A DNA stretch of 36,108 nt from a virus. Below the pieces are notes generated by a model, which worked only from the letters and a program-made list of their open reading frames with translations, was not told the DNA's origin and searched no databases. Shown one piece after another: positions 1-36,108 of this stretch. Numbering within the stretch: position 1 is the stretch's first letter; every line of letters begins with the position of its first letter. Position numbers and translations under genes: made by a program. The stretch covers positions 1 to 36,108 of IMG/VR virus record IMGVR_UViG_3300030450_002904. One strand, 5' to 3'.

Positions 1-49
1 GGTCATCCGAAGGCTCGATATTTTTCTAGCGTGGAATTTTTGAGGCGTA

Positions 50-87
50 TTGACAGATTGACAACCCCTATACTGTAAGTGTTGACA
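50..87 (+). promoter_or_regulatory. Candidate late promoter upstream of the terminase operon
   Basis: TTGACA-like hexamers occur at 50-55, 58-63 and 82-87 and a TATACT at 69-74, but no pair has ideal spacing. The stretch ACAACCCCTATACTGTAAG resembles the right half of the operator found elsewhere in the window (ACCCC followed by TACGCTTAC), without the left half. It is a plausible late promoter, weakly supported. Confidence 0.3.
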
Positions 88-96
88 TATATGTAA

Positions 97-612
97 ATGC
101 TCTTAACTATTTCAGATTTTGCGAAGGTGAAAGGCTTGTCGCGGCAACGAGTTTCAAAGGCCGTGCAGATGGGAAAGCTAGAGGGCGCAGTTCACTATGA
201 AGGAAAGAAAAAACTTATTGACAAAGAACTAGGTTTGAAGTTGTGGGATCAAACGACACCTATAACGCATAGAGTTGCTATTCCTACTCAGACAAAGGAA
301 GAATTAAAGAAACAAGTTGATGGAATGGCAGCGGATGAGATACCTGATTTCAACATTTCACGCGCGAAGAAAGAGTTCTATACAGCAGAATTAGCAAGGA
401 TACAGGTAGAGCAACAAAAGAAAGAATTGATAAGTGCAAAGGAAGTTGAAAAGAAAAGTTTTGAAATGGCGGTTGGGATACGAGAAGCATTTTTGACGCT
501 ACCAGATCGGGTTAGTAATTTATTTGCTAGTGAAACCGACCCTACGGCTATTGATTCAGTTATGCGTCAAGAAATTCATAGTTGTTTAGAAAGATTTGTA
601 GAGGCAGCATGA
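97..612 (+). CDS. Terminase small subunit (Nu1-like)
   Basis: This gene, 171 residues, is probably the DNA-recognition subunit of the packaging motor. The N-terminus (residues 3-30, ISDFAKVKGLSRQRVSKAVQ) reads as a helix-turn-helix like lambda Nu1, followed by a basic stretch and, from about residue 85, a long charged helical region ending in a short amphipathic C-terminus that would contact the large subunit. The start is the ATG at 97, because the ATG at 91 runs straight into a stop. There is no clear ribosome-binding site. Its stop overlaps the start of the large terminase gene (ATGA at 609-612), which is typical of translational coupling. Position at the head of the virion operon supports the call. 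Confidence 0.85.
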   Translation: MLLTISDFAKVKGLSRQRVSKAVQMGKLEGAVHYEGKKKLIDKELGLKLWDQTTPITHRVAIPTQTKEELKKQVDGMAADEIPDFNISRAKKEFYTAELARIQVEQQKKELISAKEVEKKSFEMAVGIREAFLTLPDRVSNLFASETDPTAIDSVMRQEIHSCLERFVEAA

Positions 613-2486
613 ACCCATTCCAGAAAGGATTTATAGAGGGCATCATTCCACCCCCTCCGATGACGGTTAGCGAATGGAGTGATAAATATCGAATGTTAAG
701 CAGTAAGGGAAGTAGCGAGCCGGGGCCGTGGCGCACGAGTAGAACGCCTTACCTCAAAACCCCGATGGACTTATTGAGCGTGACTAATACCGATGTTCAA
801 AGAGTTGTAATGATGTTCGGAGCGCAGACAGGCAAGAGCGAAAGCGGAATTAACTTTTTGCTGTATACGATTGACCATTGTCCGGCCCCCATACTTTGCG
901 TAAATCCTTCGCTAGATATGACAAAGAGGATGAGCCGTCAAAGGTTAGAGCCAGCATTTGAAGAAACGCCAGTTATAAAAGCGAAGATTGCACCGCAAAG
1001 ATCAAGGGATGCTAGTAATTCAATGTTTATTAAAGAGTATCCAAACGGAATATTGATGTTGACAGGTGCTAATTCTCCGGCGGGTTTGCGTAGTGCCCCC
1101 GTGAGGTACTTATTTATGGATGAAATTGACTCATATCCCAGTGATGCCAGTACTTCTGGCGGTGTTAGTGAAGGTGACCCCGTAGAACTTGCAATTAAGC
1201 GTACTTCAACTTTTAGTCGTAAAAAAATATTAATGACGAGTACACCAACAACAAAAGATTTTAGTCGGGTTGAATCTGAATATTTAGCGTCAGATATGCG
1301 GCGTTATTGGGTTCCCTGTCCGGCCTGTAATGAATATCAAACGCTTGTTTGGAGTCAAATGAAATGGGAAAACCGCGATGCGTCTACGGCTCAATATGAA
1401 TGTTCACATTGCGGAGAAAGATTCGACGAAACACATAAGACCGCATTGTTAAGACAAGGAGAATGGAGGGCAGAGAAACCGATGACAAGAAAGACAGCAG
1501 GGTTTCAAATGAGTTCTTTATATAGTCCGGCGGGTTGGTTAACGTGGCCTGAATTAGTAGAAGAATTTCTAAGGTCAAAAGATGACGCGCCTTTATTTAA
1601 GACCTTTGTAAATACTCGTTTAGCTGAAACATTTGATGAAAGCTATCAATCACAATTATCAGCCGAGGCGTTATTAGAACGTTGTGAAAAATATATGCCG
1701 GGAACTATCCCAGAGGATGTTTTGTTTTTGGTAATGGGGGTCGATGTGCAAGGTGGCGGGGGAACAAAAGATGAACGTATCGAAGTTAGTACGTGGGGGA
1801 TAGCGCCAGAGGAACATATGTATTTAATTCAGCATGACGTTATTTATGGCGATCCAAATCAAGGAACGGTATGGGAGGGGTTAGATATATTGCTGACGAA
1901 TGAATATGAACACCCAAACGGCGGAAGGTTAAAAGCTGAATGTTGTGCCATAGATACAGGTGGATTAGCAACGCAGGCCGTTTATAACTATTGCCGTCAA
2001 CGTCAAGGGCTAGGGGTGATTGGAATTAAAGGAAGTAGTCAATCAGGAAAGCCAGCGATAGGTCGCGGGTCACGGGTTGATCTTAATTACAGGGGCAGGG
2101 CAATTAAAAAGGGTGTGATTGTTTATATGGTTGGTAGTGACACGATAAAAGACGTTTTGTTTGCTAGACTAAAATTCAATGACAAACTGCATTTTCACGC
2201 GCAGACAGACGAGGAATATTTTAAACAATTCACAGGTGAAAGACGGGTATTAAAGAAAAACGGTAGAGGTACGGAATACGTTCAAAAAAAGAATCAAAAC
2301 GTCGAGGCGTTGGATTGTGCTTGTTATGCTTATGCAGCCCTTAATCATCTCTATCAACGCTTTCCTCGCGGTAAAATCTATCAAATCTTTGCTAATCGGC
2401 TCTTAAAATCGCTTAATTCAACTAAGGAAAACACGCTAAACTCTAAGAAACCTACGTCTAAGCAGGGTTATGTTCACAAATGGTAA
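609..2486 (+). CDS. Terminase large subunit (lambda gpA family)
   Basis: The ATPase/nuclease of the DNA-packaging motor, 625 residues from the ATG at 609; the frame is open further upstream, but 609 overlaps the small-subunit stop and has GAGG at 601. A Walker A-like motif (GAQTGKS) lies near residue 75 and a Walker B (YLFMDEID) near residue 175. A paired CPAC...CSHC zinc-knuckle region sits near residues 236-270. The nuclease domain begins near residue 380 with MGVDVQ, the usual first catalytic aspartate region of this family, and continues through CAIDTGG. The length is close to lambda gpA (641). The last 60 or so residues after ALNHLYQRF are low-complexity and basic. Confidence 0.95.
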   Translation: MNPFQKGFIEGIIPPPPMTVSEWSDKYRMLSSKGSSEPGPWRTSRTPYLKTPMDLLSVTNTDVQRVVMMFGAQTGKSESGINFLLYTIDHCPAPILCVNPSLDMTKRMSRQRLEPAFEETPVIKAKIAPQRSRDASNSMFIKEYPNGILMLTGANSPAGLRSAPVRYLFMDEIDSYPSDASTSGGVSEGDPVELAIKRTSTFSRKKILMTSTPTTKDFSRVESEYLASDMRRYWVPCPACNEYQTLVWSQMKWENRDASTAQYECSHCGERFDETHKTALLRQGEWRAEKPMTRKTAGFQMSSLYSPAGWLTWPELVEEFLRSKDDAPLFKTFVNTRLAETFDESYQSQLSAEALLERCEKYMPGTIPEDVLFLVMGVDVQGGGGTKDERIEVSTWGIAPEEHMYLIQHDVIYGDPNQGTVWEGLDILLTNEYEHPNGGRLKAECCAIDTGGLATQAVYNYCRQRQGLGVIGIKGSSQSGKPAIGRGSRVDLNYRGRAIKKGVIVYMVGSDTIKDVLFARLKFNDKLHFHAQTDEEYFKQFTGERRVLKKNGRGTEYVQKKNQNVEALDCACYAYAALNHLYQRFPRGKIYQIFANRLLKSLNSTKENTLNSKKPTSKQGYVHKW

Positions 2487-2495
2487 GAGGTTGCG

Positions 2496-3065
2496 ATGAG
2501 TATTCCAGCAAGCTTTCGTTCAGGCTCAACTATTAAATGGCGTGATGATGCTGTTTCTGATCCCTTTGGCGAACCTATTCAAAGTACCGATGGTTGGTCG
2601 TTAAAGTATTACATTCGGACAAATGCAGCTCTAGGGCATACAGCAACAGGAACCGAATACGGAACAGGTTGGGAATTTACCATTAGCGCTACGTCAACAG
2701 CGTCATTAACGGCGGGTGATTATTTTTGGCAATCAGAAGCATCGAAAGGCGCAGAAAAATATGAAATAGGAACGGGTCAATTAGAGATTTTGCAATCGCT
2801 TACCTATTCAGGCAATGCAACCGCTATTAATGACAAGTCACAAATTCAACAAGATCTAGAAGCAATACAATCAGCTATTAGAACGTTAGTAAGTGGGGGC
2901 GTTGTAAAAGAATATTCAATCGGAGGGCGCAGCCTTAAGAAATATGAGTTATCGGATTTGATGACTTTAGAGAGTCGATATAAGTTTCAATTAAAGAGAG
3001 AACAAAAGGCGCAAGACATGGCAAACGGTCTGGGTAATCCACATCAAATTTTAGTTAGGTTTTAA
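2496..3065 (+). CDS. gpW-like head-tail connector with an extra N-terminal domain
   Basis: A protein of 189 residues. The C-terminal 60 or so residues (GGRSLKKYELSDLMTLESRY followed by a basic tail) have the pattern of lambda gpW: a short beta hairpin with a GR turn, then a helix starting SDL. gpW is a head-completion protein beneath the portal. The first 100 residues are a Gly/Thr/Ser-rich, probably beta-strand domain (WRDDAVSDPFGEP... TAGDYFWQSEASKG) absent from the 68-residue lambda protein. Location between terminase and portal matches gpW. The connector fold is inferred from pattern; the N-terminal domain is unassigned and might be a head or decoration domain. Confidence 0.65.
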   Translation: MSIPASFRSGSTIKWRDDAVSDPFGEPIQSTDGWSLKYYIRTNAALGHTATGTEYGTGWEFTISATSTASLTAGDYFWQSEASKGAEKYEIGTGQLEILQSLTYSGNATAINDKSQIQQDLEAIQSAIRTLVSGGVVKEYSIGGRSLKKYELSDLMTLESRYKFQLKREQKAQDMANGLGNPHQILVRF

Positions 3066-3067
3066 TC

Positions 3068-4582
3068 ATGGGAATTGCAAACGCTTGGCGTGAATTGTGG
3101 AGGCCTAACCCTTCGACAATAGAGAAACCTGTTAAGCAACGTACTTATGCAGGGGCGCAAATGGGTCGCCTTACTAGCAGTTGGGTCACGACAACTAACA
3201 GCGCAGATAATGACATCAAAGGTAGTTTGAAAAAGCTACGGAATAGGTCAAGGCAGTTAATACGTGATGTTGATTATTGCAAAAATGCAGTTAGAGCAAT
3301 TACTGACAATGTTGTTGGTACTGGTATTAGGTTGCAGTCTCAAATTAGGCAGCAACGAGGCGGCAAGTATAACCAAAGATTAAACGATCAAGTTGAAAAA
3401 ACTTTTGCAGAGTGGAGTCATGCGGATTCATGCGATGTAGCTGGAAAACTTTGCTTCAATGACCTTTGTAGATCGGCGGTTTCTAACTGGGTTGAATCAG
3501 GTGAGGTTTTTATAAGAATTATTAGAGGTGCAACGTTTGGTAATAGTTCCATTCCGTTAGCTCTGCAATTGTTAGAGAGCGATATGGTTGATGAGGATTA
3601 CCAAGGCAAAGCGCCTAAAGACCATGAGTGGAGGATGGGCGTACTTGTTAATAAATGGGGTAGACCTAAAAAATACGCGGTATTTATGAGACATCCGGGG
3701 GATGATTTATTTAATGGAACGCCTGCTAATCAAAAAAGACATATTTTTATTGATGCAAAAGACGTAATTCATTTAGCAAAATTTGAAAGACCCGGACAAA
3801 CTCGCGGGGTTCCTTGGTTATCCTCTGCTATCCAAAGGATGCATCATTTAGAAGGATATGAACAGGCAGAAATAATTTCTAAGCGTATTAACTCCGCACA
3901 AACAGCATGGATACAAAGTCCAGAAGGTGAACTAAGCGGTGACGATGTTGTTGACGGTGAAAGAGTGTATGACCTTAGCCCCGGTCAGGTGAATTTCTTA
4001 TCACCCGGCGAGACTGTTCACGTTCCGAATTTAGATAATAATTCAGGTCAATTTGAACCATTCTTAAGGGCAATGTTAAGGGCGTTGAGCGCTGGTATCG
4101 GTGTTAGTTATTCAACGTTGTCTAGAGATAGCAGTCAGTCAAATTACAGTTCTAGTCGATTAGATTTGTTACAAGATCAGGAAGCTTTTAAGGCGATTCA
4201 ATATCAATTAAAGGAAGTTTTCCTAGAGGTGATTTTTAAAGAATGGATCGAAGTAGCTGTTTTATCAGGCTCATTAGATTTACCGAATTATCAAACGCAA
4301 CCAAAACTTTATCAATCGGCTCGTTGGATGTTTAAAGGCTACGGGTGGGTAGACCCGATGAAAGAAACGCAAAGTAATAAACTTGCTGTTGAAAGTGGTT
4401 TTAAACTTCAGTCTGAGGTGTTGGCAGAGCGCGGTTTAGATCTAGAGGAATTTCTTACCGCGAGAAAAAATGAGATTATGATGGCTGAACAATTAGGGTT
4501 AAATTTTGAGCCTCCGCTAAATACGCCTAAGCAGACTAAAGTAGACGCAACTAATACTCAAGATAACGACGATGAAACGTGA
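3068..4582 (+). CDS. Portal protein (lambda gpB family)
   Basis: The dodecameric portal at the capsid vertex, 504 residues, close to lambda gpB (533). Recognisable features are the N-terminal RNRSRQLIRDVDYCKNAVRAITDNVVGTGIRLQ segment (residues about 58-92), the middle LLESDMVDEDYQG, the HIFIDAKDVIHLAKFERPGQTRGVPWLSSAIQRM clip region, and IGVSYSTLSRDSSQSNYSSSR near residue 345, which is characteristic of lambda-type portals. It starts two bases after the gpW-like gene and overlaps the protease-capsid gene by 11 bases, so the four are one translational unit. Confidence 0.95.
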   Translation: MGIANAWRELWRPNPSTIEKPVKQRTYAGAQMGRLTSSWVTTTNSADNDIKGSLKKLRNRSRQLIRDVDYCKNAVRAITDNVVGTGIRLQSQIRQQRGGKYNQRLNDQVEKTFAEWSHADSCDVAGKLCFNDLCRSAVSNWVESGEVFIRIIRGATFGNSSIPLALQLLESDMVDEDYQGKAPKDHEWRMGVLVNKWGRPKKYAVFMRHPGDDLFNGTPANQKRHIFIDAKDVIHLAKFERPGQTRGVPWLSSAIQRMHHLEGYEQAEIISKRINSAQTAWIQSPEGELSGDDVVDGERVYDLSPGQVNFLSPGETVHVPNLDNNSGQFEPFLRAMLRALSAGIGVSYSTLSRDSSQSNYSSSRLDLLQDQEAFKAIQYQLKEVFLEVIFKEWIEVAVLSGSLDLPNYQTQPKLYQSARWMFKGYGWVDPMKETQSNKLAVESGFKLQSEVLAERGLDLEEFLTARKNEIMMAEQLGLNFEPPLNTPKQTKVDATNTQDNDDET

Positions 4583-6410
4583 TTTTGAAAACCAATTAGT
4601 TCAACGTGGTTTTGCGTTGGATGTAAGGGAGGTTGAAAAAGAAGATCGAACCCTTGAATTTCCGTTTAGTTCTGAAGAGCCTGTTACTCGTTATTTCGGT
4701 AATGAAGTTTTAGAGCATAGAGAACAAAGCGCTGATTTAGGCCGTTTAAATGACGGTGCGCCTCTTCTTTGGAATCATGATCCTGACAAGGTTATTGGTG
4801 TTGTTGAAAGGGCGTGGATTGATGAAAAGAAAAAGCGCGGTTATGCGAAAGTTAGATTTAGTGAAGAGGAATTTGCATCGTCAAAATTTAGAGATATTAA
4901 AAACGGAATTATCAGAAATATCTCATTTGGATATGTCATAAAAGATAGTGAACAAAAGAAAGGAACTGAGGACGTAGTAATTCGTAACTGGGAAGCGTTT
5001 GAAATTAGCGCGGTTGCAATTCCCGCTGATGCATCGATTGGGATAAATAGATCTGCTGTTTCTACTGTTTCTACGCAGAAAGAAGATACTATAGTACGAG
5101 AGCGTAAAACCTCAGCGTCTTCTGACGCATCGTCAACCTCTAGTTCATCAAAAGATCAAATGACCACATCCAAAGAAGCCTTGGAGGTGCGTTCAGAAAT
5201 TATTGACACTCAAAAAGTGATCAAAGCTGAGCGTTCAAGAATCCAAGAGATCCAAACTGTTGCTGAAAAATACAATCTTCAAGATTTAGGCGAAACCTAC
5301 ATTAAAGAAGGAAGAACAGTTGATGAATTTAATAAGGCTGTTTTAAGAGAGTGGAAGCCAGAGGCATTGGCTCCAAAAGCTGACGCTACTGACATCGGAT
5401 TAGTTGAAAAAGAAGTTCGTAGCTACTCATTCTTGAGAGCTCTTAACTATCTTGCTAATCCTAATGATGCTGCTGCTAGAGAGGCTGCAAGTTTTGAAAT
5501 TGAAGTTTCTGACGCTGCTGCTGCAAAGCGTGGCAAGGCATCTGCTGGTATCACAATCCCTAACGATGTCTTAAGAAGAGATCTCGCAACCACTCCAAAC
5601 ACAGCGGGTGGCGACCTAGTGGACACTGTCCTTGACAGCGCGAATTTTATTCAGCTCTTAAGAAATGCGAGTGCATTAGGACAGGCAGGGGCAAAAATCT
5701 TAACTGGCCTTTCTGGTAATTTGGCGATCCCAAAACAAACAGGAAGCGCGACCGCCTACTGGGTAGCGGAATCAGGTTCGCCTACAGAAAGTCAGCAAAC
5801 AGTAGGTCAAGTATCAATGGTTCCTAGAACTGTTGGCGCTTACACCGACATCTCAAGAAAGCTAATCATTCAAACATCTATAGATGTTGAGAATATGGTT
5901 AGGCAAGATCTTGCCTCTGTTATAGCTCTAGAAATTGACCGCGCTGCTTTATATGGTTCTGGTGTTGCTACTCAACCTTTAGGACTTCATAACGTTGCTG
6001 GTATTGGCGCTCAAGCTTTTGCTGGCGGATCTGACCCAACATTTGCCGAGGCCGTTGGAATGGAAACAGACGTTGCAACAGCAAACGCACTATTAGGCAA
6101 CCTTTCATATTTAACCAATGCGACTTGTCGCGGGAACATGAAGGTAAAGGCTAAGGATTCAGGTTCAGGTTTATTCCTTTGGACAGGTGACGACACCGTT
6201 AATGGTTACAACGCCTATGTAAGTAATCAGGTTGAAGCGGGTGACGTTTGGTTTGGTAACTGGTCTGATTTGATCATGGGTTATTGGTCAGGTCTTGATC
6301 TAATGGCTGATCCTTACACTCATTCAACATCCGGCACAATTAGAATCCGCGTTTTACAAGACTGCGACGTAGCAGTTCGTCACGCTGGTTCATTCTGCTT
6401 AGGTGCTTAG
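4572..6410 (+). CDS. Fused prohead protease and major capsid protein (HK97 fold)
   Basis: One 612-residue chain joining two functions that are separate genes in HK97. Residues 1-165 are an S78/HK97-type prohead protease: LWNHDPDKVIG (His near residue 69) and IRNISFGY (Ser near residue 115) fit the catalytic pair. Residues about 170-275 are Ser/Thr-rich then charged and helical, matching a scaffolding delta domain. Residues 275-612 are the HK97 capsid protein, with ITIPNDVLRRDL, AIPKQTGSATAYWVAESG, and a C-terminal IRIRVLQDCDVAVRHAGSF. The protease must cut itself away during maturation. Start at 4572 lies inside the end of the portal gene. Confidence 0.93.
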   Translation: MKRDFENQLVQRGFALDVREVEKEDRTLEFPFSSEEPVTRYFGNEVLEHREQSADLGRLNDGAPLLWNHDPDKVIGVVERAWIDEKKKRGYAKVRFSEEEFASSKFRDIKNGIIRNISFGYVIKDSEQKKGTEDVVIRNWEAFEISAVAIPADASIGINRSAVSTVSTQKEDTIVRERKTSASSDASSTSSSSKDQMTTSKEALEVRSEIIDTQKVIKAERSRIQEIQTVAEKYNLQDLGETYIKEGRTVDEFNKAVLREWKPEALAPKADATDIGLVEKEVRSYSFLRALNYLANPNDAAAREAASFEIEVSDAAAAKRGKASAGITIPNDVLRRDLATTPNTAGGDLVDTVLDSANFIQLLRNASALGQAGAKILTGLSGNLAIPKQTGSATAYWVAESGSPTESQQTVGQVSMVPRTVGAYTDISRKLIIQTSIDVENMVRQDLASVIALEIDRAALYGSGVATQPLGLHNVAGIGAQAFAGGSDPTFAEAVGMETDVATANALLGNLSYLTNATCRGNMKVKAKDSGSGLFLWTGDDTVNGYNAYVSNQVEAGDVWFGNWSDLIMGYWSGLDLMADPYTHSTSGTIRIRVLQDCDVAVRHAGSFCLGA

Positions 6411-6412
6411 TA

Positions 6413-6628
6413 ATGAAGATTGAGGCCCTTCGCACTTTTATGTTGTCGGGTGAAATGGTTAAAACAGGGGAGGTCGTTGAGGCTTCTTCTGTTGATGCCA
6501 TGACACTTATCAATTTAGGGAAGGCGAAAGAGGCGGTAGTTTGCGCGGTTCAAAAACAAGAGCCTGCGCCAAAGGCAAAAAAAACAACTCCTAAACCTAA
6601 AAAACCTTTACCCACTTCTGACAAGTGA
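6413..6628 (+). CDS. Small head-associated protein, 71 residues
   Basis: A short acidic-then-basic protein. The first 45 residues (IEALRTFMLSGEMVKTGEVVEASS ... LINLGKA) match a common small phage protein that follows the capsid gene, in which a short beta domain reads 'value plus asparagine/lysine at edge'. The tail is a Lys/Pro repeat (KAKKTTPKPKKPLP). It begins two bases after the capsid stop and its stop overlaps the next start (GTGA at 6625-6628). The role is unknown; capsid or connector accessory is inferred from position. Confidence 0.7.
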   Translation: MKIEALRTFMLSGEMVKTGEVVEASSVDAMTLINLGKAKEAVVCAVQKQEPAPKAKKTTPKPKKPLPTSDK

Positions 6629-7002
6629 CTATTCAAAACTTAGGCTCGAAGCCAACTCTAGTTTCATTACTAGGTAACGACGTTGTAGCTGCTACAGGTG
6701 TAGGCAGCGCAATTGATCTACAAGGAAAAGAAGGCTCTGGCGCTTTTATCCTTACTGCTGAGGCAGGCGGTTCAGGTATTACCTACGCGGTAAAAATTAC
6801 TGAATGTGCTACAAGCGGCGGTACTTATTCAGACGTAACTGATGGCGCGTTTACAACAACAGATGCAAATACAGCGTCTGTTCAGAAAATCGCTCTAAAT
6901 GTTTCTGACCTTAAGCGTTACATCAAAGTTAGTACAACCGTTGCAGGCGGAACAGGCGCAGGGGCATTAGCCGTTGTTGCTTTACTTGGTACTAAGTACT
7001 AA
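6625..7002 (+). CDS. Putative capsid decoration or minor head protein
   Basis: A protein of 125 residues starting with GTG at 6625, coupled to the upstream gene. Composition is rich in Ala, Gly, Thr and Val with alternating beta pattern (SGITYAVKITECATSGGTYSDVTDG, KRYIKVSTTVAGGTGAGALAVVALLGTK). Similar compact beta proteins near capsid genes are head-decoration or minor structural proteins. I do not recognise a specific family. Its position between capsid and the FII-like connector supports a virion role. Confidence 0.6.
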   Translation: MTIQNLGSKPTLVSLLGNDVVAATGVGSAIDLQGKEGSGAFILTAEAGGSGITYAVKITECATSGGTYSDVTDGAFTTTDANTASVQKIALNVSDLKRYIKVSTTVAGGTGAGALAVVALLGTKY

Positions 7003-7010
7003 AAAGTTCG

Positions 7011-7292
7011 GTGTCATTTACTAATGACTTAACTGAAATGTTTGGCGGCCCCTTTGGAGTTTCAGCAACTTCAGGGGGGACAACCGCCAATGGTATTTTG
7101 GATGAACCGACTTCAGTAGTTGCAGGTGATCAGGTTTTATATGTCGATAGAGTTTTCCATTGTGCGGCGTCATCTTTTGGGAATTTAGTCGGTGGCGATT
7201 CGATCACAGTTGGCGGGGTGAATTATAAAGTCCGTACAAATTCAAAAGATATTGACGGTCTTACTTGTCAAATTTCACTAGAAAAGGTTTAA
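7011..7292 (+). CDS. Head-tail joining protein, FII-like
   Basis: A 93-residue protein starting with GTG at 7011; no good ribosome site is seen. The pattern matches lambda gpFII, which caps the head connector to receive the tail: an early NDLTEMFG segment, a central ILDEPTSVV, then GDSITVGGVNYKVRTNSKDIDGLTCQISL, equivalent to the FII segment around GDTLTIGEENFWVDRV. The gene lies between head and tail genes and directly before the U-like gene, the same place as FII in lambda (FII, Z, U, V). No gpZ equivalent is visible between them. Confidence 0.75.
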   Translation: MSFTNDLTEMFGGPFGVSATSGGTTANGILDEPTSVVAGDQVLYVDRVFHCAASSFGNLVGGDSITVGGVNYKVRTNSKDIDGLTCQISLEKV

Positions 7293-7295
7293 GAA

Positions 7296-7724
7296 ATGGC
7301 ATCTAAAAGGGAAGATATACTCGCAGCAATAAAGACGGCGTTAGCTGGAACAACTGGAGTTTCTACAAGGATTTATAGAAGCCGGAGTATTCCACTCGCA
7401 CAAAGAAGCCAGCTCCCCGCGTTAATAATTGAATGGTCTAATGATGACGCCTCTTTAATGACGTCAGCTCTTTCTATTAATTGGGCTTTAAATGTAACTG
7501 TTACGATTCTTTGTTCAGGAGATGTACCCGATCAGGGCGTCGATGCAACTTTGCTTTCAATGCACTCAAAGATAATGAACGATGTGACATTAGGGGGTGT
7601 ATGCATGGATATTGCACCCACCAATCAAGCTTTTGAAACAATTGATGGTGATAGTCCTATAGGTTTAATGACTTGTTCTTATTTAGTTAGATACCAAACA
7701 ACTACGACGGACCTAGCAAGTTAA
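7296..7724 (+). CDS. Tail terminator (gpU-like)
   Basis: A 142-residue protein that probably caps the growing tail tube. It opens with a helix (KREDILAAIKTALAGTTGVSTRIYRSRS) followed by LPALIIEWSNDDASLM and beta strands (INWALNVTVTILCSG), ending LMTCSYLVRYQTT, the usual outline of gpU-like minor tail proteins. It starts four bases after the FII-like gene and is followed by a 55-base gap before the tail tube gene. The gap holds no operator of the recurring type. Confidence 0.75.
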   Translation: MASKREDILAAIKTALAGTTGVSTRIYRSRSIPLAQRSQLPALIIEWSNDDASLMTSALSINWALNVTVTILCSGDVPDQGVDATLLSMHSKIMNDVTLGGVCMDIAPTNQAFETIDGDSPIGLMTCSYLVRYQTTTTDLAS

Positions 7725-7779
7725 TACGTCTAAATAGCAATAAGGAATTAATATGTTTGCATAGGTTCACGTTTTGGTA

Positions 7780-8718
7780 ATGGCTAAAAGTTTCAGATTA
7801 AGGCAACTGCTTTATAAAATCGAATCGAGTTACGCAACTGATTCAACGCCCACGGTTAGCGCAAACTATTTAGAGGTATTAGATCTTAATATCGAACCGA
7901 TTGTTAGCGACGAGGCAGAACGCCAAATCATCAGCGGATATTTTGGGAACTATCCTGTTGAGTTAGTTAATAAAAGAGCAAACGTTACTTTCAGTTGCTA
8001 CCTAAGCGGATCTGGAACCGCCGGAACTGCGCCTAAATATGGTGACGCACTTAAGGCCTGTAATATGACGCAGGCAATTGTTAGTTCTACCTCGGTCACA
8101 TATTCACCTAACTCAAACACAGCCGGGGACAGTGTTACTTTCTACGTTAACTATAATGGTGTTAGACAGATAATAAAAGGAAGTCGCGGAACCTTTAATA
8201 TTGAGATGAACGCTGGTGAATTGCCAGTAATTAACTTTACTTTTACAGGAACTTTTGCAACACCTACAGATAGTGCAATAGACGCGCCAAGTAAAACAAA
8301 TCAAGCGGTTCCGCTGGCATTTACAGCAGGTAATACAAGTGCATTTCAGATATTTTCATACGCTGGAGCTGTTCAAAGTTGGTCGTTCGATATGGCAAAT
8401 GAAGTTGTATTTAGATCGTTAGTCGGATCAACTGACACCGTAATTATCACAGATAGAAAACCAACAGGAACAGCAGTGATTGAGGCGGTACCGATGAGCG
8501 CCAAAAACTTTATCGATAGTGCTAGTAATTCCGCGCAAGGCAATAACACCCTTTTACATGGAACAACAGCGGGGAACAAAGTTCAGTTGAGTTGCCCCCA
8601 GACAGACTTAGGCACAATAACTTATGAAGAAAGTGACATGGTTTGGATGCTTAACGCGCCTTATCGTGCGATTCCTACAGAGGCAGGTAATAACGAGGTC
8701 GAGATCAAGTTCCTCTAG
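7780..8718 (+). CDS. Major tail tube protein
   Basis: A protein of 312 residues forming the tail tube. The start is taken as ATG at 7780; a TTG two codons upstream (7774) is also open. Landmarks are RLRQLLYKIESSYATDSTPT, ISGYFGNYPVELVNKRANVTFSCYLSG, GDALKACNM, and VNYNGVRQIIKGSRGTFNIEMNAGELPVINFTFTGTF, all typical of siphovirus tube proteins with hexamerising beta barrels. It is followed by an operator-containing gap and by the G/G-T chaperone genes, the standard arrangement. Confidence 0.88.
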   Translation: MAKSFRLRQLLYKIESSYATDSTPTVSANYLEVLDLNIEPIVSDEAERQIISGYFGNYPVELVNKRANVTFSCYLSGSGTAGTAPKYGDALKACNMTQAIVSSTSVTYSPNSNTAGDSVTFYVNYNGVRQIIKGSRGTFNIEMNAGELPVINFTFTGTFATPTDSAIDAPSKTNQAVPLAFTAGNTSAFQIFSYAGAVQSWSFDMANEVVFRSLVGSTDTVIITDRKPTGTAVIEAVPMSAKNFIDSASNSAQGNNTLLHGTTAGNKVQLSCPQTDLGTITYEESDMVWMLNAPYRAIPTEAGNNEVEIKFL

Positions 8719-8737
8719 TATTGCGTTAGCATAATGA

Positions 8738-8749
8738 AGGGTCTACCCT
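8738..8749. promoter_or_regulatory. Operator copy inside the tail operon
   Basis: AGGGTCTACCCT is a perfect 12-base inverted repeat of the recurring operator family, in the 52-base gap between the tail tube and chaperone genes. It is followed by TACGCA in the place where the strong promoter at 23566-23593 has TATACT. A weak internal promoter or a repression site is likely; no good -35 is visible. Confidence 0.7.
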
Positions 8750-8770
8750 ACGCATAGATATTAAATACTA

Positions 8771-9115
8771 ATGGCTCTAGTCTTAGACCAAGACGATACA
8801 TATTCTTGGCCCTGTTCGATTGAATTACCTATTGATGACGGTAAATATCAAAAACATTCTTTTAAGTGCGTTTTTAAAAGGCTTAAACAATCACGTATTA
8901 AAGAATTATTAGATCTAGTTGCTAAAGGTGATGTTTCTGACCAAGAAGTTTGTAATGAAGTTTTAGCGGGTTGGAGTGGCATAGAAGATAAAGACGGCAA
9001 CGAAGTTAGATTTAATAAAACAACATTTAAGCAGTTAATTGAAGTGCCTTTAATTGCAACGGAAATAGGAACCGCATATTTTAAAAGTATTACGGGAGCG
9101 AAAACAAAAAACTAA
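8771..9115 (+). CDS. Tail assembly chaperone, gpG-like (zero-frame product)
   Basis: A 114-residue protein corresponding to lambda gpG, which coats the tape measure protein during tail assembly. It has an early beta segment (DQDDTYSWPCSIELPIDDGKYQKHSFKCVFKRLKQSRI) and an acidic helical core (KELLDLVAKGDVSDQEVCNEVLAGWSGIEDKDG), which is the usual sequence style of this family. The gene ends at TAA 9113-9115, immediately after the slippery site at 9106-9112. A fraction of ribosomes shifts to produce the longer product listed separately. Confidence 0.85.
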   Translation: MALVLDQDDTYSWPCSIELPIDDGKYQKHSFKCVFKRLKQSRIKELLDLVAKGDVSDQEVCNEVLAGWSGIEDKDGNEVRFNKTTFKQLIEVPLIATEIGTAYFKSITGAKTKN

Positions 9116-9432
9116 CCGACGCCGCTGAATACTTATTAGGAAAAGGGCGGGTAATTGATCAAAGACAAGAAGACGCGGCGATTCTTGGTCTTCCTATCCC
9201 TGACCCGGAACCTGAAAAAGACTTTGTTGTATATAAAGAAAATTGGTCAGCAGTAGAATTATTTTGTAGATGTCAGACGCAATGGAGAACCTCAATCAAT
9301 GGCGTTACAGGCTTCGACTATTCAGGCGTAATTCCCCTTGTTAATATGTATGCATATAGCAAGGAAACTTTCGAGGGTCTTCAAATTATGGAAGTTGCAG
9401 CTATTAATTACTTAAATAAAGAGAGGAAATAG
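8771..9432 (+). CDS. Tail assembly chaperone, gpG-T-like (-1 frameshift product)
   Basis: The frameshifted chaperone, about 220 residues. Reading shifts -1 at A AAA AAC (9106-9112) and continues from 9112 with LTDAAEYLLGKGRVIDQRQE, then IPDPEPEKDFVVYKENWSAVELF, QTQWRTSINGVTGFDY, and ends INYLNKERK at the TAG 9430-9432. The NW..VELF....TQWR pattern is that of the T extension in many lambda-like phages. The tape measure gene starts at the next base. Without the shift, 9116-9432 would be a 317-base hole in a compact operon. The frame, the slippery site and the extension are read directly; efficiency is unknown. Confidence 0.88.
9094..9112 (+). promoter_or_regulatory. Programmed -1 frameshift site
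   Basis: The slippery heptamer A AAA AAC sits at 9106-9112 in the zero frame with the stop TAA directly after. A Shine-Dalgarno-like GGGAG at 9094-9098 lies 7 bases upstream, the arrangement that stimulates slipping in bacterial dnaX. No convincing downstream stem was found; only a 4-bp CCGC/GCGG pairing is possible. Confidence 0.85.
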
Positions 9433-11223
9433 ATGGCACAAAGGGCAAAATTTGACATGTTGATTGCTGCCAAAACGACAGGGCAGGGAGCAATAAAACG
9501 CATGGGTAACTCTATGCAGGGGTTACAAGGCAGGATAAAAAATTTAAAAAATACATTATTTACGCTGAATAATGCTTTCAAAGCAATGGCTGTATTCCTT
9601 GCAGCTAGTACAGCTTCTCGTTTTGTTACGGGTGCAATAGATCAAGCTGATGCGTTTGGGAAGTTAAGTAGGCAAACAGGCATAGCTGCTAACAGTTTGC
9701 AAGCGTACGTTAACGCCGGGAAATTAGCAGGGGTAGAACAATCAACGATTGAAAAAGGTTTAAGGCGTCTCGCTCAGTCAATGCGAGAAGCTGACCAGGG
9801 CGTTTCTACTTATGCAGATGCTTATAAGGCTTTAGGTGTCAGCGTTAGGGATTCAGACGGTAATTTGAAAGAGTCTGAAGTTGTTTTATCTGAACTAGCT
9901 GATCGATTCAAAGAGATGCCAAACGGGGCAACAAAGGCAGCGTTAGCTATGGAGATATTTGGCAGATCAGGAGCACAATTAATACCAATGTTGAATGAAG
10001 GGGGTGAGGCTTTAGAAAAATGGAATTATGAAACAAGCGAAGGTTTTGCACAGAATGCAGAATTTTTTAATGATCAAATTACAATGTTAGGTTTTGGTTT
10101 TGATGGTTTTAGAAAACAATTAACTGATGCATTATTGCCAACATTGAATGAACTTATAGGAGTGTTTCAGAAAGTATTTGCCAGTGAAAATGATTGGACT
10201 GGTTTGTTTAAAGTAATCGAAGTTGGTATTAGATCAGTTGCGTTTTCCATCATGGGCGCAATTGCATTAGCTAAAGAATTAATCGAATTTGCAAAGGCTA
10301 CAAAGGATGTTATTGGCAAGTGGTTACAAGGTGATTTTACTGGAATAGATGAGGTTAAAACTGATTGGCGGGTGGGATTTGCAGAACGGTTTAAAGAAAA
10401 TAAAGAGTTATTTGATTCGATTATTGGAGGAACGAAAAACGCGCCAGAAACATATTTTCAAGATGGTGATCAAGCGGCTCAAAGTTTAAAAATGACAGTC
10501 ATAGGAATTAGGAAAGAAATGGAAAAAAGTTTTGGTGAAAATATGAACGCTAAATTAGTTGCTTTTTCTAAGACGTTAAACGATATGGGTTCAATGGTTG
10601 GTAATACTATTGTAAAAGCGTTTAAGGGAATGGAAAATGCGTTAGTTTCTTTTGTCAGAACTGGGAAAATGGACTTTAAATCGTTAGTTGATTCAATCCT
10701 TTCTGACTTAACAAGATTAACTATTAGACAAAGTATTACTAAACCTTTATTCAATGCTTTAAATACTGCCTTAAGTGGTGGTCTTGGTAGTGGGCAGGGT
10801 TTTGGTGCCCTTCCTTCTATCCCTAATCAAATAACTCAAAGGGGGTTCAACTATGACGAATATTCGTCTGGTGGTTATGTAAGCAGGCCTACTCTCGGAT
10901 TGATTGGGGAGGGCGGCGAATCTGAACTAATAATTCCACAATCAAAACTTGCTTCTGCTATGGCTCGGTATCAAGCCGGAGCGCGTGGAGGTGCGATTGT
11001 TCCCGGTGGTAATAATGCAAACGGTGGGGGCGGCTCAGGATATGCGGCAGGTGGGAATGTAACTGTCAACTACAATGGGGATCTTTTACGATTTAACGAG
11101 GAAGATTATGTGAGAAGAGACGACATCGGAGGAATCATTAATGCGGCGGCAAGGCAAGGTGAGGCAAGAACAATTAAAACCCTTAAAAATTCACGTAGTC
11201 AAAGAGCAATGGTTGGATTATGA
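9433..11223 (+). CDS. Tail tape measure protein
   Basis: A 596-residue protein that sets tail length. Residues 15-65 are a long helical region with hydrophobic stretch (AFKAMAVFLAASTASRFV), followed by the classical AFGKLSRQTGIAANSLQAYVNAGKLAGVEQSTI segment, EKGLRRLAQSMREA, and the ALAMEIFGRSGAQLIPMLNEG motif of tape measures. The C-terminus has SSGGYVSRPTLGLIGEGGESELIIPQSKL, glycine-rich linkers, and a basic end. At roughly 0.15 nm per residue it implies a tail of about 90 nm, shorter than lambda. Its stop overlaps the next start (ATGA at 11220-11223). Confidence 0.93.
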   Translation: MAQRAKFDMLIAAKTTGQGAIKRMGNSMQGLQGRIKNLKNTLFTLNNAFKAMAVFLAASTASRFVTGAIDQADAFGKLSRQTGIAANSLQAYVNAGKLAGVEQSTIEKGLRRLAQSMREADQGVSTYADAYKALGVSVRDSDGNLKESEVVLSELADRFKEMPNGATKAALAMEIFGRSGAQLIPMLNEGGEALEKWNYETSEGFAQNAEFFNDQITMLGFGFDGFRKQLTDALLPTLNELIGVFQKVFASENDWTGLFKVIEVGIRSVAFSIMGAIALAKELIEFAKATKDVIGKWLQGDFTGIDEVKTDWRVGFAERFKENKELFDSIIGGTKNAPETYFQDGDQAAQSLKMTVIGIRKEMEKSFGENMNAKLVAFSKTLNDMGSMVGNTIVKAFKGMENALVSFVRTGKMDFKSLVDSILSDLTRLTIRQSITKPLFNALNTALSGGLGSGQGFGALPSIPNQITQRGFNYDEYSSGGYVSRPTLGLIGEGGESELIIPQSKLASAMARYQAGARGGAIVPGGNNANGGGGSGYAAGGNVTVNYNGDLLRFNEEDYVRRDDIGGIINAAARQGEARTIKTLKNSRSQRAMVGL

Positions 11224-11795
11224 GTCTTACAGCACTAACAACATTTATAGAAGTAAGAGACAGAAACGGTAATGCCTTAACAAATATGAGGTATCAAAAT
11301 GGTAAGCGTGAGGCTTTTATTTCTTTATCAACAAATGAAACAACTGCACAAGAAACTGATTTTAGACGTAGGGAAAATCAATCAACTAATGACTATAGAA
11401 AACAGTATGGTAATTGGATAAATTTTGAAGGTGGGTACTATTATTATTTGCCTTTCATTTTCAGTGGAGCTAGTAGAACTAGAACAGGAGACAATTTATC
11501 AAGTAGTTTAATTCTTGCTAATAATATGTTGGCAATGAATCATGCAAAGCAAGCCGTAGAACGTCAGTGGTTTATTCGTGTTGCAGTTTGTGTAGTTGAT
11601 CCTTCTAACTTTACATATAAGAGGACATTAACGGATGAAAGTTGGTTAGCTGCCTCTATGGGATATGATCCCGAAAGTATTAGTATTGAATTATCTAGCG
11701 CAATTGATAGCGTCGGAAGTAACGCCCCAAATAGGACAATCACCACTCAGATGGTCGGTGCTTTGCCATCTAGTAGCAATATTCAAAATCTGTGA
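11220..11795 (+). CDS. Minor tail protein (L/M-like position)
   Basis: A protein of 191 residues between the tape measure and the K-like gene, where lambda has M and L. It reads as a mixed beta protein (ALTTFIEVRDRNGNALTNMRYQNGKREAF, INFEGGYYYYLPFIFSGASRTRTGDNLSSSLILANNMLAM, QWFIRVAVCVVDP, MGYDPESISIELSSAID). The SISIELSSAID stretch and the ending near NRTIT resemble the tail-tip hub proteins of this position. There is no obvious cysteine cluster of the kind gpL uses for an iron-sulfur centre. Assignment is by position and outline. Confidence 0.7.
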   Translation: MSLTALTTFIEVRDRNGNALTNMRYQNGKREAFISLSTNETTAQETDFRRRENQSTNDYRKQYGNWINFEGGYYYYLPFIFSGASRTRTGDNLSSSLILANNMLAMNHAKQAVERQWFIRVAVCVVDPSNFTYKRTLTDESWLAASMGYDPESISIELSSAIDSVGSNAPNRTITTQMVGALPSSSNIQNL

Positions 11796-12166
11796 ATCCT
11801 TTTCTGTTAATTGGAATGCCTTTTAGATTAGGCGCTGATCCGATCAAACACGGGAAAACAGATTGTTTAGGTCTTACAAAAACTGTTTTAGCTTATTATG
11901 GAATAGATAGCCCTGAGCCGACTAGGGAATGGTACAGGCGACTAAGAAAGAAAGATTATTCAATATTCAAAGAACAACTAGAACTTTGGGGAACGAGAAC
12001 AAAGCAAACTAAGATAGGCGTAGTTGGTCTTGCTATGTCTAAGCATGGTTATGACTGCTTGATAGTATTTTTCGAACAAGGATGGTTAACTTGCAACGAA
12101 ACAGAAGTGAGATGGACACCCCTAGACTTCCTACAGGTCAAAGAACTTTATTGCCCGTTGAATTAG
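11792..12166 (+). CDS. Tail assembly protein K-like, NlpC/P60 cysteine peptidase family
   Basis: A 124-residue protein starting with GTG at 11792, overlapping the previous stop (GTGA). The N-terminal MPFRLGADPIKHGKTDCLGLTKTVLAYYGI matches the G.P...GG....DC.GL block of NlpC/P60 tail peptidases, with Cys in DCLGL as nucleophile. The usual histidine block is not clear; a candidate is His in SKHGYDCLIVFFE. The family cuts peptidoglycan or helps tail-tip assembly. Only the peptidase part is present, not the Mov34/JAB part of lambda gpK. It overlaps the following J-like gene by about 55 bases. Confidence 0.72.
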   Translation: MNPFLLIGMPFRLGADPIKHGKTDCLGLTKTVLAYYGIDSPEPTREWYRRLRKKDYSIFKEQLELWGTRTKQTKIGVVGLAMSKHGYDCLIVFFEQGWLTCNETEVRWTPLDFLQVKELYCPLN

Positions 12167-15100
12167 AACTGATACAAGCGTTAAATTTAAGTGAAAAGGA
12201 ATATTGGCATTTTGTAGATTTAACGGAAAGTCAAAACGGCAAAAGAGCCAAGGGCTATGAATTAATTCCAGATATACAGAATCAGAATGTATTAGTAAAT
12301 TTTGCGGTTTCACTTGTTCTTGGTTATATACAACAAAAATTGGCGCCTAAACCAAGAGCGCCTAAAAAACCTCCAGCCTTAGAGACATCGGACATATCAA
12401 ATGAAAAAAGATATTCTCCTATATCAGGATTTAATTCTGTTCAAAATTTGGCCTCAATAGGTGAAACAATACCCCTTGTTTTTTCTAATACAGATATAAA
12501 TTCAGAGGGTGGAATAAGGGTTAGTACTAAACTTCTTTGGTCCCAAATGAGAAGCCTGGGAGCGAGCCAACAACTAAGAGCAATATTTTTACTTGCCTCT
12601 GCTGAGTTAGGGGCATTACCAGATTTTGAGGGCTTTGCTATTGGTGATTCAACTTTAAAAAATTATGTGAATGAGAAAATTGCACTATATGTCATGACAA
12701 ATGGTGGAAGAGCTAGAGAATACGGGATTGAAAAATATAGCGAAGGAACTCTTTCAAACTGGCCAAGCAACGATGCTTTTTCTGTTTATTGGGATATTAA
12801 TAGCACTTATAAAAATGATGTCTTTAGTGGGACGAGAACGCCTCAAACAAATACACAATTTGGCGGTTTTGCTCCGATGCCTAACGGAATGATGTTTAGG
12901 GTTCCGTATGAATTAGTTATGAAAAGTAAGGATATTAAAAATAGTTTAAAAATTGATATTGATAAAAAAAGATTAAAAATACAAACTTCTTTTCATCGTT
13001 TAGTTGGTGTTACATATGCAAGTAATGGAGGGAATAAAGGATCAGTATTGCATTACGCGATCTTCGGAAATGATGTCACACATGGATGGGGAAATACGTT
13101 TGAACCCTGGGGCTTGGAGGATGTAAGAAATTCTATTGATTCCGGCCGAGAAAATATCGATAATAATATAAACGTAGGCGATATTTATTTAGTAGGCTCT
13201 GCTATAGCTGTATGCACTAGGAAAACATATTTCAATGGAAATCAAGAGGGAGTATGGAGAGTTGGTTCAAAATGTCAGGCAGATCTTGAAATTATTGAAA
13301 GTGGTGATATTTATTGGAACTCACAAGTAGGGACAGAAACGAAAAGACCTTATGAAAATTTAACTTTACAAAGATGTGCGGTTGCATCAGTCGCGAATAA
13401 CACAAGTTGTCAAGTTACAGAAATAGGAATTAAATCAATAGTTTGGAAACAAATAACAGGTTTTCCCAATGTTAATTCTCATCCAGGAAGTATTGATTAC
13501 GAAGCAGAGGTGGGAACAGTTTATGATTATGAACAAGAAAATGGAAGTATTCAATTAGGTTCAATAAATAAATATATTCATCGTTTAAGTTTCTTCAGAT
13601 TATTCGGAAGAGTGGCAGGCGAATCAAATTCTTGGCAGCCTATCGACGGTGGGGTGCCTTTTGTAATTAAAAATAATAACCCTTTACCTTTATATAATTT
13701 TATTAGAATCAACCATCAAAATTTATATCCTAAACAGCTAGAATTTCGTCTTGTTCCTTATCCTGGTAACTTAGCTAAACAAAGATTTGAGAATAGCTAT
13801 GTACGTTTAATACATACTTATACAGCTAACAATTCATCTATTCCTGTTTTAGATACGATCATAAATCAAAGCATTAATGGCAGGTTAATTAGTATCGTTT
13901 ACCCAGGAAGATTAGTACAATTAAATGCTAATTACATGTCTAACCCTGAATATTATTTAGGGGACTCAGGCGGGGTTACAACTACAGGCGGTACAGTTAC
14001 TTCTATGCACAATGACAGGTCGACACCTTGGATACCAGACAGTAATCAATTCAACTTAATTAGTACATATTTTGATGACGATTCTAGTAATAATATTGAT
14101 TATGTAGAAATAATGTATGACCCTGATGGGGATTTTTTAGGTCTTATTAGATACTATCGAAATGATAATTTAGTCTTTCAAAAAACAGGTTTAGCTTCAC
14201 CACCTTCACAAACTGAGTTTGCAGATAGTACAGACTGGGCTTTTCAAGCTAGTGATGGTTATTGGTATGGTCCAGGCTCTCATCAAAGCGGAAATAGATA
14301 TGCAATTAAAACCTATACTAAGCAAGAGAATGCGAGCCTTGTCTATCAGCAGTCAACAGAAACATCAGCTCAGAATCTTTTCGTTTCTCCAGGCGCTTCA
14401 GGCTTAACTTTAGATGTTAAAGTTTATAATAATGCCCCATATTATACCGCTACTTTTCAAATTAAAAACGGGGGTCAAGGCTATTCAGTAGGGAACGGAA
14501 TAACAATACTTGCACCTTCTCCAGTTAATTCAAATAGAAGATTCTATCTAAGCGTTACGAGCGTAATTAATAGAAGTTCAAGTTTGGTTAATGACGGAGC
14601 ATGGCCGGATAAAATTGGTAACACAATAGGTAGAAATTTAAACCCTTATGATGGGATAGCTGATTTTGTTTTATATGATGGTGAAAGGTCAAGTCATTTA
14701 GATAGTCCTGAACATCAAGTTTGTTATGTAAATGAACAGTTAATCACATCAGGTATGCAATATGACAAATTAGCAGTAGCAGGTTTAAGACTTAACAGTT
14801 CGAAAGAGTGGTCAAGTTTTAGTTCTTTTAGCGCCTTTATAAAGAAGGGAATTAAGGTAGAAAGATTAATAGATAATAACGGTAATACTGCTTCTAATTA
14901 TAGAGATTCTTCTAATATTCTTCCTGAAATTGTTTATAGTTTATTGACCGATTCGACGATTGGATGCGGCAACCTGATAGGAGTGGAGGCTTGCGATAAA
15001 CAGGCAATGATAACGGCTGCTAAATTTTGTTTTGCAAATGGTTTTTATTGGGATGGAGTCATTACAGATCCTCAAAATCTAAGAGAATTTATTTTTCAAG

Positions 15101-15966
15101 AAGCATCTAAATGTTTTTTAAACTTCGTTATTAAGGGTGGAAAATTTTCATTAGAACCAAGTCTTCCATATAACCTTAGTAATTATCAAATTATTAGGAG
15201 TGCTACTTTTTCTTCGCCTCAAAATACAAATTTAAAAATAAAAGCACTCTTTACAGATGGTAATATTAGAAATCTAAAATGTTCATTCCTGTCAACAGAG
15301 GAACGTAAACTTTTCCGCGCTAATGTTATATATCGAGTGAATAAAACTAACGGATTTGGCAACAATAAATTATATTCCTTACGACTAAATAGCAATCAAT
15401 CCAATAGTTCTTGGCAGAGAGGTTCAAGTGAAGATGGAGTCGAAACCTTTGATTTTTCGAATCATCTAACTTCTTTAAGTCATGTACAGAAATTTGCTAA
15501 GTACTCTTTAAGAACAAGGCAATTAGTTGATCATGGTATTACTTTTGAATGTGCGCCCCAATCAGTAATAGGTTTATCCCCCGGTGACTATTTCCGTCTT
15601 TATTCTACGGTTACCCATACTTCGCGTTTTTCAAATGGAGTAGTGACACCTGATGGAACAATTCAAAGTCAAACTTCTATAAGTAACGGCGATAGTATTT
15701 ATTATTGGAACCCAAATGATGAATCTAGAAATGGACAGGTGCAATCAGGTACTATCTCACTATCTGGGGGAAAGGCAACGGGTCCCGCTGGAATAAGAGG
15801 GAGCGTTTTTACAAAAGCTCAAAGTAACGCATCTGATCGCATTTATAAAATCGAGTCTTTAAGTTATGGGGAAGATGGCTTAATAGAAATCGCAGGGTCT
15901 TTTGTTCCTCTTACCAGCTCCGGCAAGTTAGCTGTTTTAGACTGGACTGAAAGCGATTTTATTTAA
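12112..15966 (+). CDS. Tail-tip / host-specificity protein (J-like), with an I-like N-terminus
   Basis: A tail-tip protein of 1284 residues from ATG 12112; the frame is open from ATG 12082, and the choice is uncertain. The first 85 residues include a hydrophobic segment (VLVNFAVSLVLGYIQQKLAP) and a Pro/Lys linker, reminiscent of gpI fused to J. Then comes NSVQNLASIGETIPLVFSN, the typical J entry block, and near residues 960-1010 the hub pattern ITDPQNLREFIFQEASKCFLNFVIKGGKFSLEP followed by the usual barrel segments. The central 500 residues have few recognisable motifs and may be receptor-contact insertions. Length is near lambda J (1132). It ends one base before the next gene. Confidence 0.85.
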   Translation: MDTPRLPTGQRTLLPVELELIQALNLSEKEYWHFVDLTESQNGKRAKGYELIPDIQNQNVLVNFAVSLVLGYIQQKLAPKPRAPKKPPALETSDISNEKRYSPISGFNSVQNLASIGETIPLVFSNTDINSEGGIRVSTKLLWSQMRSLGASQQLRAIFLLASAELGALPDFEGFAIGDSTLKNYVNEKIALYVMTNGGRAREYGIEKYSEGTLSNWPSNDAFSVYWDINSTYKNDVFSGTRTPQTNTQFGGFAPMPNGMMFRVPYELVMKSKDIKNSLKIDIDKKRLKIQTSFHRLVGVTYASNGGNKGSVLHYAIFGNDVTHGWGNTFEPWGLEDVRNSIDSGRENIDNNINVGDIYLVGSAIAVCTRKTYFNGNQEGVWRVGSKCQADLEIIESGDIYWNSQVGTETKRPYENLTLQRCAVASVANNTSCQVTEIGIKSIVWKQITGFPNVNSHPGSIDYEAEVGTVYDYEQENGSIQLGSINKYIHRLSFFRLFGRVAGESNSWQPIDGGVPFVIKNNNPLPLYNFIRINHQNLYPKQLEFRLVPYPGNLAKQRFENSYVRLIHTYTANNSSIPVLDTIINQSINGRLISIVYPGRLVQLNANYMSNPEYYLGDSGGVTTTGGTVTSMHNDRSTPWIPDSNQFNLISTYFDDDSSNNIDYVEIMYDPDGDFLGLIRYYRNDNLVFQKTGLASPPSQTEFADSTDWAFQASDGYWYGPGSHQSGNRYAIKTYTKQENASLVYQQSTETSAQNLFVSPGASGLTLDVKVYNNAPYYTATFQIKNGGQGYSVGNGITILAPSPVNSNRRFYLSVTSVINRSSSLVNDGAWPDKIGNTIGRNLNPYDGIADFVLYDGERSSHLDSPEHQVCYVNEQLITSGMQYDKLAVAGLRLNSSKEWSSFSSFSAFIKKGIKVERLIDNNGNTASNYRDSSNILPEIVYSLLTDSTIGCGNLIGVEACDKQAMITAAKFCFANGFYWDGVITDPQNLREFIFQEASKCFLNFVIKGGKFSLEPSLPYNLSNYQIIRSATFSSPQNTNLKIKALFTDGNIRNLKCSFLSTEERKLFRANVIYRVNKTNGFGNNKLYSLRLNSNQSNSSWQRGSSEDGVETFDFSNHLTSLSHVQKFAKYSLRTRQLVDHGITFECAPQSVIGLSPGDYFRLYSTVTHTSRFSNGVVTPDGTIQSQTSISNGDSIYYWNPNDESRNGQVQSGTISLSGGKATGPAGIRGSVFTKAQSNASDRIYKIESLSYGEDGLIEIAGSFVPLTSSGKLAVLDWTESDFI

Positions 15967-16383
15967 ATGGCACAAATAAATTTCCCCTCTGGTATCACGC
16001 CAACTAGTAGAAGTTATTCACCTGGCGAATTCCCACAGACGATATTTGAATCACAGAACGGGGCTAAAACAATTTTGAAATATGGTTCAAAACGTGTGAA
16101 CGCTTCCCTTTCCTTATCGTTTAAGAACATCACGGACAATCAAGCCGCTCAGATTCTAGGAAATTATGAAAATATAAACAGTGATTGGGATTATCTGAAT
16201 TTTAATGGAACTGACGTATTAAATGGAATCGAACCAAGTACAAGCACACTTTCAAATTATGTCCGAGAAAGTAACTCTGGTTTACGGTGGAGATATGCAA
16301 AAGCACCTGAGGTAAGCAGTGGTACATATAAGGGTGTGAGTAATGTTTCGTGTTCTTTTATTGCCTGCATGGATGGGACTTAA
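15967..16383 (+). CDS. Unassigned tail-region protein, 138 residues
   Basis: A protein starting directly after the J-like stop. It begins INFPSGITPTSRSYSPGEFPQTIFESQNGAKTILKYGSKRVNASLSLSFKNITDNQAAQILGNYE, then ends with a mainly beta region. The phrase 'GITPTSRSYSPGEFPQT' followed by 'NGAKT.I.YG..RVNASLSLSF' reads like a recurring small tail-tip protein of marine phages, but I cannot name it. Placement after J suggests a tail-tip or fibre-attachment role. It is followed by a 67-base gap. Confidence 0.6.
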   Translation: MAQINFPSGITPTSRSYSPGEFPQTIFESQNGAKTILKYGSKRVNASLSLSFKNITDNQAAQILGNYENINSDWDYLNFNGTDVLNGIEPSTSTLSNYVRESNSGLRWRYAKAPEVSSGTYKGVSNVSCSFIACMDGT

Positions 16384-16396
16384 TTTTAAATTACTT

Positions 16397-16425
16397 TTTC
16401 TGCTTAGGCCTAATAGCATTACAAT
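16397..16425 (+). promoter_or_regulatory. Weak candidate promoter in the 16384-16450 gap
   Basis: TACAAT at 16420-16425 could be a -10; 17 bases upstream lies TTTCTG, a poor -35. A 10-base palindrome, TTAGGCCTAA, sits between them at 16404-16413. It may drive the two paralogous genes that follow. Confidence 0.25.
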
Positions 16426-16450
16426 AGGTTTAATGAATTTGTGAAACCCT

Positions 16451-16900
16451 TTGGCTTACTCATCAGGAAAAGACGGGGAGTTATTTATCGATAACAATCC
16501 TGCGTCAGCTCGCGTTAAGTCATGGAGCCTTTCGGCTTCGCAAGAAACTATCGACACAACATTTCTTGGGGACACTGACCGAACATTTAAAGAAGGCGTA
16601 AGATCCCTTACGGGCCAGTGTGAAATTGCCTACTATTCTGACGGTAATGGCGAATCAGATGCTAAGACTCTAATTAATAAAATCTTTAAACCAAGAACGT
16701 CATCGACTGAAGGTGGTGTAGCTGCTGAACAAGGAGAAACCACCTTAAAATTAGGGTTTAAAAACTACGTGGGAACGCTCCAATATTGGACGCTAAAAGT
16801 CTTATTTACGTCTATGTCAGTTACCTGTTCACAAGGGGAGATATTCACTGCGTCAGGATCCTTCACTGTTAATGGTGCTCCAACCGAGGTTTCTGTTTAA
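16451..16900 (+). CDS. Tail-tube-fold protein, first of a paralogous pair
   Basis: A protein of 149 residues, start taken as TTG at 16451 since no ATG or GTG fits this frame nearby. The segment ARVKSWSLSASQETIDTTFLGDTDRTFKEGVRSLTGQCEI is a standard motif of tail-tube-like proteins, and a shorter version of the motif in the next gene. It ends with ALTASGSFTVNG-type strand pattern (IFTASGSFTVNGAPTEVSV). A second tube-fold protein this far downstream of J is not part of the lambda set. It could form a distal ring, a fibre adaptor, or a replacement tube protein. The fold call is by motif. Confidence 0.65.
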   Translation: MAYSSGKDGELFIDNNPASARVKSWSLSASQETIDTTFLGDTDRTFKEGVRSLTGQCEIAYYSDGNGESDAKTLINKIFKPRTSSTEGGVAAEQGETTLKLGFKNYVGTLQYWTLKVLFTSMSVTCSQGEIFTASGSFTVNGAPTEVSV

Positions 16901-17766
16901 TGCCTGTAATTACTGGGCAGACTGGTTATATAGAATTAAGAAGGACGTCCGGGCATTTCTTCCGGGCGTCTTTAACTAGCAATGCTGTTAATACGACAAG
17001 AAAAAGATTTGGCGTAGCGGGGATGAGTGGGACCGTTCTTACTGGGGACAAAATTACAATTAAAAGCGCTGATGGTGTAACGGCTTTAGGTCTTGTTTCA
17101 GGAAATAGTGGTACTGAATGGACAGGTTTTGCGGCTGTCGATGATATAGGTGGTTGTCGTTTGTATATTAATTTTCAGCAAGCTCTTACTGGCGGTATTG
17201 CTAATGCTTTGACTTTGACATCTCCGCCAACAACAAAAGATATTATTATTGAAACTAACGACAGTATTTTTCGACCATTAGCAAGAATTAGAGATTTCAG
17301 TTTTACGACCTCTAGGGAGACAATTCAAGTTGACCAATTAGGGGACGATTTTCAGCAAATGTATAAATCCGGGAGAATACAGGGGCAAGGTGAGATAAGC
17401 GCAGACTTTGAACATCGATATGTTGCAACGGATCCTGGTTTTACTTATAACCAAGAGTTTTCTGTTTATTTAGCTCGCCTTTTAATGCGCTTAAATCAGG
17501 GATCCGAGTTTCTAGGTAAATTTTTTATTTATAGAGAAAGTGGCGGGTCAGGAAATAATTGCTGGTATGAAGCCGACGCGATTATTACGAATTGCGGTAT
17601 CAATGTTAGTCCTTCTCAAATAGTTTCGACAAATATTAATTTCGTAACGACTGGTGAATTCAAGATGAATGTGGGGGCTTCTCCTGGATTCCTATTGAAA
17701 GAGGATACGGATTATCTACTACAGGAATCAGGTGACAAGATCTTCTTAGAAGACGATGGAGGATAA
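16900..17766 (+). CDS. Tail-tube-fold protein, second of a paralogous pair
   Basis: A 288-residue protein overlapping its neighbour by one base. The middle contains LARIRDFSFTTSRETIQVDQLGDDFQQMYKSGRIQGQGEISADFEHR, aligning with the upstream gene's ARVKSWSLSASQETIDTTFLGD... block. The first 110 residues are a separate beta domain. The C-terminus, FLLKEDTDYLLQESGDKIFLEDDGG, is the short LLxESGDxLxLED repeat that often ends phage adhesin or fibre-bound proteins. It lies just before the fibre gene, so it may anchor the fibre. Function is inferred. Confidence 0.62.
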   Translation: MPVITGQTGYIELRRTSGHFFRASLTSNAVNTTRKRFGVAGMSGTVLTGDKITIKSADGVTALGLVSGNSGTEWTGFAAVDDIGGCRLYINFQQALTGGIANALTLTSPPTTKDIIIETNDSIFRPLARIRDFSFTTSRETIQVDQLGDDFQQMYKSGRIQGQGEISADFEHRYVATDPGFTYNQEFSVYLARLLMRLNQGSEFLGKFFIYRESGGSGNNCWYEADAIITNCGINVSPSQIVSTNINFVTTGEFKMNVGASPGFLLKEDTDYLLQESGDKIFLEDDGG

Positions 17767-17823
17767 TATTTCTAAGTATGCTTAGGGAAGTTAATATATA
17801 AAAGAAAGTGTTTCGAGGATTAA

Positions 17824-20800
17824 GTGGCTGATTTACAAATAACGCAATTACCATCTGAAACAGGTACCGTTGCTAGTACAGATGTCCTAGCAATCGTCAA
17901 TATTACGGCGGCTGAAACTCGAAAAATAACAACTACTAATTTATCTACTGCAATTTTCCAGTTTCTAGGCGCAGGTGGCCTAGCCGCTTCAAAAGTTGCA
18001 GCGGGGTATCCCGGTGGTTCATTAACAGATGCATCTGTAACGAATGCAAAACTAGTTAACGCGAGTACAAATTTTGGTGGCGTTGATGTTTCACTTGGCT
18101 CGGCGGATCTGACGCCTGCCTTTGATTTGCAGGATGCTACTAATTATCCTGCCTCGGCTTTAACAGGAACCATTACGAATGCCCAATTAGCCGGAAGCAT
18201 TGCGAATAGTAAGCTTGCTTCTTCGTCTGTTTCATTTGGCGGAATTTCTGTTTCGCTTGGCGCGAGTGATGCGACGCCTGCCTTTGATTTAACTGATGCG
18301 ACAAATTATAAAACAAGTAGCTTAATCGGGACTATTACAAATGCTCAGTTAGCCGGCTCAATAGACGTTTCTAAACTTTCTGCAAATACTAATTTTTCTT
18401 TAGGTGGTGTCAGTATATCTTTAGGCCAAACCATTGCGACACCTGCTTTTGATCTCCAAAGTTCTACAGGTTATCTTACCTCTAATCTATCGGGCACTAT
18501 TAGCAATGCTCAATTAGGTGGTTCGATTTCTAATAGTAAGCTTGCGAACAATACTGTATCTTTTGGTGGGGTCGGTCTTAGTCTTGGTTCCGCCGATGCG
18601 ACTCCGGCTTTCGATCTTCAAGATGCAACAGGCTATAAAACTACGAATTTAGTAGGCACTATCACCAGTGCTCAATTAGACGGAAGTATAACTAATTCGA
18701 AATTACAAAATTCATCAATTTCTTTAGGTGGTGTAAGCCTGTCTTTAGGTCAAACATATGCCACCCCAGCTTTAAACCTGAGTCAAGCGACAGCATACCC
18801 TACTAGTTCATTAGTTGGGACCATTACTAACGCTCAGCTTGCAGGAAGTATTGCAGGTACAAAATTAGCTGGAGGGATAACAAACGCTCAACTTGCGGGA
18901 TCAATAGCAAATTCAAAATTAATAAATTCATCTCTATCTTTAGGCGGCGTTCAAATTGACCTTGGAGCCGCAGATGCGACGCCTGCCTTTGATTTACAGG
19001 ATAGTACAGGGTATAAGACGACCAATTTGGTAGGAACCATAACTAACGCTCAACTTGCGGGAAGTATTGATGCATCAAAGTTAGTAGCAGATAGTTTAAC
19101 TTCTACTCAGCTAGGGGCTAATTGTGTTGGTGCATCAGAATTAGCAAATCTTTCTGTAGCAACTGCCTCTGTACAAAGTGGAGCTATAACAAATGACAAG
19201 ATTGAAACAAGTAGTAGCAGCACAACCGGGATCGATGGCGGGACGAAAATACGGGCCAGCAGCATACCTGTAAGCAAGCTAGATGCTTCTACGGTTGGGA
19301 ATGGCTTAGCTATTAATAGCAATGTACTTTCAATTGATAACAGTATTACGGGAGCTACAAGCCTTGGTCTGACATTCTCGAACCAAGGCGTCTGCACTGG
19401 TATAGCTGCGATACAAGCCAGTGATCTCTCTGGTGTTTTGGCTACTTCTAGCGCTGTTGGTGTTGTCAAGGTACCGACCTCTGGAGGCTTAACAGTTAGT
19501 GGCTCCGGCGACCTTTCGCTCGCCTCGACTGTAAGCTCACATACCACTCGCGGGATTGCTGTTAATGCCTATGGTCAAGTCACTTCTGTTAGCGCAACGG
19601 TCCCTAGCGCTTCCCTGCCTGTCGCTAGCACTACAGAGGTAGGCGGAATTAAGGTTCCAAGCACATCTAGCCCTCTGACCGTGGATGGGAATGGAATTCT
19701 AACGATTGGCGTTAGTGGAGTTACAGCCGGAACAGGTTACACTAAATTTAATGTGACCGACAAGGGAATTATTAGCAGCGCTGGGGCCTTGGCTGCCAGC
19801 GACATACCGAATATTAGCGCTGCATTGTTAACGAGTGGGACGGTTGATATAGCTCGAATCGGTTCGGGGACAATAGATAAGACTAAATTTAGTAATGAGT
19901 CAACAACAGTTTTTGGATCAGTAACTCAATCAGGTTTTCCCTCAGGATCCTTCTCTGGACAGCTATTTTTTGACTCTGTAGAGGAAGATTTATTCTTATA
20001 TGACGGAGCGGCGTGGCAACCCGTGACGACACTCACTAAAGGCTCGCTGAAACTGGGAGGGGTCTATTCTTGTGCAACATCGGCAATGACCGCCGTCACT
20101 TCACACGGTTCCTCAGTCGGTCTTACCATTGGGCAAAATCTACCTAGTCCCACCTCTACAACAGACGCGACATATGTAATAGTTGGGACCGGGGGAACGC
20201 CTAGCGGTATCCCAAACGGGCCAACTGGTGAACTAATCCCACCTGACTATATCCTTTCTGTGACCTCAAGTACGGGGTCGGTATGGACCGAAATCGATTT
20301 GAGCACAACGGTTTCAAGTCCTACAGCTGCGAATGTCAGTGTCCTAAGCGGCTATGGTGGTAGCTCTACAAATGTTCAGAATGCTTTTGCTGAAATATAT
20401 TCAGATTTCTTAAAAGTTGGCGGTGGAAATGTAACGGGAGAATTAAAAATTGAATCATCAGGTTCATTCGCTTTTGAGGGAACAGCTAACGATTACGAGA
20501 CTCGTTTAACTTGTGTTGACCCTGGTACAGCTGATCGTTTGATTACTTTTCCTGATGCCTCAGGGACTGTCTTGCTTAGTGGTATTTCCAATCAAGTAAC
20601 ATCGGCAATGATCACTGATGCAACGATTGTTAATGGTGATATAAGTGCAACGGCTGGTATCCAATTATCAAAACTAGCGGCGGTTTCAGCAGGTCAAATT
20701 TTAGTAGGAGCAAGTGGCACAGGAACGATAACAGCTGTAACACCTACAGGAGACATAGCTATTTCATCAGCGGGCGCGCTTTCTTATGTGGCAGGTTCGA

Positions 20801-22695
20801 TTACGAATGCAGACATCAACGCCAGCGCTGGAATCTCGGCCTCGAAAATCGACGCGGCAAGTACGTCACAATCAGGTTGTGTTCAGTTATCTTCGGCTGT
20901 TAATTCCACATCAACTACTCTTGCTAGTACTCCAAGTGCGACTAAGAGCGCTTATGACTTAGCTAATACGGCTAATACAGGCTTATCAAGCAAATTAAAT
21001 TTAACAGGGGGGACATTATCGGGCGACCTCATAATTGATGATGAAAAGAGTCTTAAATTTAGAGAGGAAGACGCTAACGGAGATCATTTCGTAGCCCTAA
21101 AAGCAGCGGCATCGCTTGCGGCTGATGTAACGCTAACGCTTCCGAGTAATAGCCCGTCTGCTAATTTTATTCTTAAGGCTGGGAGTAGTACGCCGACAAA
21201 CCTTGAGTGGGCTGCTGATAGTTCAACGACATCACTCCCATTAGCAGGGGGTACGATGGCCGGTGATATAAATCTAGACAGCAACGATATTACTAATGGC
21301 GGAACAATTACAGGTACTTTTGTAGGGAACCTAACGGGGAATTGCTCCGGCACATCTGGTGGTTTTACGGCGGGTGATGCTTCTAATTTAGATTCTGGAA
21401 CAATTGGGACCGGAAGGTTAGGTAGTGGTACAGCAAGTACTTCGACTTTTTTAAGAGGTGATAACAGTTGGCAGGCAATAGATTTAACTAATTTATCTGC
21501 AACTAATTTAACGAGTGGGACGTTGCCCGATGCAAGATTCCCTGCAACCCTTCCGGCTGCGTCAGGGGCTAACTTGACTGACCTAAACGGTACGAATATT
21601 GCTACAGGAACTATCGCAGCCGCTAGGATCGCGACCCTAAACCAGGACACAAGTGGTACTGCTGCTCTAGCTACTGAAATAACAATCACAGCCAATAACA
21701 GTACTGATGAAACTTGCTATCCCGTATTTGTCGATGGAAGTACCGGTGCTCAAGGTGGCGAAACAGATACTGGTCTGAGTTATAACCCAAGTTCGGGGTT
21801 GTTGACTAGCACTGGTTTTGTTGGTTCGTTGACTGGTAACGCTGATACAGCTACAAATGCTAACCATGTTTCAGTCGCTGATAACGAATCTACAGATGAA
21901 AATAACCTAATTCCTTTTATTGAAGATGCCTCTGCTACTGGAAATGTAGGGTTAGAAAGTGATGGAGATTTTCATTACAATCCAAGTACAGGAAAAGTAA
22001 CGGCTACAGCTTTTGTTGGGGATGGATCTGGATTAACCAACCTTCCCGGTGGCGGTGGTTTCAGCACAATTGTTCGTATTACTGCTTCTAATGCGAGTTG
22101 GTCAATCCCCTCTGGTGTTAGCACACTGAAAGTCACAGTCGTAGGAGGCGGCGGCGGTGGCGGATTTGGAGGTACTGAACAACAAGGAGGAGGAGGCGGC
22201 GGCGGTGCTGGCGGTGAAGCAATCAGCTTTTACGATGTCTCAGCCGGTGGTACGGCCGCTATCACAATTGCTGCGGGTGGTACTGCTGGCGCAACACAAT
22301 ATACAAGCGGTGGTGCGGGTGGTGCATCGTCTTTTGTTTATAGTGGCACAACGACTAGTGCTTCAGGCGGGTCAGGAGGCTACAGAGGAGACTACGCACA
22401 GTGGAGTAGTGCTGATGGTCATGGAGGAGACGGGGGCATTGGCACAGCAGGTACGATCTTGATAAGAGGTGGTTGTGGTGGAAACGCTAAATATGTTCAT
22501 AGTTCCTCTTTTCCCCAGACCCATTCTTTTGGCGGTTATGGCGGACAGAATAGATGGGGAGGAAATAGGATGTCTAGCTCTAATGGTCAAACCCCTGGTA
22601 CGCCTCAAGCTAATTCAGGTGCAGGGGGTGGCGGTGGAACTCATCAGTATGGTGGGGTCGCCGGTGCCAGTGGTGCCGTTATTATTGAGTATTAG
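17824..22695 (+). CDS. Tail fibre with internal repeats and glycine-rich adhesin tip
   Basis: A 1623-residue fibre starting at GTG 17824, with a good ribosome site (GAGG at 17813-17816). The N-terminus (ITQLPSETGTVASTDVLAIV) is the usual virion-attachment opening. Residues about 70-420 hold a roughly 54-residue repeat with core GTITNAQLAGSI and SLG...ATPAFDLQ. The middle has common fibre phrases such as STSTFLRGDNSW and GDASNLDSGTIGTGRLG. From residue 1420 the sequence becomes extremely glycine-rich (runs of 6-7 Gly), ending GGVAGASGAVIIEY, as in gp38-type adhesins with stacked polyglycine helices. The tip should bind the host surface receptor. The antisense long open frames in this gene are not genes. 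Confidence 0.9.
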   Translation: MADLQITQLPSETGTVASTDVLAIVNITAAETRKITTTNLSTAIFQFLGAGGLAASKVAAGYPGGSLTDASVTNAKLVNASTNFGGVDVSLGSADLTPAFDLQDATNYPASALTGTITNAQLAGSIANSKLASSSVSFGGISVSLGASDATPAFDLTDATNYKTSSLIGTITNAQLAGSIDVSKLSANTNFSLGGVSISLGQTIATPAFDLQSSTGYLTSNLSGTISNAQLGGSISNSKLANNTVSFGGVGLSLGSADATPAFDLQDATGYKTTNLVGTITSAQLDGSITNSKLQNSSISLGGVSLSLGQTYATPALNLSQATAYPTSSLVGTITNAQLAGSIAGTKLAGGITNAQLAGSIANSKLINSSLSLGGVQIDLGAADATPAFDLQDSTGYKTTNLVGTITNAQLAGSIDASKLVADSLTSTQLGANCVGASELANLSVATASVQSGAITNDKIETSSSSTTGIDGGTKIRASSIPVSKLDASTVGNGLAINSNVLSIDNSITGATSLGLTFSNQGVCTGIAAIQASDLSGVLATSSAVGVVKVPTSGGLTVSGSGDLSLASTVSSHTTRGIAVNAYGQVTSVSATVPSASLPVASTTEVGGIKVPSTSSPLTVDGNGILTIGVSGVTAGTGYTKFNVTDKGIISSAGALAASDIPNISAALLTSGTVDIARIGSGTIDKTKFSNESTTVFGSVTQSGFPSGSFSGQLFFDSVEEDLFLYDGAAWQPVTTLTKGSLKLGGVYSCATSAMTAVTSHGSSVGLTIGQNLPSPTSTTDATYVIVGTGGTPSGIPNGPTGELIPPDYILSVTSSTGSVWTEIDLSTTVSSPTAANVSVLSGYGGSSTNVQNAFAEIYSDFLKVGGGNVTGELKIESSGSFAFEGTANDYETRLTCVDPGTADRLITFPDASGTVLLSGISNQVTSAMITDATIVNGDISATAGIQLSKLAAVSAGQILVGASGTGTITAVTPTGDIAISSAGALSYVAGSITNADINASAGISASKIDAASTSQSGCVQLSSAVNSTSTTLASTPSATKSAYDLANTANTGLSSKLNLTGGTLSGDLIIDDEKSLKFREEDANGDHFVALKAAASLAADVTLTLPSNSPSANFILKAGSSTPTNLEWAADSSTTSLPLAGGTMAGDINLDSNDITNGGTITGTFVGNLTGNCSGTSGGFTAGDASNLDSGTIGTGRLGSGTASTSTFLRGDNSWQAIDLTNLSATNLTSGTLPDARFPATLPAASGANLTDLNGTNIATGTIAAARIATLNQDTSGTAALATEITITANNSTDETCYPVFVDGSTGAQGGETDTGLSYNPSSGLLTSTGFVGSLTGNADTATNANHVSVADNESTDENNLIPFIEDASATGNVGLESDGDFHYNPSTGKVTATAFVGDGSGLTNLPGGGGFSTIVRITASNASWSIPSGVSTLKVTVVGGGGGGGFGGTEQQGGGGGGGAGGEAISFYDVSAGGTAAITIAAGGTAGATQYTSGGAGGASSFVYSGTTTSASGGSGGYRGDYAQWSSADGHGGDGGIGTAGTILIRGGCGGNAKYVHSSSFPQTHSFGGYGGQNRWGGNRMSSSNGQTPGTPQANSGAGGGGGTHQYGGVAGASGAVIIEY
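18034..19104 (+). repeat. About six tandem 160-base coding repeats in the fibre gene
   Basis: Degenerate tandem units of about 54 codons, each with T/S-NAQLAGSI, SKL, SFGGxSxSLG, ATPAFDLQ and a GYKTTNL-type end. Copies differ by many synonymous changes, so selection is on protein, not DNA, and the array looks old. One unit carries an extra NAQLAGSI half copy. Confidence 0.8.
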
Positions 22696-22724
22696 AATTA
22701 AAACACTAATTAACTAATTTAAAA

Positions 22725-23072
22725 ATGAGAGCTTTAATTGTTGAAAACGAAAAGATCACTAATATCATTGATGTCGAAAAACTAAGTGATTGGACGGGAG
22801 CCGTTGCAGATGATGGCGGTCAAATTGGATGGGATTATAAAGATGGAAGTTCAAGTAATCCAAATCCAGAACCAACCATTGATAAGGCTGCAGAGGCAAG
22901 ATTTAAAAGAGATTTATTGCTGCAAGAATGCGACTGGACACAGGTAGCAGATAAAGCAGGTTTAAGTGATTCCAAATTAAATGAATGGGTTACTTATCGC
23001 CAATCTTTAAGAGATGTACCAGCTCAATCTGGTTTTCCAGATTCAATCACATGGCCTAGTAAGCCTTCTTGA
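22725..23072 (+). CDS. Tail fibre assembly chaperone
   Basis: A 115-residue protein directly after the fibre. The C-terminal half, ARFKRDLLLQECDWTQVADKAGLSDSKLNEWVTYRQSLRDVPAQSGFPDSITWPSKP, is the conserved phage tail-fibre assembly pattern (R..L....DWTQ.. ...W..YRQ.LRD.....FP....WP..P). The N-terminus (IVENEKITNIIDVE) is the usual short beta lead-in. It helps fibre trimers fold or attach. The last plus-strand gene of the virion module; 15 bases separate it from a converging minus-strand gene, and no terminator is seen. Confidence 0.9.
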   Translation: MRALIVENEKITNIIDVEKLSDWTGAVADDGGQIGWDYKDGSSSNPNPEPTIDKAAEARFKRDLLLQECDWTQVADKAGLSDSKLNEWVTYRQSLRDVPAQSGFPDSITWPSKPS

Positions 23073-23087
23073 AGATATATCTGTTAT

Positions 23088-23309
23088 TTATGACTTAGGT
23101 ACAAATGTTGCGTTAGATCCTGTTTTTAGCCATTTAACTTCGCCATCTTCAACAGCGATTTCTGGGTACTGAATTGAGTACCAACGCCATTCACAACTGA
23201 TGCAACATCTTCGTCTTATGGTTATGCCATCTTTGGCACGTTTAGTGAGTACAACTCTAGTCCTAGCGTTTCCACATTTTGGGCAGTCTGCCTGAATTTT
23301 ATTAATCAT
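23088..23309 (-). CDS. Zinc-ribbon protein, NrdR-like N-terminus
   Basis: A 73-residue protein. CPKCGNARTRVVLTKRAKDGITIRRRCCISCEWRW contains CxxC...CxxC in the arrangement of the NrdR zinc ribbon (CP.C....TRV..T......IRRRR.C..C..RW) but without the following ATP-cone domain. Small ribbons of this kind in phages (for example Ogr/Delta) can be transcription activators. It is translated after the gene at 23302-23532, overlapping it by 8 bases. A late activator is a reasonable guess, not shown. Confidence 0.65.
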   Translation of the reverse strand: MINKIQADCPKCGNARTRVVLTKRAKDGITIRRRCCISCEWRWYSIQYPEIAVEDGEVKWLKTGSNATFVPKS

Positions 23310-23532
23310 TTATTTTGCACAATATGTGCTGTGCGTGTTCCGATGTTCTCCCGTTTGGCCATTTCACATTGTAGTAAAAACAGACCCGACCTCTTGAATT
23401 AAACTTTTCCTCGATTCCTATTATCACTCCGACGGTTTTAATGGTTTTCAATAAAACACCTGTATTTTTCTTTCTGTTTACCTGATCATTAATTTTATAT
23501 TTTGGTGTTGCGACGCTGGGGGTTGATGCCAT
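23302..23532 (-). CDS. Small basic beta protein, 76 residues
   Basis: Unrecognised. It has a beta pattern of SH3-like type (KYKINDQVNRKKNTGVLLKTIKTVGVIIGIEEKFNSRGRVCFYYNVKWPNGRTSEHAQHILCKI). It is encoded ahead of the zinc-ribbon gene on the minus strand and its start lies 33 bases from the TTGACA of the plus-strand promoter, so the two transcripts diverge here. A DNA- or RNA-binding accessory is possible. Confidence 0.6.
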   Translation of the reverse strand: MASTPSVATPKYKINDQVNRKKNTGVLLKTIKTVGVIIGIEEKFNSRGRVCFYYNVKWPNGRTSEHAQHILCKIND

Positions 23533-23565
23533 ATTTTTGCGTAAGAAGAAAATGTATTTGATGCT

Positions 23566-23593
23566 TTGACATATTAAGGGTCTACCTTATACT
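23566..23593 (+). promoter_or_regulatory. Strong repressible promoter of the exported-protein region
   Basis: TTGACA at 23566-23571, 16-base spacer, TATACT at 23588-23593. The spacer contains operator AAGGGTCTACCTT (23576-23588), so a bound repressor would sit between the polymerase contact sites. It is oriented to transcribe the plus-strand genes 23616-25680. This is the cleanest promoter in the window. Confidence 0.82.
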
Positions 23594-23615
23594 TATAAAC
23601 AGTTGAAACAATTTG

Positions 23616-23873
23616 ATGCTTGACCGTAGCGAACTCGCCAAAGAAAAGAAAGCACTATTAGAAGAGGTGAGAACGATAGAAACGAATGCTAATGCTCAAA
23701 TAGAAGCAATTCAAAGAGAAGCCCAAGAAGAAATAAAGCCTCAAAAAGAAAAAATAGAGGCAATTCATTCAGAAGCTCAAGAAGAATTAAAGCCTAAAAC
23801 AAAAAGAGTTATTGAAATTAATAATTTATTATTAAAGTCGATAGACGAAGAAGCCGGAATATCAAATGATTAG
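23616..23873 (+). CDS. Small coiled-coil protein
   Basis: An 85-residue all-helical, strongly charged protein with heptad-like spacing throughout (ELAKEKKALLEEVRTIETNANAQIEAIQREAQEE...). The unit IEAIQREAQEEIKPQKEK is repeated once as IEAIHSEAQEELKPKTKR, an internal duplication. Start is ATG 23616; TTG at 23613 is also in frame. It overlaps the next gene by 8 bases. It is the first gene of a cassette otherwise made of membrane and exported proteins. Function unknown. Confidence 0.7.
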   Translation: MLDRSELAKEKKALLEEVRTIETNANAQIEAIQREAQEEIKPQKEKIEAIHSEAQEELKPKTKRVIEINNLLLKSIDEEAGISND

Positions 23874-24069
23874 GATTTTAACTCTAGCTAATACCTGTAT
23901 TCTTATATTGATCGTAGGGGGCGCTACGTTCGCTTATTTTCAACGTGGGAAAATAACGGAATCAGTAATTACTGAAGTAAAGAAGCAATTACCTTCTCTT
24001 ATTAAGGGAGCTGTGCCAAAAATAAGCGTCCCATCCTCAACAGGTAATGTTTTGCCCTTCAATAGATGA
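23866..24069 (+). CDS. Small membrane protein
   Basis: A 67-residue protein with one N-terminal membrane segment (residues 5-24, TLANTCILILIVGGATFAYF), then a short basic and Pro/Ser-rich tail (PKISVPSSTGNVLPFNR). Topology is likely N-in. Overlaps both neighbours by a few bases, so it is translated in a coupled unit. I cannot assign a function. Confidence 0.7.
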   Translation: MIRILTLANTCILILIVGGATFAYFQRGKITESVITEVKKQLPSLIKGAVPKISVPSSTGNVLPFNR

Positions 24070-24623
24070 TTCAATTCAAGTCATTTAATGGTCTTAGTAC
24101 GTTGGTGATGGCTGTTGGATTGATAGCGACAAATTTTATGAGCTTAAATATTTTGTCTCGTAAAGATGGAGGAATCCCAGATATAGCAAAGCTTAGTAGT
24201 ACTCCCTATTCGTCTCTTCAAATACGAAGTAATAAGGCTGCTGATGGAGCGGAGGAGTGGTCTTTCAATTCTCGTCAGCATGATCCAAAGACTATGTTGA
24301 CTTATACCGATTCAGAAATTCCTACTTTTAAAGGCAAGGTTAAGAAGCAATTTACTCATAAGGAATCAGTAGCTCAATTTGCAATTTATCCTCAGGGGGA
24401 GGGAGGGAAATTAACCCAAAAGCAGATTGAATGTATCGAAAAAAAAGCGCAAGCGAGATCTGCAGGCAGGATGATCGCTGATGCTGGATCAGTTCAGGTT
24501 AGTCCGGCTATATTGAGCGTACCTATAGTAGGCCCCGTTCTTGCTTCTATCTTCTTTGATCAAGCTAGGAAACAGGTAGGTGACATATCAAGTTCTATTG
24601 CCGAGGATTGGAACGACTGTTAA
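24066..24623 (+). CDS. Membrane-anchored protein, 185 residues
   Basis: An N-terminal hydrophobic segment (residues 9-30, LSTLVMAVGLIATNFMSLNI) suggests a membrane anchor with the rest outside. The middle is charged, with a possible second hydrophobic stretch near residues 147-165 (SPAILSVPIVGPVLASIFF). It overlaps the previous gene (ATGA at 24066-24069). Unrecognised, but part of the same operon as the two genes before it. Confidence 0.7.
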   Translation: MIQFKSFNGLSTLVMAVGLIATNFMSLNILSRKDGGIPDIAKLSSTPYSSLQIRSNKAADGAEEWSFNSRQHDPKTMLTYTDSEIPTFKGKVKKQFTHKESVAQFAIYPQGEGGKLTQKQIECIEKKAQARSAGRMIADAGSVQVSPAILSVPIVGPVLASIFFDQARKQVGDISSSIAEDWNDC

Positions 24624-24636
24624 GGATAAATACCAG

Positions 24637-24819
24637 TCATCCACCATGCATACCGTCAAATGTTGCATGATAGTCACTGTTACTTACGAAAGATAAATAT
24701 TCATAAAAATCTGATTTATCGCACTCGTTCAAATTTATTTGTTCATACATCTTATCGATGTTGGACCATGTGGGAAAAATAGGATGCCTACATGTATATT
24801 CAGGTGCGTTAAATTTCAT
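24637..24819 (-). CDS. Possible small minus-strand gene, 60 residues
   Basis: An open frame in the 220-base gap between two plus-strand genes. The product is rich in Asp, Tyr, Asn and Phe with two cysteines (YTCRHPIFPTWSNIDKMYEQ, then a region of NECDKSDFYEYL), a composition that looks coding rather than random. It has no visible ribosome site and faces against its neighbours. If it is not a gene, the gap is unexplained. Confidence 0.45.
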   Translation of the reverse strand: MKFNAPEYTCRHPIFPTWSNIDKMYEQINLNECDKSDFYEYLSFVSNSDYHATFDGMHGG

Positions 24820-24843
24820 ATAGAAGATTTTTGTTTTAGATAA

Positions 24844-25680
24844 GTGGCAGAAATACCAGATGTAAAAATTAGGGAAGTACCAATTTGGTCAATAGATCTA
24901 ACTATAAGCAATCCAACTATTCCATCACTAAATAATCAAATACGCTTTAATGGCTTTCCTTCGATCCGTATGCCTGGATGTGTAAGGACAAGAGTTGTAA
25001 GAAATAAATCTTTAATAGAGAAAGATCCTAAAGGGAATGTTTTAATTTGTGACGGGCCTATTTTTGAAATGCCTACATTTAATGTTGATAATATTTTAAG
25101 CTCACAAAATGAACAGGAGCCAGAGGAAACAGTATCAGAAGAACAAATATTAACTCCACCAATTAAGGATATTGCAGATGTGGTAAATACAAGGGGAAAA
25201 AAGAAGAATAAACAGGGAAAGAAAGAGGGTGAAAATAAAGAAGATTTTTCAGGTAATGATTTTAATACTGATGTAACTGAAATTGATTTAAATCAACAAG
25301 CAAAATTAGAATTACCGTGTCCTTTGCCCGGATCAATTCCCCCCGGCGCACCATCTAAACTTTCAAACAAAATTGTCTTAAGGTATGAAAAGAACGGTGA
25401 AATATGCGAAACAATTTATCAAGATAGAGCTTTATTTGATGTCATTAATTCATACGTTCCGCCTCCTACAACTTTGGTTTCAACTGCGTTAATTGCTACT
25501 ACTTCAGTCGTAATGGTCACGGCTTTTGGGCAACCGTTAGCGAAGTTTTTACAAGGCAAAATCAAAGGACAAGTGAAGTCATTTAGTCGAAAAATCACGA
25601 AAAAGATATTAACTATGCGTGGCAAAAAACCTAAGATCCTTTCGTTGTCTGAACGTCGGAAGGCTCAACGTGATCGATAG
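24844..25680 (+). CDS. Putative virion/membrane protein of cyanophage type
   Basis: A 278-residue protein, start GTG 24844. The N-terminus has a PDVKIREVPIWSIDL, then FNGFPSIRMPGCVRTRVVRNKS, and DPKGNVLICDGP. The motif PGCV followed by DPKGN...CDG is a style I recall from conserved structural proteins of T4-like cyanophages (not checked). A charged Lys/Glu/Asn linker spans about residues 100-160, then a second conserved block CPLPGSIPPGAPSKLSNKIVLRYE. A membrane segment (STALIATTSVVMVTAFGQPLA) lies near residues 217-237, followed by a basic tail. It overlaps the converging minus-strand gene by 50 bases. Confidence 0.65.
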   Translation: MAEIPDVKIREVPIWSIDLTISNPTIPSLNNQIRFNGFPSIRMPGCVRTRVVRNKSLIEKDPKGNVLICDGPIFEMPTFNVDNILSSQNEQEPEETVSEEQILTPPIKDIADVVNTRGKKKNKQGKKEGENKEDFSGNDFNTDVTEIDLNQQAKLELPCPLPGSIPPGAPSKLSNKIVLRYEKNGEICETIYQDRALFDVINSYVPPPTTLVSTALIATTSVVMVTAFGQPLAKFLQGKIKGQVKSFSRKITKKILTMRGKKPKILSLSERRKAQRDR

Positions 25681-26308
25681 AGTGCTTGTGTTGAATTAAT
25701 ACCCCGCTAGGTGTAGTAAGTAAAACGTCTGAACATACAACAAAGCTAGGGCTATCCTCTGCAAATACATAGCCGAGTTTTTTCTGTGTGGCGCAATGCT
25801 TAAGCCGTGAGAGCGAATAATCTAATTTTTTTGTTTTCACGGCCATATCTAAAAATTCAACTCTTTTTTTCATTGCCTGTTTACATCGTTTAACAGCCTC
25901 CCTATCCAATGGCATTGCGATAGTCGCAGTAAGACCGAAATTTCGGGAGAGGTTATGTCGTGGCTGTCCAGTTCGAACAGGTCGAGTAAAAAGGATAAGG
26001 CCAGGGTTTATTAGGTCTCCATTTTCATCTGTCGAATCGTCATATATATTCTCATCCCAATAAGGTTCATAAGGATCTTTCCAACTATTCACATTCGCAA
26101 TAAATGGATTAATAGTTAAAGTTGTACCGCTGCATCTTATCCCGTCCCCTATCTCCTGATACATGAAAGATCCAGTTTGAACCTGGATACCTTGATTCAC
26201 TACGGAACCTTGGCTTGAGCTAGAAGGCGATGCTACAACTGTAGAATTAGCATGAACTTGTTTACAATTAAAGGTTAAAAGTAAGAGTATTAAATGGTAT
26301 TTTTTCAT
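25631..26308 (-). CDS. Exported protein with signal peptide, 225 residues
   Basis: A clear signal peptide (MKKYHLILLLLTFNCKQVHA) with cleavage likely after residue 20. The mature protein has a beta-rich first half (TVVASPSSSSQGSVVNQGI, ... GDGIRCSGTTLTINPFI) and a second half with a helical, cysteine-containing region (REAVKRCKQAMKKRVEFLD, LSRLKHCATQKKLGYVF, FVVCSDV). The FGLTATIAMPLDREAVKRCKQ stretch resembles a motif I recall from cyanophage exported proteins. Last gene of a four-gene minus-strand operon with 4- to 14-base overlaps; not a known enzyme. Confidence 0.7.
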   Translation of the reverse strand: MKKYHLILLLLTFNCKQVHANSTVVASPSSSSQGSVVNQGIQVQTGSFMYQEIGDGIRCSGTTLTINPFIANVNSWKDPYEPYWDENIYDDSTDENGDLINPGLILFTRPVRTGQPRHNLSRNFGLTATIAMPLDREAVKRCKQAMKKRVEFLDMAVKTKKLDYSLSRLKHCATQKKLGYVFAEDSPSFVVCSDVLLTTPSGVLIQHKHSIDHVEPSDVQTTKGS

Positions 26309-26742
26309 TGTAGAAAAACACTCACACTTTCAACGATGCTTTCAGTTGTCGTCGTCCTGTTTATTGTTGTGACATTGGACAGTGAAGGGGCGAGAAGGCT
26401 TTCTGAAAAATTAAAAGATGCACCAGGCGTTTTAAGTTTCCAATCAGGCTTGGTTGAAGCGTCAATACCTGTCCATTGAAAAGTTACACCATCTATTGTC
26501 TGTGGATCTAGCAAGGTTGCTTTAGGACTAATCATGTCACCATTAACAGGCTCTATCCCTGAACCACTAACGGTGTATTGATAGCCGCTTGTATAATCTA
26601 CGGAGACAATGTTCTCTACTATTACAGATTTAACCTCTTGTCGGGAATTTAAAGTCCCTGACGAGAATTGAGGCGTGACAACATTTGCATTCGCCTTGAC
26701 ACCTAATAGCAGAAATAAAACTAGAAACTTATTTAAGTACAC
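26305..26742 (-). CDS. Exported protein with signal peptide, 145 residues
   Basis: Signal peptide MYLNKFLVLFLLLGVKANA, cleavage probably after residue 19. The mature part has a Ser/Thr-rich beta pattern (TPQFSSGTLNSRQEVKSVIVENIVSVDY, YQYTVSGSGIEP, ASFNFSESLLAPSLSNVTTINR). The VSGSGIEP and FSFSES-like segments also occur in the neighbouring protein (SVSGTNIQ, FSFQESF), so the two may be distant paralogues with one fold. Overlaps by 14 bases with the gene before it and by 4 with the gene after it. Confidence 0.68.
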   Translation of the reverse strand: MYLNKFLVLFLLLGVKANANVVTPQFSSGTLNSRQEVKSVIVENIVSVDYTSGYQYTVSGSGIEPVNGDMISPKATLLDPQTIDGVTFQWTGIDASTKPDWKLKTPGASFNFSESLLAPSLSNVTTINRTTTTESIVESVSVFLQ

Positions 26743-27229
26743 TCAATTCTGACACAGTTTGAATAATGACGTCTGAACCTGGCCCACCACCGGCACCAGT
26801 TACTAGATGTTCTGAAGTTAGAGTTATTACTCCGGCTGTATGACCGCCAGCTCCCGTCGTGGTCGTAGTCCACGCAGGCAAGGAACCAACCGTCCCATTT
26901 GCGACTGACGTATTTGATTGTATTGCGTCACCACCTAAGAAAGATTCTTGAAAACTGAATGCCGACCCATCTTGATGGATCTTATAATTTGCATGTGCTT
27001 TTTGAGTAGCGGCGGAGCCATTTGATCCGGGAGTTAATCCCCCAAACACATCACTGTTACCTGTACCGACTTGAATATTAGTACCACTTACTGAATAAGT
27101 ACTAGCCCCGCGTTGTGATGTTGAGAACGCATTATCAAGACTTGTCTGGCCTGATGTAGTTATACGATGAATAAAATTGGCATTTACAGGAGTAGCCAGG
27201 AGGAGGAAGGGGATTAATAGTCGTTTCAT
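26729..27229 (-). CDS. Exported protein with signal peptide, 166 residues
   Basis: Signal peptide MKRLLIPFLLLATPVNA, followed by NFIHRITTSGQTSLDNAFSTSQRGASTYSVSGTNIQVGTG, then FGGLTPGSNGSAATQKA, YKIHQDGSAFSFQESFLGGDAIQS, SLPAWTTTTTGAGGHTAGVI and a closing VSELSV. The ordering SxYSVSGxNI ... G.AFSF.ES...GDA ... LP.....TTTT.GG.AG resembles a protein I recall in several T4-like cyanophages. It is Gly/Ser/Thr-rich with no cysteines and probably a beta-sheet surface or virion protein. No enzymatic motif is visible. Confidence 0.68.
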   Translation of the reverse strand: MKRLLIPFLLLATPVNANFIHRITTSGQTSLDNAFSTSQRGASTYSVSGTNIQVGTGNSDVFGGLTPGSNGSAATQKAHANYKIHQDGSAFSFQESFLGGDAIQSNTSVANGTVGSLPAWTTTTTGAGGHTAGVITLTSEHLVTGAGGGPGSDVIIQTVSELSVLK

Positions 27230-27615
27230 TCTTTTGATGCAATGGGGGGTTTAGTAATAATTTCTATTGGTTGCTTTAATACTATTGTTTGTTGACCTCC
27301 TGTGTTATTATTCGCGTCACCATTTTTCTTCTTTTTAGATCCCATATTGACCCCAAAACTAGTCAGAATTCCGCCCAGCAAAGATGCTGGAAAAGTTGGA
27401 TCTATGCCTATCTGCTCTGGGATGTTGAACTGTATTCTTTCACCTATCTTTATATTTTCAGGCAAACGAACATACGATAAAGTTAACATACTAATCGACC
27501 AAAAAAGTATGAATAATTTTACCCCTACCGATACAAATTCTAGCCATAGGGGGTCGTCGTCTTCCTCTTGGTTTTGTTGAATTACGGCGGTCTCGTTTGT
27601 TTCTTGTTCAGACAT
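27226..27615 (-). CDS. Membrane protein, first gene of the exported-protein operon
   Basis: A 129-residue protein. Acidic N-terminus (ETNETAVIQQNQEEDDDPLW), then a membrane segment at about residues 29-50 (SVGVKLFILFWSISMLTLSYV), a middle linker (LPENIKIGERIQFNIPEQIG) and a second weakly hydrophobic segment (FPASLLGGILTSFGVNMG) with a basic run KKKKNG, then a proline/isoleucine tail. It could tether the three exported proteins encoded downstream. Its promoter region lies in the 27616-27668 gap, which contains a 22-base palindrome. Confidence 0.68.
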   Translation of the reverse strand: MSEQETNETAVIQQNQEEDDDPLWLEFVSVGVKLFILFWSISMLTLSYVRLPENIKIGERIQFNIPEQIGIDPTFPASLLGGILTSFGVNMGSKKKKNGDANNNTGGQQTIVLKQPIEIITKPPIASKE

Positions 27616-27644
27616 AGGCGTGTCCTTGCTGCTCTAACGTAATA

Positions 27645-27666
27645 AACTATAAATCAATTTATAGTT
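27645..27666. promoter_or_regulatory. Perfect 10-bp inverted repeat between divergent genes
   Basis: AACTATAAAT and ATTTATAGTT flank a CA centre, a perfect palindrome of 22 bases between the minus-strand cassette (start 27615) and the plus-strand small genes (start 27669). Its arms contain TATAAA and TTATAG, so it may overlap a promoter for either direction, or form a hairpin at the 5' end of the plus transcript. It is not of the recurring operator family. Confidence 0.6.
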
Positions 27667-27668
27667 GC

Positions 27669-27839
27669 ATGACGATTCCTCACGAAGTACAAGAGAACGC
27701 CGCAAGGAACCAACATCTAGAGAAACTCTTCCATTTAGATAATCGTTCAGACCCTTCACATCCTCACGCGCATACTTTCACTAATTTGCATCAAGAGTAT
27801 TTAATCTATGAAAAATGGAATAAGAGGCTTGTTCAATGA
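27669..27839 (+). CDS. Small protein, 56 residues
   Basis: Reading from the ATG at 27669 gives a protein rich in His, Asn, Gln and Glu (ENAARNQHLEKLFHLDNRSD, then HPHAHTFTNLHQEYLIYEKW). It overlaps the next gene by ATGA (27836-27839), which supports it as real despite its size. It contains no membrane segment. Unknown function. Confidence 0.6.
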   Translation: MTIPHEVQENAARNQHLEKLFHLDNRSDPSHPHAHTFTNLHQEYLIYEKWNKRLVQ

Positions 27840-28018
27840 GCGAAGTGATAGCGGCTTCAATTGGTGCGATAGTCTCTATTTTCTTGTTTACTCTTTCAAT
27901 TGTTATCAACAGAAAGGAAAAAGATACAAGAGCCTTATTTAAAAAAGTTTCGATATTAGAGCAAAGAGTATCAACTCTTGAAGGATCAGGGCGAAATAGG
28001 AACTGGCGAAGTAAGTAA
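27836..28018 (+). CDS. Holin-like or spanin-like small membrane protein
   Basis: A 60-residue protein with a membrane segment at residues 4-24 (VIAASIGAIVSIFLFTLSIVI), a basic patch (NRKEKDTR) and a short coiled coil (KKVSILEQRVSTLEGS). This layout fits a small single-segment holin or the inner-membrane part of a spanin pair. It is the only candidate lysis gene noticed; no endolysin with known motifs is next to it. The call is by architecture only. Confidence 0.4.
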   Translation: MSEVIAASIGAIVSIFLFTLSIVINRKEKDTRALFKKVSILEQRVSTLEGSGRNRNWRSK

Positions 28019-28021
28019 ACA

Positions 28022-28056
28022 ATAAAAAACCCCTCAGAAGCTGATCCGAGAGGTTT
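28022..28056 (-). terminator. Rho-independent terminator for minus-strand genes
   Basis: On the minus strand AAACCTCTC (28048-28056) pairs with GAGGGGTTT (28027-28035) with one mismatch, followed by TTT and TTATT. It ends transcription of the gene at 28120-28314. Confidence 0.6.
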
Positions 28057-28119
28057 AGAAATCCCCAGTCAAATCTGATAAGAAATTAAGCTTGTTAGTA
28101 ATCGAAGGACAAACTTATT

Positions 28120-28314
28120 TTATCTAATATGTCCCATTTCTTCATTGATATATCTACTCAATATGACTGCCTTGCTGTAATGAGCGCTATATCCTGTCAA
28201 GTCTCTGAGTTGACGGCTAGACATATACATTGCATTTTTACGCCATGCCTCAATTTTATTTGTAGGGGATCTATATACAAAGCCTGAACCTAACCAATCT
28301 AAAAAGCGACGCAT
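28120..28314 (-). CDS. Small basic protein, 64 residues
   Basis: Unrecognised. The sequence is basic with an aromatic/hydrophobic N-terminus (RFLDWLGSGFVYRSPTNK) and a C-terminal helical part (MSSRQLRDLTGYSAHYSKAVILSR) that might be a short helix-turn-helix: Q/R-L-R-D-L-T-G...S..Y...V. It sits between terminators, behind a GC-rich leader. A cyanophage or host-derived regulator is possible, not shown. Confidence 0.55.
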   Translation of the reverse strand: MRRFLDWLGSGFVYRSPTNKIEAWRKNAMYMSSRQLRDLTGYSAHYSKAVILSRYINEEMGHIR

Positions 28315-28434
28315 GAGACTTGATACGCTTGCACATTAAGCCTAGCGGGTTGATTTGGGTTGGGTCAGCGTCTGGAGGGTTCCCCATCCCAGTGAGCAAA
28401 GCAGCGGTTGAGCTGGCCCACAATATTAATAGGC
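28315..28434 (-). other. GC-rich stretch, possible leader RNA
   Basis: About 120 bases without an open frame between a terminator (28435-28457) and the start of the 64-residue gene. It is much more GC-rich than its surroundings and can form several short stems on the minus strand (for example CGCT/AGCG and GCTT/AAGC nested near 28330-28350). A TATTAATATT run near 28420-28430 could be the -10. It may be a leader of the downstream gene or a small RNA. Structure is much less convincing than at 29.4 kb. Confidence 0.3.
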
Positions 28435-28457
28435 AAAAAAAGACCCCTTTCGGGGCT
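28435..28457 (-). terminator. Rho-independent terminator
   Basis: Minus strand CCCCGAAAGGGG with a GAAA tetraloop, then TCTTTTTTT: a compact classical terminator, 5 bases after the stop of the gene at 28462-28737. It separates that gene from the GC-rich leader beyond. Confidence 0.85.
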
Positions 28458-28461
28458 AAGG

Positions 28462-28737
28462 CTATGAAGCTAGATCTTGAGTTCGCTTAGTCCAATCATA
28501 CTCACCCCATCTTTTGTCTGTTTCGCTCATTCCCTTGTAAGGAATAACGTTTTTAGGCATATGTTGAAGAATTGCAACCCATTCTTTTAAAACATCGGCT
28601 TTAGTTTGATTTTTATAGTCGTAATCTAAAACCCCTTTTTCTTTAAGAATTTTTCCGACTTTTTGATAAGTCTTTGGAAAGTGAGCGGCAACGCTTCTTA
28701 GTTCAAATCTAAATTCGTGATTGTGCCAGTAAGTCAT
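28462..28737 (-). CDS. Early small protein, 91 residues
   Basis: Unrecognised. An aromatic and basic protein (HNHEFRFELRSVAAHFPKTYQKVGKILKEKGVLDYDYKNQTKADVLKEWVAILQHM) that may be helical; the last 30 residues are polar (SETDKRWGEYDWTKRTQDLAS). It is monocistronic, driven by a promoter overlapping the operator at 28786-28797 and closed by a terminator. This position, the first gene under that operator, suggests an immediate early or lysogeny-linked product. Confidence 0.6.
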   Translation of the reverse strand: MTYWHNHEFRFELRSVAAHFPKTYQKVGKILKEKGVLDYDYKNQTKADVLKEWVAILQHMPKNVIPYKGMSETDKRWGEYDWTKRTQDLAS

Positions 28738-28775
28738 TTTTGATCTAATCGGTGGGATCTCTCCCTTACCTTTTA

Positions 28776-28803
28776 ATTATATACTGGGGTCAACCCCTAC
28801 GCT
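28776..28803 (-). promoter_or_regulatory. Operator-promoter GGGGTTGACCCC
   Basis: GGGGTCAACCCC (28786-28797) is a perfect 12-base palindrome. On the minus strand TATAAT (28776-28781) follows it closely, serving the gene at 28462-28737; no clean -35 is visible. On the plus strand it is followed by TACGCT (28798-28803), the same form as at 8738, which could fire toward the structured RNA at 28831. Confidence 0.72.
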
Positions 28804-28830
28804 TACATAGTAACAATTAATTAACAATTA

Positions 28831-28957
28831 AATGTCGGGGGATGGATCACGCCAATTACGTGCCTTGTCTTTCCCGTTAGAGCGGGTCTTGTATAACTTT
28901 CAAGCTGTGATTGAATTGACGATTTCAGGTGTAACAGCTATCAGGCTCCCCGACGTT
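28831..28957 (+). ncRNA. Candidate cloverleaf-like structured RNA
   Basis: AATGTCGGGG (28831-28840) pairs with CCCCGACGTT (28948-28957), a 10-bp closing stem with one T-G wobble. Inside lie CACG/CGTG, CCCGT/GCGGG (loop TAGA, one wobble), and AGCTGT/ACAGCT with a possible inner TGAA/TTCA. This makes a multi-branched structure of about 127 bases with no open frame. Both wobbles are allowed on the plus strand but become A-C mismatches on the minus strand, so the plus strand is favoured. It is adjacent to the operator-promoter at 28786. No clear terminator follows, and no family was recognised. Confidence 0.5.
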
Positions 28958-28959
28958 GG

Positions 28960-29169
28960 TTAAGGAGTTATTCGACCTTGAAACTGAATTGACCAATCTT
29001 CTACATCTGACCAACAGACGGTTTCATCATTTTCAAGAATTAGAAAAACGTTATGTTCATCTAAATTTACGCAAACACCTTTTATGTAAAATTCTGCACC
29101 TTCTGGGTTAGTTAACAAAGCACCTTTTAAAATGTTGATGTCGAAAGATTGAACTCTGTCTAATTTCAT
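28960..29169 (-). CDS. Small early protein, 69 residues
   Basis: Unrecognised, probably a small all-beta protein: FDINILKGALLTNPEGAEFYIKGVCVNLDEHNVFLILENDETVCWSDVEDWSIQF shows regular strand and turn alternation. It lies just behind the terminator at 29187-29212, so it may be expressed by read-through or from a promoter I do not see. There is no ribosome site near the ATG. Confidence 0.55.
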   Translation of the reverse strand: MKLDRVQSFDINILKGALLTNPEGAEFYIKGVCVNLDEHNVFLILENDETVCWSDVEDWSIQFQGRITP

Positions 29170-29186
29170 TGTTATAAAAGCGAAAA

Positions 29187-29212
29187 ATAAAAACCCCCTA
29201 GAGAAAGGGGGC
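29187..29212 (-). terminator. Rho-independent terminator
   Basis: Minus strand: CCCCCT (29206-29211) pairs with AGGGGG (29194-29199), then TTTTTATTTTT. It closes the transcript carrying the 51-residue membrane protein and the structured RNA. Confidence 0.82.
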
Positions 29213-29219
29213 GCGGTGG

Positions 29220-29375
29220 TTAAAAGATAAAGGCGGCTGAAAGAGAAATCGCAAAGGCGTAAAACAAAAACATGGTTGCTTTTTCCTGATTGTTAACTCT
29301 CTTATCTAATCCTTTGGCTGTCCTGAGTAATTCAGGCTTAAGCATCTTTGAAAGAACTTTTGTAGAAGAAGTCAT
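29220..29375 (-). CDS. Small membrane protein downstream of the structured RNA, 51 residues
   Basis: An open frame starting ATG 29375 and ending TAA 29220-29222. The first 33 residues are basic and helical (STKVLSKMLKPELLRTAKGL then DKRVNNQEKA), followed by one membrane segment (TMFLFYAFAISLSAAFIF) running to the C-terminus. It follows the multi-hairpin region and precedes the terminator, so all three form one transcription unit. Basic N-terminus plus a C-terminal membrane segment recalls small phage inhibitors, toxins or holin partners; none can be chosen from sequence alone. Confidence 0.55.
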   Translation of the reverse strand: MTSSTKVLSKMLKPELLRTAKGLDKRVNNQEKATMFLFYAFAISLSAAFIF

Positions 29376-29395
29376 TTAAAACTTTTGCAATTGGA

Positions 29396-29658
29396 GCCTC
29401 TCGGCGCAGGTTGCGAACCTGATTTTTCTTCGCACTGGAGCTACCAGTTACGGGTCGGGCTTCACGACCAGTTGCCAGGATGCGGTAGAACTCAGAACCC
29501 CTTCGCGTATCAGGTTTGAATAGTAAAGGATTTTCGCCCTTTACCCCTGCCCGTTTTTAGCGGGAGAATACGCGGCTTTTATACCGCAGGAATTACCCGG
29601 TTCTACCCGGATCCCCGAGCACGTTCCGGGGATGTCTCCCACCGGTGCCGCCCGATAC
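29396..29658 (-). ncRNA. Candidate multi-hairpin structured RNA
   Basis: About 260 bases without an open frame, much richer in GC than its neighbours, made of nearly contiguous hairpins. Pairs (plus coordinates): 29396-29405 (minus GCC GAGA GGC, a GNRA loop), 29407-29421 (6 bp), 29434-29448 (5 bp), 29453-29469 (5 bp), 29523-29544 (GTAAAGG/CCTTTAC), 29550-29564, 29572-29587, 29597-29610 and 29613-29631 (5 bp). Loops are A-rich on the minus strand, which favours that strand. It begins a few bases after the -10 of the operator-promoter at 29665. No known family recognised. Confidence 0.6.
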
Positions 29659-29664
29659 TCTTTA

Positions 29665-29687
29665 AGTATATAGCTAGGGTTGACCCT
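29665..29687 (-). promoter_or_regulatory. Operator-promoter of the structured-RNA unit
   Basis: Operator AGGGTTGACCCT at 29676-29687, a perfect palindrome. On the minus strand it is followed by TATACT (29665-29670), placing the transcript start near 29658, at the first base of the structured region. No strong -35; AGTAAA lies in the expected place. Confidence 0.72.
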
Positions 29688-29743
29688 TTACTATCTACTT
29701 ACTACGCTATCGAAACAATTAGTCACATTGCTAATGATAAGTA

Positions 29744-30172
29744 TTAAGGCTGACTACTTAGCGTGATAGATGCACCTGGCCCCTCGCCAAGTTTGCAATA
29801 GCGTTTACTACAAACAGCGTGGATAATTTGACTGTCATTCCTCGCTAATCCTGATTGCTCAATACTGTCAAAAACTGCTCTTAAATTCTTATCAACGTCT
29901 GTTTTTGTCGTCTTATATTTAGGAGCACTAGGTAAAAGATTGCCCTTTTTTCCGAAATGACCTTTAGGCCTCATAAACCTGAATTCACAACTAACAGAAA
30001 GGGCACAATCTACATTCCAATCATTAGGCTTAGCAAGAATCAATTCTTGCATGACATCTTGGCGCCAAGCTTTCAGTTCTTTTTGATTGCTGTGGATGAT
30101 TCCAAAAGCAGTTCTTTTTAAACTACCTTGAGCGACAGGAACCCCAAGAACATCAACACTAAGAATTTTCAT
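29744..30172 (-). CDS. rusA: RusA-family Holliday junction resolvase
   Basis: A 142-residue endonuclease that would cut four-way DNA junctions during phage recombination or before packaging. The start reads ILSVDVLGVPVAQGSLKRTAFG, the usual RusA opening (G.P.P.GS.R). The catalytic region is TDVDKNLRAVFDSIEQSGLARNDSQI, with the aspartates of TDVDKN and RNDSQI as metal-binding positions. Length is close to E. coli RusA (120). It is the last gene of its operon and its start overlaps a 30-residue frame. Confidence 0.92.
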   Translation of the reverse strand: MKILSVDVLGVPVAQGSLKRTAFGIIHSNQKELKAWRQDVMQELILAKPNDWNVDCALSVSCEFRFMRPKGHFGKKGNLLPSAPKYKTTKTDVDKNLRAVFDSIEQSGLARNDSQIIHAVCSKRYCKLGEGPGASITLSSQP

Positions 30173-30251
30173 TTTTCCTCCACTCTTTAATTAACTGCTT
30201 TAGCTCTGAAATCCTCCGCTCTGCGGCGGCTATTTTTTCTTTATTTGTCAA
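30159..30251 (-). CDS. Possible 30-residue leader gene before rusA
   Basis: A TTG start at 30251 gives a highly charged helical peptide (NKEKIAAAERRISELKQLIK, then EWRKNENS) ending inside the rusA start. It overlaps the stop of the gene before it by 11 bases. Small proteins with the pattern A.ERRI.EL..LI..W recur in phages, so this is a plausible gene rather than chance, filling the 68-base gap between neighbours. Confidence 0.45.
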   Translation of the reverse strand: MTNKEKIAAAERRISELKQLIKEWRKNENS

Positions 30252-30588
30252 CGGTAATCCTCCAATAAGGGGTAGGTTCCAACTTCTGAATAGTTTTGTT
30301 GTCTTTGATTTCCAACTCTTTATCTTTAGCTATTTCTGCTTTATAACGTTCTTCTCTGTTCCTTAATTCCTCAGAAAATATATATTTTTGCGGTTTAGAA
30401 AGCCTGTTAGCTGTTATGCCTTTCCATTTGAAAATTCCTCTAATTCTTCCTTCTCTAAGATGCTGTTCTAATTCATCTTTTAAAGTACATTCAACAGTTT
30501 GATAATAAACGATCTTTTTTTTAGTTTCGTTTAGTTCCTCCAGAATCTTCTCAGGAGAATTCAAAAGGTCGCTAGACAAGTGGATCAT
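30241..30588 (-). CDS. Coiled-coil protein, 115 residues
   Basis: Unrecognised. Long charged helices: NSPEKILEELNETKKKIVYYQTVECTLKDELEQHLREGRIRGIFKWKGITANRLSKPQKY, then SEELRNREERYKAEIAKDKELEIKDNKTIQKLE. The middle RIRGIFKWKGITANRL is a turn-rich insertion. It overlaps the gene before it by 17 bases. Role in replication or recombination is suggested only by position. Confidence 0.65.
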   Translation of the reverse strand: MIHLSSDLLNSPEKILEELNETKKKIVYYQTVECTLKDELEQHLREGRIRGIFKWKGITANRLSKPQKYIFSEELRNREERYKAEIAKDKELEIKDNKTIQKLEPTPYWRITVDK

Positions 30589-30949
30589 CGTATTCGTTAT
30601 ATGGAGGTTGAGGTTTAAGTTCTAATTTGAAATTGTATTCAGCTATAAACCTTGCATTCTCTAAAACCTGGGGATCATCGAATGCTTTTAGCCACTCTTG
30701 AGTTTTTTTTTCCTCGTCATCTTCTTCCTTCCAATCATCAATTTCTTTCACAGATTCAGATCTAATAAAATGGATAGGCTCCTTGATGATAGGCCTGCTT
30801 ATGCGTAGCCTTTGAAGTGATAACAGTATTTTCCTCGTAATCGTAAGTACTAACACGGCGGGCCAGATGATCAACGCCGTAAAGCAAAGGCGTAGATAAT
30901 ACCAGAATGCAAATAGTCTTTTGAAGTTCGTACATTTTGTTTGTTCCAT
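30572..30949 (-). CDS. Frame encoding an acidic C-terminal protein; start uncertain
   Basis: Open from ATG 30949 to 30572, 125 residues. The first 50 overlap, in another frame, the 57-residue protein at 30762-30935, and both versions look membrane-like there. The part after 30764 (SESVKEIDDWKEEDDEEKKTQEWLKAFDDPQVLENARF) is free of overlap and looks coding. If the 57-residue gene is real, this gene probably starts lower: AAGGAG at 30779-30784 precedes an in-frame ATT overlapping the TAG of the small gene (30762-30766), and a GTG is at 30751. If not, the ATG at 30949 would be nearly leaderless. Confidence 0.5.
   Translation of the reverse strand: MEQTKCTNFKRLFAFWYYLRLCFTALIIWPAVLVLTITRKILLSLQRLRISRPIIKEPIHFIRSESVKEIDDWKEEDDEEKKTQEWLKAFDDPQVLENARFIAEYNFKLELKPQPPYNEYDDPLV
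30762..30935 (-). CDS. Small membrane protein, 57 residues
   Basis: Reads ELQKTICILVLSTPLLYGVD with one hydrophobic segment, then a polar tail (HLARRVSTYDYEENTVITSK). It starts at ATG 30935, about 15 bases after the predicted transcript start of the promoter at 30958-30986. Codon third positions are T-rich as in neighbouring genes, somewhat better than in the competing frame. Which frame is translated is not settled. Confidence 0.45.
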   Translation of the reverse strand: MYELQKTICILVLSTPLLYGVDHLARRVSTYDYEENTVITSKATHKQAYHQGAYPFY

Positions 30950-30957
30950 TGTTTTTA

Positions 30958-30986
30958 ATAATAGGTTGACCCTTAACATTTAGCAA
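30958..30986 (-). promoter_or_regulatory. Operator-promoter of the rusA operon
   Basis: On the minus strand TTGCTA (30981-30986), 17-base spacer, TATTAT (30958-30963). Operator AAGGGTCAACCT (30963-30974) fills most of the spacer and touches the -10. Transcription would start near 30951. Confidence 0.78.
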
Positions 30987-31001
30987 GCCTAAGCAGGCGT
31001 A

Positions 31002-31316
31002 TTAACAAATAGAAAATAAAACTTCGGCTGATCGACCTGATTTTGTAAGCCTTTTTATTTTCTTGTTTGATTTGAACATTGGACCAATTTTGTTCATTTT
31101 TATAAGCTCGTTACATCGTCCGCAAATAGTTGCGGTTGGTATTTCGAGGTGTAGAGATAATTCATCTCTTGTCATGCCATTGCTCGACTTAGTTATCGCA
31201 TTTAATACCAATTCCTGTAATGGGCCGATATGCTCTTGAATCTCGATTGCCGCCTCAATTGAAGTTTCTGTTCTGTTATGTGGCGCAGTTTGATCGAATA
31301 AAGAAATTTGGTTCAT
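31002..31316 (-). CDS. Winged helix-turn-helix DNA-binding protein
   Basis: A 104-residue protein. The middle, GPLQELVLNAITKSSNGMTRDELSLHLEIPTATICGRCNELIKMNKI, fits a winged helix: helix 1 LQELVLNAI, helix 2 TRDELSLHL, recognition helix TATICGRCNELIK, and a short wing ending KRLTKSGRSAEVLFSI. It lies one base after the nuclease gene, in the early operon. A replication or transcription accessory is likely. It is too short to be an initiator alone. Confidence 0.7.
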   Translation of the reverse strand: MNQISLFDQTAPHNRTETSIEAAIEIQEHIGPLQELVLNAITKSSNGMTRDELSLHLEIPTATICGRCNELIKMNKIGPMFKSNKKIKRLTKSGRSAEVLFSIC

Positions 31317-31317
31317 T

Positions 31318-31974
31318 TTAAAAATCTAATAATGTACGTTGGTTATCGAAATAAGCTTTTCTAGCTAATTGATATTCCCCCCTAATTCGTTCGACATCTG
31401 TGACGGTTTTATATATCACTTGTCTTTGAGTCGAATAAACGATCATTGCCTTGTCTACTAATAATTTAGGATGATTTATATACAGAAGATCCAAATAACC
31501 GCCTAGTTGCTTCCTATGAGATCCTGATGGTTTTGACCATTTCCCCTTTTCCTCGTCATATTTTTCCTTGAATGTTTTTAAATCGATCAAAATAGTTTCC
31601 TCTGTCTCCTTGTTATAAAAAAGGCCGTCTAATTTCCCTGCAATCCAGTTCTGTCTATCTACTAGCTCATGTTCTAAGGCAATAGGTTTTAATTGCTGCC
31701 ATAAAGGGTCTTTAATTAAAATTGAAACAAAATCAGAGTAAGCACCTGAATTCCCAGGATGTCCAGTCGACAAGAAGCGCTCCCAACAAGAATGCACAAT
31801 TGTTCCTCTTTCCATAGCGGCGGTCTTCCCATCCCAGAAAGAAGAACTACCACGGCAGATTTTCGATATTGATAGAGGTATTATCCTTTTGTGGATTTTG
31901 CAGTAATAAACGTGATCCTCTTCTCGAAATAGAAGATTCTGATCGGGGGGTAGGCGGTAATTCTCGTCTTTCAT
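31318..31974 (-). CDS. PD-(D/E)XK nuclease, probably the exonuclease partner of ERF
   Basis: A 218-residue protein from ATG 31974; the frame is open to 32001 but FREEDHVYY right after 31974 is the usual beginning of this family. Core residues are Glu in LEHELVDRQNW, Asp in IAGKLDGLFYN, and TILIDLKTF, giving the E...GxxD...D-x-K nuclease pattern. Gln in HRKQLGGYLDLL completes the RecB/lambda-Exo type motif. Such nucleases resect DNA ends so the single-strand annealing protein (34621-35298) can pair strands. There is no cysteine set for an iron-sulfur cluster of the Cas4/AddB kind. Confidence 0.82.
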   Translation of the reverse strand: MKDENYRLPPDQNLLFREEDHVYYCKIHKRIIPLSISKICRGSSSFWDGKTAAMERGTIVHSCWERFLSTGHPGNSGAYSDFVSILIKDPLWQQLKPIALEHELVDRQNWIAGKLDGLFYNKETEETILIDLKTFKEKYDEEKGKWSKPSGSHRKQLGGYLDLLYINHPKLLVDKAMIVYSTQRQVIYKTVTDVERIRGEYQLARKAYFDNQRTLLDF

Positions 31975-32203
31975 TAACTTTAATTCCTTGTTCAGTCTCA
32001 TTAGTTCTTAATAAATTGACGTGGGGTTTTAGTTTTATTTTTGGTGAATATTTATTCGATATTTCTCTTAAATATGAAGCGGCTGGAGATTCTTGATCAA
32101 TATCTTGAATGGTAATTTTTCCATCCTTAAGTAACTTCGAAAGTATTTTTCTAGCTTTTTCTGGGGTGCCTACTCTATACAATCCTGATCTATTTAATGT
32201 CAT
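31847..32203 (-). CDS. Basic early protein overlapping the nuclease gene
   Basis: A 118-residue protein. The N-terminus (NRSGLYRVGTPEKARKILSKLLKDGKITIQDIDQES) is compact and may fold; the last 43 residues (LPPTPRSESSISRRGSRLLL ...) are basic and disorder-like and lie entirely within the start of the nuclease gene in another frame. The overlap is 128 bases, unusual even here. It starts in an ATGA overlap with the gene before it, which supports the start. The tail may be tolerated rather than selected. Confidence 0.55.
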   Translation of the reverse strand: MTLNRSGLYRVGTPEKARKILSKLLKDGKITIQDIDQESPAASYLREISNKYSPKIKLKPHVNLLRTNETEQGIKVNERRELPPTPRSESSISRRGSRLLLQNPQKDNTSINIENLPW

Positions 32204-32544
32204 ATAGAATCCGCAAAAGTAGTACCATATTTTGTATAAGTCTTATCTCTTTCGTAGTTACTTTTTGCCTCGTTAATTTGTTCTTCAGATAAAACGGGGA
32301 TATATTTTCCGGGCCTAATTCCTTCTACTGGGGGGCAGTAGGTCATGAACACCCCATCGTCTTCTCTATACATCCCAACTTGGCAAGGGCCAGACATTAA
32401 GTAGCCCCTTTCTTCCCACATTCTTGGTGATGGTTCTAAAGTCAGTTGGTAAGTCGTTTGTTGTCCGGGTTTTGCGTTTTTAGCAGTCATTGGCCAGACA
32501 TAATTTCCTGACTTTGAGGGGTCGTAGAGCTTTGAATAATTCAT
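32200..32544 (-). CDS. Early protein, 114 residues
   Basis: Unrecognised. Beta-rich middle with PGQQTTYQLTLEPSPRMWEERGYLMSGPCQVGMYREDDGVFMTYCPPVEGIRPGKYIP, and a helical end (SEEQINEAKSNYERDKTY). It overlaps both neighbours by four bases, making it a coupled part of the replication operon. Confidence 0.65.
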   Translation of the reverse strand: MNYSKLYDPSKSGNYVWPMTAKNAKPGQQTTYQLTLEPSPRMWEERGYLMSGPCQVGMYREDDGVFMTYCPPVEGIRPGKYIPVLSEEQINEAKSNYERDKTYTKYGTTFADSI

Positions 32545-33176
32545 AACGCAGTTACCCCCGGAATTATTTGCTTCGCCTTAGCAGGCCTATGTTGCTCGAG
32601 TAAAACGACAAACTTTTCATCTCTAAGCCATCTGTAACAGTCAGGAAGAGGCTCGAACCATTCGTCGTGTTGGAGTTTATCTATTTGACTTTTTACGGCC
32701 CTTCTAGCGGCTTCTATAAGGCGAACTGGTGCTTCGATCTTTAAAGCTTCTTTCCATGCTTCAAAAGCTTTCTTTCTTGATTGGTTCGCTTTGCGTGGGG
32801 CTGTTTGGTAAGTCTCCCAGAACTGAAGGAACGCAGTAGGTAGTTTTTGAGCTACTTTTTTTTGTTCTTTTAAAAATGCTTGGTGTTCTTTCGGATCGTG
32901 GCAAACGAAGTTTTCAGTAATGGGTGTAAGAAAAGTTTCTCTTCCTTTCTCTCTCATACTCTCTCTTTCTAACTCTTCAAAAGAACTTGAATTAGAAGAA
33001 TATGAATAGCGGCCCGGTGGTCCGCTAATGGTAGCTCTAGTGTCAAGTGCTTCCCAGGCTAAATCATTGATGATTGCTGAGATGCCTTGATCTAGCTTGT
33101 GTTTGGGCATCGTCTTGTTAATTCTTTCAATTAACGTTGAGTGAATAACAGCCCGCGACTGGCTTTCTGAGGGCAT
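32541..33176 (-). CDS. Replication organiser-like protein
   Basis: A 211-residue protein, first gene of the minus-strand early operon. The C-terminal region from about residue 118 (FWETYQTAPRKANQSRKKAFEAWKEALK, ARRAVKSQI, FEPLPDCYRWLRDEKF) is the pattern shared by the C-termini of many phage replication proteins of the O/DnaD type: aromatic start, basic turn, A..AW.KA, and a closing PLPDCYRWL. The N-terminal 100 residues are polar and low in complexity in part, with no clear DNA-binding domain; HTH is not seen. A helicase-loader or origin-organiser role is inferred; no helicase gene is present. Confidence 0.6.
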   Translation of the reverse strand: MPSESQSRAVIHSTLIERINKTMPKHKLDQGISAIINDLAWEALDTRATISGPPGRYSYSSNSSSFEELERESMREKGRETFLTPITENFVCHDPKEHQAFLKEQKKVAQKLPTAFLQFWETYQTAPRKANQSRKKAFEAWKEALKIEAPVRLIEAARRAVKSQIDKLQHDEWFEPLPDCYRWLRDEKFVVLLEQHRPAKAKQIIPGVTAL

Positions 33177-33191
33177 TGGATGGTTGAATCA

Positions 33192-33236
33192 ATCCGTACT
33201 ACGGATGCATAATGACTTAATATGGCTTGCTGTCAA
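33192..33236 (-). promoter_or_regulatory. Early leftward promoter with a second type of operator
   Basis: On the minus strand TTGACA (33231-33236), 16-base spacer, CATTAT (33209-33214), serving the replication operon. A perfect 7-bp inverted repeat ATCCGTA-G-TACGGAT (33192-33206) overlaps the expected start point. It is unrelated to the AGGGTYDACCCT family and may bind a different regulator. Confidence 0.7.
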
Positions 33237-33255
33237 TACGTAGCAAAATATCAAT

Positions 33256-33283
33256 TTGACGTTTTCTTATTATTTGTTAATAT
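33256..33283 (+). promoter_or_regulatory. Rightward promoter divergent from the early promoter
   Basis: TTGACG at 33256-33261, 16-base spacer, TAATAT at 33278-33283. It faces away from the early leftward promoter; the two -35 boxes are about 20 bases apart, a typical lambda-like switch layout. It would transcribe the gene at 33310 and perhaps the repressor beyond. Confidence 0.68.
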
Positions 33284-33309
33284 CAAGCCGACCCAAAGCA
33301 GTAGGCCCA

Positions 33310-33465
33310 ATGACCTATTCCACAGAGGCCAAGAAAAAAAAGATTCGGCAAATAAGAAAATCTCTAACCCCTTGTCAGTCTGATATTTTTTCAATTGCAG
33401 CCGAATTAGAATATGAATGTGAAAGGCTTCGGCTGGAGAATAAAAAACTAAAAGGAATCTATTAA
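33310..33465 (+). CDS. Small basic helical protein, possible regulator (Cro-like place)
   Basis: A 51-residue protein. An upstream ATG at 33256 is excluded because it lies inside the promoter at 33256-33283. The sequence is basic then helical (YSTEAKKKKIRQIRKSLTPC, ... IFSIAAELEYECERLRLENKKLK), ending in a leucine-rich zipper-like turn. No full helix-turn-helix can be assigned. It sits between the switch promoter and the XRE protein, which makes a regulator likely. Confidence 0.55.
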   Translation: MTYSTEAKKKKIRQIRKSLTPCQSDIFSIAAELEYECERLRLENKKLKGIY

Positions 33466-33512
33466 TTAATTTATACGCATCATTAGTGAGGTGTTATCCC
33501 TATTCAATACTC

Positions 33513-33540
33513 TTGTCAAAGGGTCAACCCTTGATAGTAT
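33513..33540 (+). promoter_or_regulatory. Operator-promoter of the repressor gene
   Basis: TTGTCA (33513-33518), 16-base spacer, TAGTAT (33535-33540). The spacer begins with AAGGGTCAACCCTT (33519-33532), a perfect palindrome, immediately after the -35. The site suggests autorepression of the gene starting at 33566. Confidence 0.82.
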
Positions 33541-33565
33541 AGTCTTGTTACAATAGGTAGGTAAC

Positions 33566-34309
33566 GTGCCAACACGTAAACCAAATATTTACCGACTTAA
33601 ATTCGGTCAATCGTTTAAGCGCTACAGAGATCAATTTGATTTGAGCCAGCAAAATATTCACGCCCTTTGCAAAGCAGCAAGAATTAACTTATATAATTCA
33701 CAACTTAGTCATTTGGAACAGGGAAAATTAGAGCTTAAGTCTGAGGGTTATACGATGATTCGTGATTTTAATAAAATAATTGATTCTGGTAAATTTCCAC
33801 CAACTGTATCGAAAACAGGTGGATTCACAGTAGAACTTAGGGATAAATTTCGAAAAGCCGAACCCTATTTAGATGCTGATGATAAACCAATATTATTTGC
33901 ATATCAGTTTTTTGCCTTAATTGTTGGAGAAGCAGAAATTAATAAGAAGTATAAATTTGAGGGAATTAAAATTGATAAATCAGTTGCAAATAACGTTAGT
34001 GCATTTGATAGAACTGTCTTTCAAGGTTTCGCGATAGAGGAATTGTTAGACAGAAAGGAGGCCTGGAAGACTTTAAGTTCTCACCTTGCAAAAGATTTAA
34101 ATCAAAAGCAACAAAAAAGAATGAAAGAAGTTATTACTGGTTTTTCAGATTGGACAGTTGATGAATTGAATTTCTTTACCAATAACGGTACTTGTACAAC
34201 ATGTGTTGTTATGGATGCTTTGGCTAGTTGGACCGGCAAGAAAATGCCCCCTCTATACGATGTATGGACAAAAGGAGCCAAAATAACATGGGAAGAAATA
34301 TCTAGATAG
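33566..34309 (+). CDS. XRE-type transcription regulator, likely lysogeny repressor
   Basis: A 247-residue protein from GTG 33566. Residues 10-60 (FGQSFKRYRDQFDLSQQNIHALCKAARI, then SQLSHLEQGKLELKSEGY) fit an XRE helix-turn-helix: SQQNI, LCKAARI as helix 2/turn, and SQLSHLEQGK as recognition helix. The remaining 180 residues are helical, with CTTC near residue 212, and contain no LexA/S24 peptidase Ser-Lys pair. So it would not be cleaved by RecA in the way CI is. Copies of its operator lie directly upstream and downstream. Repressor identity is inferred from this and its place. Confidence 0.75.
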   Translation: MPTRKPNIYRLKFGQSFKRYRDQFDLSQQNIHALCKAARINLYNSQLSHLEQGKLELKSEGYTMIRDFNKIIDSGKFPPTVSKTGGFTVELRDKFRKAEPYLDADDKPILFAYQFFALIVGEAEINKKYKFEGIKIDKSVANNVSAFDRTVFQGFAIEELLDRKEAWKTLSSHLAKDLNQKQQKRMKEVITGFSDWTVDELNFFTNNGTCTTCVVMDALASWTGKKMPPLYDVWTKGAKITWEEISR

Positions 34310-34350
34310 TTAGCCTATGTATAAAATGTACACGTAATACTACTTAAACC

Positions 34351-34389
34351 CTATCAAGGGTTGACCCGATACGCATTGATAGGTATAAC
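34351..34389 (+). promoter_or_regulatory. Operator-promoter of the annealing-protein operon
   Basis: TTGACC (34361-34366), 17-base spacer, TATAAC (34384-34389). The -35 lies inside operator AGGGTTGACCCG (34357-34368). The 17 bases CTATCAAGGGTTGACCC (34351-34367) recur exactly, inverted, at 33521-33537 before the repressor. CTATCA and TGATAG (34351-34356, 34377-34382) form a further outer inverted repeat. Confidence 0.8.
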
Positions 34390-34413
34390 TAATAAAAGAT
34401 AGTTTTAATAGGC

Positions 34414-34620
34414 GTGGAACACGATAATAAAAGTCTTTTTCGTCAAGCGGAAACACTTCAAGAAATTACTGCAACTTTCATTGAAAACGCTGTTCATAAT
34501 ATGGGCGTTCTTCGTGAAGGACTTGATGACAACTCTCTAGACGAAGACGAATTAATTGCTCTTGTCCATTGGTACGATGGTTTAAAGAAAGCTGCTAAAA
34601 ATATAAGGGGAATTGATTAA
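34414..34620 (+). CDS. Small acidic helical protein ahead of the annealing protein
   Basis: A 68-residue protein, start GTG 34414. It reads as two helices with a central acidic loop (FRQAETLQEITATFIENAVHNMGVLREGLDDNSLDEDELIALVHWYDGLKKAAKNI). Its stop abuts the ATG of the ERF gene, so the two are translated together. A partner or inhibitor of the annealing reaction is possible, not shown. Confidence 0.6.
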   Translation: MEHDNKSLFRQAETLQEITATFIENAVHNMGVLREGLDDNSLDEDELIALVHWYDGLKKAAKNIRGID

Positions 34621-35298
34621 ATGAAAGGCGAATTAACGAAAGCACACGGACAGTTTCTTAAAGATGTTGGCACTATTCATAAGGAAGCAAAGGCACAGTA
34701 TGGGAAGTTCGCTGATCTAGCTGGAATTCTTTCGGTAGTCAATCCAAAGCTTGTTAAAAACGGTTTATCAGTACATCAAACATTTAGATTTACAGATTCA
34801 AATCAACACGTTTTGATTACTCATTTAAATCATATAAGTGGAGAATCTTTAAGCTCTGAAATTTTGATGCCTATTAATCAAGGGCGTAATCCTCTTCATG
34901 ATTTTGGCGGAGCGGTTTCGTATTGCCGGAGATATTCTTTATTAGCGATTCTTGGATTACAGGCAGGAATAGAAGAAGATGATGGAGATCACGCAGACGA
35001 TAAGAAAAACGACTTTATTTCGTCTCAAATTGCTATGCCTAAGCAGGCAAAGCAAGAGCCTGCAAAAACTGATGAGATACCTGAAATAATCCCTAATGCT
35101 CAAAGAATGGAGCTTTTGACAAGATTAGGAAATCTAGCTAAATCTACAAGTGAAAGAGATATAAAACTATTTCACGATTTGGAACTTTATTGTAGGAAAA
35201 ACTTCCCTATTCCTCCTAATGAAAAGTTCAGCAGTTTTATACAAGAAAAACGACATCTTTTAATTATTGAGGATTATTTGAGGGCATCAAGAAAATGA
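34621..35298 (+). CDS. ERF-family single-strand annealing protein
   Basis: A 225-residue recombinase that anneals complementary strands, working with the nuclease at 31318-31974. The conserved core is HKEAKAQYGKFADLAGILSVVNPKLVKNGLSVHQT, then GESLSSEILMP, and HDFGGAVSYCRRYSLLAILGLQAGIEEDDGD, which is the ERF signature (G...YarRYsLlailGi..ddDDd). The C-terminal 90 residues are a linker plus a helical domain. It overlaps the next gene by 4 bases. Confidence 0.92.
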   Translation: MKGELTKAHGQFLKDVGTIHKEAKAQYGKFADLAGILSVVNPKLVKNGLSVHQTFRFTDSNQHVLITHLNHISGESLSSEILMPINQGRNPLHDFGGAVSYCRRYSLLAILGLQAGIEEDDGDHADDKKNDFISSQIAMPKQAKQEPAKTDEIPEIIPNAQRMELLTRLGNLAKSTSERDIKLFHDLELYCRKNFPIPPNEKFSSFIQEKRHLLIIEDYLRASRK

Positions 35299-35558
35299 AA
35301 GAAGACATTTTTAATTCAGATACTTTCGAGAAATTACGGGTTAATCCTTATGCCGGGCTAAGAGAAAGGCCGCCTGGGATAGAACCTCAAGATAACGATT
35401 GGAAGAATAGACATCGTATTAGTGCAAAATTGACAGCTATCAACTACAGAGATTTTTATAAATATTGCTTAGAACATGGGTGGAATTTATCGTCGGGCAT
35501 CAATGCTTTGATCGCCACCCACCCAAAAATCAACAAAATTTTTACAAAAAATGACTAG
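35295..35558 (+). CDS. Small protein downstream of ERF, 87 residues
   Basis: Unrecognised. The C-terminal 45 residues (HRISAKLTAINYRDFYKYCLEHGWNLSSGINALIATHP) have a short strand followed by two helices, like a ribbon-helix-helix or similar dimer. The first 40 are loop-like with Pro and Arg. It overlaps both neighbours, so it belongs to the recombination operon. Confidence 0.62.
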   Translation: MKEDIFNSDTFEKLRVNPYAGLRERPPGIEPQDNDWKNRHRISAKLTAINYRDFYKYCLEHGWNLSSGINALIATHPKINKIFTKND

Positions 35559-35781
35559 AGAAAACCAAGAGAAGCTTTCTGGCCTTTGGGTAAACGAAAC
35601 CAAAAACGGTCAAAAGTATTTTTCAGGGAAAAACGACGGTTTCAAATACACCATTTTTAAGAATGGTTTTAAAGAGCCTGAATCAAAACAGCCTGATTAC
35701 ATCCTCTATAGGGAACCTGTAGAAGAACAGCAAAATGCGCCTAGTCGACCAGCCCAAAATACGAACGAATTACCGTTTTAA
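35551..35781 (+). CDS. DUF736-like protein with an SSB-type C-terminal tip
   Basis: A 76-residue protein. EKLSGLWVNETKNGQKYFSGKNDGFKYTIFKNGFKEPESKQPDYILYREP matches the small family in which a compact barrel reads G.LW......G..Y.SG.......I.F.N..K....PDY.L. The end is polar then NELPF, like the acidic-hydrophobic tip of bacterial SSB (DDIPF) that docks partner proteins. A single-strand-binding or SSB-mimic role next to ERF is a reasonable inference. It ends 67 bases before the attachment core. Confidence 0.65.
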   Translation: MTRENQEKLSGLWVNETKNGQKYFSGKNDGFKYTIFKNGFKEPESKQPDYILYREPVEEQQNAPSRPAQNTNELPF

Positions 35782-35798
35782 CAGGGTTTCCACTGTCC

Positions 35799-35818
35799 CT
35801 AGATTACGCCTAGATTAC
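35799..35818 (+). repeat. Left pair of integrase arm-type repeats
   Basis: CTAGATTAC at 35799-35807 and again at 35810-35818, with an 11-base repeat period. Same orientation and spacing as the right pair. Paired arm sites one helical turn apart flanking a tRNA core are characteristic of tyrosine integrases. Confidence 0.8.
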
Positions 35819-35848
35819 AAGCGAAAAATCCATTCCTTGAGATCCCAA

Positions 35849-35892
35849 TCGGGGCGACAGGATTCGAACCTGCGACCTAGTGCTCCCAAAGC
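35849..35892 (-). other. attP core: 3' part of tRNA-Pro(UGG)
   Basis: On the minus strand the stretch reads TTTGGGA (the anticodon loop, U34 G35 G36), GCAC, the variable region, GCAGG TTCGAAT CCTGT (a complete T arm), and CGCCCCG with discriminator A (acceptor 3' strand). The 5' half is missing and the 5' side of the anticodon stem (TTCGC) no longer matches GCACT, so identity to the host gene ends at about 35892. This restores the tRNA-Pro when the phage integrates. It is not a functional tRNA gene here. Confidence 0.82.
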
Positions 35893-35910
35893 GAACACCT
35901 CAACCCCTGC

Positions 35911-35933
35911 TATAGCTGCTTTTTCAAGCTATA
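35911..35933. repeat. Hairpin-forming inverted repeat next to attP
   Basis: TATAGCT (35911-35917) and AGCTATA (35927-35933), a perfect 7-bp stem with a 9-base loop. It lies between core and right arm and could position an accessory bending protein or form a weak stop for transcription. Confidence 0.45.
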
Positions 35934-35952
35934 ACTAGCATCTATATTTCTA

Positions 35953-35981
35953 TTGACTATCGTTTAATAGTGGGCAATACT
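35953..35981 (+). promoter_or_regulatory. Integrase promoter
   Basis: TTGACT (35953-35958), 17-base spacer, AATACT (35976-35981). The transcript would start near 35988, inside the right arm repeats, so bound integrase should block its own promoter. Confidence 0.62.
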
Positions 35982-35985
35982 TACC

Positions 35986-36005
35986 CTAGATTACAGCTAG
36001 ATTAC
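35986..36005 (+). repeat. Right pair of integrase arm-type repeats
   Basis: CTAGATTAC at 35986-35994 and 35997-36005, the same 11-base period as the left pair. It ends two bases before the integrase start codon. Confidence 0.8.
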
Positions 36006-36007
36006 AC

Positions 36008-36108
36008 TTGCCAAAACTTAAGCGTAAATCAGGTGATTGGGCCGAATACTTTCAACGCGGTATTAAAGAGATTGGTCAAGGTTGGTCAGTTGTAGACCAT
36101 AGAGGAAA
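36008..36108 (+). CDS. int: Tyrosine integrase, N-terminus only (cut by window edge)
   Basis: The first 33 residues of a site-specific recombinase, PKLKRKSGDWAEYFQRGIKE then IGQGWSVVDHRGK. The GW.V.D.RGK phrase is the usual N-terminal strand-strand pattern of integrases' arm-binding part (GWRVYEHRGR-like), and the attachment site directly upstream supports the call. The start is TTG 36008: a TAG in frame at 35987-35989 rules out an earlier one, and no ATG/GTG follows in the visible part. The catalytic Arg/His/Tyr residues are beyond the window. Confidence 0.78.
   Translation, partial: MPKLKRKSGDWAEYFQRGIKEIGQGWSVVDHRG

Follow-up and report, generated by a model that had tools for sequence, protein, structure and literature searches.

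What function is served, in a small siphovirus, by a compact cassette of genes for membrane proteins and predicted exported proteins? The cassette occupies positions 23566-27615 of the window, that is, of the whole 36,108-nucleotide stretch of IMG/VR record IMGVR_UViG_3300030450_002904 that was analysed, and it runs from a TTGACA box (23566) to base 27615, where the DUF6450 gene starts. It consists of two convergent operons of four genes each, the 3' ends of which overlap by 50 nt. Its products are one coiled coil, four membrane proteins and three signal-peptide proteins, two of these three being paralogues. A previous sequence-only reading had placed converging operons of membrane and signal-peptide proteins at these coordinates, which the open reading frames, homology and hydropathy bear out. 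It had counted eight or nine genes: eight are real by homology (the coiled coil at 23613, PHROG 568, 605, 570, 848, 650, 564 and 2714/721), whereas the ninth ORF (24637-24819, minus strand) is without support.

Sequence comparison identifies the cassette as the 'mobile hypothetical cluster' described by Sullivan et al. 2010 (T4-GCs 218, 219, 234-237 plus 'plasmid stability'), a cyanomyovirus cluster named as mobile there without a function being given (PMC3037559). Homologues of GC218, 219, 234, 235, 237 and plasmid stability are present together in the window (PHROG matches; the models map onto GC-labelled Syn19 genes), and the exported arm 564-650-848 is convergent with the 570 arm. Compared with the published cluster, the window has all the families, the same gene order in either arm and the convergent junction of 570 with 848. 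It differs in being a small S-CBS-like siphovirus, in its repressor-type control, in an exported arm that starts with DUF6450, and in an extra coiled-coil gene. In the literature searched, DUF6322 and DUF6450 are named in no paper and the gene set in Sullivan 2010 only; a DNA-level search of phages gave no match. New here is the cassette in an S-CBS/S-LBS1-like siphovirus under repressor-type control. Also new are its lysis-slot position in the siphovirus, its T7 holin-slot position in T7-like cyanophages, the holin-like topology of DUF6450, T4-type late promoters before both arms in some relatives, the fixed-phase 570/848 antisense overlap and the chromosomal relatives in cyanobacteria. The question is of some weight, as the cassette is near-universal in marine cyanomyoviruses and is among the commoner unexplained gene sets of ocean viruses; its occurrence across morphotypes, in lysis slots and under repressor-type control makes the function testable and offers small, laboratory-friendly versions.

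The 570 arm lies on the plus strand. Its first gene (23613-23873) encodes a small, lineage-specific protein of 86 residues if read from the TTG at 23613, the ATG at 23616 being the likelier start; it has weak coiled-coil matches only, together with a weak Rz-like one (PHROG, E 0.044). Next come PHROG 568, the 'plasmid stability' family (T4-GC414; 23866-24069; PHROG E 1.5e-7), a small protein with one N-terminal TM segment; PHROG 605 (T4-GC219; 24066-24623; PHROG E 1.8e-13), a membrane protein with hydrophobic segments at the N-terminal and C-terminal ends; and PHROG 570 (T4-GC234, 'gp164'; 24844-25680; PHROG E 8.6e-28 and alignments), with conserved Cys motifs, one TM segment at about 209-229 and a basic C-tail. 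Hydropathy gives TM-like segments in 568, 605, 570 and DUF6450. A plasmid stability function for PHROG 568 was rejected, the product being a tiny one-TM protein. The motif PGCV...DPKGN...CDG had been likened to genes of T4-like cyanophages, and rightly: in the alignments it is the motif that characterises the T4-GC234 family. Genes 570 and 848 share a 50-nt antisense coding overlap at their 3' ends (25631-25680 by ORF coordinates), whose phase is fixed in 128 of the 128 loci with an overlap longer than 20 nt.

The minus-strand arm is headed by DUF6450 (27226-27615; PHROG 2714, 721; T4-GC218), matched by Pfam PF20048 with E 7.9e-15 and 54.9 bits against a curated cut-off of 25. By hydropathy, two TM-like segments are found in 142 of 151 family members, followed by a basic C-tail of net charge +3; the copy in the window has one strong TM segment at a stricter threshold and a second that is weak by hydropathy. 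In size and topology the family is class II holin-like. The remaining three genes are PHROG 564 (T4-GC237; 26729-27229; PHROG E 2e-26), DUF6322 or PHROG 650 (T4-GC236; 26305-26742; Pfam PF19847, E 8.3e-30, 103.7 bits against a curated cut-off of 30.6) and PHROG 848/1755 (T4-GC235, 'gp165'; 25631-26308; PHROG E 1.7e-59). The first two are predicted to be exported beta proteins; the third, also predicted to be exported, has an invariant Cys, a beta region and a long helix. As the sequence-only reading had held, two exported proteins do have a common beta-style core, since 650 and 564 align by profile-profile comparison (hhalign) with 97% probability and E 1.6e-11, and all three probably carry signal peptides. 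A crude rule called 848 and 650 and missed 564; by eye, 848, 650 and 564 have a basic n-region, a hydrophobic core and an A-x-A-type site (VHA/N, ANA/N and VNA/N). These signal peptides look type I and not lipobox. A role of 848 as lipoprotein o-spanin was rejected, as it has no lipobox.

The AlphaFold2 models of 848 and 650 have pLDDT values of 70 and 79, the latter with long strands at 28-51 and 120-144. No significant match to PDB structures was obtained with Foldseek or VIA-align, and in a BFVD search with the 650 model the clear-scoring hits that carried a name were cyanophage proteins. Weak hits of both models are to beta-hairpin oligomers (lysenin, PA-type pores, MspA, flagellar L-ring, phage collar), which is a hint only. 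The 650 model weakly resembles beta-hairpins of tails and collars, and the cassette follows fibre genes; both would fit virion-associated proteins acquired at the envelope. Such a destination is, however, very improbable: signal peptides argue against assembly in the cytoplasm, and in the S-TIM5 and S-TIM54 records the label of virion structural protein is given to neighbours of the cassette genes, not to these genes themselves. The envelope-attached virion layer suggested previously is thus less supported.

Profile searches extend the families well beyond the lineage of the window. More than 420 phage records contain the cassette, T4-like, S-TIM5-like, T7-like and siphoviral cyanophages among them, as do hundreds of IMG/VR contigs; no copy was found in named phages of non-cyanobacterial hosts. 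The same order and orientation recur in T4-like, S-TIM5-like and T7-like phages and in two unrelated siphovirus lineages, which supports the exchange across phage families that had been proposed. As to the phage type of its IMG/VR neighbours in the tree, the Gp23 model matched only the contig of L100 and the window terminase only that of L093. Unrelated phages carry the cassette at different sites, and it was called mobile in Sullivan 2010 (PMC3037559); both would suit a selfish element without a function directed at the host, its movement being due to the 'plasmid stability' protein. This is hardly credible, as reading frames, gene order and the phase of the overlap persist despite low identity, invariant residues suggest purifying selection and PHROG 568 has no recombinase or plasmid feature.

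Expression appears to be under repressor-type control in the siphovirus. The 570 arm has a promoter TTGACA-16-TATACT (23566-23593, plus strand; 11/12 consensus) with the operator AAGGGTCTACC at 23576-23586, between -35 and -10. The operator AAGGGTNNACC has 7 matches against 0.19 expected (0 of 100 shuffles); the promoter operator of the first operon recurs at six sites of the window, and relatives conserve it. The whole -35/operator/-10 block is kept in L008, L009, L012/L013 and L093, and a repressor-type operator also precedes the DUF6450 arm in relatives. The operator count and this conservation uphold the claim that the promoter belongs to a repressor regulon, in the sense of repressor-type control of the 570 arm. 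A symmetric operator, CAAAGGGTCAACCCTTG (33517-33533), stands in front of gene 33566-34309, which by its position is a candidate repressor gene; its product had no match in family scans. PF00589 (integrase) is absent from the window and from three relatives, which may be fragments. With operators in the promoter, the cassette would be silent in a repressed prophage. Of the 88 loci in which DUF6450 heads the 570 arm, 22 have the late promoter NATAAATA upstream of this gene, at -28 to -30; fewer loci have it at -62 to -72 upstream of 564. The exact motif was not found in most loci; the genes are probably late in at least some T4-like relatives.

The genomic position is informative. By terminase and capsid, the closest isolates are S-CBS1, S-CBS3 and S-LBS1, where the fibre is followed by small membrane proteins and a lysozyme; in the window this slot holds the cassette and no recognised lysozyme, whereas the isolates have a lysozyme and no cassette. 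Relatives of their lysozymes were not detected in the window by tblastn. A small TM and coiled-coil protein of similar look is encoded at 27836-28018 (plus strand), with a by-eye likeness to the lysozyme neighbour in S-CBS3/S-CBS1 (VEQRVSKLE / LEQRVSTLE). No endolysin family matched the main ORFs of the window, an unrecognised enzyme being possible, and none was found among 20 of the 64 P-HS2 proteins. A weak NlpC/P60 match at 11792-12166 (E 0.018) could be a tail peptidoglycan hydrolase. In the T7-like cyanopodoviruses 9515-10a and NATL2A-133, 570-like, DUF6450, 650 and 848 genes (the gp165 region) follow the fibre genes and precede the terminase gene, an interval that in T7 holds holin gene 17.5. 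Their version differs in that all genes are on one strand, the 570-like gene is short and PHROG 564, 568 and 605 were not found. The cassette has fibre genes next to it in the window, in Oinezvirus, in P-HS2 and in T7-like cyanophages; its surroundings in P-HM1 are auxiliary metabolic genes, and the tail is not close. The view that these genes are unlike lysis genes thus holds by sequence, but not by position.

Occurrence, among named phages, in cyanophages only, across T4-like, S-TIM5-like, T7-like and siphoviral types, points to a function at the host envelope and not in the virion, and the lysis-slot position, DUF6450 topology, late promoters, repressor-type operator and lack of a recognised endolysin favour lysis or egress. 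The best explanation, to which we give a probability of about 0.45, is that the cassette is a cyanophage-specific late module that opens the envelope. What the sequence itself shows is the homology and order of the genes, the operator, the paralogy, the features of signal peptides and TM segments, and where the cassette lies in the genome. DUF6450 would act as a holin-like inner-membrane protein with PHROG 568, 605 and 570 as inner-membrane partners, 570 turning its Cys-rich domains to the periplasm. 848, 650 and 564 would act in the periplasm or at the outer membrane, where beta-rich oligomers may weaken or span the outer envelope and so replace the usual lysozyme and spanins. In the siphovirus, the operator would keep the 570 arm silent until the lytic cycle, and release would be the purpose of the whole. 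Against lysis or egress, the cassette has no enzymatic domain and no lipobox o-spanin, and S-PM2 is a lytic phage without it (Sullivan 2010, PMC3037559). The location in P-HM1, the host assemblies that keep the genes, the non-significant PDB matches, the NlpC/P60 match and the late motif missing in most loci also count on this side. If true, envelope opening would explain how cyanophages without recognised lysis genes leave the cell. The bolder statement, that this is the missing lysis or egress machine of marine cyanophages (holin-like DUF6450, oligomerising Sec-exported beta proteins and a Cys-rich inner-membrane protein, without classical endolysin or spanins), exchanged as one block between T4-like, T7-like, S-TIM5-like and siphoviral cyanophages, with a holin-less form in some hosts, is doubtful.

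The exported proteins could instead form a layer or fibre on the infected cell, masking receptors (superinfection exclusion) or causing aggregation, as in the curli (T8SS) module of pelagiphages and methylophages, for which lysis and exclusion have both been proposed (PMC9599517, PMC9004378). That module is likewise a phage-borne set of exported proteins swapped between phage families, and if the cell surface is remodelled here, the two would be parallel; the phages of SAR11/OM43 and the cyanophages have no sequence relation in these genes that was found. The three predicted exported proteins are beta-rich and Ser/Thr-rich, the cassette adjoins fibre genes and 848 has relatives in cyanobacterial chromosomal operons of small exported proteins, all of which fit. 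Such remodelling is nevertheless rather unlikely, as the genes are probably late and under repressor-type control, and so silent in a prophage, no CsgG/CsgF or curlin match was found in the cassette (PHROG, Pfam), and the holin-like protein and lysis slot are left unexplained. Operator and late promoters would speak against superinfection exclusion in particular.

Host relatives were sought with family models on cyanobacterial genomes. Three assemblies retain 564-650-848 with a 570-like gene, so the proteins are not lethal by themselves. In the chromosomal operons (L271-L273, L278, L279, L294-L296), the 848 homologue is supported by hhalign (97.9%, E 3.7e-13), whereas no relation of the partner proteins to 650, 564 or 570 is supported beyond the signal peptide. 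Cyanobacterial signal peptides serve both membranes, which would allow delivery to the thylakoid lumen or membrane and a change of photosynthesis during infection; the searches found the families in cyanophages and cyanobacteria only, and the cassette lies beside psbA/hli genes in some T4-like genomes. This is improbable: small phages have the cassette beside fibre genes, away from photosynthesis genes, no likeness to lumen proteins was found, and P-HS2 is reported to be without known AMG (PMC7852597). The lumen as a destination had been absent from the options of the sequence-only reading.

The membrane and exported-protein genes at window 23566-27615 form a real block according to PHROG and Pfam family matches, and they are organised in two convergent arms. 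The plus-strand arm consists of a coiled-coil gene followed by PHROG families 568 ("plasmid stability"), 605 and 570, and the minus-strand arm of DUF6450, PHROG 564, PHROG 650 (DUF6322) and PHROG 848, in this order. The sequence-only reading had counted eight or nine genes; eight of them, four per arm, are supported, and the ninth, ORF 24637-24819, is without support. Transmembrane segments are present in 568, 605, 570 and DUF6450. The three exported proteins proposed there correspond to 848, 650 and 564, in which signal-peptide features with A-x-A-type sites were recognised by eye (a crude automated signal-peptide rule missed 564). Paralogy was confirmed for the two that were said to share a beta-type core, 650 and 564 (hhalign probability 97%, E 1.6e-11).

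The suspected likeness to T4-like cyanophage genes is borne out: the cassette consists of families known from the "mobile hypothetical cluster" in these phages, which includes the T4-like gene clusters (T4-GCs) 218, 219, 234, 235 and 237 and a plasmid stability protein, S-PM2 being the sole exception (PMC3037559). When our models were mapped onto the GC-labelled genes of Syn19, DUF6450 corresponded to GC218, 605 to GC219, 568 to GC414, 570 to GC234, 848 to GC235, 650 to GC236 and 564 to GC237. In tblastn searches of phage records, 423 were matched by 848 and 399 by 650, and the matching records are named Synechococcus, Prochlorococcus, cyanophage or uncultured marine. At least 570 relatives per scan were found in IMG/VR, and a single core order is common to most of the 171 loci compared. 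Exchange across phage families had also been proposed, and the identical convergent core order is indeed found in P-HM1, P-SSM2, S-TIM5, S-TIM54, the T7-like Oinezvirus and the siphovirus P-HS2. In a tree of 564, 650 and 848 the window cassette lies far from that of P-HS2, which means that each of the two siphovirus lineages has a copy of separate derivation. The cassette is a known, unexplained cyanophage gene set with a new carrier and control: the families themselves were already known, and the distribution, regulation, position and lysis hypothesis are new. DUF6322 homologues also occur in T7-like cyanopodoviruses (L004, 5495-5893; L307, 3339-3911); the frame is unannotated in 9515-10a and merely "conserved hypothetical" in NATL2A-133.

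Genes 570 and 848 share an antisense overlap at their 3' ends (window 25631-25680). Such an overlap, of 29-233 nt and 32 distinct lengths, is found in 128 of 155 loci, with identical codon phase in all 128. The simplest reading of these overlaps is ancestral fixation of the phase, with the two arms having moved as a joined pair.

The plus arm starts at a promoter, TTGACA-16-TATACT, whose spacer holds AAGGGTCTACC. The operator AAGGGTNNACC occurs seven times (in six places) in the window vs 0.19 expected, mostly 5' of genes; one of these sites, 5' of the gene at 33566-34309, is symmetric. The sites, AGGGTNNACC, lie at window 8738 (preceding a tail gene), 23577, 29676, 30964, 33520 and 34357, and these six would form a phage-wide regulon. 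The -35/operator/-10 block is preserved in the relatives L008, L009, L012/L013 and L093, though the cassettes there have diverged. In several relatives a similar site also precedes the DUF6450 arm; the window arm is without it and has a palindrome, AACTATAAATTGATTTATAGTT, at 27641-27670, where DUF6450 and the gene at 27669 diverge. Regarding the claim that the promoter belongs to a repressor regulon, the recurring, conserved operator agrees with it, and we infer from position that the product of 33566-34309 is the candidate repressor; a family search with it gave zero matches. No integrase was found in the window phage, for which a temperate lifestyle is thus at most conjectural.

The nearest terminase and capsid are those of S-CBS1, S-CBS3 and S-LBS1, from which the cassette is absent. 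3' of the fibre genes, these isolates encode a lysozyme along with small membrane proteins, whereas the window phage carries the cassette in that slot; after it comes a TM/coiled-coil gene (27836-28018) that by eye resembles the one adjoining the lysozyme in S-CBS3 and S-CBS1. Relatives of the lysozymes of these isolates were not found in the window, and the window ORFs scanned did not match endolysin families. Within the tail module, 11792-12166 matches NlpC/P60 weakly (E 0.018) and could encode a tail-associated peptidoglycan hydrolase. In Oinezvirus and P-HS2 the cassette likewise lies 3' of fibre and fibre-assembly genes, and no endolysin was found among the 20 of 64 P-HS2 proteins scanned. 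The T7-like 9515-10a, together with podovirus contigs in host genome assemblies, holds fibre, 570-like, DUF6450, 650, 848 and terminase genes in this order; in T7 the same fibre-to-terminase interval contains holin gene 17.5. Between fibre assembly and cassette, Oinezvirus encodes an extra 121-aa exported protein (16855-17220) with a C-terminal Phe and the look of a small outer-membrane protein, and in P-HS2 an FkbM methyltransferase-like gene (16431-17132) adjoins a Tet/JBP-like oxygenase gene (17129-17914).

Two TM-like segments and a basic tail, the layout of class II holins, characterise DUF6450 (two segments in 142 of 151 members, the second being weak in the window copy under a stricter threshold). 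A T4-type late promoter, NATAAATA, with a background rate of 0.035 per 150 nt, is located at -28 to -30 of DUF6450 in 22 of the 88 loci in which this is the first gene of the 570 arm; a smaller set of loci has it at -62 to -72 of 564. The invariant Cys motifs, single TM and basic C-tail of 570 would fit a C-in topology with periplasmic Cys domains. AlphaFold models show 650 as a small head between two long strands, 28-51 and 120-144 (pLDDT 79), and 848 as a 42-residue helix with a beta region (pLDDT 70); comparison with solved structures gave nothing significant, the weak matches of both models being oligomeric beta-hairpin proteins. Because of the DUF6450 layout, the late promoters, the 570 topology and the 650 and 848 models, the cassette may be a late envelope-opening module, to which we give slightly less than even odds (about 0.45), with localisation, pore formation and lysis all conjectural. 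It would be expressed late and open the host envelope, DUF6450 acting as a class II holin-like membrane protein and 570 sitting in the membrane, C-in, with its Cys domains facing the periplasm. The cassette now has a concrete proposed function open to testing.

A purely lethal role is weakened by cyanobacterial copies of 564-650-848, which lend support either to an origin in the host or to domestication of a copy. In three cyanobacterial assemblies (L275; L276, 159-2834; L277, 302-2034) these genes oppose a 570-like gene, judged by architecture, its profile match being weak or absent; ndhA/ndhG/ndhE and citrate synthase are neighbours, and zero DUF6450, 568 or 605 matches were obtained there. 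This suggests a cellular or domesticated version of the cassette, the exported part of which may be tolerated by living cells. Other 848 relatives, with secure core homology (E 3.7e-13), are found on cyanobacterial chromosomes within runs of small exported proteins adjoining housekeeping genes; homology of their partners to those of the cassette is not secure. In eight loci (L271-L273, L278, L279 and L294-L296) the runs hold beta-rich and Cys-rich exported proteins and an Ala-rich one of 350-390 aa.
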